A DNA stretch of 64,000 bases from Gordius sp. MW1 (lineage: Eukaryota > Nematomorpha > Gordioida > Gordea > Gordiidae): contig OZ038532.1 of the NCBI GenBank assembly GCA_964036665.1, forward strand, positions 2,170,001 to 2,234,000, read 5' to 3'. A program made the position numbers and the translations under genes. Below, one piece after another: positions 1 to 64,000 of the stretch. Position 1 is the stretch's first letter; every line of letters begins with the position of its first letter. A model generated the notes under the pieces. That model was given only the letters and a program-made list of their open reading frames with translations. It did not search any database and was not told the origin of the DNA.

Positions 1-650
1 GTTATAATTCCCGGCAATCAATAATGACCGTTGTTTACTTCTACTTTATCTGACCCAGGCCAAAAGTATTAATATGATAATGGCTATTTTAATTGTATAT
101 TTGCTGCTTTGAGAATTTCTTTTTTTTCTTTATGTCATTAATCTAAATTTTGCATTGATAATATATTTAGGCTTTTTGACCGTCTGCTGGCTACTGACCA
201 ATGGGAAAAATGACTGGCCAAAGTGTAACTGAGAATTTTTTTCGTTTTTGTAATATTTGGTCCTTATGTATATACACTTTTTGACCGGTTGACTGCTGAC
301 AATTAGAAATAATGACCACTAGCTAAAGTGTGAATCGAATCTTTTTCTTATATTTTGCCCCTCTATAATTATAGCTATTTGGCCGTCTGCTGGCTACTGA
401 CCAATGGAAAAAATGACCACTGGCCAAAGTTTGATTGGAATTTTTTTTTCGTTTTTTTAATTTGGCCCTTATGTATTTATACGATTTTTGATCGTCTGCT
501 GCTGGTGATGGAAAAAAAATTGGCCAAAGTGTGAATCGAAAAGTATTTGCCCATATTTTGTCCATAATTATAGACTATTTGGCCGTCTACTGGCTACTGA
601 CCAATAAAAAAAATAACCACTGGCTATAGTGTGAATCAAATTTTTTTTCT
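1..650 (+). repeat. Diverged minisatellite array (CCAATGG/CCATTGG units)
   Basis: About five diverged units of roughly 100-120 bp. Each has a core reading approximately CCGTCTGCTGGCTACTGACC, then AATGG, an A-run, TGACCACTGGCCAAAGTGTG and AATCGAA, followed by a T-run and TTTGGCCCTTATGTAT. Unit cores start near 178, 283, 380, 487 and 583. The same unit recurs at 17.94-18.54 kb in this orientation and at 63.5-64.0 kb in the opposite one. Short open frames here are repeat read-through and carry no protein signature. The array runs off the left edge. Confidence 0.8.
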
Positions 651-1213
651 CTATTGCCCTTAAATAATTTCTTTCCCACGTCTTGTCGCACCCCATACCC
701 CTTACAAGGTTATTTATATATATAGTTTTACAAATGGGTTTCCCCTTTTTACTAATAATTTTTCCAAAGTCATCCCCTCTATTGGCTATCCCTTCGCCAT
801 AAATATTATCTGATAGTTTAGAATTGATATGAGGCATTGATAAAGCAGGTTATTATATAGAATGAGTGAAGAAAATGCTATGCCTCAAAATAAAGTATAA
901 AATGCAAAATGATAATTTTGTTTATATATTTATTATTTATTTATTTTAATAAAGATTTGTGCTACTTATAACTTTTTAAACTGACTAATCTTGGTAAACA
1001 AATTTAATTATAATGTTTTTAATCATATTGATCTATAACTTTAACTCGGAAAATTAATAAAAAATATTTCATCTTACAACATCTGAAGGAAAGAATTAAC
1101 CAGCATTTTATCAGAACCGAGTAAGTTAATAAAAAAAAATACTTTACAAAACACTTATTACAAAAATATAAATAAAATTATTTTATTTAAAACATAAATC
1201 TTATGTAGTTTAC

Positions 1214-4200
1214 GTCAATTTTAAGACATGTGGTATAATTACTCCATTCCTTGAATCGATTTGTTATTGGATCGTAAACTTGATACCAGGAACCATTGCT
1301 CTCACAAGTCTTAGTTACTCGAGCATCTGACGGAAAGAACCAAAAATTAAATTTGTGAATAAATTACTTCAAACTAACATAATACAGCACTTTTAATAAA
1401 CATTTTTATATCTAATTAGTTGTTTAAACCTATTTAATTATAATATCATATTTTAACGATTTATATTAATCATTTCTTAGGTTCATTTTAAGGATTTTTT
1501 CACTTCAAGATTGCTTAAAGAGATCATATTTTTAAAATTTTTTAAAAATAGGATTTTAAAAATTGACACTATGTATGCAACTTGGCATAACGCATTTAAA
1601 GATTAATAAAAATTTTAATTTTACGAATGGTTTTGAACGAAATTTATTTTATCTTATAAAGATATTAATAGTTTATAAATTTGAAATTTAACTTATCGAA
1701 ATTCTATAATGTCATTATTAAATCAATAAGCATCGATTTTAATTGATATATTTTGCTGAATTTTGGTGTTGGGTTACAATGGATTTACTATTTCCCAAAA
1801 TTTAACAGGCGATTGATTCATTGATTGTTATGGATTTCTCTAATCGATATATGACAAATTGATTTGTAATCTACCATCTTGACATAAAGAAGAGGATTAG
1901 ATGACCCAGAAAAAATAATAAAGACATCATATTCATGTATCTACTAAAGCTCTAACAAATTTTTATTTCCTGCACAACATTATAGTTATTGATTTAAATT
2001 ACAAATTTTACTATGTTTATGGGCGTAGGTAGTGGGAGGCAAAAAGGGGCGGCTGCCTCCCTCTAAATACAGAAATTATTTAAGATTTATTAAAATTATG
2101 GCACATTTTAAACAATATCATTTTGCCCGCCCCAACACTACCTAATGGTCCCAAGTCCGTGTGCAAAAAGTGGAGAGTTGGCGTCAGGTCGGGAATTCTC
2201 TATAAAAACCAACGCCAAGATTATGATAGTTTCAAACAACATTTTAAAAGAAAAGGCTAGGGCGTCCTCCACAAACGACGCGCACTGCATACGTGCAATG
2301 TGAAAAATACGCTAGGGTTACTGCCCAACTCACAACGAAGGCGGTTAAGGAAATTAGTTGTTAAAAGAATGCGAATAACGTGCTGGAGTGTGGGAACGCT
2401 AACGGGAAAGAACATCGAGGTCGCACAAATGCTAAAAAGAAGAAAGGTACACATCGCCTGCCTACAAGTGATGAAGTGGAACGGAACAAAAGCTCGGGAA
2501 TTAGGAGAAGGATACAAGCTTTTCTACAGTGGGTCACCAAATCGTAGAAACGGGGTCGGTATCGTTCTAAGCAAATCGTTCAAGGACAAGGTCGTGGAAG
2601 TCAAGCGTTGTTACGACAGGCTAATGTGGGTGAAGATTGCAGATCAAGGGGGCCTCCTAACCGTTACGTGCGCGTATGCTTCCCAAATTGGGTGTATGGA
2701 ATCAGAGAAAGACATATTCTTTGATTCATTGGAAAAGAAAATACAAGGAACTCGACAAGAAGAAAGGCTAGGGCCGATTTCAATGCTCACGTAGGAAAAG
2801 ATCGCCTCGGGTATGAACGCAATCATGGAGGCTAGGGGCATGGTCTGAAGAACGAAGAAGGGGAAAAACTTCTTCAAGTATCTCAAGCATATGACATGGC
2901 GATCGTTAACACATATTTTCAAAAACGAGGAGATCATATTGTGACCTATAGAAGTAGAAAGCATTTTAGTCGAATTGACTATTTGCTTATACGGCGAAAG
3001 GACTTATGGAGTGTCAAGGATTGCAAAGTAATACAGGGAGAAGAAATCGCCAGGCAACATCGTCCCCTTGTTATGGATCTTGGCAGAAGAGTATTTTCCG
3101 AAAGAAGAAAGGTCAATGAGCCTCGAATTCGATCTGAAAAGCTAAAAGCTACGTCGACAAACAAAAAATACATCAAAAAGCCTCCTCACTCTTAGGTGCA
3201 AGGAAGTTGCAAAGGGACGTAGACGACGATTGGGAGACGCTATCTAAGGACATAAAGGAAACAGCGATTCGTGTTCTAGGACAGACCAAAGGAGGCAAAG
3301 CTATGAATAGGAAACTATGGTGGTGGGATCAATCGGTTAGGGATTTCATCGAAAGAAAGAAACATCTATATAGACTGTGGCATAAATCAAAGAAGTCTGA
3401 GGATTATCAAGAGTATAGGAACGCAAAGAGGGCCGCAAAAAAGGCCGTTGCAATAGCGAAGAATGCCGCCTACACCGAGATGGCAAACAAACTGGATCAT
3501 AAAGGGGGCGATAGGCTTATGTACAAATTGGCCAAGATAAGGGAGAAGAAAAGCCGCGATGTCGGAGTTCTTAAAATAGTCAAAGACGAGAAGGGTCATA
3601 CCTTATTCAAGCAGAAGGAAGTGATGGAAAGGTGGAAAGGATATTTTAAGAACCTTATGAATATTGCAAATGACAAGGATTCCCTTCCCGAAATTGAGCC
3701 AAATATAAGTATGGTCGAACTCTTTCAGGAGGATGAAGTTAGGGCACAAATGAACAAGATGCAAAAAGGAAAAGCATATGGCCCAGATGAAATACCTATG
3801 GAAGCAATACTCGGATATCGTGAAGAAGGAGTCACTACCATGACGAACCTTCTTAACCAGATATTGGTAGAAGAGCGAATTCCTAATCAATGGAGAGCAA
3901 GCGCGATTATACCCTTATTTAAAGGCAAAGGAGACCCTCAAGACTGTGGCAATTACAGAGGTATCAAGCTAACTTGCCACTCCTTGAAACTTATGGAAAA
4001 AATCTTAGTAACAAGGCTGAAAAACGAGGTGGAAATATCGGCTAATCAATTCGGATTTGTGGCCGGAAAATCCACAATCGACCCAATCTTCGCACTAAGG
4101 CAAATGATGGATAAGTATGGTGAAAAGAGGAAAGACCTACATATGGTCTTTATCGACTTGGAGAAAGCTTATGACACGGTCTCCCGCGATTTAATATGGT

Positions 4201-7109
4201 GGTGCCTGAGAAAACAAAATACCCCTGACGCATATATACGCCCTGTGAAAAATATTTATGAGACTCAAACTCATGCGTTAGGACGACAGTTGGAGACTCT
4301 AAATCTTTTAGGGTTAAAATTGGATTACAAGGATCTGCTTAAAGTCCTTTTTTATTTAATATAATTATAGACACGATAACGAGGGACATTCAAAAGCCAT
4401 CGCCATGGTGCATGCTATATGCCGATGATATAGTACTATGCGAGGAAACAAAAGAGAAAGAATTCGAAGAAACCCAAAAGTGGTCAAAAGCGCTTAGCTG
4501 GATATGGGTTAAAAATCAACGATCGAAAAACGGTATACATGGAAATGAACGGTACAAGCAACCCATCGCTGGATGACCCTCTAAAGTACCCAAAAGTAGA
4601 CAGGTTTACATACCTCGGCTCGATGCTACATGAAGAGGGAGGTTGCGCAACGGAGGTCGATGCCCGCATCCAAAAAGGATGGCTTAAATGGCGAAGTATA
4701 TTCGGTGTTATGGTTGAAGAGCAAAGCTTACAAATCTATCGTAAGACCGGTGCTACTCCACGGAAGGAAAGCTATTACAAGCCATAGAGATGAGAATGAT
4801 ACGGTGGAGCTTGGGGTATACTAAGCTCGACCTTATGACGAATGACTTTCTCATGACATAAATGGGTATTCAACCTATGGCGGACATGATTAACGAAAAT
4901 CGGCTAAGGTGGTATGGGCATATACTAAGAAGAGACACGAATGACAGAAATCAAAAAGTACTGGACATGGAGGTACAGGGCAAGAGATGAAGAGGACGAT
5001 CCCGTGTCACGTGGAAAGGGCAAGTCGATAAAGTAATGAAAACAAAAGAGATTAGTCAAGATATGGCACTCACCCGGTCAAGATGAAAGAAACTCATCAA
5101 AACAAACCCCACGACTGTGGGATCAAATAACTGATAAAGAAGAAGAAGAAGATCATTTTGCCCCCCCCTCTAAATTCAATGCTGGCTACGCCCATGACTA
5201 TGTATAAATTTAGTTGAAATTTATGCCTTAAAATTTTAAACAAGTTAATCTATTATTTTAATAATTAGATAATTTTCAATGTATTTTTCAAGGAAAAACG
5301 AATATTTAGCAAATTTTAGTCTAAGCTTTTGCAATTCCACTGGTCAACAAATAATGAACCTTTACAATCAACCGGCAAACGACTTGCAGATTTTAGTAAA
5401 GTTTTTTCGGTGAATACAAATGTAATTTTAGTTTTTTCCCTATAAGTCAAGTTTTTGATTCATAGCTAGTCTGGGGCCGTGGATAAGTTACTTTTGTATA
5501 TAACTAAAAATTAATAGAGCTAAGGTAACAAAATTTTTTGATTCCTCTCCCCTATATTAATAAATCGAATTATCTGAAATTTTACCGATTAATTTCCAAG
5601 TTATTGATGTCCAAAAAAGCCGAAGTTTAACTTTGACGGCAATTTATCAAATACTTGACCTATAGGAAAAAATTAAAAAATATTAACAACTGTGTTCACC
5701 GTTATAAACTCTATCAAAATCTCTAAACAGTTTGCCGGTCGATTTTTCTTATTTAACCCTGTTATTGAAGCGGTAAAATAAAAATAAAATTAAAATTAAA
5801 ATCACTGAGCTTAAAAACATTTAAAAGCACCTTGAGATAATGGAACTGTTCCCGCTAATATATAAATGGGGCACTGTTTGGCAATTTGTTGGTTCGCTTT
5901 AGTTTCAGGCCAACATTGCCACCCATCCCACACTGCTGGACAAGCTAAACATTAATATAAATATTTTTTACTTCCACTTAAATTGTAATTTTATTATAAT
6001 CAATTGAACAAAATATTTTGAGAAAAACAGTATTTCAAGCAAATATGTAATTATAAATTGTAAAAACAATCTGATTCGTGATTTAATTAAGAATAATATA
6101 GGAAAAACTTACTCCTTAAATAATTAATGTCACTAAATAATTAAAATAACTGTAGCGGTTGTGCTAAAGAAGAAATTGGTACAATTTAATTAACACATTT
6201 GTTTCAAAATTTTTATAGCACATATGTGCGAGTTTAATTTAAAGAGCAAATAAATTAGATTAATAACACCTGAGGTTCTCTAGAAATTTGCCAATAAAAG
6301 TCCATAGATGCTAAAAACTAAAATTAATTTTTGTAAACAATATTTTAAGATATTTAATTGCATATTTGCAATGGCATCCTATTCCGTATGAACTAAAGAT
6401 TTTTTTATAAATTCAAACATATAATTTTTAACTTGAATAAAAGTAAATTTATTTATTTCAACATTTATTTCATATTACTAAATAAAGGTTTAAATAAATT
6501 CTAAATAAATAAAATCATAAATAAGCAAATGATAGTCATTTTTAGGAATGCATTTATAACAGTAAAGCAGTATTTACTTTTAATCGTTTCTTGCGTAATA
6601 GTCAAATTAATCATTGACAATGTTTGTTGAACCATGGAATCACAACAGCGTCTAGCGGCTTTGCAACACTCTTGCCAATCCATCTTTTCCCTATCGTTTC
6701 TCAAATAATCTAAGACGGGGGAGTTAAGGTCTTCGGCATCCGCTTCAAAAATTCTAATTTCATTGTCAATTTCAAAATGGCCCCCATTTTGACCCTTAGT
6801 ATCATTCGTATCAAAGTTGAGATCTGTGCTGTTCCCGGTTAGTAAAAATTGCTTGAAATCTCCCATGTGAATTAGCCATCCACCGTAAACTTTAAGTTCG
6901 TAATCGGGGAATATGTAAGCGTAGCATTGGGCACAACTAACCTTATAAAATTTGTCAACACTAGCAAATCCATCAGATGAACGACATTGAGGTTGATTTA
7001 TAGTGTGGAATGTATTGTTGCTAATTGTACTTTGAGCCAATGTTAGAAGCAATAATAATAATTTTAGAGAGGGAATCATATTTAACTCGTAGGTGTTGAT
7101 TTTGTGCAT
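1214..7109 (-). CDS. Class B (secretin-family) peptide-hormone GPCR, 5' three coding exons (partial)
   Basis: Three minus-strand exons join in frame: 7109-6578 (phase 1 donor GTAAAT), 5944-5831 (acceptor TTTAG, donor GTGCTT, phase 1) and 1326-1214 (acceptor CGTCAG, donor GTAAAC, phase 0). Exon 1 encodes 177 residues. A second Met at residue 11 heads a leucine-rich signal peptide and may be the true start. Exon 1 then has NxT/NxS glycosylation sites and the cysteine cluster DWQECCKAARRCC. Exons 2-3 carry the hormone-receptor domain hallmarks: CPAVWDGWQCW, then CESNGSWY, then EWSNYTTC. In this family the domain binds a peptide hormone outside the cell and the following seven helices signal through G proteins. 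Those helices are not in the window. The domain looks calcitonin/DH31/CRF-receptor-like, but the ligand cannot be assigned. The 4.5-kb second intron contains a MITE split by an RTE-like retrotransposon, plus a long-TIR element. The N-terminus before the domain (about 178 residues) seems long for the family. Confidence 0.82.
2129..5151 (+). mobile_element. APE-type non-LTR retrotransposon, RTE-like, degraded
   Basis: The insertion is bounded by a 12-bp duplication, ATCATTTTGCCC (2117-2128 and 5152-5163), and ends in a (GAA)n tail. Open segments at 2300-2794 and 2896-3195 encode an apurinic-type endonuclease (WSVGTLTGK; later QHRPLVMDL). The usual CLQET catalytic glutamate reads CLQVM, so the nuclease is probably dead. 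The segment at 3207-4364 encodes reverse transcriptase ([34 protein letters not shown]). The polymerase box LYADDIVL is at about 4415-4440, after a frameshifted stretch near 4280-4380. The C-terminal part (RWYGHILRRDTND, about 4905-5120) is also open only in pieces. The inferred element is inactive. Its base composition is less AT-rich than its surroundings. The RTE clade is inferred from motif style, not from alignment. Confidence 0.88.
3207..4364 (+). pseudogene. Reverse transcriptase domain of the RTE-like element
   Basis: A 385-residue open frame with a lysine/arginine-rich N-terminal linker, then RT fingers and palm: GKAYGPDEIP (about residue 189), IPLFKGKGDPQDCGNYRGIKL (centred about residue 245), NQFGFVAGKST and FIDLEKAYD. 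The frame breaks before the YADD box, which is readable downstream in another frame (about 4415-4440). It synthesises element cDNA at the nicked target in intact relatives. Without the YADD box in frame this copy cannot work. It is part of the 2129-5151 insertion inside the GPCR intron. Confidence 0.85.
5366..5745. mobile_element. Long-terminal-inverted-repeat element, copy 1
   Basis: The left arm, starting ACCGGCAAACGACTTGCAGA, is matched in inverse by the right arm ending ACAGTTTGCCGGT. The arms are about 90-100 bp long and diverged. Both contain a TTTTTCCCTATA..CAAGTTTTTG-type block. It is related to the element at 9244-9745. No coding capacity is seen, so this is a non-autonomous DNA transposon of undetermined superfamily. 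It lies in GPCR intron 2. Confidence 0.6.
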
Positions 7110-7607
7110 AGCATAGTAGTTAAGGACACTAGTTTAAATATGTAAAAAATACGAGATGATATATTTGATAAAATAAAGCCAAAAAAGTTTTAAGTATTTT
7201 TAGGTGATTGACAAAGTTTAAAAAAATTATTGTTACTAAAGTGTGGAATTAAAGGAGTCATTTCCCGCGCGTGGCATATTACTCAGTGTAGCGTTTATTA
7301 AAATCGATTTTATTAAATGCTCTATAAAATAGCTAAGACCATTGCATATCATATATACTAATATGCATGCATATATAATCTTCGTAATTTTTCTTGAGTT
7401 TTTAGCGTCTCAAACACGGGCCGTGGCTTTGTTAGTTTAAATTAAAGTTGGGGAAGGGGGACGGTTATTGAAGGATTTATTTTTGAAAAAAATATAATTT
7501 AGTTATAAATTAAAGATTTTTTGAAACTTGAGATGCAGTCTGCCTCCCCCTGACAGGCCAATAGTTTTTAGAATTCCATAGTTTTTTTAAAAATATATTA
7601 TACTTTA
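7110..7607. other. Intergenic, upstream flank of the GPCR gene
   Basis: AT-rich DNA directly upstream (on the minus strand) of the GPCR start. It would hold the promoter and 5' UTR. I see no confident TATA box or other defined site. Nothing here reads as coding. Confidence 0.4.
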
Positions 7608-7615
7608 ATATAAAT

Positions 7616-9061
7616 CAGGGGCGTAGACAAGGGGGTAGAAAAACGGATAGTTTACCCCCTTGGCCAAAAATTAATTTGTTTTATACGTTTTGGCACCAAT
7701 AAAAACCAAATTTGGAAAACTACCAGACCGATTTGGCTCAAAGTTTCACAGTTTATTCCCCATACTCCGGAGCATGTTTTAAGATTTGTTCGAGCCAAAT
7801 CGGTTCAGTAGTTTTCGAGGGGTCACGTTTTTTTGTTTTATACGTTTTGGCACTAATAAAACCAAATTTGGATAACTACCGATTTGGCTCAAAATTTCAG
7901 AGTTTATTCCCCATACTCCGGAGCATGTTTTAAGATTTGTTTGAGTCAAATCGGGCCAGTAGTTTTCGAAGGGTCACGTTTTTTTGTTTTATACGTTGTT
8001 TTATACATTTTGGCAATTAATAAAGACGTCATATGCTATGCAGTATAATATATGAAGCTTAAATGTTTTATGGCTGCATAAAAATTTTCTTTCATATTAA
8101 ATCAGGTCAGACCCGTTACCATATGAATGAACCAGAGGAATATAAACATTAGATTCTACAAAGTATTTTATGTCATGGTTATGCGTTTATTTGGTAGAAG
8201 AAACTTAAATTACATTTAAAACTCAGTGACATTTCTTTAAGGCTTATGCTAAACTTTACCATAAATTATTTGGGTTATATCTGTACTGCGTTATGAATAT
8301 TTTATGTTTTTAGTCAATTATTCATAAAGTGTAAGTCTACAGCCATTAGAAACACTTAAAAAGTGATACTGCAAAATGCAAAAATAAATGGCAAAACAAC
8401 GTTTGCCGGGTTCATCTAGTCTTATATATAAAAATGAAACTATGTGTGTATGCCGCCACCAATTTTGAAAAATACCAGACCGATTTGGCTCAAAATTTCA
8501 TAGTTTATTCCTGACACTCCGGAGCATGTTTTAAGATTTGTTTGAGCCAAATCGGTCCAGTAGTTTTCGAGAACAGTTTAGCGCCTGATTCTCAACTTTT
8601 TTGGAAAACTACCAATCCGATTTGGCTCAAAATTTCACAGTTTATTCTTGACACTCCGGAGCATGTTTTAAGATTGTTCGAGCCAAATGCAAATCGGTCC
8701 AGTAGTTTTCGAGTATTCGTACGCCTTGCACTGTATACGGAAATAGAACAATAGAAGTAGAACATATAGACATCAAACTTTATTTTTACTTCAATAACCG
8801 CTTTATCATCATATGCCCTAAAATTCCAACATAATTTAATACACCCGGGTAAATGGCAAAACAACGTTTGCCGGGTTCATCTAGTTAATAATATTATATT
8901 AGTAAATAGAAAAATAAGCCCTTCGGGCGTAGCTGGGGGCTTCGTCCCCAGACCCCCATCTCCTCGGGGGCTCCGCCTTATAAATAATTTATTGAAATAA
9001 AAATGTTTTTAAAAAATTGGAAAATTTCTACCCCCTTGAGAAAATCCTGGCTATGCCCCTG
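7616..9061 (+). mobile_element. Composite hAT element carrying Helitron-like units, copy 1
   Basis: The ends CAGGGGCGTAG...CTATGCCCCTG are flanked by an exact 8-bp duplication ATATAAAT (7608-7615 and 9062-9069), the hAT signature. The interior holds repeated blocks around CCGATTTGGCTCAAAATTTC and CTCCGGAGCATG (four pairs). It also holds two Helitron-like 3' ends, GCCGGGTTCATCTAG, at about 8405-8419 and 8870-8884. A GC-rich palindromic stretch (about 8915-8972) precedes the right hAT end. There is no transposase, so it would depend on enzymes from other elements. The same arrangement recurs inverted at 35642-37095. Confidence 0.85.
8420..8884 (+). mobile_element. Non-autonomous Helitron/Helentron-like unit
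   Basis: It begins TCTTATATATAAAAATGAAA directly after the CTAG of a preceding similar unit, and ends GCCGGGTTCATCTAG followed by T. A small hairpin, GGCAAA-ACAACG-TTTGCC, lies just before the terminal CTAG. A 5' TC, a 3' CTRR with hairpin, and no target duplication are Helitron traits. Internal blocks (CTCCGGAGCATGTTTTAAGA and the inverse pair GATTTGGCTC / GAGCCAAATC) resemble subterminal repeats of Helentron-type elements. It sits within the 7616-9061 hAT unit, head-to-tail with another unit. Confidence 0.65.
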
Positions 9062-9243
9062 ATATAAATTATTGTATTAATTTGAAGAAATTTTTTTTAT
9101 TAAAAATTGGAAGTTTTGACTATAAAAATATGAATATTATTGCTCTTTATAATCATGTAAAATTCATAATACTAAATGAAATCAATTAACTGAACATGTG
9201 ATATAAATAAGTTAAATGTAAAGATGCGATAAAAATATATAAT

Positions 9244-9745
9244 CAACCGGCTTGATGCAGAATCTGGTAGAGTTTTTTACGATGAACGCAAATATAGTTT
9301 TTCTTTTTTCCCTATGCATCAAGTTTTTAAAAAAGTTGCTGTCAAAGTAGTTGATGAAACAGCGATTTTGGCGTTTTTCAAAAACGTAAATAACTTGCAA
9401 ATTAAGTAAAAGTTTAATGTTATAGTTTGATTTATAAATATAGGGGAGAGAGGAATCAATTAAATTGTTTGATAAAATATAAACAATATAATTTTCAAAT
9501 TTATAATTATTGATGTTTTTTTGAATTAACAAGGATTTAATGGATTACTCTCCCCTTTTTTTATAAATCAAATTTATTAAATTCATCCATAAAATCTCAA
9601 GTACGTGTAAAAAACTTCAAATTACTGTTTTTGGCAACTTTGACAGCAAATACTTCAAAAACTTGACGTATAGGGAAAATACATTCAAATATATTTGTGT
9701 TCACCGCGAAAAACTCTACCAAAATCGGCAAGCAGTTTGCCGGTT
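9244..9745. mobile_element. Long-terminal-inverted-repeat element, copy 2
   Basis: The left arm (AACCGGCTTGATGCAG, then GGTAGAGTTTTTTACG, CCCTATGCATCAAGTTTTT, GCTGTCAAAG) mirrors the right arm (CTTTGACAGCAAA, CTTGACGTATAGGG, GTGTTCACCGCGAAAAACTC, GTTTGCCGGTT). The arms are about 110 bp. The centre is AT-rich and non-coding. It belongs to the same family as 5366-5745. A TTAA run (about 9769-9795) follows it. Confidence 0.65.
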
Positions 9746-10074
9746 ATGGTCTTTCTTTTAAACAGTGTAATTAATTAATTAATTAATTAATTAATTATAC
9801 ACATTTATTTGCATATAAAATCAATATATTTTAGGATTAGGTTAAATTTTGATTTCTTTCGCTCATAACCTTAATACCCTATGCAAAATATTAGCACTAA
9901 GTAATTAGATTACTTTGATGTTGAACGTGAATTAGGAATAAATTCCAAATATCTAGGCAATACCAATAAAATAGCGAAAATTTATTTTTATGATTCAGCA
10001 CAGTTTTGGTATTTTTAATTTCGATGTTTAGCCTTAATTTAAGTGCTTTATCCATGAACCTAGCCGCCAGTAGT

Positions 10075-10497
10075 GTTGCAAAAATGGCTGGATTTTGTTT
10101 GGTCAACCTTTGGCTTTAGTCTCTTTGTCGACCTCTAGGCTTAGTCAAAATTTGAAAAACAGACCAGAATCCACCGTTAGTCTCAAGTTGCGTATCGGTG
10201 CATTCGACCAAAGTTTAACTCACCAAATATCTATGAATGTCTATGAATGTCTATGAATATTTAACGAAAATGCTCCTTGAGAGGGGTTTACAGAGACGAA
10301 AACGTTAGGGTTAGTGTTTTAGGTCGGGGTTTTAGGTTAGGGTTTGGGTTAGGATTAGATGCACACATTTTAATCGACAAATGCATTTTCGTAGACATTT
10401 ATTTGTTATTTGCTCTTTGGTCAATTGCAACTGAATCCTTAGTTGAACCAAGGGTAGGCCAAACAATATCCAGGTCTATTTACAACACTACTAGCCA
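10075..10497. mobile_element. hAT-like MITE (AACGGCTGG family), interrupted
   Basis: The left end GTGTTGCAAAAATGGCTGG with TTTGGTCAACCTTTGGCTTT reaches to about 10170. The mirrored right end (AGGCCAAACAATATCCAGG...TTTACAACACTAC) is at about 10450-10497. Between them lies unrelated DNA with a short CTATGAATGT tandem (about 10230-10258) and TTAGGGTT-like stretches (about 10300-10350). No gene is seen. Confidence 0.6.
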
Positions 10498-10517
10498 GTA
10501 TTTAGATTAGAGGAATT

Positions 10518-10690
10518 ATGGGCGTAGCCAAGGGGGCAGGGAAAGGCGATTCTCCCCCCCCCCCCGCCATTTAAATCAAAAAATTTGTTGAAATTTATTG
10601 AAATGGCTAAAATGAAAAAATGATTATTTTGTCCCTCCCTAAATCAATATTGCCCCCCCCCCTATAATTCCAATGCTGGCTACGCCCATG
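10518..10690 (+). mobile_element. hAT-like MITE (CATGGGCGTAGCC family A)
   Basis: It begins TATGGGCGTAGCCAAGGGGG and ends AATGCTGGCTACGCCCATG, with the family's polyC/polyG segments and TGCCCCCCC before the right end. It is non-coding. The flanks AGGAAT / AAGGAC are only weakly similar, so the target duplication is not clear. Confidence 0.8.
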
Positions 10691-11787
10691 AAGGACGTAC
10701 AAGGAGAGATTATTATTTTTAAATTCTTATAGAAGTTTACGGACGGAGGCATCTGCCCCTTCGTGCCTCCCCTGGGTTACAAATAGACTCTACCTAATTT
10801 AATAATGATTCGAGGACACTTATAGCCTTGTATAATTCATAATTTTAGTTATTAATGTGGGTTTTTAATATAATAATTTGTGTTTAGTTGTTATTTTGAA
10901 GGTACTCAAAATAATTTGAATTGTTTTAAAACATTGTAATAATTTAAAAATATATCTTAATTGCTAACTATTTTCTTTTATTTTGTGAATGTTTAAAATT
11001 ATTTTTACTTATAACCTTAAATTCTTTCGATAACCTATCAAAAAATATAAGGGAACTACTTTCTATAGAAGAATGCTACAAAAAGTTTAATTTAATCAAT
11101 ACACATCTTTTTTCTTAAAGTGTGCATGGCTAATATTAATTTGAAATCGAAGCTGCTTTTAGAATATATTCTCGATGTTTTGACGAAAATAAAATAAATC
11201 AGATCCAATTACATCATAATTATTTATAATAATGTCATAGCCTTTTTAACCTTGCATTAATTTTTTCTTTTTGATCTAAATTTAAAATTATTATTATTTA
11301 ATTAAATTAAAATAAAAAATATAGGTATAAATAGAAATATTATATATTTCAACGTAATTTCCCTCTATATGAACAATTATAATAATTTAATAGCAAAATG
11401 TTCTATTGAGTAAAAAAATTTTAATTGCATAGTCTAATCATCGTATGTCACTTTATTTGTGTATATGATGGATCCAGGTAGAATTGGAATACGATTTTTT
11501 GTAATTTCTCTACCGTCACTAGAGCCTTATCTTAGGTATAAGATATACATATTTAGGTCACAAATTTTGACGCCGCCAAAATATTAGATAGTTTGACTAA
11601 ACTCTTAAAATATGATTAAAATACGAAATTAAGATTAATAGAAAAAACGTTTTGAAGCATCGTTAGTTAATAATAGTCTAGCCCCTTAAGCTATTTCCTA
11701 TTTTTCAACATATATATCAAATTAATTGATAAAAGTGTGGAAAAATTGATGGCTAAAACACATCTTTTTTTCAATAATTTTGGTTAA
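10691..11787. other. AT-rich intergenic stretch, no gene seen
   Basis: About 1.1 kb of AT-rich sequence between a MITE and a 5'-truncated retrotransposon. It has no open frame of protein character, no structural RNA and no clear repeat boundary. Confidence 0.5.
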
Positions 11788-13837
11788 AAAGGTTATTTCG
11801 CCCAATCTTTCTACAAGACTTAATCAAGCCCCACATGAGAGGCTCAGAAATATTACTTAAAATCATAACTCAACTATGCAACATAATCAGGAGGGGTCAC
11901 TTCCCCCCAGACATAACCCCACTCCTACTTGGTGGAAAACTGTTGGCTTTCAACAAACCCGACGGCTCGATCCGTCCCATAGTCATAGGCTCAGTTTTAA
12001 GTAGATTAGTTTCTAAGCTAATCACTATCAAACTTCGTGCTTCTCTAGCATGTTCTTTCCTCCCGAACCAATTAGGTTTCGGAATTAAGGGAGGTTGTGA
12101 AGCAGCCGCCCATACGGCCCAAACCCTCTTTGAATCATCAAGCCAGACAGAACTAATGGTTAAGTTGGACTTTAAAAACGCTTTCAACAGCGTCCACAAA
12201 GCCGCATTCCTCGCACCCTTTCAAAAAACATACCCAGAATTTTACCCATTTGTTCTGAATAGTTACGGATCCCCATCATTTCTCCTCTTTGGAGACAAGG
12301 TCATTCACTCATCCAAAGGTATACAACAAGGCGATCACCTAGGCCCCGCACTTTTTTGTCTAGCTATACAAGACATCATCAAAAAACTATCTAACACCGG
12401 TAGCTTATCCTGCAATCTATGGTATATGGATGATGGATTCCTGGTTGGCCCCGCTAGCGAAATCAGCAAAATACCGTCTGTTATTAAGTCCTTTTCAGAC
12501 TCTATAGGCCTCGAGTTCAACCATCTCAAATGCGAAATATACTGTAGGGATCCATCAATAGATCCCTCAACGCTCCATTTTCCCGGAGTCAGTCTAGACC
12601 TGTTCAGCCACCTTGGCGCGCCACTAGGGGACCCACATCTTCCGAGCGCTTCTTGCCTAAATTTTTAACCTTTATAGAGGCAATTAAACCCTCACTACTA
12701 AATCTTACCCCTCACCACGCCTTCTTTTTGGCAAAAAACTTCCTTTTAATCCCTAAATTAACCACGCCCTGCGTGCATCCCCCATCTTCAGGTGCCCTGA
12801 GCAACTCAACCTCATCGAACGGAGCATACAAAATTTTTTCGCAACCTGCCTCAACCTTAAATTTAGTCCCTTACAATGGCTCCAGGCATCCCTTCCCTCT
12901 AAAACTAAAGGAATCGGGATTAGATCCCCACGACAGATTGCACTACCGGGATTTATTTCATCTCGCATGAGTACCGACTGTCTAATCTCAGGGATCACAC
13001 CCCTCCCAGACCCGCACCTTCAAGAGGCTCTTAACATGTGGGATGCGGACAAGCACGAGTCGGCCGAACGACCACTTGGAGTGACTCAAAAGGAATGGGA
13101 CCTTCCCCTAATAGCACGTTCCGTATCTTTCCTCTCCTCGAACGAACTATGCCAGGGAAAACTCCTTTTCAATTGGGCCTCCTCCAACAGCGGTTACGAA
13201 TGGCTCGAAGCAAGCCCAAGCAGGATTTGGGTCTTCATATGTCTGGGGAAGAGTTACGCATCGCCATAGGCCTCCGCCGTGACTGCGACATCGTTTCCCC
13301 ATATATGTGCGAGCTCTGCAAACAGCTGGTCGTGCGAGCTCTGCAAACAGCTGGTCCAACCAATGGACACCATCCTCTTCACTGCAAGGACAGCAAAGGC
13401 CGCAACCCCAGACATGCTGGAATTAAAAAAATCATAGGTCAGTACCTTCGAAAAGCCGGTTATCCCATACTCTAGAGCCTATCGGCCTCAGTACGACCGA
13501 CGGGAAAAGACCAGACGGGCTAACGCTCATACCTTGGTCCCGCGGTCTAAATCTCACATGGGATTTTACTACGGTTGACATCTTCGCCCCCTCAAACTCT
13601 TCCCCCGACCTTATAATCAAGGCAGAAAGGAAAAAGGCCGAAAAATATTCCACTCTCACCAATACAGTTTTCATCCCCGTGGTGGCTTCCACTATTGGCA
13701 ACCTAAATTCAGAGGCTCTCGCTTTCCTCAACCAAATCGGGAAAGCGATGACGAATTCTTCTTTAGAACCTAAGGAATTCTTCTACATTAGGCAAAAGAT
13801 CAGTCACGATTTCCATACACGGATCAATGCCATCTAA
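11788..13837 (+). mobile_element. Non-LTR retrotransposon with RT and restriction-like endonuclease C-terminus, 5'-truncated and frameshifted
   Basis: Coding similarity starts abruptly (frame open before the Met at 11835: FRPIFLQDLIKP). RT motifs follow: GGKLLAFNKPDGSIRPIVIG, NQLGFGIKGG, MVKLDFKNAFNSV, GIQQGDHLGPALF and WYMDDGFLVG. The frame then shifts several times (about 12660, 12970, 13040-13270, 13472). Near the end come a cysteine/histidine cluster (CELCKQL, then HPLHCKDSKGRNPRH, about 13305-13425) and a PD-(D/E)XK-like block: KRPDGLTLIPW, WDFTTVD, AERKKAEKY (about 13515-13645). The frame ends at TAA 13835-13837. In RLE-type non-LTR elements this domain nicks the target. The clade (R2/CRE-like or a relative) is inferred. 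The copy is inactive. A small tandem duplication, GTGCGAGCTCTGCAAACAGC, occurs at about 13307-13351. Confidence 0.82.
11835..12668 (+). pseudogene. Reverse transcriptase open frame of the RLE-type non-LTR element
   Basis: A 277-residue open frame. RT palm motifs are intact: KLDFKNAFNSV (motif A, about residue 112), GIQQGDHLGP (motif B, about 163) and YMDDG (motif C, about 199). It ends by frameshift, with the thumb and nuclease continuing in other frames to 13837. Upstream zinc-finger and finger regions expected for full-length relatives are missing. It is a dead 5'-truncated insertion, typical of target-primed reverse transcription. Confidence 0.85.
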
Positions 13838-14633
13838 TTAGTTTTTAACGCGTTTTATTTTGTAGTATTTTATTTACCATTGTATTTTACCCATGTGATA
13901 CTTTTTTATATATATTAAAATAAAAACTGATCAAATATAATTTATTTAGCTTTAAATGTGTTTTATCGGATTATTAATAACTCTTTAAATACGTGTAAAA
14001 TTAAAATTTCAAGGAAGATAATATAGGAATACGATAATGAAAAATAAATGGGGAATCAATTATTTGTGTTCATATAATAAATAAGTTAAATTGGGTTAAT
14101 ATTTTGTTTTTGATATTTTACTTCATTATATGTATACAAATTTATTGAATTTAAAAAAATTATTTTCTAAATCCGAGATAAAAATTAAAAAAATAGGAAT
14201 ATTCATACTTCATAACATTACTTTTAAGCATTTATATCACAATATATAAAGTTTCAATCACTCTTAAAAGAGAGAACCTTCACATTTTCATCACAAAAAC
14301 TTTTGGTAATCTTACATTTATTAATACCTTAATTTTAACAGAAAAATTAATTATTTAATTTATTCCAATATGATTTGTCTTTAAAGCTTGGATTTGTCAT
14401 TTTCGTGCTAAGTAATTGCTCTTTTTTCCTCTCTCCTCATATCTCCCTCCCTCTTATTACTAATCTCCTGTCAAAAAATATTCTGAGAGATTTTGTGGAT
14501 TTTTTTCACTAACACTTGATCTTATCTCTATTTGTATCAGGCGACACATTTTCAAAAAGTGTGAAGTTTAATCTACACAATCTAGCCTTCTTTCAGTTTA
14601 TAAAAAGCTATAAAAAATTATTATAAGCATCTA
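13838..14633. other. AT-rich stretch, retrotransposon 3' tail and unannotated DNA
   Basis: It directly follows the retrotransposon stop and starts with a T-rich 3' region (about 13838-13930). The rest is AT-rich with no coding or repeat signature that I can support. Confidence 0.4.
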
Positions 14634-14983
14634 AGTGTTGTAAAAACGGCTGGGTTAAATATGGTTGACTTTTGGTTTTAGTCGACTAAACATAGACAGG
14701 CCAAAGGTTTTTTGGTCAGTTTTGGTTATTGGTCTGTTCTAGGTTTAGTCCAAAATTTGAGCGTAGCCAAGAGGGGGGGGGCAGAGAGGGGGGGTTGCTT
14801 CCCTCTAAATCCAATAATTTGTACAAATTCATTAAAATTATGGCTAAAATTTAAAAAAATAAACGTTTTGCCCCTCCTTAAATTATTATTGCCCCCTCTA
14901 ATTCGCTGGCTACGCCCATGACCGTATGTCATCGTTGAACCAAAGATCGACAGCACAAAACCCAGCCGTTTTTACAAAACACT
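14634..14983. mobile_element. hAT-like MITE (AACGGCTGG family) with nested family A MITE
   Basis: The ends AGTGTTGTAAAAACGGCTGG and CCAGCCGTTTTTACAAAACACT (nearly perfect inverted repeats in their outer part) are flanked by AGCATCTA (14626-14633) and AGCATGTA (14984-14991), a 7/8 match 8-bp duplication. A CATGGGCGTAGCC-family element at about 14758-14920 is nested inside. Confidence 0.75.
14758..14920 (+). mobile_element. hAT-like MITE (CATGGGCGTAGCC family A), nested
   Basis: The left end is eroded (TGAGCGTAGCCAAGAGG). The right end TCGCTGGCTACGCCCATG is intact. It lies inside the 14634-14983 MITE and is therefore younger than it. Confidence 0.75.
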
Positions 14984-14991
14984 AGCATGTA

Positions 14992-17044
14992 GGAGTATTT
15001 CTAGTTTACATTACTTTCAAGACACGAAATATTAAATAATAATTTGTAGTATGTGAAAAGGTGCCCTTTCACAAATTGATCATGAATTTTATGAAGTGCC
15101 TTCGGGCAAATTTTTATCATGATTTTGCTTTTCCTACTAAACGTTCTAATTGGACTACAATAAAAATTGCTTAAAAACCTCGTCCAAAATTACAAAATAG
15201 TGATTGAATTTAAGGAACATATTAGAAATAGATGATGTAATTGCCAATACAAATAACAAAATAGAGAAAACATCGCGTAAAATAGTTTTTTAAGAGAGTG
15301 ATTAATTATTATTTTTCAATTTCAATCTACTAAACAAAGACTTTTTCTCATTCACCCAGTTATCAAAAGCCCATAAGGAATATTTGTTTATATTACCTTC
15401 CTTATAAAATGCGTCGCTTAAAAATGTATATTTAGGTCTTTGCCATTGTTGTTTTATAAAATTTAAAAAATAAAATGGTGCCCGCTCACAAAAATTATGA
15501 ATTTTAATAAAGGAAATCTTAATAAAAGCTATGTTAAAATAAAAGGATTTTTCCGAAAGGAGCTAGGAGGGGCAACAACCCCCCCCCCCCGCGTGAATAA
15601 GAAAACTATGGTATTCCAAAATTTTGTTACATTTCAATTTAAATCCTTCATCCATGCAACAGCGTATGAGTTCATCTTTATATTAGAAATAAAAATTATA
15701 GATGGGGTAACAAGGATTTTTTTTTGATTTTTTTGAATTAAATAAGCAATAACGAAAGGAAAAAATTTAAAAGGAAGTGAGCATTATACGCTTAATTAGG
15801 TATATCAAAATTATTATATTCATTTCCTACCGTAAAATTTTTTAATCAATATTTTATTTAATTAAGATTATGGCGCCTTTTTTTAAGCATCAAGTTATTT
15901 ATTATTAATTTCGTTTTGGAAATTATAACCCGTTTAGTAGCTTAGCGGGGATATTAATAATAAGGTACCATAATTTAAAAAATCAATCACTTTTTTTGAG
16001 AAAAATGATCAATCGATACTAATTTTCAGTGGATAAAATATGTTTCCAACTTTACATAAATTAAATGTTAAGAAATTTTGAATCACATATATAATTTATC
16101 GTTACATAATTGGCCTTAATAAAGTAAACAAAATGAATGTAGCAAAATTTTTCATATAATAACAAAAACAATTAAATAAATGTTTTATAATTATATAAAA
16201 ATTAAGAAATTTAAAAACAAAACTAGCGATTAATTTAATGAAATATGTTATAAGGTTTCATATTTATCAATATTTATTAATAAATAAATACCTTCAACTT
16301 AATTAAATATCTATTTAGTTATAATAATTTTGAATTTTGTCCAACATCTATATTAATGCAATTTTATAAAGTTAAAGATACCTATATAGATATATTGTAC
16401 TTAAATTAATATTCCTTTTAAAAATATTAAGTATAATAAAATTAATATACCCTGAGAGAATATTTTTGATGAAATTGTAACCTTAATTAGGTAGGGAAAA
16501 TATAATTAAGGAGTCAATATGGTTCTTGATCAAATTAATCCGAATATCCGAATGCGTATATTTTTCTTTGCCAAATAGTTTCTCAAAACAAGACTGTTTT
16601 ATCAGATCCGCTTGTTAATAGTTTGTCCAAATGGTGTGTTATCTTAACACAAAAATCAGAGAATGCCTATATCATTTTTTACATCATCGGGAGAAAGAAA
16701 TATCTATGTAATTTGCCAATACTTATCCCGGGATAAAACTAATTGCAAAATCTTATTATTTTTGCTAACAGTCATCACATTTTGCATTCTAAAATCAATA
16801 AATTAATTTGGAAATTTTTTAATTGATTCTATTGACTTGTTTGATTTTTAATTAAAATATTAAATATAAAGGAGACCGGGGATTAAAAAGCCATAAAAAA
16901 TTAAATCACATTTTTCAAAAAATCTAAAAAATTTTTTGTAATTTTTATAATGCAATAAATTTTTATAGTCTATTTCTACAGCTTATAGTTTTTTCAAAAT
17001 TGAGTTTTTTTTATGAAGTTGGATATAATTTAATCATATACATT
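14992..17044. other. AT-rich intergenic stretch, no gene seen
   Basis: About 2 kb of AT-rich DNA with homopolymer runs (for example a C-run near 15580). Two similar segments beginning GGTGCCC(T/G)..TCACAAA (about 15060 and 15478) hint at a diverged repeat. No exon with splice sites or recognisable protein was found. Confidence 0.4.
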
Positions 17045-17193
17045 CATGGGCGTAGCCAGGGGTGGAGGGCCCCCCCCCTAAATGACGAAAAATCTTTTAT
17101 GCAAAAACCCTTAAAAATTAACAAAATTTATGTTTTGCCCCTCCCTAATGGAACATTTAAACGTTTTGCCTCACCCCCCCCCCCTAACCAATG
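17045..17193 (+). mobile_element. hAT-like MITE (family B), right end lost
   Basis: It begins CATGGGCGTAGCCAGGGG and carries the B-type interior (TTATGTTTTGCCCCTCCCTA, then AACGTTTTGCC, then a C-run). The expected CCTGGCTACGCCCATG end is missing. A GC-rich segment (about 17230-17340, GGCCGGGCTCGGGCCCCGGG) of another family follows. Confidence 0.65.
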
Positions 17194-17370
17194 TTTATAT
17201 CAAATGGTTTGTTTGCTTAAAATTAATTTAGGCCGGGCTCGGGCCCCGGGTCGAGCTTCTCCATCAGATCCAGTCTGAGCTTGTGGCCTGCTTATTTATA
17301 AATTTGGCCCAAACAGGCCCGAGAGTCCCACTTCGAGGACGATATGTATAGGGCAGTCTATTAGCCTGAG

Positions 17371-17542
17371 CATGGGCTTAGCCAAAGGGCACTGCCCCCC
17401 CCCCCCTGAATTACGAAAAAAAAATTTTAATGCATAAACTTTGAAAAATTAAAAAAATTTATGTTTTGCCCCCCCCCCCTCTAATTAAACTTTTGAACAT
17501 TTTGCCCCCCCCTCCCCCCTAATCCAACCTGGCTACGCTCAT
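17371..17542 (+). mobile_element. hAT-like MITE (family B)
   Basis: It begins CATGGGCTTAGCCAAAGGG and ends AACCTGGCTACGCTCAT, with two TTTTGCCCCCC blocks typical of subfamily B. No matching target duplication is seen. Confidence 0.7.
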
Positions 17543-17751
17543 CCCATGCTTATGACTCATATAATAAATAATTGTTTTTATGATTAATAGAATTAGTGGA
17601 TGAACATAATAATTGCTATGTTTTGCTTAATGGTTTTAACCTTGAAAATTATCATGAAAACCCAATTAAATATTGTGCCAAAAATAGAACTCAAATATAC
17701 CCTTGTACCTATTTAATATAGCTAATTTAATTATTATTTCTTAAATTTTAA

Positions 17752-19000
17752 TTGCTATGCAATTTATGGGCTCGTTTTTGGTTGTCCGTTGTCCGTCGTC
17801 CGTCGTCCACCAAGTTATTGGCGCCAGCTTTGTGACCTGGATATCCCAGGTTCAAGCCAGGGAGGGGATGATTTTTTTTTTAAATTTTTTTAAATTAAAT
17901 TAATTTTTTGTTCTTGTTAGTACCATTGATAATATGAATTTTTGACCGTCCGCTGGCTAATGACCAATAAAAAAAATGACCATTGGCCAAATAAATCGAA
18001 ATTTTTAATTGCTATATGCAATTTATGGTAATTTTTCGTCTTTGAATATATGCCCTTTTCTACAAGGGCCTACGCCTCTACTGATATAGGTCCCTGTGCC
18101 CCTTACCAAAGCCTATGCCTTTACTAATATGGGTCCCTGTGCCCCTTACCAAACCCTATGCCTTTACTAATGTGGGTTCGAATCCCGGAGAGGGCAAAAT
18201 TTTTATTTATTTTTTAAATTAAATTAATATATTGTTCTTGTTAATACCCTTGATAATATGTTTTTAACCGTGCCCTGACTACTGACCAATGGAAAAAAAT
18301 GACCATTGGCCAAATTGTGAATCGAAATTTTTTTTCCGTTTTTTTTGAGCCTTCTGATTGTTCATGTTAATACCATTGATAATATGACTTTTTGGCCGTC
18401 CGCTGGCTGCTGACCAATGGAAAAAAATGACCATTGGCCAAAGTGAGCATCAAAAAATTTTTTCGTTTTTTTGGCTATCATTGACTTATAGAGTATCTGT
18501 TGGTACTGACCAATGGAAAAAAATGACCATTGGCCAAATTTTATATATAACCTAAAAATTTATTATAGACTAACTTAGTAACTATTGATAATTAAGATGT
18601 ATTTTAAAACAAAGATAAATTAATTACTATGCAATTTATGGGCTCGATTTTGTTGTCCGTTCGATAATGTCTGATGCTATCAAGTTATATTCACCAGCTT
18701 CCTGACGTGGAGGTTCGTGTTCAATACCCGGAGAAGCCAAATTTTTTAATTAAATAGAAAAATTTCTTCCCACCTTTCTCGCCCATATTTTTTAATTAGA
18801 TGTAAAATTTGTAAAAACATTTTGCATATAATGCCCATAAATTGCATAGCAAATATGCTTCATTTATACGGAGTAGAGATGAGTCGTCCCCCTTCCCTTC
18901 CCTTCCCTTCCCTTCCCTTCCCTTCCCTTCCCTTCCCTTCCCTTCCCTTCCCCCCTCACCCTTCCCACGAGGGCCGAAGGCCCGAGTTTATTATTTATCA
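17752..19000 (+). repeat. Composite dispersed repeat with minisatellite and (TTCCC)n tract
   Basis: It contains GCTATGCAATTTATGGGCTC (about 17754 and, one base different, 18627), short GTCCGTCGTCC repeats, three CCTATGCCTTTACTAAT-type units (about 18070-18180) and four minisatellite units (CCGTCCGCTGGCT...CCAATGG...CCATTGG, about 17945-18540). At the right are an inverted TGCCCATAAATTGCATAGCA (about 18831) and a (TTCCC)n tract. The 18760-19000 part matches 63060-63230 in inverted order, and the minisatellite matches 63490-64000, also inverted. Both are therefore copies of one larger repeat. No transposase is seen. Confidence 0.7.
18885..18955 (+). repeat. (TTCCC)n microsatellite
   Basis: About 13 perfect pentanucleotide repeats on the plus strand. 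The PSLPFPSLPF open frame over it is only the translation of the microsatellite. Confidence 0.95.
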
Positions 19001-19704
19001 TTAATATAGGCTTTGTCTTAGGGTCCTAGCTTAACTTAAATAATAATTATATTGTAATCATTTAAAAATATATACCTACATACATTTTAGGAGAAATAAT
19101 TTATTTACACAACATAAAACAGTTGCGTTACAAGAAATTTTTTTCTTTTCCACATGTAATACATAACATAGCTTATGCCTAATCTTAAAAATTGTTTTTT
19201 TAGATTTAAGTTTTAATTTAATGTAGTTGTTGTTAAATTAAAAATTTAAACTCACCATTGAATAAACTAATCTTTATATTTAATATCTTATACCTTATCT
19301 TATCTAGTATGTTTAAGTTGTGATATTGTTGTTACATTTTTGATATTATTTATAACGTTTTCAAAGTATACTTTTTATTGACAAAAATGTGAAAAACTTG
19401 TCTTTATCCAATATTACAAAAGGCCATTATTACGGATATAAGACAGAGGATAATATACCATGAATATTCATTTCTTATTTGTTGGAAGCAAATGTTTAAC
19501 TTAAGTTTCTTCATATTGGCATACATTACTTGCTTTTATATTAAAAAAACGTTATATACCTACATGTCATTTTGATTTTTTCTATTTTAATTTATACTTT
19601 AAACGATTTAATTATAAAGCATTTAATTTAGATTTATTACAAATATTAAAATTGTAAAACATAATCTTTAATATGAGGAAAATTGAAGCTAGGTTTATAG
19701 AAAG
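19001..19704. other. AT-rich intergenic stretch, no gene seen
   Basis: No coding, RNA or repeat boundary was recognised between the (TTCCC)n-bearing repeat and the next MITE. Confidence 0.4.
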
Positions 19705-19873
19705 CATGGGCGTAGCCAGGTTTTGGATTAGGGGGGAGGGCGAAACGGTTAAAAGTTAAATTAGGGAGGGGCAAAACATAAATTTTTTTAATTTTTAAGG
19801 GTTTTTGCATGGAAATTTTTTTTTTTCGTTATTCAGGGGGGGCCGCCCCCCTGCCCGCCCCTGGCTACGCCTT
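19705..19873 (-). mobile_element. hAT-like MITE (family B, reversed)
   Basis: It begins CATGGGCGTAGCCAGGTTTT and ends CCTGGCTACGCCTTG. The interior is the reverse of subfamily B (GGGGGGAGGGCGAAACGGTT, GGGGCAAAACATAAA). The flanks ATAGAAAG / ATATGAAG are a 6/8 match. Confidence 0.75.
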
Positions 19874-20434
19874 GATATGAAGAGTGTTTTTTTTATCTTT
19901 AGCATAAACATTACATATAAAAGAGTAAACTTGGAGTTTGCCATTGTTATATCAATACATTAAAGTAAATAATTTTATAATACGTACTGCTTTATAGAAG
20001 TAGGGGAATTCCCTATAGATTTGTGTCCAAAATATTTAAAGTCCAGCCAATCGAGCATCTAGGATATTATGTTAATTCAATATTTAATTTGTCAAAGTAA
20101 AATGTCACAAAAACTATTTTTGAGATTTAGCATTTAATCGACCTTGTGCTATAGAACGGATTAAATGAAATATATACTTTTCAACTTATTTTTTTATTTC
20201 AAGGTCAAATTTGCATTTTATACTTACTTAATTTCAAAGTTTTTTTTAAATATTTCTAATTTAAATTTGAAGCAGAATTGTTTTATTAGACTTTACTTTA
20301 TATTGGGGTCAAGTAGACCCCAACTTTTTTAACTTAAATTAACACGACCCCTTAATATATTTATTAATTCTTATTATAATGCTTTTCGTTGCTTCTTTAT
20401 AAACTGAGATCAAACGAAGCGAAATGATTTAGAG

Positions 20435-21125
20435 CAGACGCGTAGCCAATATTTTCTCAAGGGGGTGGATTTAAAAAAATAAAAACACATTAAAAATAAT
20501 ATAAATTTAAATTATGTGTATGAAATATAAAACGTTGTAAGAAATGTTTTTCTTTTGCCCAGCTATAGTATGTCAAGAATTTCATTTGAAACGGGACAAT
20601 GGCGTACGCAGGATTGCCTGAATCTAACCCGAAACCCTCCTTGCCTACCCCACTGAGGTGGGATCTATTTCTCTATGAATTTTTAAGAATTTCGACCGAT
20701 ATCGTTATAAAGGCTTGTCTATCGGATTTGGCTGCGCCGCAAAAATAGTCGTACAGGTTATAGCATAGCCGTATCTTAACTTCGAATTCACAGCAGATTT
20801 ACATTTCAGACTCATAACATAACAGCGATTTTGTAAGATGCAAAATTTTCCTAAGCCTAAATGTTGTATGTTTTAAATTTTTAAGTTATCAACAAAGTTT
20901 GGATTTAATCTCAAGAGTTAAAATAAATAAATAAAACTGATTTAACTATCAAAGAACAAAATATTTATAATATCATCTTAGTTTGACGCATGAAATTGAA
21001 TCGGTTATTTAGACAAAGATAAATTCGCCCAATTTGAATATGAATCCGATATTAAGATAAACCCTAATTCATTAAATTTTTTGGTTATTTGAAGAAGAGA
21101 GTCTCCCTATTTGGCGACGCCCCTG
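20435..21125. mobile_element. hAT-like non-autonomous element, about 0.7 kb
   Basis: It begins CAGACGCGTAGCCAATATT and ends TTTGGCGACGCCCCTG, matching the hAT end pattern of the 7616-9061 family. Its right two-thirds (about 20700-21060) matches 46235-46580 in inverted orientation, so at least two copies exist in the window. Another degraded end, GGCGTACGCAGGATT, lies inside at about 20600. No transposase is present. Confidence 0.55.
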
Positions 21126-21603
21126 ATTATTATAATATAATATATTGGTGAAATAAAGATTGTATATTTAAAAAAAGTTGTTTCTTAAAAAATTAAAAAG
21201 TATCATACTATAATAAACTACAATCTATGTTTTTCGTAATCATTTCACTTGCAAAGCGTTAACGACTGTCTAGTAAGGCATTTTGAAATCGGAATTATCA
21301 AATCATTTCGATGTGTCCTAAAATGGGATAATTAAATTGTAATTTTACCTCATAAATAAATAATGAAAGTTTACTAGTTTTTCACTTTATAATTGAGATG
21401 TAATTCCAATTTTTCACAACATGAATAAACAATTACGCCTCCGTTCCACAATTATATACTCATTTGCAGCAATTTGTTTTGCCAATAACATATACAATGG
21501 CATTATAATTTACCATGTAATTAACTTTTGATGGCCTATGCGCACCTTAGCTTGACATAAATGTAATTAAAGTTGTCATGGTGTTCATTTTAACAAGAAA
21601 ATA
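21126..21603. other. AT-rich stretch, no gene seen
   Basis: Nothing recognisable lies between the hAT-like element and the MITE at 21612. Confidence 0.4.
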
Positions 21604-21611
21604 TCAATAAC

Positions 21612-21750
21612 CATGGGCGTAGCTCGGGGAGGCAGGGAGGGGCGGCTGCCCCCCTCCAAATTCATAAATTCTTTAAAACTTCATATAATTATAGGTGAAA
21701 TTTCAAAAAAATGTCGTTTTGCCCCTCTAGCTCCAAACCTGGCTCCATTG
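21612..21750 (+). mobile_element. hAT-like MITE (family A) with exact 8-bp duplication
   Basis: It begins CATGGGCGTAGCTCGGGGAG with GGGGCGGCTGCCCCCCTCC and ends AACCTGGCTCCATTG. An exact TCAATAAC duplication (21604-21611 and 21751-21758) bounds it. Confidence 0.88.
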
Positions 21751-21758
21751 TCAATAAC

Positions 21759-22316
21759 CCAATACTATAAATAAATAATTGTTAATTTAAGCTTGAAATT
21801 TAAGAAAAATTTTATAAACGCGCTGGGGCAATTATTGCTTATATAAAAATTTTTTAATTTATAGTTGCTTTTATAAATTGCTAATTTGCTCTTATATTAT
21901 AAAAGAGCGTACAATATAAACTAAAAACATAAATACCTTTTTTTACTTAATTACAAGTTTATATTAATATATATAGTGAGTGGGAAAATACATTGTTATT
22001 CATAATTCTATTCAACAATTTTTTAAAATTTGGCCTATATTCCTAGTCAAAACGTCACATATCATCTAAAAACATTATCATTTTTTCTAATATAATTTAT
22101 ACAATTTCAACCACCACATTATCTCTTTATTTTTGATATTGTTAGCAGGCTTAATATTAAGACTTATCTAAATCCATTTCATAGCTTAAAAATAAAAGTA
22201 GCTCCAAAATTGAACGTCATTTTAAGATTTAACAAAAAGCAGACACATTTATATATTTTTTCTAATTATAATTAATCTAATTGCAAAGTCTTTGAACTTT
22301 TTTTTACCCTCTCCCA
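21759..22316. other. AT-rich stretch, no gene seen
   Basis: No open frame of protein character or repeat boundary was found here. Confidence 0.4.
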
Positions 22317-22403
22317 ATTTGTTAAAACGGGTGATTTTTGTTTGGTCGACCTTTGGTTTGACTAACGACTCTAGTCTTTATCAAATTTCGACTAAGCCTA
22401 GAA
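22317..22403 (+). mobile_element. Half of an AACGGCTGG-family MITE
   Basis: It reads GTTAAAACGGGTGATTTTTG, then TTTGGTCGACCTTTGG and TTTCGACTAAGCCTAGA, and stops where the RTE-like tail begins (CTTCTTCTTC). The other half is not seen beyond the truncated LINE. Confidence 0.6.
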
Positions 22404-23800
22404 TCTTCTTCTTCTTTATCAGTTATTTGGTCCCACATTCATGGGGTTTGTTTTGATAAGCTTTCCATCTTGACCGGGTGAGTGCCATGTCTTGACTAAT
22501 CTCTTTAGTTTTCATAACTTTATCGACTTGCCCTTTCCACGTGACACAGGGTCGTCCTCTTCCTCTCTTCCCCGGTACCTCCATGTCCAGTACTTTTCGA
22601 CTTACGTCATCCGTCTTCTTAGTATATGCCCATACCACCTTAGCCGATTTTCGATAATCATGTCCGCCATAGGTTGAATACCCATTCTTGTCATGAGAAA
22701 GTCACTTGTCATATGGTCGAGCTTAGTATACTCCAAGCTCCACCGTATCTTCTCATCTCTGCGGTTTGTAATAGCTTTCTTCCGTGATGTTTAATGCCCA
22801 TGTGTCACTTCCATAGAGTAACACCGGTCTTACGATGGATTTGTTAGCTTTGCTCTTCAACCATATTGGCATTTTCTTGTCGCATACACCGGATATACTT
22901 CGCCATTTAAGCCATCCTTTTTGGATCCGGGCAATGACTCTGTTGCGCAACCTCCCTCTTGATGTAACATCGAGCCGAGGTTATGAATCTGTCTACTTTT
23001 GGGTACTTTAGATGGTCATCCAGCGATGGGGTGCCTGTAACGTTCATTTCCATGTATACCGTTTTTCGATCGTTGACCTTTAAACCATATCCAGCTAAGG
23101 GCTTTGACCAAATACTTTTTCCCTTGTTTCCTCGCATAGTACTATATCATCGGCATATAGCATACACCATGGCGATGGCTTTTGAATGTTTCTCGTTATC
23201 GTGTCTATAATTATATTAAATAATAAGGGACTTAAAGCAGAGCCTTGAGGTAATCCAATTTTAACCCGAAAAGGTTTAGAGTCTCCAACTGTCGTTCACG
23301 CAAGAGTTTGAGACTTCATAAATATTTTTCATAAGTCGTATATATGCGTCAGGGATGTTTTTCCTCAAGCACCACCATATTAAATCGCGGGGGACCGTGT
23401 CATAAGCTTTCTCCAAGTCGATAAAAACCATATGTAGGTCTTTCCTCTTTTCACCATACTTATTTATCATTTGTCTTAGTGCGAAGATTGGGTCGATTGT
23501 GGATTTGCCGGCCACAAATCTGAATTGATTAGACGATATTTCCACCTCGTTTTTCAGCCTTGTTACTAAGATCCTTTACATAAGCTTCAAGGAGTGGCAA
23601 GTTAGCTTGATACCTCTGTAATTGCCACAGTCCTGAGGGTCTCCTTTGCCTTTAAATAAGGGTATAATCGTGCTTGATCTCTATTGATTAGGAATTCGCT
23701 CTTCTACCAATATCTTGTTAAGGAGGTTCGTCATGGTGATGACTCCTTCTTCACGACATCCGAGCAATACTTTCATAGGTATTCCATCTGGGCCATCTGC
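22404..23800 (-). mobile_element. RTE-like non-LTR retrotransposon, 5'-truncated copy
   Basis: It is the same family as 2129-5151, with the same (GAA)n 3' tail seen here as TTCTTCTTCTTTATCAGTTA. On the minus strand it reads [35 protein letters not shown] and [15 protein letters not shown], then a decayed YADD region and the C-terminal PGKRGRGRPCVTWKG. Stops and frameshifts interrupt it throughout. The 5' end is lost at about 23800, within the RT domain. Confidence 0.88.
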
Positions 23801-26058
23801 TATTCATTTTTATATGTGAATAATTTTATAATATAATTATTACATATTTGTATTAATAGCATTCTTAAATATTACAAAAAATTAGGCTTAGAATGAGTTC
23901 TGATGGACTAGTAAATATTACTAGAGCATATTTAAATTTCGCATTTACTCATCCTGCATGATGCGGTAATTATGAAGTGGTCAATCAGTTTGAATAATTA
24001 TACAAGTTAAGCTGGTGGCTCGAGATTTTTGAGCACCCGCCTAACGATTTCAAAGGTACAATAGATTATTTAATGACACCGTAATAGAATAAATCTTAAA
24101 TCATGAGTTTTCTAGAATTTTATGCTTCAACTAATAGTATACCTCCCAAATTTTTGAACCTTAATAAGACATTATATGAATACATAGTTTTGTCATACGC
24201 ATTATTTTTCAATTATAAGCTGGGTTGGCAAGTGCATTTAAATTTACTAAAATTCCTATAATTGGGCAATATAAAATAAATACACGAACCTATTCTGTAA
24301 TCGATAAAATATTAAATGGTAAAGTTAATTAGAATTCGAAGATTATAATGATTTTTGTCATAAATTAAAATACGTGCACTATAATTTAAATTTTAACCCC
24401 TATGTTCTGAATCCTAAAATAAGATTATTGTTGTTTTCACCACGTTTTAATATGTGCAACTCGAAATCAATTCGGTAAATAATAATATTAATTAAAAGTC
24501 ACTCGCACTTTGTGGTTTATAACCTTATATTAAAATGCACTATGGGCTATAATTGATGATGGTAATATCAATGGACTTAAACCTTTGCCTTAAATTTGTT
24601 AAGGTCTACATTGAAGCTTTAGCTAGGGTAAATCAAGGGTCTTAATATTCTCAATTAAATTAAGTCAACTATAGACGAACTTATAATTTTCTAAGTCTAT
24701 TTATAGTTGACAGACACAGTGAATTTGATACAAATGTTATAATGACTAGAGCGATAAAATTTAATTTTCTATACTTTAAATTTATTTATAGTTTTTTTAG
24801 TATGCACTCTCCTTGGAAAATGTTATTTTTATGAATTTGTTCATATCTTTATATTGTCAATGAGATTGTCCCGCTAAATCTTTTATTAAAGCTTTTCAAA
24901 AAAATAAAAGCTTGCCATCCGGATTTTTTAACACTTATTTAATATTTTTAATAAAACCGGAAATTTTTATTCCGTGTATATTTTTTTAAAGTCGGGACGA
25001 GACCGAAATTTTGTTTTAAAGACCGAGACGAGGCGAGATCGAAACAGTAGTAAATTGACAACTATTGTGATAAATTAAAACAAAAATTTTAGGTAAATAA
25101 AAATCGGAAGAAGAAATAGAGTTGTTATAGCGCTGACAAATTAATTGTGTTTAGAATCCATTTATTATTTTATTTAAGATATTACAGAAATAATTAGCTA
25201 TACTAAAATGGCTTGTAAAAAACTTCGCCTTAAATGGACCATTAATAAGACAGAACATTTTTTTAGCATTTTGATAATGGCCAAAAGTTACGATTTAAAT
25301 AAAATTTTTATATAATATTAAATATTTTAGTTCATTATCTATAAATTTTTGAAAGTATTCATTATAACATAAGCTCGATGTGAGCTAGTCAGCTGAGTCT
25401 CTCTTACTCTATAAAGGTGCATAAAAGACGTATGACACCAGATTAAAATTTCAATACAATTTGTATCCTTAAAAATATAAATAGGTTAGAACCTTTACAA
25501 TTTTATTCTCAAAATTAGTGCAAAAAATTAATTATAAAAGAAGTTAATTTAATTGTGCAACTGCAAGTGTTTCAAATCGCTTAAATGATAAATTTCTTTT
25601 AATTAAAGGCCCAATTTTTTCATTTAGTGATTTGGACCGTATTTGCCTACTTTTTTATTCTAATTTATGATAATAAATTGAGCAGCTAATTTGTAAAAGG
25701 CCTTTACCTTAGCGCGCTCCTGCATTATCCCCATTGTGCATACCTTACTATAATTTTTTGTTTATATAGTTATTCTTGCATCCCCGCTATAAAATTTTGA
25801 TGATCTTTTATTATCTCATTCTATTCCTTTTTATATCTTTCCCAATAATAAGAGTAAATTTCAAACATATTACTATGTACATAAAGCTACTCATCATCAA
25901 AATTGTATGACGGAATTATAAATAAAAACAATAATTCCAGCTAATAATCAAAAAATATTTGAGTAGAGTTAGGCAATTTCAAACCTCATATCGCTCATTT
26001 ATATTCCTAGTGTGCTAAATATTTGTTCTCATGCTTATTATTATTTAAAACCTTAAAA
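23801..26058. other. Intergenic stretch upstream of mitochondrial EF-Tu
   Basis: AT-rich with no gene seen. A short segment rich in CGGGACGAGACC / GACCGAGACGAGG (about 24995-25045) is similar to 56205-56250 and looks like the end of a shared degraded repeat. The promoter and 5' UTR of the EF-Tu gene should lie at the right end, but no defined element is recognisable. Confidence 0.45.
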
Positions 26059-29000
26059 ATGAGTTGTGCTAAGTTATTAAGTTCTTTTGTTCACCAGTTG
26101 AGAGTAAGTGTAACTTAAAAGATGCATATATATCTGCTTAGGTATTTGGAAATCCAATTCGTTGTTATGCTGTCGCCGCTCAAGCTCCTGTTGGCAAAAA
26201 GGTATTTGTGCGAAATAAACCGCATATAAATATTGGCACTATTGGTCATGTTGACCATGGAAAGACGACATTATCGGCAGCTATAACTAAAGGTAATCTT
26301 ATATTTATTAAAATTTTTATATGTATTCTAGTTTTGGCGAAAAAAAACCTAGCCCAGGCTAAAAGATATGATGAGATAGACAAAGCTCCAGAAGAAAAAC
26401 TTAGAGGAATAACAATTAATGCAGCTCATTTTGATTATTATACAGACAGTAGACATTATGCTCACACAGATTGCCCTGGTCATTTAGATTATATTAAAGT
26501 GATTCAATAATAATTAATCCTTTTAATTTTACATTAATCACCATTAGATTGTTGTTATTGTTATATTAAATTGCCACTTACATTTTTATTAATTTATTTG
26601 TCTCAAAATACAACTTGGTTTGCAGAATATGATCACTGGTGCAGCACAAATGGATGGAGCTATATTAGTAGTTGCAGCAACTGATGGCACTATGCCTCAA
26701 ACAAGAGAACATCTTTTATTAGCCAAACAAGTATGTTCCCTTAAATAAATTAATATATATATGATTTCACTTTAGATTGGAATCAATAATGTTGTGGTCT
26801 ATATCAATAAGGCTGATTCTGCTGACCAGGAGATGTTAGACTTGGTATTTTATATTCTTTTGGCTTCTAATAATTTATTATTACTTCATGACTAGTAATT
26901 TTTAAAGTTTATGTAGTTGAAAAATATTATATATAATTAATCAAATCTAAAATGCTGATTATAACATGTTATATAAATTAATGATATATTATATTTGGTT
27001 TACTGGTTAAAAGTGCATTTACATTACTTTTAAAAGGTGGAAATGGAAATCAGGGAACTTTTGAATCAGTTTGGATTTGATGGTGATAATGCCCCTGTTA
27101 TTTGTGGTTCAGCCCTTTATGCCATGGAGGTTTAAATTTTTTGTATTAAAAACATTTTAAAACATTGATTTCTAAAGTGGGCAATATAATATCTCCAAGG
27201 GTGTGACATGCTAATTTTTTTTTTAATTTAACATTTTGTGTGCTATTAACAAGTTTTTAAAGTGTTATAAATGTCATTACAAGAGGGTGATATTTATATG
27301 AATATTATTATAATTTTAGAGTAAAATGTTTACTGAATTTTGCATAACTAAATTATCACAAATTGTTGTAAAGAGATCAATTATAACGGCTTATATAATA
27401 AATTTTAAATGTTTAAAAGACAGTTTATTAAAGGGTTTAAATCAGTTTTCCAGACTTTCGTGTCATTTAAATGGCGATCTATGCAAATTAACTATAGATA
27501 CCCCGATTAAAGATTAATTTATGGAACTAAAAATAAAACATCACAATAGATCAAAAGATGGATATTATTATTTTTTGTCTACAAATATGTATTCCTTTAG
27601 ATCCTTTTCCATAGATTGCTAGGGTTTTAGCTGAGTTAGGAAGCAATAACAGAAATTCATTGAATATTGTATCACACATTAAGCAATTTAGGTTAAAACT
27701 TGCAAATTCAATGCAAAAACTTGCACCTAAACATCAGGCACTTACATTTTGCTAATGCTATATTTGTATTTATGGCAATTTAATTTAACAATTTTTTGTG
27801 TGATCAATATTAAATAAAATGATTAAGGATTAGTTGCTTTAAAATTTATATTATTAATATTTTTGAAGGGTAGTTTATTTTTGTCAATAAGGGTGGGGAG
27901 GGGGGGGGCAATGACTGAAAAAGTTTGGGAACTACTGCTTTATAAAACTGAAAACACTGCAATATGTCATATTGTTATGAATAGTACCAACTTATGAATC
28001 TTACATTTTGATTAAATTCATAACTTATGGCATTTGATAGGACAAAGACCCAGCCATTGGTGAGCAATCGATATTAAAATTGCTGGATGCGATGGACAAA
28101 TATGTCCCAGTTCCCGAGCGAGTTTTGGATAAACCCTTCATGTTACCCATAGAACAAGTTTTTTCCATCCCAGGTTACATAAATTTGATGTTGTTGATTT
28201 GATTTTATTCCAATTTAAATGATGAGAAAGTGCCCTTGATTGGTTTTTGTTTTAAACATAAACTGACTTACATGATATGCCTCAAGGCACCAGGGGCCAT
28301 CTGATTTAGTATTAATACTTTTTTCCTTTATTTTTATATTTTTTATGCATTTTACTTGATTAGTTATTAGAAAAAATATACTGACAAATGTAATATAACT
28401 ATGAAATTTTGTTACTTCTAAGTTAATATTTTTTTGCAAATTTAAAATATGGATGTTTTATCAAATTAGATTGAAAAATCAATTGGTCTGCAGTCTGGGT
28501 TGTTTTTTTCTTAACATATTCCACGTTTTATTCGTTTTTTGAGTAACTCACCAATGATTAGAATAAGATTTAATACCAACTTTTATAAAGCCTTTCGCAT
28601 ATTCATTCATAGACAGTGCAATATTGCCTTTTGATTTTTGTCACTAAACAGGAGGTATCTTCAAGAACATATATCTGTTGTCCAAACTTGCCTCCATTAT
28701 AGTTTTACACGTTTTTTAGGTTTTTTTTTAATAATTTTATTGATATATATCTAAACATAATATTAACACTTCGTAGGTTGGGTCAAAAAGGTTAACACGG
28801 ATGGTATTTGGGGTTATAATCACCCCAAACTTTAAATAGCTATAACTTAGATGTTTTATTATATAAACTTGTCAAAATTTGCAATAATAATATTTCAACT
28901 CTTATACGTTCATTAATATATTAATTTGGCTATATAATCAAGTGGTTTAAATTTTATACTTTTAATTAGAGCAACCCCCAAAAATTTTACAGCATTTTTA

Positions 29001-32000
29001 AACGGCTTGGGGTCATTATTACCCCACCCGACCTACGAAGTGTTAAATGGTACAATTATATTATAATGATATTTAAAAAACATTATATGAGTAAGTCTTC
29101 ATCTTCCTCTTTTAAAAGAGGCCAGGAATCCAAAAAAGATTTGAAATTAAATTTTGCAATTAAGATGGCTATTGATTGTTTCAATAGAAATGCGGGGGAA
29201 TATTCAGAGGGAGAGGATTGCCTGCCTATTTCTTTGAAAAAAGCCAACGCCATTTTTCCATAGGATCCTGAACAGGGGGAAACTATTGGGATAAAAAAAC
29301 TAGAGTCCAAGAGGGCCTTGTATTTTTGGAGCTTGCGTTCTTCAGCGAGGGCCATGGGGTCATAATTAAGAATAGAGGTGGCAAAAATGTAAATTCTTTA
29401 ACTTTCGCTCATCTAAGGCTTTCCACTATGATATTGGTAAATGCTGAAGTAGCTCTAGCCTTTACAGATTATCTTATTTTTAATTGCTATGCAATAAATG
29501 GGCTCATTTTTAAAGGTCCATCCTGTCTTGTCCGTCCTGTCCAACTTGTAGGTTTATAATGGAAAACTACAAAATTGTGGTAGCCACCCTTGCTTTTAAC
29601 GAAAATTAATGATCGCAGTTTGAATGTAATTATTTCGGCTCCTACAATCCATTTTTCATTTTATGCTCAACCCTAACCCGGCCCCACATTTGCGTATATC
29701 TCCATCGTTTATCCTTTTTAAACATCTAATAATTTTGATAACCATATATTTGTAATAGGTAGAGGCACAGTGTTAACTGGTCGTCTCGAGAGGGGTACCC
29801 TATCTAAAGGAATGGAAGCTGAAATCGTAGGATCGGCCAAACCCATTAAAACAACTATTACAGGTCAGATTTATATTTATGAAGAATTTTGGTTTTTCAA
29901 CATTTTCATTTGTGAGGTAGAGGATACAATAGTTTTTACATTAATTTTTGTCACATTAAAAGTCATTATACCAAGAGCACACTCTTTACCAGCAGCCCTG
30001 TGCTTGGTGACTAGAACCAAAGGTCGGCCAAACAAAACCCAGCCATGTTTACAACACTACCATTAATGCTACTAGGCTTGTTTTGTAAAACGGCTGTATA
30101 CAGGGGCGTAGCCAGCATTGAAATTAGGGGGGGGGGCAATAATGATTTAGGAAGGGGCAAAATGATCATTTTTTGGGAAATTTTAGCCATAGTTTTAATA
30201 AATTTCTACAAATTTTTGGATTTAGAGGGGGGCAGCTGCCCCCCTCTCGCTATGCCCATGGGTGTATACATCTATATTTATGCAGGAGTTGAAACATTTT
30301 TGCAAACCCTTGACAAAGCCGAAGCCGGAGATCAAATAGGCTTACTGGTGCGTGGAATAAAGAGGGAAGACGTAAAGAGGGGTTGGGTCGTGGCTAAACC
30401 TAAGACCGTTCAACCCAATAAACGCTTTAAAGCTCAAGTAATGATAATTTAATAATAATTTAAGTGAGATAAGCATATAGTCTTCTAAAAGTACTTTTTT
30501 TAAAATTACAATGTAACCCGAAGTCCCCTTGCTAAATGATTTAATAGTTAATATTAGATCGAAAAATATATTAAACGCGGCAGTAATGCTACTTTAATTT
30601 AGTTTTCCTTTGGCATTTTTAAGCGATTCATTGTCAAAAATGCATAAAATTTGCGAAATCATTTTTTTTTCTACCTCACCATAATTTTTTTATTTCCAAT
30701 AACCTTGCATAAAAATTTTCAATATCTCTGCAAATTTTTAACGTTATATGTATACGTCTAATTTGATTAAATTGTAGCAAGATAAATTGTATTCTTACTT
30801 CTTTACTCATCATATTTATGTCTGTTAAAAATTGATAATTATTAGCAATAGATTTTTTAATATATTTAGAGAGCAAATAAAAATTCAAAACTAAAAGCTG
30901 CCTAAAATTTTCAATTGGAAAGAGAGTTCGGACTGAGCTCTGGATGAATAGCTATTTTACGAGGCTTTATGTATATGTCTTTTAAAAATTGTTAAACACT
31001 TTTATTCCGACGTTAAAATATGTAATAAATTATAAAAGAAATACGATAGGTTTCTTGGTATAATGCACACGTCTTTTTAAAATCAGGTCTATCCAAAAAT
31101 ATTGAGCCACGCCTTTGGTCGAATAAATAATTTTTAAATTTTTCCGCTTCGTCTTAGATATACTTTTTGAAGAAGGAGGAAGGAGGGCGAGATAAACCAG
31201 TGTTAAATCATCACAGGCCCATGCTGTTTTGCATGACTTGGAATTGTACGGGAGATTTGGACATTGGAACCGACAAGGTATAATAGTGTCGTCAAAAAAT
31301 TTCTTTTCATTTAACACAACCTGATTTATCCATGTTTTTTGCAGCGAATTTTTAAGATTTTTACGCCTTCCCTTAGATCTCGCAGGTTTTAGTGGGAATA
31401 TCTAATTTGATGGTTTTAAATTAATTTTATCTGTGTTGTACACTCGAAATCGTGAAAATAAGTCCGAATCGATTAGTTTACTCTTATTATTTCATTTGAC
31501 GAATTTTGTTTTATGTATTTATTTTATATAACTGTCAGCGGATTTTTGACATATCAACTTCGAAAAAAATTAGTTTAAAGCTACCCCTCCCTTGTCTTAA
31601 GCAAAAAGCACTGGGAACGATTCTCGTTTTTGCTCTTCAAAATTTTTCTTAGATTTTTTTATAGTAGATTTTAAGGAGTTTTATAACCAATATCCGATCT
31701 GTCGCAATTTTTAGACCATGATAATGCCGGGCGAAGATTCGACCGTGGAAATAAACTTGCACAAGCCGATGGTAATCGAAATTGGGAAGAGGTTTACCTT
31801 GAGGGACGGTGATAAAACCATAGGTACCGGTGTTTGTACCGAAATCCTCACACCATACACCCAAGAGGTATTGTGTTTAAAAAGGGCATTTCGATATACT
31901 TCAACGTATAATTTTAATTGCTCCGGCGCCTAAGATTGGGTTAGGAGCATTTTTTTTTAAAAATATACTCACTTTTCTCTAAATAATGGTGTATGTGGTT

Positions 32001-34127
32001 TAAAGTTGTGACTGACCAAAAAAAATTATCATTTATATTTGGTTTATTAAATTCGACATAAAGACAGAAACTGAGTTACTCTTATAAATTTATTACTCTT
32101 TTACTTTCTATTACGGATAGGAAAAGGTGTCATATTTTAAATAGGGCTGTAAAAACGGTTGGTGGGTTTTGTTTAGTCGACCTTTATGCTTGGTCGAAAT
32201 TTGAAAAATAGGCCAGAGTAGAGATGTCATATTTTCCCCAAATCAAGCATCGGGGAAATTTCCAAAGGGAAATTGGCAAAATAATGGGAAATTAAGGGAA
32301 TATATAGGAAAATAATGGGAAAATAAGAGAAATTTAACAAAAACCACATGCAGGGTGGATCAACAACTTATAAAAAAAGAATATAAACACTAAAAACAAC
32401 ACATTTAACTCGATTTTTAAAAGAAAAATTTATAAGAAACGGTTAAATAATTCAATAAATACATAGAAAGTTTGTTATTTATTTAAATAAACAGATCAAA
32501 GTTATTCGGCATATGATTAAATTTTTTTTATATCTCCATTTGTAGAATCTGATAATAACATTGCATGATAATCGGGTGGTTTTAGTCGGTTGATAAGGTG
32601 TAAATTGTATCTTATGGCCACAATTATGCGTATTCTGTCATTAGCGAATTTGTCCCTGAGTTTACTGTAACTCGGATCCAGCAAAAATGCGGCTAAATGA
32701 AGATCTTGAAAACAAAAAATGGTACTTTTTTTAAATTAGAAGATTTATGTTATTGCTCTTGTAATACGATGACCCTTCGTTCAAGGATGTGTATATTATA
32801 TAAAATGCTTCAACTACATTGGACAAAAATGCTCTGTACCCCTCTACCTGCAGTATTTTTGAATACATAAGGCCTAGGAGGGCAAAATAGTTGAAATAAG
32901 TTTCAAAATTTTTCGTTATCCAACAAAATCTCATCTTCAAAACTTTCACTGATTGCCGTTTCTGGAAGAATAGCTTTATTCAAAATCAAGCTCTAAAGCA
33001 TTATAACAACTCCACCCCATGTATTATGGCCTGGAACTTTCAATGAATTTTCCTTTGTTTTTCTTTTATAGCCCATGTAAGAATTGCATTGCGCTTTTCA
33101 TATTTATAATATTCTTGGCTTTATTAATCAAACTATGCATGACTAAATTTTTAAATGGACTGCACACCCAAGACATTCGTGCGGCGTAATTAGCTTTCAA
33201 AAGCTCCCAATATTAATGTTAGCTACATTATCTGTAACAACGGCAAATTTATCTTTGCCACTTTGTATATTATTTTACTTATTTCTTCACAAATAAATTA
33301 AAATCTGTATTTACATCTAAAAATATAGGCGGCGGAGTCATAACTATAAAATTGATTATCTTTTATCCACGCAAATTAGTCCTTCCTCATTTTTTAATGT
33401 CATATTTCCGCATTGATTTAACTTCATAGTAACAAGATCATTTATATTTTCATAATAATAATTTACTAAAGTAGTACTAAACATGATTCTTCATGGAATT
33501 TTTTAAGAAGGTTTTAGTAGCTTTTTTTTTATTCCATTAAACAAATCATGAAATAGTGGACATGATATAAAAATATAATTACTAAATTGAATATTTTAAT
33601 TAAAAAGAAATAGGATGTTTTACGCTAATATTAATTACATAAATAGCCTCGGGGCATAGTCGACTAACACTTTGAAAACATAATATTTGATATATCACAT
33701 GTAATTAGCTATAAAGGAAATTGCCGGGAAATTATGAAATTCCCAAGGGAATTTTCCGTGGGAGGAATTTCCCAATTTTCCCGGGAAATTTCCCTATACT
33801 GCCATCTCTAAACCAGAGTTGACCATTAGCCTTTGTTGAACTACGATCAAACAAAACTCAGTCGTTTTTACAACCCTAATTTGAAAATTTTGTTATGACG
33901 AACAGATAGTTGCAGTCTCTAAATATCATATTATCACTAAAAATGGAATATGGATGATGATTATCAGTTTAAAAAAGGGTTTAAAAACTCTTGTATGTAT
34001 TTAGTTAGTTTGTTCAAATCTCTAAATTCTACGTATTATATTGTTATAGGAGGAGGATAGGATGACTGCTGAGCTTAAAAAAATGAAGAAAGAAAGATTA
34101 AAAGAAATGGAAGCGCAAACGGCTTAA
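26059..34127 (+). CDS. TUFM: Mitochondrial elongation factor Tu, 12 exons
   Basis: Exons: 26059-26103, 26142-26292, 26332-26498, 26626-26730, 26776-26844, 27037-27129, 28041-28173, 29759-29863, 30286-30437, 31158-31277, 31715-31867, 34050-34127. All introns are GT-AG and every phase matches, giving 456 residues, close to the usual mitochondrial length. EF-Tu delivers aminoacyl-tRNA to the mitochondrial ribosome using GTP. Visible motifs are GHVDHGKT (residues 50-57), RGITI (90-94), DCPGH (112-116), NKAD (167-170) and GSAL (203-206). Domain 2 has [13 protein letters not shown] and domain 3 has MIMPGED and QRFTLRDG-like KRFTLRDGD. The N-terminus ([14 protein letters not shown]) suits an import presequence. 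The last 25 residues are a charged tail rich in Lys and Glu. Introns 1, 2 and 4 are only 38, 39 and 45 bp. Introns 7, 8 and 11 contain transposons. Confidence 0.95.
28174..29758. other. EF-Tu intron 7
   Basis: A 1.6-kb intron holding the TTAA-flanked element (28767-29042). Near its right end is a fragment of the GCTATGCAATAAATGGGCTC repeat (about 29483-29560) related to 17.75 and 63.2 kb. The open stretch at 29066-29263 is not recognised and lacks splice-site support. Confidence 0.6.
28767..29042. mobile_element. TTAA-flanked MITE (piggyBac-like)
   Basis: The inverted ends CACTTCGTAGGTTGGGT and ACCCGACCTACGAAGTG are flanked by TTAA on both sides (28763-28766 and 29043-29046). Insertion at TTAA is the hallmark of piggyBac-type transposons. 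It is 276 bp and non-coding, with second inverted blocks GGGGTTATAATCACCCC-like and GGGGTCATTATTACCCC. It sits in EF-Tu intron 7. Confidence 0.75.
29980..30058 (-). mobile_element. Partial AACGGCTGG-family MITE
   Basis: Only one end is present: ACCAAAGGTCGGCCAAACAA, AACCCAGCC, then TTTACAACACTACC. It lies in EF-Tu intron 8, just left of a family A MITE. Confidence 0.6.
30101..30260 (-). mobile_element. hAT-like MITE (family A, reversed) in EF-Tu intron 8
   Basis: It begins CAGGGGCGTAGCCAGCATTG and ends CCCCCCTCTCGCTATGCCCATG. The flanks GCTGTATA (30093-30100) and GGTGTATA (30261-30268) match at 7/8. It lies only 25 bp upstream of exon 9, so it sits in the branch-point zone of that intron. 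Confidence 0.82.
32146..33878. mobile_element. AACGGCTGG-family MITE split by a larger hAT element
   Basis: The left part is CTGTAAAAACGGTTGGTGGG with TTTAGTCGACC (about 32146-32218). The right part is TTGAACTACGATCAAACAAA, ACTCAGTCG and TTTTTACAACC (about 33819-33878). The hAT element at 32219-33810 lies between. It is in EF-Tu intron 11. Confidence 0.7.
32219..33810 (-). mobile_element. hAT transposon with degraded transposase, nested in EF-Tu intron 11
   Basis: The terminal inverted repeats TAGAGATG(T/G)CA...ctgCCATCTCTA have subterminal GGGAAATTTCC-type repeats at both ends. The flanks GGCCAGAG (32211-32218) and AACCAGAG (33811-33818) match at 6/8. Minus-strand translation in broken frames gives hAT transposase signatures: VVTDNVAN (about 33220-33245), [13 protein letters not shown] and later [16 protein letters not shown] (about 32645-32695). 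Stops and frameshifts make it inactive. Transposases of this family cut and paste elements with 8-bp duplications. Confidence 0.75.
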
Positions 34128-35230
34128 ACACTCAATCAACGTGCCAGAGTCATATTCATTTTATTGATACGTGTTAAATTTCTTTAATTTTACCGATAGA
34201 CATACTCGTTGCCTGTATATTTTTTCTGCAATTCATTAGAATCCTTTGATTAAAATCAGTTGAAATTCGTTTAAACGTATTAATATTAGTTTGATGACAA
34301 ATTTAAACGCTTATCATCCTAGTCTAAGTTTTTAAAATTTTTAGTATGTGTAAAAAGGATGTCGTCAGATAATTTGGTTGTTAACTAAAATGCTGTTTGT
34401 TTTGCTTTAATACCTACCACAAGGCGTTTTCAAGATATTTTTAGACTAAGGTACGAATCGAGGGAGTATATATGTAAGTTTGACTCGTATGGACTTATTC
34501 ATTTCGATGTTATTTATCGACACTAATAAAACCAATTTTTAATAGCATGAATTGTTTTTAAATGTAAACCTGAGATAATATATGGCAGTTTTATATATAT
34601 GATTAGATTGTGGCCGTGTTAAATATTAATATTCTTTTGAGAGATTTACGGTAAGAGTTATTATAAATGAACCCATCAGTGTGCTGAGGTATGCTCAATT
34701 TAAATTTCTATGATTGCAAGATTCGATTAAATTTGTTTCTGTAAATAACCTATCATTTGCCAACGAAGTTTTCGAATAATGAGAAATTAATTCATGATTT
34801 GAGACTTACGAGTTTCTTATGAAGGGAATTAGCACATTATATATACAAATTTTGTTATTAAAATCAATTGTGAATTGCTCTGTTTTTAAGGTATCCTTTA
34901 TCAAATACTCATATTTATAGGGTTTATTTTGATCAGATGTTTCCACTTTGATGAATTAAGGCCAGGTTTAAAATTGTTTTTCACCCATCATTACTTTTAA
35001 GTTTTTAAATATATAATCCGAGGTTTCCCTCTTTTTTCTTGTCACCACAATATTTAATACTTTTTTGATTTACATCAAGCGCATCTTTTTTAAATATATA
35101 TTCCTATACCTCTACCCACTTCAATTTGTCACCAGTGAATGAATACCCATAATGCCCTGAGCTTGTCATTTGTTCCTGATATATAAATTTTTTATTATGA
35201 AAAATTTTAAACAATGTAATACGACAAGTA
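34128..35230. other. EF-Tu 3' flank and intergenic DNA
   Basis: AT-rich, starting with the EF-Tu 3' UTR. Several AATAAA-like signals occur (for example about 34525), but the polyadenylation site cannot be fixed. No gene is seen. Confidence 0.4.
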
Positions 35231-35233
35231 ATG

Positions 35234-35519
35234 TTATAAGAACGAAATAATAAATTTGAAGACATTGTTAGTTTTTTCAAGTTCTTTGAGAATGGGCATT
35301 AAATCTATCAGGGAATAAAAAGTTTCTCCCCCAGCAATCCTACGCCTCAGTGTATTATCCTCTTCTCCTTGGCTTGTTTTTATAAATTCTTCTATAAGGC
35401 AACATGGGTCTAATAAACATGCTCTCCACTGTAGCCATATAGTGATCCTTCCCTCCGTTGCTATTTCCACATATAAGTAATCATCATGTTTTCCTCTTGA
35501 AAAGCTGTCTACTTTTAAG
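35234..35519 (-). CDS. Candidate coding exon, product not recognised
   Basis: A minus-strand stretch is open from about 35519 to 35234 and has protein-like composition: EFGYLKVDSFSRGKHDDYLY, then ITIWLQWRACLLDPC, then RRRIAGGETFYSLIDLMPIL and KELEKTNN. An in-frame TAA lies six bases before the first Glu. The nearby acceptor-like AG would include that stop, so the exon may be broken or the boundary misread. The segment is reminiscent of helical regulatory domains such as RUN, but this is a guess. A composite hAT element was inserted about 120 bp further upstream. Confidence 0.35.
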
Positions 35520-35641
35520 TAGCCAAATTCAAGTTAACCTAATGATTTAAAAGGAATCATTGCACCTATTAAATCGGTGTATGATAGTCATAGAATTGCC
35601 ATAGAACACAATAATTTTTCCAATAAGAAGAGGCCCGTGGT

Positions 35642-37095
35642 CAGGGGCGTAGCCAGGATTTTCTCAAGGGGGTAGAAGTTTTCCAATTTTTTAAAAACAT
35701 TTTTATTTCAATAAATTATTTATAAGGCGGAGCCCCCGAGGAGATGGGGGTCTGGGGACGAAGCCCCCAGCTACGCCCGAAGGGCTTATTTTTCTATTTA
35801 CTAATATAATATTATTAACTAGATGAACCCGGCAAACGTTGTTTTGCCATTTACCCGGGTGTATTAAATTATGTTGGAATTTTAGGGCATATATGATGAT
35901 AAAGCGGTTATTGAAGTAAAAATAAAGTTTGATGTCTATATGTTCTACTTCTATTGTTCTATTTCCGTATACAGTGCAAGGCGTACGAATACTCGAAAAC
36001 TACTGGACCGATTTGCATTTGGCTCGAACAATCTTAAAACATGCTCCGGAGTGTCAGGAATAAACTGTGAAATTTTGAGCCAAATCGGATTGGTAGTTTT
36101 CCAAAAAAGTTGAGAATCAGGCGCTAAACTGTTCTCGAAAACAACTGGACCGATTTGGCTCAAACAAATCTTAAAACATGCTCCGGAGTGTCAGGAATAA
36201 ACTATGAAATTTTGAGCCAAATCGGTCTGGTATTTTTCAAAATTGGTGGCGGCATACACACATAGTTTCATTTTTATATATAAGACTGGATGAACCCGGC
36301 AAACGTTGTTTTGCCATTTATTTTTGCATTTTGCAGTATCACTTTTTAAGTGTTTCTAATGGCTGTAGACTTACACTTTATGAATAATTGACTAAAAACA
36401 TAAAATATTCATAACGCAGTACAGATATAACCCAAATAATTTATGGTAAAGTTTAGCATAAGCCTTAAAGAAATGTCACTGAGTTTTAAATGTAATTTAA
36501 GTTTCTTCTACAAAATAAACGCATAGCCATGACATAAAATACTTTGTAGAATCTAATGTTTATATTCCTCTGGTTCATTCATATGGTAACGGGTCTGACC
36601 TGATTTAATATGAAAGAAAATTTTTATGCAGCCATAAAACATTTAAGCTTCATATATTATACTGCATAGCATATGACGTCTTTATTAATTGCCAAAACGT
36701 ATAAAACAACCTATAAAACAAAAAAACGTGACCCTTCGAAAACTACTGGCCCGATTTGACTTAAACAAATCTTAAAACATGCTCCGGAGTATGGGGAATA
36801 AACTCTGAAATTTTGAGCCAAATCGGTCTGGTAGTTATCCAAATTTGGTTTTATTAAGTGCCAAAACTTATAAAACAAAAAAACGTGACCCCTCGAAAAC
36901 TACTGAACCGATTTGGCTCGAACAAATCTTAAAACATGCTCCGGAGTATGGGGAATAAACTATGAAACTTTGAGCCAAATCGGTCTGGTAGTTTTCCAAA
37001 TTTGGTTTTATTAAGTGCCAAAACGTATAAAACAAATTAATTTTTGGCCAAGGGGGTAAACTATCCGTTTTTCTACCCCCTTGTCTACTCCCCTG
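35642..37095 (-). mobile_element. Composite hAT element carrying Helitron-like units, copy 2
   Basis: It is an inverted copy of the 7616-9061 unit, with ends CAGGGGCGTAGCCAGG and CTACTCCCCTG. An exact 8-bp duplication, CCCGTGGT, flanks it (35634-35641 and 37096-37103). The interior has the same order: GC-rich palindromic segment, Helitron-like CTAGATGAACCCGGC boundaries at about 35819 and (mutated) 36286, and the CATGCTCCGGAG blocks. Length is 1454 bp against 1446 bp. The different target duplications show two independent insertions of the whole composite. Confidence 0.85.
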
Positions 37096-37160
37096 CCCGT
37101 GGTTAAATGTCCAAGTCGCTAAAGAATTTGGTTAATCAGATTGAAGAGCAAGCACACATA

Positions 37161-37305
37161 CTTGGGCGTAGCCAGGGGGGGGGCAGCTGCCTCCTCTAAA
37201 CTCAAAAATTTATTAAAGATATGGCCAAAATTTAAAAAATGATCATTTTGCCGCTCTCTAAATCATTACTGCCCCCCTTTAATTCTAATGTTAGCTGCGC
37301 CCATG
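37161..37305 (+). mobile_element. hAT-like MITE (family A) with exact 8-bp duplication
   Basis: It begins CTTGGGCGTAGCCAGGGGGG and ends GTTAGCTGCGCCCATG. The exact duplication CACACATA lies at 37153-37160 and 37306-37313. Confidence 0.9.
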
Positions 37306-37545
37306 CACACATATCAATAAAAAGTGTAAATGGTTAGGTGTTATAAGAGTCCAAATCTTTAATCTTCTCTAATTGTTGAAAATGATTTAAATTATACAGG
37401 GTGGAGAATCATTTAATTAATACCGATACGGTAACATTTTTTTAAATAATAATAAAACTTAAATATACATCCTAATTTAGGAAATAAAAATCAACAATTA
37501 AGGTGCTTCAAATGAACTCATTAATTTTTTGTTAAAAATATGCAG

Positions 37546-37647
37546 GTATTTTCTGAAGAAACTGAAACTTTCTTGGCAACTTTTAGACAATTTATGCTTC
37601 AATATAGGCAAACATATGAAGGCAATTCATATAAGGACAGCTTGGCT
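37546..37647 (+). CDS. Candidate coding exon (34 codons), product not recognised
   Basis: It is bounded by a TATGCAG acceptor and a GTAAGA donor, phase 0 on both sides. It reads VFSEETETFLATFRQFMLQY, then RQTYEGNSYKDSLA. The TFLATFRQFM core faintly recalls the start of RasGEF N-terminal modules, but one exon is too little to assign. No adjoining exon was firmly found. Confidence 0.4.
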
Positions 37648-38099
37648 GTAAGACAAGTTTGCACATTCTTAATATGATTGTGGCCTTGGTAGCTTAAAAT
37701 TAATTTACATGAGAAAAAGAGGTCTACAACAACCTAGGGGCAGAGCAGAGACGGAACAGCATGAGAATTTACTTTAACTTTATTCGCGCCTATCTGTATG
37801 TTTGCAGCAACAAGTTGTTCGTCCAATGTTACGCTGAATCTGAATCTTCGTTCCTCACAAATCCATGTGCTAAAATTTGGTATGTTCAAAATTTACGAGG
37901 TCTTTCCTTTGCGCACGATGATGACTTGTCAATAAAAGCTTTTTGACGTCTGTTACCCCTGTTATATCATTCTCATAGTTTTCACAAGCTGTTTGACTTT
38001 TGAAAATATTTATGTCGTCAACCACTGTCATCCATGTCCCTCCTCGAGTTAGCACAAATGAACGAGTTCGATGCAACCTCCTGGGTAACTTGGTAGGCA

Positions 38100-40250
38100 T
38101 ATTCATTTAAGCGCCTGGACAGAAAACTGACAGCATTACCCTTATTGTTAGCAAATTTTGCTGAGTAACCAGGATTGCTCCTTCCTTTCTTGCTTTGATC
38201 AAATATATAAATTAACGGCTTGTGGTCCGTTATAATCCTTTTCTTTCTTCCCTGAAATAAATCGTCAAACTATTTAGTCCTAGACTAAGAAGCCTCGTGG
38301 TCGATCGCACAATATTGCTCCTCCATCTCGCTTAAGGCTCTTGATGCGTACGCCACCACTCTTCATGTTCCACCCAGCACTCGCTGCTGCACGACCTCCA
38401 AACCTTTTCCTGACACATGAACAACCAACCCTGCTCCCAACCCCGTTACAATAGGCCAGTACTCAGACGGAATTGAGCGCACACTTGATGTTCCTGATCG
38501 TACTGTTGCCCTTCATCCCAGCGGAAGATTGCGTTCGCATTTGTTAACCTTTGGATAGGCTGTATTAACTGAGAGTAATTTTTGATAAACTTTGTTCTCG
38601 GTTTTATAAGTTAGTTGTCCCCATCCGACAATCATCATAACCTTCTCGTCGTTCATCTTTATTTCTTTGTTACTGATGATGTATCCCAAGAACATCACCT
38701 TTGTTGCATCAATAATCCTTTTAGAAAAGTTTGTGACAAAACCCCATTTGTGCAGCGTTGTGAGCAATCGTCTGTTGTGGATGTCCTCAGAATGCACCAC
38801 TATCAATAAATCAACATTTTATACCACTACGCCCTCCATGCCTCCGAATATTTGATCCATCGTCCTCTGAAAAATGTTCGCTACACAACTAAGTCCAAAA
38901 GGCATTTGTTTGACCCTAAATAGCCCCTTTTGGACTGAAATTGGTAAAAAGTAACTTGTGTTGCAAATCACAAGAATTGGTGATCCTTGAGATCTATTTG
39001 CGTGAATTTCGTTGCCTTCTTAACTAGACAAGTCAATTATAAGAGGGGGATACAGTAATCATTATGCATATTTATTGACCGTAAAGCGATAGCCTATACA
39101 TCTAAGACTTCCGTCATTCTTTCTTATTGGCACCAACGGGTTTGCAGAGAGGGATAATGTGACTGGTGCAATTACGTCGTCCTCTTTCTTAATTCTTCTT
39201 TCTCCATGCAAAGATAACTCGTCACGCGGGAATCTATAACGGCTTGACCCATTTTTCATAGAAACGTCGACTTCTATACGTCTTACCGCTTGTGGCGTCG
39301 CATTTTTCTGAATCGTCATCTGCTGGTACTATTAATGCCGTCCTTTGTTATACCTGGCTCTCTCGCGCCTTGATGGTCGACGAAATTTACGACATAGCGC
39401 TCCATGGCTGTTGTCAGATCCAACAAACCCGAATTCCTTAATCCAGTTGGTGCCGAGTAAAGGAGGTCCCTTTACTTCTGACAATAACAGTGTCAAGAAT
39501 TTCTTCTTCTGCCCAAGGTGGGCTTTGGCTCTAACACCAGCAATATCTTGATTTCCCTGCTTTCATACCTATAGACAGTCGGCGTGGGATCTGTTATGGT
39601 TGATAGGGGTTCCCTCCGGAGTTAGATCGGCGCGATTATTACGGAAGATCCCGTGTTCACTAACAATTAAACCAAATTATTAATAATATATAAATAAAAC
39701 TGTCAAAATATTCAAAGCATAAACGAACTGGTCAAGCTATGGCCTGCATTTGACATTTCCACTGCGAATGCTTCCCAAGTTTAAAGATGTACCGCCCTCA
39801 ACCCTTCTTCGATTGCCTCCATTCATAGGGCCATCTCGACGGCCCTGTCCCATTTGAAGTCTCTTTCAGCCGTAACTTGACTTCTACCGTTGGGTTCTAA
39901 AGTCCTAGATTAACTGATCGATAAATCTATTGGGTCTCGTTTCCAAATACTGTCTTTACCACGGTTTTGAGCTTGGGTACGAATTGTACGGCCTCCTCCC
40001 ACATTTGGCGAATTATTCCAATTATGAATCTTTAAGCCTAGCGGCAATTTTTTCCTTTGAATAACTTTTTCAACCTGCTAGTTAGCTTTTTCATAGTCCA
40101 TTTGGTAGGGTTGTCTGCAGATGCTTCCGTCGATAAATAACTTAAAAACTTGCATGTCTTCTGCGCTCCTGTCACAGGCACTGCCTGGGATACAAGGGCA
40201 TAGCCAGGATTGGATTTAGAGGCGGGCAATAATAATTTAGGGAGGGGCAA
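38100..40250 (-). mobile_element. Degraded Ty3/gypsy-type LTR retrotransposon pol
   Basis: Minus-strand fragments in several frames follow pol order. A gag/protease-side remnant (about 40250-39600) comes first. RT follows, with PLVPIRKNDGSLRCIGYRFT (about 39150-39062) and VMFLGYIISNKEIKMN (about 38700). RNase H has RIITDHKPLIY (about 38245-38210), and NAVSFLSRRLNE lies at about 38140-38105. The usual YDDILV-type box is decayed. Many stops are present. No LTRs were recognised. A family A MITE (40193-40358) is inserted at the upstream end. Such elements copy through an RNA intermediate; this one cannot. Confidence 0.75.
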
Positions 40251-40358
40251 AATAATGATTTTTTATTAATTCTAGCCATAATTATATTAAATTTGAAGAA
40301 CTTTTGGATTTAGAGGAGGGCAGCCGTTCCTCCCTGCCAGCTCCTGGCTACGCCCATG
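40193..40358 (-). mobile_element. hAT-like MITE (family A, reversed) with exact 8-bp duplication
   Basis: It begins CAAGGGCATAGCCAGGATTG and ends CTCCTGGCTACGCCCATG. The exact duplication CTGGGATA (40185-40192 and 40359-40366) shows insertion into the gypsy-type remnant. Confidence 0.9.
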
Positions 40359-40366
40359 CTGGGATA

Positions 40367-41492
40367 TGAGCGCTTCAACTGCAATAAAAAGCACTCTACA
40401 CAAACTCCTAATTTATACGTAGAGTTGTTAAATTGCTCACTTGCTTCAACTCCAGGCGAGCACTCACACCAGATGCGCTTATAGCACAATATGTGCTTGT
40501 TATTCGGTGCACTAGGCAGAACATTTGCACACAAAAATGCTCGAGAGGCGGAGAAGGAGCGAAATCTGTTCAAGCATGAGCAGATTGCCCGAGCAGAAAC
40601 TTGAGTAGATAGCATATTTATTAAAGCAATTGCTACGAGTTAACTTTGAAAATCTGCTCATATTATATACCATAAATAAATTCAGAACTTTGCACCCCCC
40701 TTCCCTTGCCCCACCCTCCCCCCACATTGGTGTTGGGGACCTTACTATATATTAAGTCCTTTAAGTTAGAGCTATTTTATCTGGAATTACCATCTGAGCA
40801 GAGACCAGTGGACTTCATAATTTTCAAATGAAAGGAACAAAACGACGTCACTTTTTAGAATCTAATGATTAGATTCGCATAAAACTGCTTTTAACATTAT
40901 GCATACGCCTAGTTCTTTAACTTATTTTTGCCTTATAAATCTACTTTTGTTTTTGATCGTTATTGCCATGATATGGTATTCTAAAGCCCCGAAAATAGCT
41001 ATTGCCAATAACCATCTCGGCCAATACTAACTACCAGGCATATGGCTGAATTACCAATTATAAAGGTGGGGGGGCAGTCAATATTTATTTTTTTTATAAA
41101 AAATTGAAGTCTCCCTAAATTAAAGCCCCCCCCAACCTTAATTTATATTTATGACATATTAAACTTTTCACTTTGCTATGGAACTAAAGCTGAATAAACA
41201 GGCGACTAGACACTGACGAACCTCAACTGCTAAAAATCTTAAAAATTAAAAATAGCGGAGAGTTATTTTCCGTTATTTAAACCGACGCCCCTCTCATTGC
41301 GATCTCAAAAAATGAAACTGTTGTTAATAATGTTTTTAACCTAATTAGCCCTTTCTGTAAGGTGAGATCTAATGTTTTATTTTTTCAATTAAAATTGTTA
41401 AATTTTATAATATGATGTTATTTATGACTAGAACTCAACATTTTTGACCCTCAAAAATAGTAAAGAACATGACGAAACCCTTTGAAAATGAT
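40367..41492. other. Intergenic stretch, possible MITE remnant
   Basis: Mostly unremarkable. A GGTGGGGGGGCAGTC...AAAGCCCCCCCC segment (about 41066-41135) looks like the core of a decayed MITE without its ends. No gene is seen. Confidence 0.4.
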
Positions 41493-41646
41493 CTTGGGCG
41501 TAGCCAGGGGGGCAGGGGGCTCCCTAATTTATGAAGAAAAAAAATTTCAATGCAAAAATTTTAAATTTTTATGTTTTGCCCCTCTCTAATTGAACTTATA
41601 AACGTTTTGCCCCCCCCCCCTAATCCAAAACCTGGCTACGCCCATG
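41493..41646 (+). mobile_element. hAT-like MITE (family B) with exact 8-bp duplication
   Basis: It begins CTTGGGCGTAGCCAGGGGGG. The B-type interior has TTTTTATGTTTTGCCCCTC and AAACGTTTTGCCCC. It ends AACCTGGCTACGCCCATG. The exact duplication AAAATGAT lies at 41485-41492 and 41647-41654. Confidence 0.9.
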
Positions 41647-42378
41647 AAAATGATATTTATTGTGAGTTATGATATTACCTTCACAAGTATATAGAGAGGG
41701 GGTTATAACAATTTAATTCACGAACTCAAATTAACTCTTCGAAAAATCATTTATTTGTCTAGACAAATATATATACTTGGCGACACTAGCAAAAATGTGT
41801 CCACCACCTCTTACCTCTCTCCCCCTTTGTACTATTTTTATTAACCCCGACCCAAAATTATGCGGCTTAAATTAAGGATTCACAAAGAAATTGCTACATT
41901 ATACCTGCTTGCCCACTAGACATTTAGACTAGAGCAGCTTCTTTGTAGAAAGGGAAAACAATATTGACATAGATCGAAACCGACTTAGTTTGGTGAAAAA
42001 ACCGGAAATCTCCATTAAATCAGGCGGTCCTTGAGGAAACTAACAACTTTTGGAAAAATGTTGGTGATGATTCATATCGTTTATTTGATAATAAATAATC
42101 ATTTCTAACTATAATAAAAATATATTTGAATGAAATAAACCTTTGTTAAGCATTAAATATTTAATTAAAAAGACTCATACCTTCTGGCTAAGTATGTAAC
42201 AAATCCTAATCTCGTCTCGTAGAGTCAAAGGTCAATAAGATATGGGTATGTATTTAAGGTTATCTCTTAACCTCATTTCATACATTTTATGCTGGCAACG
42301 CTTGCCCATAAGAAACAGTATATATATACTTCTTTCGGCGAAGTATACTAACAATTTCAATATTTTAAAGCTTAAAAA

Positions 42379-42532
42379 CATGGGCGTAGCCAGGGGTTGG
42401 CAGGGAGGGTCGATTGCCCCTCCTCTCAATCTTAAAAATATTATAAAATATTGGTTAAATTTTCTAAAATATATCATTTTGTCCCTAAATCATTATTACC
42501 ACCGTTTAAATCCAATCCTGGCTACGCCCATG
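42379..42532 (+). mobile_element. hAT-like MITE (family A)
   Basis: It begins CATGGGCGTAGCCAGGGGTT and ends ATCCTGGCTACGCCCATG. The flanks CTTAAAAA / CTCAAATA agree at 6/8 positions. Confidence 0.8.
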
Positions 42533-43049
42533 CTCAAATAAGTGGAATTATATTTTGAATTAAATTTTCACCTCAGTGTTCATTCAAACGTAAAAGTTTT
42601 GGTATTTTTCAAAAAGTGGGCAAAAGCATCCCGTAAAATTATAATGTACATGTGTATATGAGGTATTAGAAAGGCGTGTATAAGAGTTTTGTAATAGAGT
42701 CATCATCCTATATAAATACTCACGCATTAGATAATAATTTCAATTAAGTATATACTACTCTGCCTACATAATATACAAGTGTATATCTTCTATCTTTTTA
42801 CCTGCTTTCTATCTTCCCCATCCATCCCTTAGTAAGGACATGTTAAATTATGCTAGGAGTTAGTAATTTTTACGACTTAACCCATTTTTGACCACTTCAA
42901 CCCACCATTTTCCTGGTCAATTTTTGGTCTCCCTTGTAAACTTTTTTCGCAAAAACTATTCGCAAAGCCGAAAAACCATGCTAAATTTAGAGCCCATCTT
43001 ACCCCGTAAATAAATTTTGAGTTTAATTATATGTGGTATAGTGGTACGT

Positions 43050-43129
43050 TTAGAGGATACCCCCATTATTCATACTCCAATCAATGCTTATGGTCCACAG
43101 CATATGGCTCCTTTAATTCCAGACCTCAT
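43050..43129 (+). CDS. Candidate coding exon, product not recognised
   Basis: An open stretch after a GTTTAG acceptor-like site reads EDTPIIHTPINAYGPQHMAP, then LIPDLIG. A weak donor GTCTCG follows; the frame otherwise ends at TAA about 20 bases later. The composition is protein-like, unlike the surrounding AT-rich DNA. There is no homology that I can name and no firm neighbouring exon. Confidence 0.3.
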
Positions 43130-43506
43130 TGGTCTCGAAATTTTATAACCTTACTAATCTACTGGTTTTACCTGCTATCAAACGAAAACTTCTGGTATAC
43201 AATATTAGTTTTAATACGTTATACAATATTTTTGGATTTGCATGATTTTAGGTTGTTTTAAAATTAGAACAAAAAATAAGATAATTCACATGGAGAGGAT
43301 ATACCTAATAGTTGACGTGGGCAAAATTAAAGCTTATTATTACATTATATTTTTCTATAATTTAGTATTAGGTATTGATTGATTAATGAATTTGCAAAAT
43401 ACAGGTTAATTTTTGGGAATTTCTTATTAAAGATATTCAGGGCTGGTTTCCTTATCATTAAAAAATGTATAAACTTTTTTTTATTAACTAGTTTTATCTT
43501 ATGGTA

Positions 43507-43659
43507 TCCTGGATTTGTATAAAGGGGGATATTTATGATTTAGAGAAGGCAAAGATTTATTTAAAAGTTTAGCCATAATTTTAATAAATAATTAAGTTTT
43601 TAAGGTTAGAGGAAGGGGGGGCGGCTGCCCATTTTTGCCTCTCCCTGTCCACGCCCATG
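43507..43659 (-). mobile_element. hAT-like MITE (family A, reversed), left end decayed
   Basis: The interior AAGTTTAGCCATAATTTTAA and GGGGGGGCGGCTGCCC and the right end CTGTCCACGCCCATG are recognisable. The left terminus has lost its GGGCGTAGCC. Confidence 0.65.
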
Positions 43660-44009
43660 TAATCATAGATCATTGTAATTTAGGATGCACAAGATAATAA
43701 TATCTGCCGTTTGATTTTTGACGCACTTTGATATTCCCGAAAAATAATATAAATAGAAAAATTTTTGCCTTAATATATTCCAAAATTAACCTTTTTAAAA
43801 TGAAAGTTTGAGGGGGGATAATTATCCCTTCAATCTTTCGGCCTTGCTAAAGTTATTCGAAAAGTAGAGATTTTTCATGTACATCATTAGTGTCATTTTG
43901 GTGTGATTGGCATACGCGAGGGTGCAAATGCAAATAAAGGTGTATCTGTAAAAAAATTTGAAATAAAGAGGTTTTGATAAATATTTCATAGAAGGCAGGA
44001 GAAGTATAA

Positions 44010-44342
44010 TATGGGCGTAGTCAGGGGGTAGCAGGAGGGGCGGCTGCCCCCTCTAAATTCAAAAAATCTTAAAAATTTAATTTAATCATGGCTAAAATTT
44101 AAAGAAATTATCATTTTGCCCTTCTCTAAATCATTTTTGCTCTCTGATACCATGGGCGTAGCCAGCATTGGAATTAGAGGGGAACAGTAATTATTTAAGG
44201 AGGGGCAAAATAATCATTTTTTGAAATTTTAGCGATAATTATAATAAATCTTGACGAATTTTAGATTTAGAGAGGAGGAGCTGCCCCTCCCTGCCACCCC
44301 CTGACTACGCTTATGTCTTCTACGACTCTTAGCTATGCCCAT
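44010..44342 (+). mobile_element. hAT-like MITE (family A) with another family A copy nested in it
   Basis: The outer element begins TATGGGCGTAGTCAGGGGG with GGGGCGGCTGCCCCCTCT, runs to about 44150, and resumes after 44315 to end TTAGCTATGCCCATG (44342). The inner copy occupies 44151-44315. Confidence 0.75.
44151..44315 (-). mobile_element. hAT-like MITE (family A, reversed), nested
   Basis: It begins CATGGGCGTAGCCAGCATTG and ends CCCCTGACTACGCTTATG. The flanks TCTGATAC / TCTTCTAC match at 6/8. It was inserted into the outer MITE close to its right end. Confidence 0.78.
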
Positions 44343-44525
44343 GGAGTATGGTATTAAGAATTTTTAAAATATGGGTTTAGAATGCCTAAAAATTGTATAT
44401 CAGATGAAGTATGATTTTTTTAAAGCAAATCTTAGGAATGTTTCAATCAAATGTCGGTGTACATCCATTTAATTAGGTCTGATTAGTTTATATTCTTATA
44501 TTAAGTTATTTCAAATTCCAATTTT

Positions 44526-44660
44526 TATGGGTGTAGCCAGGGGAGGCAAGGTGGCAGCTGCCCCCCCCCGAATCAGGGTTAATATTTTCAATAAATTCTA
44601 ATTTTGGCCCCTTACAACATAATCCTATTTCTGTCCCCCCTCCCCCTGGTTAAGCCCATG
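44526..44660 (+). mobile_element. hAT-like MITE (family A), short
   Basis: It begins TATGGGTGTAGCCAGGGGAG and ends CCCTGGTTAAGCCCATG. The interior is shortened, and no matching target duplication is seen. Confidence 0.72.
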
Positions 44661-45028
44661 CTGTGTTCCTTATAATTTTATTTAATTTTCATACCTTTGA
44701 ATTGTTCAAGCTATGGGACAATTATAAATGACATTTTAAACACAAAATCGAACTTGTTTCCTAAATTAGTGAATTGCAATTTTTATTTATTTTAAAATCA
44801 TCTCTTAAATTTATGGCCTCAAAGAAGAATAACGCCTTTTTTCATTAAAATGCCTTTATTTAGATAAAAATGATACATAAAATATACAATTATAATGTGT
44901 ATAAAATAATAATATTTAAAAAAAAAACTATTCATCAAATTCGTCAATAGCCAAAGGGTCATGTGTCAGATAAATCTTTGATTGTCATATTCAAATTTAA
45001 TTGTGTTAATCTCATGTATACCAGTATT

Positions 45029-45207
45029 CATGGGCGTAGACAAGGGGGAGGGGGGGGGGGGGGCAGGGAGGGGCGGCTGCCCCCCTCTAAATCCAAAAAT
45101 TTGGTGAATTTTATTATAATTATAGCTAAAATATCAAACAAATGAACATTTTGCCCCTCCCTAATCATTTTTGCCCCCCTCTAATTCCAATGCTGGCTAC
45201 GCCCATG
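45029..45207 (+). mobile_element. hAT-like MITE (family A) with exact 8-bp duplication
   Basis: It begins CATGGGCGTAGACAAGGGGG, with a long G-run and GGGGCGGCTGCCCCCCTCT, and ends AATGCTGGCTACGCCCATG. The exact duplication CCAGTATT lies at 45021-45028 and 45208-45215. It is one of the best-preserved copies. Confidence 0.92.
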
Positions 45208-45813
45208 CCAGTATTGTAGGTAAACCATCTTTTTTAAAAGTTATTCTTTACCCAGAAGGGATTAATTTATTACAGTTTAAACATCTTTCTAATTTAGCGG
45301 AATTCGGTAACAATTTTTAAAAAAATAACCTTAGAAATATATTTCAAATATCAAATGGCTGAGGAAAGTTGTTATTATTTTACTAGTTTTTAGATGTTTC
45401 ATTGAATTGCTTAGTGGAGCACTTTAGTTTTAGGGGTTATTATCCAAGCCACATTAAATGAATGCATTTGTTCACAATTTTAATATTAATATTGTAATGT
45501 TTAATTAAAGACATAAAAAGCTGATTGCCTTCATCCCAATTTATATATAATTTTTTTATTTAACAGAATAAAGTAAAAATTATCCATTGATTTTAACACC
45601 TCAAGAAAGTCTGAATAAAGATGAAAACATTAAGGTGAGAAATATCTATCATAAGTTAATTAGAAATTAAAATTTAACGATATTTGCGAGTCTCAGGAAT
45701 AAATTTAATGATCTTGGCCATTTTTTTTATGATCAAGTAAAAATTTATTTGAAAACAAAAACCGTATGGTAAATCCCACATTTTCAATATTTCTAACAAT
45801 AGTTATGTGTTTT

Positions 45814-45978
45814 CGTGGGCGTAGCCAGAATTGGAATTAGAGGGGGACAACAATGATTTAGGAAGGGGCCAAATGATTATTTTTTGAAATTTTAACCATA
45901 ATCTTAATAAATTTCAAAAAAAAATTGGATTTAGAGGGGACAGCCCCTTTTCCCTGCTCCCCCTTGGCTACGCCCATA
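45814..45978 (-). mobile_element. hAT-like MITE (family A, reversed)
   Basis: It begins CGTGGGCGTAGCCAGAATTG and ends CCCTTGGCTACGCCCATA. The flanks TGTGTTTT / TGTGTGTT match at 7/8. Confidence 0.82.
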
Positions 45979-46234
45979 TGTGTGTTATATCAAATTTAAT
46001 TTATATATAGCCTAAAAAACGTTTAAGTAGAAATATTAATCATATAGCTTCTTGATCCGCATCTTGTTCAAGCCATATCTTACTTATTAGCAATATTCTA
46101 TTTAAACTTTCAAAACAGCGCGATAGCTTTATCGACATTAAAATTTTTATTTTCATTGGAAAAATTTTATATATTACATAATAACTAGGTATTGACTGTG
46201 GGGATTCGAAAAGGAATAAAATCTTATTAGGTCT

Positions 46235-46611
46235 TGTCTTAATATCGGATTCAGATTCAAATGGCGCGAATTTATCTTTGTCAAAATATCCGAGACAATT
46301 TCATTGGTCAAACTCAGCTGTAATTTTATTTTGTTTTTTGATGGTTAAAAAACGTTTTTTTGTTTTCAACTCTTGAGATTAAATCTAAACTTTGCTGATA
46401 CTTAAAAATGAAAACATGCAACATTTAAGCCTAAAAAATTTGCATCTTACAAAATCGCTGTTATGTTATGCGTCTGAAATGCAAATCTGCTGTGAATTCG
46501 AAGTTAAGACACGGCTATGTTGTAGCCAATACGGCGCTTTTTGTTGCGCAGCAATATCCGATAGACAAGCCCTTATATATTTAGCCAATTAAGATCATTC
46601 TTAATTTTGCC
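46235..46611 (-). repeat. Inverted copy of the 20.7-21.06 kb repeat
   Basis: The segments CCGATATTAAGAC-type / AATATCGGATTCA, TTGCATCTTACAAAATCGCT, GTGAATTCGAAGTTAAGACA and CCGATAGACAAGCC match 20.7-21.06 kb in reverse. It ends near GCCCCTG (46611), like the hAT end of the other copy. The short open frame over it is not a gene. Confidence 0.6.
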
Positions 46612-46768
46612 CCTGACAATTTGCAAACTTATTAACCGTTCTAATTCACATACTGGATCGGCTGAGCCCATGCTAAAGTTTTAAGACTTTGAATTTCCTT
46701 TTACCCTGCAGTAAGTTATACATGTAATTGCATTTAAAAAACAATCATAAATTAGAAATTAATAAAAG

Positions 46769-46936
46769 CATGGGTGTAGCCAAAGGGAGGGGCAGGGAGG
46801 GGCGGCTGCCTCCCTTTGGAACCAATAACTTGTTGAAATTTATTTAAATTATGGCTAAACTTTCAAAAAATGATCATTTTGCCCTCCCTAATTATTGCCC
46901 CCCCCCCCTCTAATTCCAATGCTGGCTACGCCCATG
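46769..46936 (+). mobile_element. hAT-like MITE (family A)
   Basis: It begins CATGGGTGTAGCCAAAGGGA with GGGGCGGCTGCC and ends AATGCTGGCTACGCCCATG. No convincing target duplication is present. Confidence 0.8.
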
Positions 46937-47338
46937 GATTATTGAAGAACTAAAAAAAATCGATATTTGATTTTACTTCAAACTTTAAGTTATTTTTATT
47001 CCAACGATTAAAGAAAGACTAAACACCTTTAATTAGGGATAAAATTAAGCTCAATTTTTTGTTTTTTCACTTACATCATACTCATAAGGCCTGCCTCGGT
47101 TCAATTAAATTTAAAGAGAATGTACAAAAAGTCGTAAAATAAATAGAGTTCTTCCTTCCATCATGAGAGAGCGAGAGAGCGAGAGAGGGGCAGGCAGTGG
47201 AGGGGGCTTTATTACAGGTAAAATAATTTTGAGAAAAAATGTCCTCGTAGCTCAGTCAGTCTCTGCTGTTATACCATCATTTTTTGATAATTGCGTGTGA
47301 AATTTATGAGCCTCCCGACGACGTTTATTAATACTTAG

Positions 47339-47456
47339 TTGTGCAATCTAAGAAGTTGGAATAAGGAAGGGGATATTATACTTACTTATAAAGAGGGCGA
47401 TAAAGCAAAGATTGTAATACAGGAGGAGATAGCTGCTACTTACAGCTATGCTATAG
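47339..47456 (+). CDS. Candidate coding exon (39 codons), product not recognised
   Basis: It is bounded by an ATACTTAG acceptor and a GGTAAGAG donor, phase 0 to phase 1. It reads LCNLRSWNKEGDIILTYKEG, then DKAKIVIQEEIAATYSYAIG. An in-frame stop overlaps the acceptor, as expected if the exon really starts there. The composition is charged and protein-like. It might belong with the 37546 and 43050 candidates to an unseen plus-strand gene. I do not recognise the family. Confidence 0.4.
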
Positions 47457-47667
47457 GTAAGAGGTTTTAATGATATTATTAAATTAATAGAGCATGTAAG
47501 GAGGGGGGGAGGGGGTAGAGAAATGATGGTTTAATGGTTGAAGGCAAACACATTTTTATTATAGTGTAGATGCGAAAATTGCCTTAAATTACCCTGCCAA
47601 ATTTTGACTAGACTTTATGGCAAATATAGTTTCGGCCATTTATTCTTAATATTATGTATGCTATAAT

Positions 47668-47839
47668 CATGGGCGTAGGCAGGGGGGGGGGGCTGGGGGG
47701 GGGCGGCCCCTAAATGCTGAAAAAAAAATTTATTCAATGCAAAATTCTTAAAAATTATGTTTTGCCCCCCCCCCCCCTAATTATACTTTTAAACGTTTCG
47801 CCCCCCCCCCCCCTAATCCAAAACCTGGCTAAACCCATG
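47668..47839 (+). mobile_element. hAT-like MITE (family B) with exact 8-bp duplication
   Basis: It begins CATGGGCGTAGGCAGGGGGG and ends AACCTGGCTAAACCCATG. The B-type blocks ATGTTTTGCCCCC and AAACGTTTCGCCCC are present. The exact duplication GCTATAAT lies at 47660-47667 and 47840-47847. Confidence 0.9.
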
Positions 47840-47995
47840 GCTATAATTAAGATAATGCACTACTAACTAAACTAATTACGTACAACATTCAAAAAATGAG
47901 TTACTATTAATGTATATTTTGAACTTAAGCGATTATTCTATTACGATGTAATTCAAATAAGTTTACTTATTAAGTAGATGTCATAAAGACTAACT

Positions 47996-48159
47996 CACGG
48001 GCGTAGCCAGTATTAGAATTAGAGGGTGGGCAATAATGAATTATGGAGGGGCAATATGATCATTTTTTTAAATATTATAGCCATAATTATATTAATTTAA
48101 AGAATTGAATTAAGAGGGGGGCAGCCGCCCATTTCTGCCACCCCCTGATTACGCCCATG
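47996..48159 (-). mobile_element. hAT-like MITE (family A, reversed)
   Basis: It begins CACGGGCGTAGCCAGTATTA and ends CCCTGATTACGCCCATG. The flanks GACTAACT / GATTAAAT match at 6/8. Confidence 0.78.
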
Positions 48160-48347
48160 GATTAAATTATACAAACTAAAAACTTCGTCAATTAACCAAG
48201 TACAAAATTTCAAATTACTCAATTTCTTTATTTTTTGATACATTTAAAATTAGGAATTAAATTAAGGTTATTTTCGATTCAGTTTAAAGTGTAAATTGTT
48301 TAACTCATGAAAATATCAAAGCTTACTCGCAAATCATTCCAAGCTAG

Positions 48348-48625
48348 CATGGGCGTAGCCAGGTTTTGGAATGGGGGGGGGGGGGGAACGTTTGAAAGTT
48401 CAATTAGAAAGGGGCAAAAATTCTTGGTCTGGATTTTAGAAGGCTATGCTATATATTAATCATAAGGGGAATGGCTTAGCCCGAACCTCACCCTAAATTC
48501 ATAAATCTTTAATATTTAATAAAAATATTGTTTAATTTCCAGAAAATTCTTTTTTACCCCCCGACCCCCACCTCTTTAAGTCATTACTGTCTACTCTAAA
48601 GTAAAATATCGCTCGGCCCACGTCC
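48348..48625. mobile_element. Truncated family B MITE followed by a decayed family A MITE
   Basis: CATGGGCGTAGCCAGGTTTT with a G-run (48348-48430) lacks its second end. A decayed A-type element follows (GGGGAATGGCTTAGCCCGAA to CGGCCCACGTCCATTC, about 48468-48625). Confidence 0.55.
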
Positions 48626-49216
48626 ATTCATATTTTGTTTAGCGACATTAACCAGCATACAATTTGCGAAATAAATTTTTTTTCATTTTACCAATTAAAA
48701 ACGATTTTTTGCATCATATATATTACTTGTTTTTCCTGTGAAAGAATATCTTTGTTCAAAGTAGCACATGTCATCTTACATGCCAATAATGCGTAATTGG
48801 CATTATACACTAAGAATCCACATCGTCGTCCAAATATCTTTCTATAATTTTTGCAAATCAAAAGCCAGGATTTTCACGAGGGGGAATCTGGCAAAAAAAA
48901 AATTTTGCAACGCATTTTGTCAAAATTCAATCAAATTAAATTAGATGCATATATTATGTATCTAAGTTTTTATAAGTGTCTTAAAGTCTTTGATGTAACT
49001 AAACTATAATATTTAACCCATTTAATTTAGTTATTAATTAAAAAACAGCCGCCCCCCCCCCCCTTGTTATTTAGGCGACTGCTTTAAAACCAAGTTATAT
49101 AATTTTAAAATAACTCCCTAAATATATATAGAATCTTTTGCAGATCATAATTAAAATAATGTCAAAAAGTTAGGTTTTTAAAGAGAAAATTATATATTTT
49201 TGACAACAGATAAATG

Positions 49217-49367
49217 TATGGACGTAGCCAGGATTGGATTTAGAGATAGATAATAATAATTTAGAAAGGGGCAAAAGATTTTTTTTTAAATTTTAGCCAT
49301 ACTTATATAAAATTTTAAGGATTTTTGTGGAATTTCCCCTCCCTACCATCCCCTGCCTACGCTCATG
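49217..49367 (-). mobile_element. hAT-like MITE (family A, reversed) with exact 8-bp duplication
   Basis: It begins TATGGACGTAGCCAGGATTG and ends CCCTGCCTACGCTCATG. The exact duplication GATAAATG lies at 49209-49216 and 49368-49375. Confidence 0.88.
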
Positions 49368-49375
49368 GATAAATG

Positions 49376-50449
49376 TCTTTAAACTAATAGTAAGTCATCA
49401 AAATAAATCACATTATAATCTGAATATAGCACATATTTAAAAATTTATCACGATACAGTAAATTACGACCCCCGCAGATGGGAAGGCGGAAAGGTTAAAA
49501 ACCAAATTAACCTCTTTAATAGAGAAACGATTGAGAAAATTACTGAATTAATTTCTTCAACTTAGTCAGGAATTAAAGAAAGAACGAACTGTTAATATTA
49601 ATACTTTCTTAACTTAAGAATGGGGGGGGGAGAAAGCCTTCCATGCCTCCCGCTAGCTACGTAATTGATAATTCTTTATGGTTAAAATCAACATGGTCTT
49701 ATTAATTTTTCTGGACCCAATGGCCGGGCGGTTTTTGGGGGCAGGGTTGATAGGATTGGGAATGAATAGTAATGAGGATATTATAAACTGATTACTAATT
49801 TTTTAGTTTCATTTTATGGTGCATAACCACCCAGATTTACCCTCAATCGAGGTCTCTAAATTTTGGTCGGAGCCTTTTGGCAAATTAGAGGGCAAGTGGG
49901 GGGGGGGGGAGGTGGGAGTCATAAAGAAGTCAAAGCGCGACGCTGCAGTGTTTATGTCTTTTTATTAAGGCGGCGTAGTTAAAATTGGGACAGGATCATT
50001 ATGACACCTGAACGTCAGACACTTAGAAAAGCCATCATCTTCTTTAATAACAACTCCTTCCCTCCGTCCATCCAACCCTTGAAGTCATTATGTCTAAGTT
50101 AATCGGAACTTCCATAAAATTGGATAATAAACCTAAATTGAAAATTTTGGAATAATTTAAAGCTTACCCCTCGTTCACTCCCCATTCCCCAAATCTATTA
50201 TTGACCGTCGACCTCAAATCGTACTTACACTGCATGACGGTCATATGTGTCGTTGAGTTAATTATCGATATTATTACCCACTAAATTTTATTAGCAAACT
50301 CTTTAGTCTTACATTACGCCAATCCATCCCAAATCAAATCGATTAATTATGAGCCAACATTTTTGACAAACCTTTTAAAGCAAATGTCTCGCGCGTTTCG
50401 ATAATTCGCCCACCTCAATATGTGTCCCATAAAAACGTCCATCTTCTAA
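49376..50449. other. Intergenic stretch upstream of Wnt7
   Basis: Two G-runs (about 49622 and 49900) may be MITE cores without ends. The last few hundred bases are less AT-rich and should include the Wnt7 promoter and 5' UTR, but no defined element is identifiable. Confidence 0.4.
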
Positions 50450-53400
50450 ATGGACCGTACAATAATCAATGGTAGAAGGGGGCTCAGAAGGTGTAATTTA
50501 TTTTTATTTTCCCTTCTCCTAATCCTAACCTTGACCTGCTTATTCGACAGGGCACTCTCATCCGTAGTGGCTTTAGGTGCAAACGTTATATGCAGCAAGA
50601 TCCCAGGTCTCGCCCCGCAACAAAGGCTAATCTGCCAACGGACTCCGGAGGCAGTCATAGCTATATGGCAAGGAGCTAAGCTAGGTCTATCGGAATGCAG
50701 ATGGCAATTTAGAAATCAACGTTGGAATTGTACTATGATTACGACAGGAGGGGCAGGAACCCGTTCTTTCTCCACAGCTTCAACAAGCCTCAAGTCCGAT
50801 AATATTGTCCGATTTCCCAAGTCAACTTCTATTACAGCTCGTGGAGGAACAACTATATACGATTATCAAAATTCAGCCTCTTTCGTTTTTGGACCCGTTT
50901 TCATGAGAGGTAGGTAGATTGATGATAGAAGTGATGTAAGTTTTTCGTGAAAAAGGCATGTTGGAAAAATATAAAAAAAATTTGGGCTTTTATAAGGTAA
51001 CCAGGGTTTAATGAACCATTGGAGACCACGTAAAAAAACTTTTATGTGCTGAGTCATTAAGTTATATGTAGAGGAAGAAGTATAAATAATACTTTTGCCT
51101 AAAAAAATCAATAATTTTACAGGCGCGGCGGCTATTCCTTTGTAGTCTCATATTCTTTTCTTAATTTTTTGGCTGAAAAATGTGCTACCGATTATTAAAT
51201 TACTGAACGCGTCCCGACTCTCAAACATGTCGGTATCTTTAACAACAAAGGCCTGATCAGATATGTATTGTGTCTGAAGAGGGGAAATCTATGTTTTTAA
51301 CCCATTTTTAAATAATTTAATTAAGGTTTTATTGTAGAGTATAAGTGTTGCGGCCTTGACAAATTATTAAATACAATTTTTAACTTTGAATTCACTTCAT
51401 AGGTATACATCCTAAAATCAATATGTTTTTAAAAAATATTATAAAAATTTTCTTCAGTTTACGGGCGTAGCTAGAGTCTGAATTACAGGGTGGGGGCAAT
51501 AATGATTTAGGGAGGGGAAAAATAGTAAACATTTTAGCCATAATTTTTTAAATTTTAAAGATTTTTACGATGGGCAGCCGCCCCTCCCTGCCTCTCATCC
51601 CCCCATGCTTCAGCCTATGAGAAAAAAATTTAATTGTTTGATTTTCATAGATTAGTTAATAATAGGTTGGAAGTTAACATTTATTATATTTACCTTTTTT
51701 AATATACAATGATTTATTTTAGAATAACTCATTAGTTTCTATCTAACATTTATTGATCCAATGGAAATTGTTACACATATAATAGCGGTGTATAATTTGG
51801 TAGACTATAAAATTATATTTTTTTTACTCAATTTAAAGGATGAAATGAAATTATAGTTTTAATGGGGCAGTTCAGCCAGACATTAAAGAATTATGCTGTT
51901 AATATAACCTAAAACGCGGCTTTTAGATAAAAGGAAGGACAGGGAAAAGGGGGTACGACAAAATTGCCATTAAATATGTCGTTTTGTAGAAACATGTTGT
52001 TGTTACACATAAAAACATAGTGATCCAATAAATTATGTTTCATTTTTTATATGGGAAGCAATATTAATAAACTATCACCTAGAGTCAAATATTTATTTAA
52101 AGTTCGTGATAAAATTAAATTTGTTTAAATACCGTTTTCCATAAAAATATTATCAATTTTATGCAACGTAACTTTTTACACTGGACAATGTAATAGTTGT
52201 CAACTTGGCACATTTGCTTCTCAACGCTTAAAAAATTCGTAATTTTTGTAACCAATTAGTTGAAAAGGGTAATAACTTTTAGAGTTTATTTAACACTGAC
52301 GGCTTTCTTCAGATTATTAGATGGTATGGGGTTAACCAGCATTGGGAGGGGACAATAATGATTTAGGGAGGGGCAAAATGATCATTTTTTGAAATTTCAG
52401 CCGTATTTTTAATAAAATTCAACAAATTTTTGGATTTAAAGGGAAGCAGTCGCCCCTCTCTGCCCCCCTCTAGCTACGCCTAATCATTTAGAAAAACGAG
52501 CCAGCCTATTTAAATGATAACTTTTTTCAAGGTTTGTAAACACAATAATAATAATATAATGATAATGAATATTATTTTGTTGTTTATAACTTTCTAGCTA
52601 GTAGAGAAGCGGCATTTATGTATGCGGCAACTTCATCGGGTGTTATGTACGCCGTGATACAGGCATGTAGCAAAGGAAACATCTCCAATTGCGGTTGTGA
52701 TAAAAGCAAAGAATCCGGATTCACACCTCAAGGATGGAAATGGGGTGGTTGCTCGGCCGATATGAAGTATGGCATGCAAATGGCCCGTCGTTTTGTGGAT
52801 TCTCGGGAAATAGAAGGTGACGAAAGGTCCCTCATGAATTTACACAACAATCGAGTGGGACGCAAGGTTAATTTAATAGATTTTTATTATATTATTAACT
52901 GTTTAATTTAATTTATTTGCCAAAATTGAAATTTTTTGTATAATCCACTTAGCGTAGAGATGGGCTTAGTTGAGGGGGGCAAGGAGGAATGACTGCTTCC
53001 CCTTCAAATCAAAAATGCTTATTGATGTTAGGTTTAAAATTTTAAGACATCATCATTCTGTCCCTCTCAGTCACTTTTGCCCTCTTCTTAACCATATCAA
53101 TTTGCATTTATTTTATTCATAGAACTTTTGGGAGGGGGACCGTTTTTGGGTTGTTGATAGGGTAGGAGAAAGTCGATTTATTTAATAATCTTAATATTAA
53201 TTTCTGGTTGATGGCGTGAATTATCTTCATGGGCGTAGCCAAGGGGGGGGGGCAGGGAGGGGCGGCTGCCCCCCTCTAAATCCAAAAAATTGTTGAAATT
53301 CATTAAAATTATGGCTGAAATTCAAAAAATGTTCATTTTACCTTTCCCTAAACATCCTTTAATCATTATTGCCCCCCTCTAATTCCAAAGCTGGTACGCC

Positions 53401-55224
53401 CATGATTATGTTAGAGGCTTTATAAGGGAAAAGTCAACTATATTTAAGACCCCACATATATGTCGTATTTTAGAATAGTAATGTCTAGATTAATTTCGAA
53501 AATTTGTTTATTTTTATAATAATTATTATTTATACCTTTTTAGAAAATTGTTATATTTAATTAATGCAATTTATATGTACCATAACCAAATTAGTATTGA
53601 ATCCAAGAGCGTTCTTCAATTCTCGAACCTATGATTGTGATTTCTATAATCCGATCATAATATATTCTAGTCAAAGCAATAAATCATGTTGATTACTGTT
53701 TTTTAAAATTGTTTAGGACATCAGATCTTGGTGGCCGTATTACAAAATAATGTATTATCTATCAAATCCCTTTGTCAAAAAATTCACAAGTTAACTCCTA
53801 TGATATATTTTAGGCGCTAAAAATGAATGAGGAGTTAGATTGCAAATGCCACGGTGTTTCAGGTTCCTGTACCATGAAAACTTGCTGGGTCACTTTACCC
53901 CCATTCCGAAGGATTGGAGATGTGCTAAAGAAAAAATACGAAAGAGCCAAACAAGTCGAGCCCCTGGTGGATCGAAGGTTTACCCATTAAATTTAAAATA
54001 AAAACTAATGATTGTTATTTGATAAACGGTTCTAGATTATATAAACACCTTGCCCAAAGGATTTTTTATTAAATTTTATGAGGTTTAATTCAACAGAGAT
54101 GATATATTAGATATAAGTAAGACTTGCTTATGCGCCGTAGGCGAAGTTTGAATTATATAAAGGCAAAATGTTAAAGTCAGGTTTTTAAAATTATTTAATG
54201 ATTGTTTTCTCCTCTCCTTAAATTGGCTGACTACGCACATGTCTTGATTTTATCACCATACATGGGCGTTGACTACGCACATGTCTTGATTTTATCACCA
54301 TACATGGGCGTAGCCAGCATTGGATTTAGAGGGGGGACAATAATAATTTAGCGAGGGGCAAATTGACATTTAATCCAAATTATAACCTTAATTTTAATAG
54401 AATGCAAAGAAGTTTTGATTTTATAGGGGAGTAGCAGCCCCTCCCTGCAACCCTCTGGCTAAGCCCATGTCACCATATTATATATTAATGTGTAAATTAT
54501 ATAAAACTCTATGCTGTAACCAAAACTTCTGTGTTCAATTTCACTTAAATCATAAGGATTTTCGCAATTTCAAAGCATATTTTTTGGCTGAATGATTTAC
54601 TTTAAAGTCAATCAATTCAAAACAACACCAGTTATAAGCAGCTTCTAAATGCCGAGTAATCACCAAGTTTTTTTCCCTGAAAAAATCACACGGGAAAACT
54701 AACTATAAATTATTAGGTGAGTAATTAACAACTTTTTATTAAAATTGTCTGATACATAGCAAAAAGGCGGTTTTTGTTTTAAGATTCGAAAGTGAAATTT
54801 TTTCTACCCCTACCTGTCCGCTCTAAAAGAAATTTTACTAACAACCTATATTTTAATAAGGTAATTACTATCATATATTCACCTAAACTTTCTATGCTTT
54901 AGGTCTCGGAGACCGGTCTTTTTAAAGCTCAAACACGGTAGCAAGGGTATCTACAAAAAACCGCGAAAAGGGCACTTAGTCTATTTACAGCGCTCCCCGA
55001 CCTATTGTGAATACGATTTGGGCATGGGATCGCTGGGAACCCAAGGTAGACATTGTAACAAAACGTCTCAACGGGCGGACAGTTGTGATGTGCTTTGTTG
55101 TGGTCGGGGCTATAATACATTCCAGAGCGATCGGGTTTGGCAATGTGAATGCAAATTTCATTGGTGTTGTTACGTGGAATGCAAAAAGTGCAGCGAACGG
55201 AGAGAAGAATACACTTGTAAATAA
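50450..55224 (+). CDS. Wnt7: Wnt7-family secreted signalling ligand, 4 exons
   Basis: Exons 50450-50909, 52598-52866, 53814-53977 and 54903-55224 join in frame (phases 1, 0, 2) into 404 residues. Wnt proteins are lipid-modified secreted ligands for Frizzled receptors. A hydrophobic signal segment (about residues 16-31) is followed by [18 protein letters not shown], the N-terminal signature that marks Wnt7. RWNC is at 91-94. Exon 2 has SREAAF and [12 protein letters not shown] NCGCDKS, then [10 protein letters not shown]. Exon 3 has [10 protein letters not shown], whose first Ser (residue 259) is the expected acylation site. Exon 4 has the C-terminal cysteine block [25 protein letters not shown] and a terminal CK. 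Between RWNC and SREAAF lie about 60 residues, against roughly 20 in typical Wnt7; the extra part is Ser/Thr/Gly-rich. Each intron carries MITEs, and none interrupts an exon. The gene looks intact. Confidence 0.95.
51460..51618 (-). mobile_element. hAT-like MITE (family A, reversed) in Wnt7 intron 1
   Basis: It begins TACGGGCGTAGCTAGAGTCT. The interior GGGGGCAATAATGATTTAGG and GGGCAGCCGCCCCTCCCTG is clear. The right end (CCATGCTTCAGCCTATG) is decayed. Confidence 0.68.
52326..52483 (-). mobile_element. Decayed hAT-like MITE (family A, reversed) in Wnt7 intron 1
   Basis: It reads TATGGGGTTAACCAGCATTG, GACAATAATGATTTAGGGAG and CTCTAGCTACGCCTAAT. It is recognisable by its interior and carries point changes at both ends. 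Confidence 0.68.
52955..53108 (+). mobile_element. Decayed hAT-like MITE (family A) in Wnt7 intron 2
   Basis: It reads GATGGGCTTAGTTGAGGGGG to TTGCCCTCTTCTTAACCATA. The right GCTACGCCCATG is lost. Confidence 0.5.
53228..53404 (+). mobile_element. hAT-like MITE (family A) in Wnt7 intron 2
   Basis: It begins CATGGGCGTAGCCAAGGGGG with GGGGCGGCTGCCCCCCTCT and ends AAAGCTGGTACGCCCATG. The flanks ATTATCTT (53220-53227) and ATTATGTT (53405-53412) match at 7/8. Confidence 0.88.
54228..54311 (+). repeat. Perfect 42-bp tandem duplication in Wnt7 intron 3
   Basis: The unit 54228-54269 is repeated at 54270-54311. It contains TGACTACGCACATGTCTTGA, then TTTTATCACCATACATGGGC and GT, so it includes the target duplication and the first nine bases of the adjoining MITE. 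The duplication is therefore later than the MITE insertion. Confidence 0.85.
54303..54469 (-). mobile_element. hAT-like MITE (family A, reversed) with exact 8-bp duplication in Wnt7 intron 3
   Basis: It begins CATGGGCGTAGCCAGCATTG and ends CCCTCTGGCTAAGCCCATG. The exact duplication TCACCATA lies at 54295-54302 and 54470-54477. Confidence 0.9.
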
Positions 55225-56728
55225 TGAGGATTAGTCACGTCGTCATCTGGTGTTTTTAAGAACGGCTGGGTTTTGATTGGACGTCTTTTGGTTTTGGCTG
55301 ACTAAACTTTGTTATTCGTAGCCGCATAAATAGACTAAAGTTTTTTGGTCAAACTTTGGTCTGTTTATGTTGAGTCGACCAAAATCAAAGGTCGACCAAA
55401 TGAAACCCACCCTTTTTTAAAACGCTACCATCCATCCATCAATGAAATTCTCCCCTCCAGTTCAGAGCATCTAACTGTGCTGGTCATATAAGACTAATGA
55501 AACCGTGGAAGTTATAAAAATAGTTAAATTTATTTATCAAGTGGCCTACTAATCGTATTAACGTTCTGGTTTATAAAGCATCCACAAAACAATTAATATT
55601 TTTTTTTGACCTTTACCCCTTCTATTCCCTATTTAAACGCGCGCGGTTTAAACAGTATTTTTCCCCTGTACTTTTAAAACATAGATCTTGTGAGGGCGGA
55701 GGAAGAGGGAGTTATGTTGTTAGTTGTGAATAATGAAGAATCTCAATTGAAATCTCTAATATTAGTCAATCACACACCTACATCATTTCATTTTGTTATA
55801 CATTTTCGCGACATTTTAAACATTCCCTTAAGTCCCCAGCTTTTATGATAATTCTAGCATTCCCATCCTTCGCACCCAAATGATAGCATAATATTTTTGC
55901 CTATTTATATCGAATTTCGCACTTAATAATTGCCAATATATTTTTATACCCGATTTTTTTATTACGTCGCCTATTTATAATTCATTCCACACTAGTTATT
56001 ATTGATCATTGAATGTGTGAATATTGATTGAACCGCACGTGTATACCTATTATCAATTTGTGTATTATTCATTTGAATCCCGGTGTATACCTTTTGAGCT
56101 GAGCCGATTATCGATAGAATAAACAAATCCTTAAATTGTAAGTTTCTCTAAAATTTAACATCACTAGTGATGCGGAAAATAAGAGAAAAATTTCGATTTC
56201 TTGAGCCGAGATCGAGACAAGATATTCGACCTCTAAACGAGACGAGATTTTATTAGTGAGATATCGGCTTTAAAATTTATATTGACCATCATGATCATAA
56301 TATAGTGGATTTAAATGTGTATTTATAATAATGTGATACACATTTATAAAATGTATATTAATATAAATGGAGTATCTTTAGTATTGGGTAATTTACACAC
56401 CCAAATAACCTCTTATAGTTAAACTGGTAAAATTTTAGCTTGTTGAATAATATGTGAGTAGATATTATTAGATATTTTATTGCAGATTTAAATCCTTAGC
56501 TTTATATATTATATAATATAAACAAATAGACTTAAACTGAGCTTTAATGAAGTAGTATATATTACTAGGCCATCTTTTAATTTCCCACAAATTACGTCAT
56601 CCTGTCTGATGTGATAAATTTTTAATCGGTGTTTAATAAATCAAAAATTTATGTAAAAATAATAAACGTGCGATTAATTCTTTAGGAACGAACTGATTAC
56701 GGTTATATCATAGAACTATAGTTCGTGT
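55225..56728. other. Wnt7 3' flank and intergenic DNA
   Basis: It starts with the Wnt7 3' region and holds one AACGGCTGG-family MITE (55250-55429). A CGAGATCGAGACAAGA / ACGAGACGAGATTTTA segment (about 56205-56250) is similar to 24995-25045. No gene is seen. Confidence 0.45.
55250..55429. mobile_element. hAT-like MITE (AACGGCTGG family)
   Basis: The ends TTTTTAAGAACGGCTGGG and CCCACCCTTTTTTAAAACGC are inverted. Internal blocks are TTTTGGTTTTGGCTGAC and GTCGACCAAAATCAAAGGTC. It lies just downstream of the Wnt7 stop. Confidence 0.65.
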
Positions 56729-58127
56729 TAGAGATCTGCAACGGACCGTTTTTAGAGGGTCGGCCCGCCCGTACCCGTTTCCAAAATTTCAAGGCCCGTT
56801 GGCGCCCGTAAATTTTTATTAACACTTAAGTCCGGTCCGAGCCCGTCCGTAAATTTTTCCCCGTCCAAGCCCATTTAGAAAAACGTTAGGCCCGCCGCCC
56901 AAGCCCGTTCAAAAAAATTTAAAATTTATTTAAAAAAGAAAAATGTGTGAAATAATAAAGCACTACAATTTTGGGGCATTGTAACAAAAAAGGAATTAAA
57001 CTTACTTATAATAAAAAAAACAAAGCTAGCGAAGACTTACATTTAAGTTTGTCAATGAAGTTAATTTCATTTGACCTTTATTAAAATTAGATATAATGAA
57101 GTACAAATTTATTTGACCCCACCCGTTTTAAAAAATATGTTATAGCCTAATTTCAACTTTATGTAGTTCATTTCCTGAATTATAGAAAAAACACTATTTA
57201 TAAGGTTTCTTTCTACCTTAAAACTACTTAACTTTGTCAAAAAAAATTAAGTACTTTGCAACTTTATGATTTAAATTGACATTATAATTTTATTTATGCA
57301 TTAAGGTTTCTTTATTATTTTATGATTATAGTAATTTAAATTTATTTGATTAATTAAATTTCAATATTGTACTACCATTAAATTACTTTAAGAATTACAT
57401 AAGAATATTCCACTTTCAATGATTTACTTTTATTTGATTAATTTAAATTAATACACCTTAGAAGTTACAATTCAGGATTACCAACCATTAAACAAATACT
57501 TTAATAAAATTACATGAGAATATTTTGATAAGCAGTTTATAATGATTTGAATAATTTATATCAGTTAATACACCTAAAGTTTTAGATTTTATAACAAAAA
57601 TATTTATTAAATTATATAGCACTAATAGTAATTATGCCAGTAAAATGTGTGATAAAATTAAACACCGAAATTTTGGTGCATTGTAAATATGTATTTAAAC
57701 TTACTTATAAAAGAATATACGAAGCTATAATCTTAGTTATGTAAACGAAAATCTATAGCAAATAGAATAAAAATGTTTTAAAGTCAAATTTAGCGCTTGA
57801 AAAACCAATTATGCTACAGGATATACAAAAATTATGGGTTAAAAAAATTAAGCAATTAATTATCTATATATTTGATAAAATCATATATTTATATAATTGT
57901 CTGCCTTTAAGGACCTTTGTAATTCCATGACCGTTTATATAATCTCAGGCCCGTTCAAGCCCGTTCTTAAAACGTCAGGCTTGTTCAAGCCCTTTAAAAA
58001 AATCTCAGGCCCGCCCGAGCCCGTTCCATTATTTGTTATGCCCGGCCGGGCCCGGCCCGTTAAAATTTTATGATACAAAGCCCGTCCGTACCCTTCCGCG
58101 GGCCGGGCCTGCCCGTGCAGATCTCTA
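56729..58127. mobile_element. hAT-like element with GC-rich subterminal repeats
   Basis: The terminal repeats TAGAGATCTGCA and TGCAGATCTCTA have flanks GTTCGTGT (56721-56728) and GTTCGTGA (58128-58135), a 7/8 match 8-bp duplication. Both ends are built from GCCCG/CCCGTCCG-type repeats (for example CCCGGCCGGGCCCGGCCCG near 58040). The AT-rich interior contains an imperfect direct repeat of about 85 bp (56943-57035 and 57645-57728). No transposase is visible, so it is non-autonomous (1399 bp). Confidence 0.82.
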
Positions 58128-58409
58128 GTTCGTGAAAAGCTTTACTTATTTTTGCAAATGGTCTCAGTTATTTCAAATATGTAAATGACCTGTTTATAAA
58201 GGTTTTTAAATAAAAGTGGTTCACCATCTTGATTTTATTATAATTTTTTTTTGACTTTTTAAAAAATTTATAATAAATTAAGGGAAATATTTAGATAGTA
58301 TAAACAGTAGCGGAGCCAGCGAGGGCCAAAGGGGTCAAGGCCCCCCCCCAAGGAAAAAATCCTCCTCAAGCAATTATTAGTATCTTCCTTTTATGCCTGT
58401 TTATCACCT

Positions 58410-58700
58410 AGCTGGTGGTCAGTCCTTTCGACACAGTTTCCATATGTCTCTAAATTTACATAGATCTCTCTTTATCTTGTAAATTTTCTTATCGTGCCTA
58501 ATTTTATGAATCCACGTAAGCTTGGGTCTACCTATCCTTCGTTTTCCTACGATACTTATCTTCTCAATTTTCTCTCCACATGGCCATACCATCTTAGTCT
58601 GTAGGTATTAGACGTTACACCCAAAATTCTTCTTATTTCTTCATTTCGCTTATGTTCATTTTGGCTTACTCCTAGCACTCATCTTGACATTCTCATCTAC
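58410..58700 (-). mobile_element. 3' remnant of an RTE-like non-LTR retrotransposon
   Basis: Minus-strand translation gives the familiar C-terminus LRWYGHVERKIEKI, then KRRIGRPKLTWIHKI, with stops and no RT domain left. It is from a different lineage than 2129-5151. A C-run segment (about 58316-58352, AGCGGAGCCAGCGAGGGCC) immediately left looks like another transposon end. Confidence 0.65.
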
Positions 58701-58845
58701 TATCGGTCGATTCTGGTCTGTTTTTCAAATTTCGACTAAGCCTAGAGGTCGACTAAGAAAAACAGACCAAAAAAGCGTCGGTCTGTTTATGTTCAGTCGA
58801 CTAGAACCAAAGGTCGCCCAAATAAAATTCAGCCGTTCTACCCTA
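58700..58845. mobile_element. hAT-like MITE (AACGGCTGG family), partial
   Basis: It contains GTCTGTTTTTCAAATTTCGA, CTAAGCCTAGAGGTCGAC, GAACCAAAGGTCGCCC and the end ATTCAGCCGTTCTACC. The left end is not preserved. Confidence 0.6.
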
Positions 58846-59376
58846 GTATAATGTATTATTTAAGCATATTCAAAGAAAAAACACATTTTTCAGTTGCCAA
58901 TTCCCGTTTGTATTTTCCAACACATACGTAAGTGCCCGTCAAATGTCTTCGTAATTATTAAAACTTAAGCGCCAAGTCAAGTTTTTTATTAAAATTTTAT
59001 TTTTTATCATAGAGACTGCTTATTACTTTTAAAAATTTATAAAAAATAAAATTAGTTGCCTCGATCTTATGGTCATATAAAAATTTTTTTTGATGGCGAC
59101 GATATGTATATATATTATATTATTGCCAAAAGATTTAAAAAGCAATTTTTTTCATTAAATTGCTAAATAAACACTGTCAGCGTAATAAATTTATTAATTT
59201 AAAACCATTTTTACACACATAGGAAAGGCCAATTATGTGTCTAAAGAGGTCCCGTATATAAACAACGATATAAAAAAAAGAGATCAGCATAGAATTTACA
59301 TAATGGGAAATAAATTGGGTGAAATAATACTATATATTGTTTAAAAAACCCTTTAAAAGCTTTTATCCGAAATTCT
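58846..59376. other. 3' flank of the SAM-domain gene
   Basis: AT-rich DNA downstream (minus strand) of the SAM gene's stop. It would contain the 3' UTR. No other feature is seen. Confidence 0.4.
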
Positions 59377-62300
59377 TCATCGTTTCTGTAATTTTTCCAA
59401 ATCTTTTATGGCTTGAGAAATTCGTTTTACATGGCCGACTTTAGTTATTCCAAGCTCCTAAGAAAAAATCAGTTTAAGTATAATAAAAATTTAATAAATT
59501 TTAGCAAAAAAATTAATTTGACATATAATATGCGTTAAAACAATTGACTAAATAGACTGCTCATATCATATGTTTCTATGGTAAAATATGTACATTAAAT
59601 CCACCTTTTTTAATTTAATTATCTCCCATGTCTTTCTGCAGTGTACCCCATTGTTATAACAAAAAAAGTGAATTTACCTTCCTCATTAATAAATAAATAA
59701 AAAAGAATGTTAATAGATGATTAATGCAAATGGGCATTAAATTGTCTTAACATCACATCATCACAGTAATTTTTATAAATTTTGTAAATGATATATATCT
59801 CACAATGCTCTTTTTAATGTTTAACTAGTTCAATATTTTTCATTACGTTTCAAAAACACTTTATTATACCAAAATTACTTTAATCTATATAACCCCTCCT
59901 TATATGTGCACATTTCAAAATGGCGGAAAAAACGGTGTACACTAATCTAAAGTTGATGAGCAGTCTATCTAGTCTATGGTTAAAATAGATGGTAAATTTA
60001 CTTTAAAATCTTTTCGTTCCAAAGTTAGTAATTCATTGCCTCTTATGTCATGTTTCAAAAATGTTTCATGATATTCGGGTAATCCTATATCAGCAAGCCA
60101 ATGACTAACATCTTGAGATGTCCATTTTTTTATTGCTAAAATAATATTTAAAAACTTTTTATCATTTTTTATATTTTTTAATTTTACCCATAACAACAAG
60201 TAACATATTTTAGAAATAACTAAAAAAATTAAAATGGAAATTAGCATTATCAAATAAATTAATATAGGAAATATGATAACACTTTTTCAAAACCACAAAT
60301 AAAATTTTTAGAAATAATTAGCAAAATAACAATAAAATTCATCAATATCCAATATGATAGAGAAAGCTAATGAAAAACTAATACTTTTTATCAAGCAACA
60401 TTAAAACCGTTAAAAATCGAAAAATTTTAATTTTATATTATTAAAAAAATATTTATTTTACGTTTTTTATTAACGTCTTCTGTTGAATCATTTTGTTCCA
60501 AATTTTGAGATGAGCTTTGGCTGTCGCGAGGGTTAACAAATTCTGTGGGCACTTGTAAGTGTGATGACTTTTTGCCTTTACCTTCATGTCCAAATTTATG
60601 ATGAGATCCGATGTGCGGCATTATCTGTAGTCACACACATTAAAAAGATCAGTCAACTTTTACCTTATATTTTTCTAAAAGAATAATTTTAATTATTTAT
60701 ATGATAATATTTTTATATTTTTTTACCAAAAATATGATTATTTTATTTTTTCAAAAATAAGGTCTGCCAAAGCCTTTGCCTCCTTTCTCGTATATAATAG
60801 TCGGAGAAACTGAGAAAAATTTATATTAAATTGGCGTTCTGCTATATAATAGCTTACACATATACAATTAAGTAATAATTTTATTAGTTATTACTAAGAT
60901 CACTCACTTTTATATAAAAAAGTAAGTTTTATTTAAGAATATAAAAATAGAATATTTATTACGTTGAAAGAATGTTTAACGCAAAAGCCAAGTGTGTTCA
61001 ATTTCTTCATGTCCTGTTGAATCATGTCCAGTGTCGCGAGTAATTTCGTATACAATGTTGGATTGGAATTCTATATAAATTAAAAAAATTAAAACTTAAT
61101 CTATTTTCTTTACATTTATTAAATAAAAAAATTTATTTATAAATTCTATCAAATTTATAAATAAAGAATTATTTTAAATTTTCATAAAAGGTTTTTGATT
61201 ACAAATTTTAAATAATCAATTCTCTGGCTTTTACTAATTAGCTGACCATTTCAGTAAGTATAAAAATGTACCAAGTGTTGTAAAAACGGCTGGGTTTTGT
61301 TTGGTTAACATTTGGTTTTGTTTTCAAAATTTTGACTAACCCTAGAGGTCGACTAATGACCAAAACCAATGGTCAACCAAACAAAACCCAGCCGTTCTTA
61401 AAACATTAGGATTCATTGAATCAGAAGCCTTAACACTTTAAAATGAATCTAAATTTTAAATCTCCCGTTATAATATACAAATATATGGATTTTTTCAAAT
61501 TAATTTTGAATTAAATACTCTATGAAAACAAAAAAATGTTTATGAAAATATTTTACCCTAAATTCTTCATGGCTATTAAGGAATTCGTTGACTGCTTTGC
61601 TTAGATCTTTCACGGAATGAATAAGGCCAGAAACGTAATTTCTCATGTTCGGCTACAAAATTTATATTAAAAAATGCTCAAAAGTAAAAAATTTTACTAT
61701 ACAATTTAAAATATTTACACGGTTTTGGCAATAAATACATGATAAAATTTTTAATTACTAAATTAGAATTAAGTTTTCCTTCGGGACAAACTTTCTCCAT
61801 TTCCAAAGATGCTTCAGTGGTCTTTTTATACAAGGCCCGATAATATTTACGATTTATGTCGCAGGCTTGTTTTGAGCTATCATAGTTTTATGTTTTATAC
61901 ACATATAAAAATGTTAATTTAAAAACCGATTTAAAATTTAATCACGAGGATATATTAGTTATAAATTTTCATAGTGGGGTCAAAACAAGATATATTTATG
62001 TTTTTTTACAACGCAAAAAAAATATAATTTGTCCAAAACGCAATGTAACACTAAAAGATCTCTTTGTGTTCGTCTCGACCCGATTTTAAATTTTGTTAAA
62101 GAAAATAGTTAAACGGTCCCCTATCCATTTAAGTCTCCTATTGTAAGGCCTGTAATGACGAAACTCAAGTTAAGTTAATGGATAAAATATGGGTTTAATG
62201 ACATTTATTGCTTCTTAGTGTCTCAAAATATTAGTTATAAAAAATATCGGGTTTGGCGCCATTATATTAATTTTCAGAATCTAAATAATTTATTTTTATA

Positions 62301-62959
62301 TTTTTCACGGCTTGGCCCTAAGAGCTTTCATGATTAAAACGCTTTAGTTCAAAAATGGCTATTAATACCCATTTTTTATGTGTGTTTTTTTCAAATTGTG
62401 CAATCATATCAAAACAAAAATCTCTTAAAAGGGCACATACTTTCGTATAAAATCGCTCAAATCAGATTTTTAAATAAAGCTAAAGCCGTTTCTGAAAAAG
62501 ATATATAAAAAACAAATCTTAAGTAAAATTCGACAGTAGACACTGCACGGGCGACCCGGTGAAATTTTAAAATGCTTTCGGCTCGGGTCTGGTTCGGGTT
62601 TAAAAGTTTAAAATGCTTTCGGATCGGTAGGGTTCGGGTTTCGAAAAATTTTAAAATGCTTTCGGGTCGGGTTCGGGTTTAAAAAAAGTGACCGCCAAGG
62701 TCTCTAATTGACGGTAATAAAGATAATTATTATGAGATTTTTACCATTCGATAAGAAGAGATGCGGTCGCTTTAAAGGCTTCTAAAGAGTTGATTTCTTC
62801 GTCTAAGACACTAGAAAGTCGCTTTATAAAGGGGGAGGCTATGGAATGCCTTTGTCTAAGATCTCTCAATGGTGAAGTCAACGATTTTTTCCTGAGCTGA
62901 GGTACAGTATTACTATCCCCAGTGTTTGCGTTCCAAATCTTTAAAATTGCTTCAAAAGC
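59377..62959 (-). CDS. SAM-domain protein, last seven coding exons (partial, family not recognised)
   Basis: Minus-strand exons, 5' to 3': 62959-62745, 61876-61759, 61652-61557, 61070-60981, 60624-60462, 60135-60002, 59457-59377 (stop TGA at 59379-59377). Phases 2, 0, 0, 0, 1, 0 join without a break into 298 residues. The C-terminus is a SAM domain: WTSQDVSHWLADIGLPEY, then HDIRGNELLTLERKDFK, then ELGITKVGHVKRI. Its wording is closest, among families I know, to the SAM of diacylglycerol kinase delta/eta. SAM domains oligomerise or bind other SAMs. The preceding part lacks kinase motifs. It is charged and helical (RDLRQRHSIASPFIKRLSSV; ACDINRKYYRALYKKTTEAS; SVKDLSKAVNEFL; LLATLDMIQQDMKKL), as in coiled-coil or BAR-like regions, then comes a His/Lys/Ser-rich linker (about 60624-60462). 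The 5' part is not in view. A MITE lies in the intron between 61070 and 61557. Confidence 0.8.
61274..61407. mobile_element. hAT-like MITE (AACGGCTGG family) in SAM-gene intron
   Basis: The ends AGTGTTGTAAAAACGGCTGG and CCCAGCCGTTCTTAAAACAT are inverted. Internal blocks are TTTGGTTTTG and CAAAACCAATGG-type. It is a compact 134-bp copy. Confidence 0.8.
62555..62690 (+). repeat. Short tandem array, about 35-40-bp units
   Basis: Three units built on TTTTAAAATGCTTTCGG(A/G)TCGG followed by GGTTCGGGTTT. The GC-rich CGGGT motifs recall subterminal repeats of the hAT type at 56729. A candidate end (GCACGGGCGACCC) lies just left and AAGGTCTCTA just right, so this may be a small or decayed relative. 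Confidence 0.6.
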
Positions 62960-63081
62960 CTAAAATATATATAATCATGAAAATGGAATTGAAATGATTA
63001 AAATCGATCTTAAAGCGTTCCAGATCTTTAAAATTGCTTCAAAAGCCTAAAATATGTATAATCATGAAAATGGAATTGAAA
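62928..63081. repeat. 87-bp tandem duplication covering a splice acceptor
   Basis: The unit 62928-63014 recurs at 63015 to about 63081 with few changes. On the minus strand it includes the acceptor TATTTTAG and the first 32 bases of the SAM-gene exon (AFEAILKIWNA). The outer copy would run into a stop within about 80 bases, so only the inner acceptor gives the long frame. Confidence 0.8.
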
Positions 63082-64000
63082 TCATAACTCGGGCCTTCGG
63101 CCCTCGTGGGAAGGGGGAGAAGGGAAGGGAAGAGGGGAAGGGAAGGGGGGACGACTCATCTGTACTTCGTATAAATGTATCATATTTGCTATGCAATTTA
63201 TGGGCGAGAAAGGTGGGAAGGGGCGAGAATGCCTATAGGGGGGTATTAAATGCCTAATGATTAATTAATTATTTATACAAATTTTCCATTATAGGCAAAA
63301 TGATATAGGCAAAATGTAATATAGGCAAGGGTTAGGGTTAGATTTAGTGTTTGCACCTAGTTGCGTATTACATTAGTTTTTATTGATTATGGGTCTAACA
63401 AACATTATATTATAAAACAACACAATGTTAAGAATTTGCAGAATTGTTGGGAGAAATGTTTTGTTGAATTTGAACAATTTTTAATTAAAAAAATCAAAAA
63501 TTTGGCCAATGGTCACTTTTTCTCTATTGGTCAGTACCAACAGATACTCTATAAGTCAATGATAGCCAAAAAAATGGAAAAAAAAATTTTGATGCTCACT
63601 TTGGCCAATGGTCATTTTTTTCCATTGGTCAGCAGCCAGGACACGGTAAAAGTGGGTATAAATTCATAAGAGTAAAAAAAAACGAAAAAAAAATTTTCAA
63701 ATCACATTTTTACCAATGGTCCCCATTGGTCAGCAGCCAGGACACGGTAAAAGTGGATATAAATTCATAATAGTCAAAAAAAACGAAAAAAAAGTTTTCG
63801 AATCACATTTTGGCCAATGGTCATTTTATTCCATTGGTCAGCAGCCAGCGGACGGCCAAAAAGTGATAATAGCAATGGTAGGAACAGGAACAATCATAAT
63901 AGTCAAAAAAAAACGAAAAAAATATTTTCGATTCACATTTTGGCCAATGGTCATTTTTTCCATCGGTCAGGAGCCAGCGGACGGCTAAAAAGTCATAATA
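63060..64000 (-). repeat. Inverted copy of the 17.75-19.0 kb composite repeat
   Basis: On the plus strand: ACTCGGGCCTTCGGCCCTCG, then a (GGGAA)n-like tract (about 63100-63150), GACGACTCATCTGTAC, and TTTGCTATGCAATTTATGGG (63186), matching 18760-19000 in reverse. From 63500 onward there are five reversed minisatellite units (TTTGGCCAATGGTCA...TCCATTGGTCAGCAGCCAG, cores near 63503, 63602, 63712, 63812 and 63940). It runs off the right edge. Open frames here are repeat translations. Confidence 0.75.

Follow-up and report, generated by a model that had tools for sequence, protein, structure and literature searches.

The window analysed here, a 64,000-nucleotide stretch of the Gordius sp. MW1 genome (contig OZ038532.1, positions 2,170,001 to 2,234,000), holds two copies of one composite transposable element. 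Copy 1 lies at 7616-9061 on the forward strand and copy 2 at 35642-37095 on the reverse strand. The initial annotation had described two copies with the same hAT ends and head-to-tail Helitron-like units inside; the bounds were exact, and the copies are 98.3% identical over 1454 aligned columns. The outer ends read CAGGGGCGTAGACAAGGGGG (with one change in copy 2) and CTGGCTAYGCCCCTG. Each copy was also said to have its own exact 8-bp target-site duplication (TSD), and this is what we found: ATATAAAT at 7608-7615 and again at 9062-9069 around copy 1, and CCCGTGGT (forward-strand reading) at 35634-35641 and again at 37096-37103 around copy 2. The two copies are separate insertions, since neither occurs in any pair of copies with shared flanks. 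Elsewhere in the window, an open frame with a Wnt domain, which points to an animal host, lies at 50450-50914 (E 6.4e-13).

Copy 1 begins with a hAT left arm (7616-7675, forward strand), which opens with the terminal inverted repeat (TIR) CAGGGGCGTAG and matches the start of a longer hAT element, L101, at 60 of 60 positions. Next comes Helitron 1 (7676-8419, forward), which is 5'-truncated and consists of two ~157-bp subrepeats, a unique interior and a 3' CTAG end. Helitron 2 (8420-8884, forward) is full length, TC...CTAG, and is found end to end at 95% identity at the locus L104 (composite L035 used). The right arm spans 8885-9061 and is followed by the second TSD (9062-9069). In copy 2 the same parts lie on the reverse strand: the right arm at 35642-35818, Helitron 2 at 35819-36285, the 5'-truncated Helitron 1 at 36286-37035, and the hAT left arm at 37036-37095. 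Transposons of the hAT superfamily have TIRs with a CAGGG-like beginning, while Helitrons start with TC, are inserted between A and T, and end in CTRR followed by T. The outer element, with the TIRs CAGGGGCGTAG and CTAYGCCCCTG, fits the hAT rules in its 8-bp TSD and its CAGGG-like TIR start. For the inner elements, CTAG|T was present at Helitron 2 directly and at Helitron 1 by way of Helitron 2's own T. In copy 1 the two Helitrons meet where CATCTAG (8413-8419) runs directly into TCTTATATATAAAAATG, which starts at 8420; CATCTAG occurs again with its last letter at 8884. Helitron 1 has no TC 5' end; the 60 bp of hAT give way abruptly at 7676 to internal Helitron sequence. A stem was predicted before the Helitron 3' end (-6.3 kcal/mol), but z was only -1.30 and 22 of 200 shuffled sequences folded equally well.

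The right arm is itself a mosaic. Its first 33 bp (8885-8917, forward) are 88% identical to the reverse complement of L101 positions 371-403 and are a probable hAT-interior remnant, inverted relative to the hAT ends; this reading is weak alone and is supported by L104, where inverted hAT DNA adjoins Helitron 2. The stretch at 8916-8944 (forward) is the GC-rich core of a third dispersed repeat, found at 413 places genome-wide with up to 3 mismatches, the composites' own copies included. This core reads AAGCCCTTCGGGCGTAGCTGGGGGCTTCG and looks hairpin-like, and many of the 100 listed places among the 413 read ACGCCCTTCGGGCGTAACTGGGGG. The possibility that the whole right arm is hAT DNA was rejected, as part of it belongs to this third repeat, a component that the initial annotation had not included. 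The terminal 73 bp (8989-9061, forward) are 93% identical to the end of L101 (94.5% when the end of L035 is compared). The composite is a non-autonomous derivative of a hAT element, and two Helitrons placed head to tail make up its interior.

We then considered how often the composite occurs in the genome (211.8 Mb, 12 contigs). A search with the whole unit scored the best 40 of 2,648 candidates and gives a lower bound; the copy count was taken from junction patterns, which served better. With up to 2 mismatches allowed, the pattern of the left arm occurred at 70 places, which were sorted by the letters following the arm into 61 composites and 9 places with no Helitron directly next to it. One of the 61 (C3:22994267) has altered letters after the arm, yet is a full composite (L033). 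Each of the 59 right junctions has a partner of like orientation among the 61 left arms, so none was left unpaired; the Helitron-Helitron junction was present too, within the distance allowed, in 57 of these 59 pairs. Of the 59 right junctions, that at C8:6013068 has a different Helitron end, and both left arms without a right junction have the Helitron-Helitron junction. At C8:6010063-6013248 (L106 and L108) a composite has grown to ~3.2 kb between exact 8-bp duplications of TTACCAAG, and on its 3' side another Helitron end, GCCGGGTCAGCTAG, replaces the usual one. We parsed 42 copies, namely the 2 in the window, 38 from the whole-unit search and 2 from a query of joined arms, and these are the best-scoring among the ~61. 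All 42 have both hAT ends, one Helitron-Helitron join, and exactly one Helitron 5' start, that of Helitron 2. Their lengths range from 1,283 to 1,606 bp, the shorter ones carrying one subrepeat (L064-L066) and the longer three (L068). Four copies (L055, L056, L057, and L067) lie ~29-35 kb apart at C1:10106410-10202410, with identical flanks.

The 42 parsed copies represent 38 independent sites. An exact 8-bp TSD was found at 33 of the 38, and at two more (L034 and L039) 7 of 8 positions matched. At the remaining three (L040, L061, and L062) there was no TSD at the fixed length of 8 bp; inspection by eye gave duplications of 7 bp at L040 and 6 bp at L061. As controls, the left 8-mer of each site was compared with the right 8-mers of other sites (0 exact of 1,406) and the comparison was repeated at an 8-bp offset (0 exact of 38). 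The frequency of TSDs was therefore far beyond chance. Six further copies picked independently of the full-length score (L013, L014, L017, L019, L023, and L025) all had an exact TSD and the Helitron-Helitron join. An uninterrupted paralogue of one insertion site was present in the window itself: the flanks of composite L059, joined with one TSD, aligned to 3084-3372 on the reverse strand without interruption at the junction, 268 of 290 positions being identical. This empty site lies partly within a reverse-transcriptase-like frame, with RVT_1 in the window at 3207-4361. Further uninterrupted matches were obtained for L064 and for L055, which sits in a ~72-bp tandem repeat, and weaker, gapped ones for L039, L044, and L061; L048, L051, and L068 also had candidate matches. 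It had been claimed that the Helitrons were in place before the composite moved; the shared junctions, the 38 independent sites and the 33 exact TSDs bear this out.

Individual copies differ from the consensus by 0.1-1.1%, and the spread was therefore recent. By part, divergence was 0.18% in the left arm (4/2,242 sites), 0.49% in the Helitron 1 interior (78/16,022 sites), 102/11,906 sites in the subrepeats, 0.56% in Helitron 2 (100/17,732 sites), and 0.49% in the right arm (33/6,700 sites). The hAT arms and the Helitron cargo are similarly young. Divergence of the hAT and Helitron parts was weakly correlated per copy (r = 0.11, with few differences per arm), which neither helps nor hurts the case for movement as a unit. 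From the 8-bp duplications we infer, at a level close to direct demonstration, that it was hAT and not Helitron activity that multiplied the cargo at the composite sites.

Most of the composite's cargo matches dispersed Helitrons. Genome-wide, the exact Helitron 3' end with A or T as its next letter was counted 455 times, of which at most ~61 belong to composites, so that most lie outside them. From contig C1 we sampled 20 places away from the composites known there, and the composite hAT right end was present at 0 of the 20; the Helitron ends thus do occur outside the unit, a point on which the initial annotation had made its proposal depend. CTAGT was seen in 20 of 20 outside copies by construction, being part of the search pattern. 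A recognisable TC 5' start was found in 16 of the 20 (three with two candidates). An A precedes this start in 15 of the 16, and at L086 the start follows another Helitron's CTAG. Helitrons outside composites lie side by side at L085 and directly head to tail at L086. Matches to the Helitron_like_N domain, counted by the domain alone, were many genome-wide (best 150 of 714 candidates). Over 256 columns the Helitron 1 interior (of composite L035) is 92% identical to L073 and L076, both of them Helitrons outside composites, and the outside matches of Helitron 1 are L073, L076, and L080, while Helitron 2 matches others. Judged by these matches, Helitrons 1 and 2 are members of different subfamilies. 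Of the head-to-tail Helitron units described earlier, then, the join is real, whereas Helitron 1 has no 5' end and two subfamilies are involved. When up to 3 mismatches were allowed, tandem CTAG|TC joins numbered 91, of which 31 do not lie in composites; the weakest of the 31 may be chance or belong to other Helitron families.

Relatives of the outer element were sought among the nine left-arm places with no Helitron directly next to the arm. Six of these were retrieved (L099-L104), with C3:25625567, C8:1400833, and C2:24043422 left out. Five of the six (L099-L103) share the left arm and the hAT ends and are free of Helitrons, so that the ancestral state for which a search had been recommended is present in this genome; the sixth (L104) has one Helitron. 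Duplications were exact in L099, L100, L101, and L103, and matched at 7 of 8 positions in L102. L101 (C6:9280327-9285175) is a 4,849-bp hAT element with the duplication CTTGGGCA, and L099, L100, L102, and L103 are shorter. The first 60 bp of L101 are identical to the composite left arm. Of its five frames, two match DUF4371 (one of them under the cut-off), one matches Dimer_Tnp_hAT (E 3.4e-11), and two match nothing; its transposase frames are broken. These relatives came from the left-arm pattern and not from the joined-arm query: among the best 40 of its 773 candidates, no close copy with exactly the right arm of the composite was uninterrupted. Right ends of the composite type occurred at 1,384 places genome-wide with up to 2 mismatches. 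A short MITE with similar ends lies within L013, with the duplication CTATGAGC as read by eye. Six other ends in the window (17045, 19705, 40342, 42516, 45191, and 46920) read CCTGGCTACGCCCATG or close to it and belong to a separate MITE-like family, whose ends are similar yet distinct. Among the listed hAT transposase matches (of 151 counted), no intact transposase with composite ends was found. Frames were short or broken both at the locus that supplied the transposase query and in the next copy (98%). Open frames of 752 amino acids were seen in five of the listed matches, 71% identical. No composite-type right end was found in the 500 bp downstream of one such frame or at ten hAT-domain loci (L089-L098).

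The left-arm places also included a one-Helitron state. The hAT copy at C3:7.20 Mb (L104 and L105) has an extended left arm (231 aligned hAT columns), and in it partly inverted pieces of hAT interior are followed by ...GCATTA|TC and a single Helitron. This Helitron ends in CTAG|TTAATAAT, and a composite-type right arm follows. The L104 Helitron is 95.3% identical, end to end, to Helitron 2 of L035, and the right arm is 95.9% identical to that of L035 over 169 columns. By best single alignment, an end-to-end match to Helitron 2 was found in 0 of the 20 sampled outside Helitrons. Since the Helitron and the right arm are about equally diverged, Helitron 2 and the right arm of L104 and of the composite probably descend from one insertion. 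The left junction of L104 was found at one place with 0 mismatches and at 15 places with up to 3, most of which arise from matching of the Helitron half; the one at C7:1316648 has 2 mismatches. No target duplication flanks the L104 locus (GTTCATCC on the left, TTTATAAC on the right), and so the locus may be a rearranged relic. It also suggests how Helitron stacks form, in that the A|T stays in place at the 5' edge of a Helitron, and insertion of another Helitron at that point would create CTAG|TC.

It is well established that hAT transposase moves whatever lies between its ends. We consider it very probable that a hAT derivative took up two Helitrons and then spread whole by hAT trans-mobilisation. 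The two ends of the unit would derive from a hAT family of the same genome, with most of the hAT interior lost and its place taken by the Helitron pair and a small piece of a third repeat. An internally rearranged hAT copy would have taken Helitron 2 at an A|T site, the state kept at L104. A Helitron of another subfamily would then have entered the A|T at the 5' edge of the first, creating the CTAG|TC join, and a deletion would have taken the 5' end of Helitron 1 together with the left hAT interior. Finally, hAT transposase acting in trans would have moved the whole stretch from one hAT end to the other by cut-and-paste, with 8-bp duplications, to ~61 places. The anatomy, the shared junctions, the independent sites, the empty site, and the relatives with no and with one Helitron were all observed directly; the order of events (Helitron 2, then Helitron 1, then the deletion) and the L101-type hAT family as the source of transposase are what we infer. 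Against this explanation weigh the single exact locus of the L104 type and its missing TSD, the failure to find an intact transposase with these ends among the listed matches, the three of 38 sites that do not show an 8-bp TSD, and the joined-arm query with its negative result.

Copying by segmental duplication or satellite amplification, flanks included and without transposition, had been named as the finding that would overturn movement as a unit, and it does account for some copies. L055, L056, L057, and L067 (C1:10.1-10.2 Mb) share flanks inside a ~72-bp tandem repeat, and this group of four is a large tandem duplication that carried the composite along. L032 (C2:18.56 Mb) and L046 (C7:18.79 Mb) share flanks as well; L046 is 98.9% identical over 2278 columns, flanks included, to L006, which holds the L032 copy, and this pair reflects either a segmental duplication or a nest within a larger mobile element. 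These two groups are the only ones with shared flanks among the 42 copies. The remaining sites, among them those of the two window copies, differ in their flanks and have duplications of their own, and uninterrupted paralogous sites exist. As a general cause segmental duplication is very improbable; it was rejected on the flanks and accounts for 4 of the 42 parsed copies, and movement as a unit stands. Independent entry of Helitrons into existing hAT copies, site by site at a hot spot, would draw on the abundance of Helitrons in the genome and on CTAG|TC joins away from composites (31 of 91). However, it would have to reproduce, in 42 of 42 copies, a single join between Helitrons and a single Helitron 5' start, with junction letters common to copies that are each only 0.1-1.1% from consensus, and the truncation breakpoint would not recur in independent events at dozens of sites. 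These shared breakpoints led us to reject it as hardly credible.

Helitron 2 keeps both of its ends, and rolling-circle replication might accordingly have spread the unit as the cargo of a Helitron, the hAT ends being passive. Helitrons make no target-site duplications, whereas the mobile unit ends in hAT termini with 8-bp duplications, and no 5' start of the cargo's Helitron family was found within 200 bp to the left of the 42 copies. Such spread is refuted by the 8-bp duplications, and its probability is close to nil. A further question is whether the stacked Helitrons were a rolling-circle concatemer that landed in a hAT element at once. The CTAG|TC join is direct, head to tail and free of spacer, as a concatemer would have it, but the interiors of Helitrons 1 and 2 differ, with separate outside matches, and Helitron 2 stands alone in the same hAT context at L104. 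A concatemer is thus rather unlikely; two insertions are likelier because the two Helitrons match different outside subfamilies, and they probably entered one after the other. Because Helitron 2 keeps both ends, a relaunch is conceivable, in which hAT scatters the composite and Helitron 2 then launches by rolling circle from the ~61 sites. We regard this as doubtful; if true, each transposon system would seed sources for the other.

The reading preferred here, a hAT derivative moving with its Helitrons, has counterparts among known elements. Non-autonomous hAT elements (Ds-like deletion derivatives and hAT MITEs) have hAT ends and 8-bp TSDs, contain no transposase gene, and are moved in trans. 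The composite is like them in its hAT ends, 8-bp TSDs, absence of a transposase gene and probable movement in trans, whereas their interior is deleted or filler DNA and its cargo is two Helitrons and a piece of a repeat. In animals, the Pack-TIR element hAT-N8_XT is described as carrying a piece of the CAPSL 5' UTR on three chromosomes with three distinct TSDs (PMC8277862). As in the composite, a hAT element took up foreign DNA and multiplied it; unlike the composite, where the cargo is transposons that inserted themselves and is present in ~61 copies, the Pack-TIR cargo in that account is host gene sequence (PMC8277862). Chimeric elements of nested superfamilies have been mentioned as an annotation class (PMC7728395). 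That class resembles the composite in joining two superfamilies in one repeat, but where it is mentioned it is described without the boundaries, TSDs or intermediates that the composite has (PMC7728395). In Calliphora vicina, Helitrons nested in DNA transposon fragments have been reported, likewise Helitrons in a cut-and-paste element, and the description of these nests does not state onward movement (PMC3630058). Compared by description, non-autonomous Helitrons of insects such as Hel1 share the 5' TC and short copies seen here (PMC6544945). Further literature was consulted for comparison (PMC4344730, PMC4486113). A search of open-access literature by titles, which was not exhaustive, gave no report of a hAT family carrying Helitrons.

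Together, the composite is a well-resolved case of a known class, that of nested transposons moving as one. The record of one transposon class becoming another's cargo is unusually complete, because states with no, one and two Helitrons, young copies and an empty site are found in one genome. For annotation it serves as a warning that a single repeat consensus can span three repeat families, and Helitron counts in such genomes include copies that were not moved as Helitrons.
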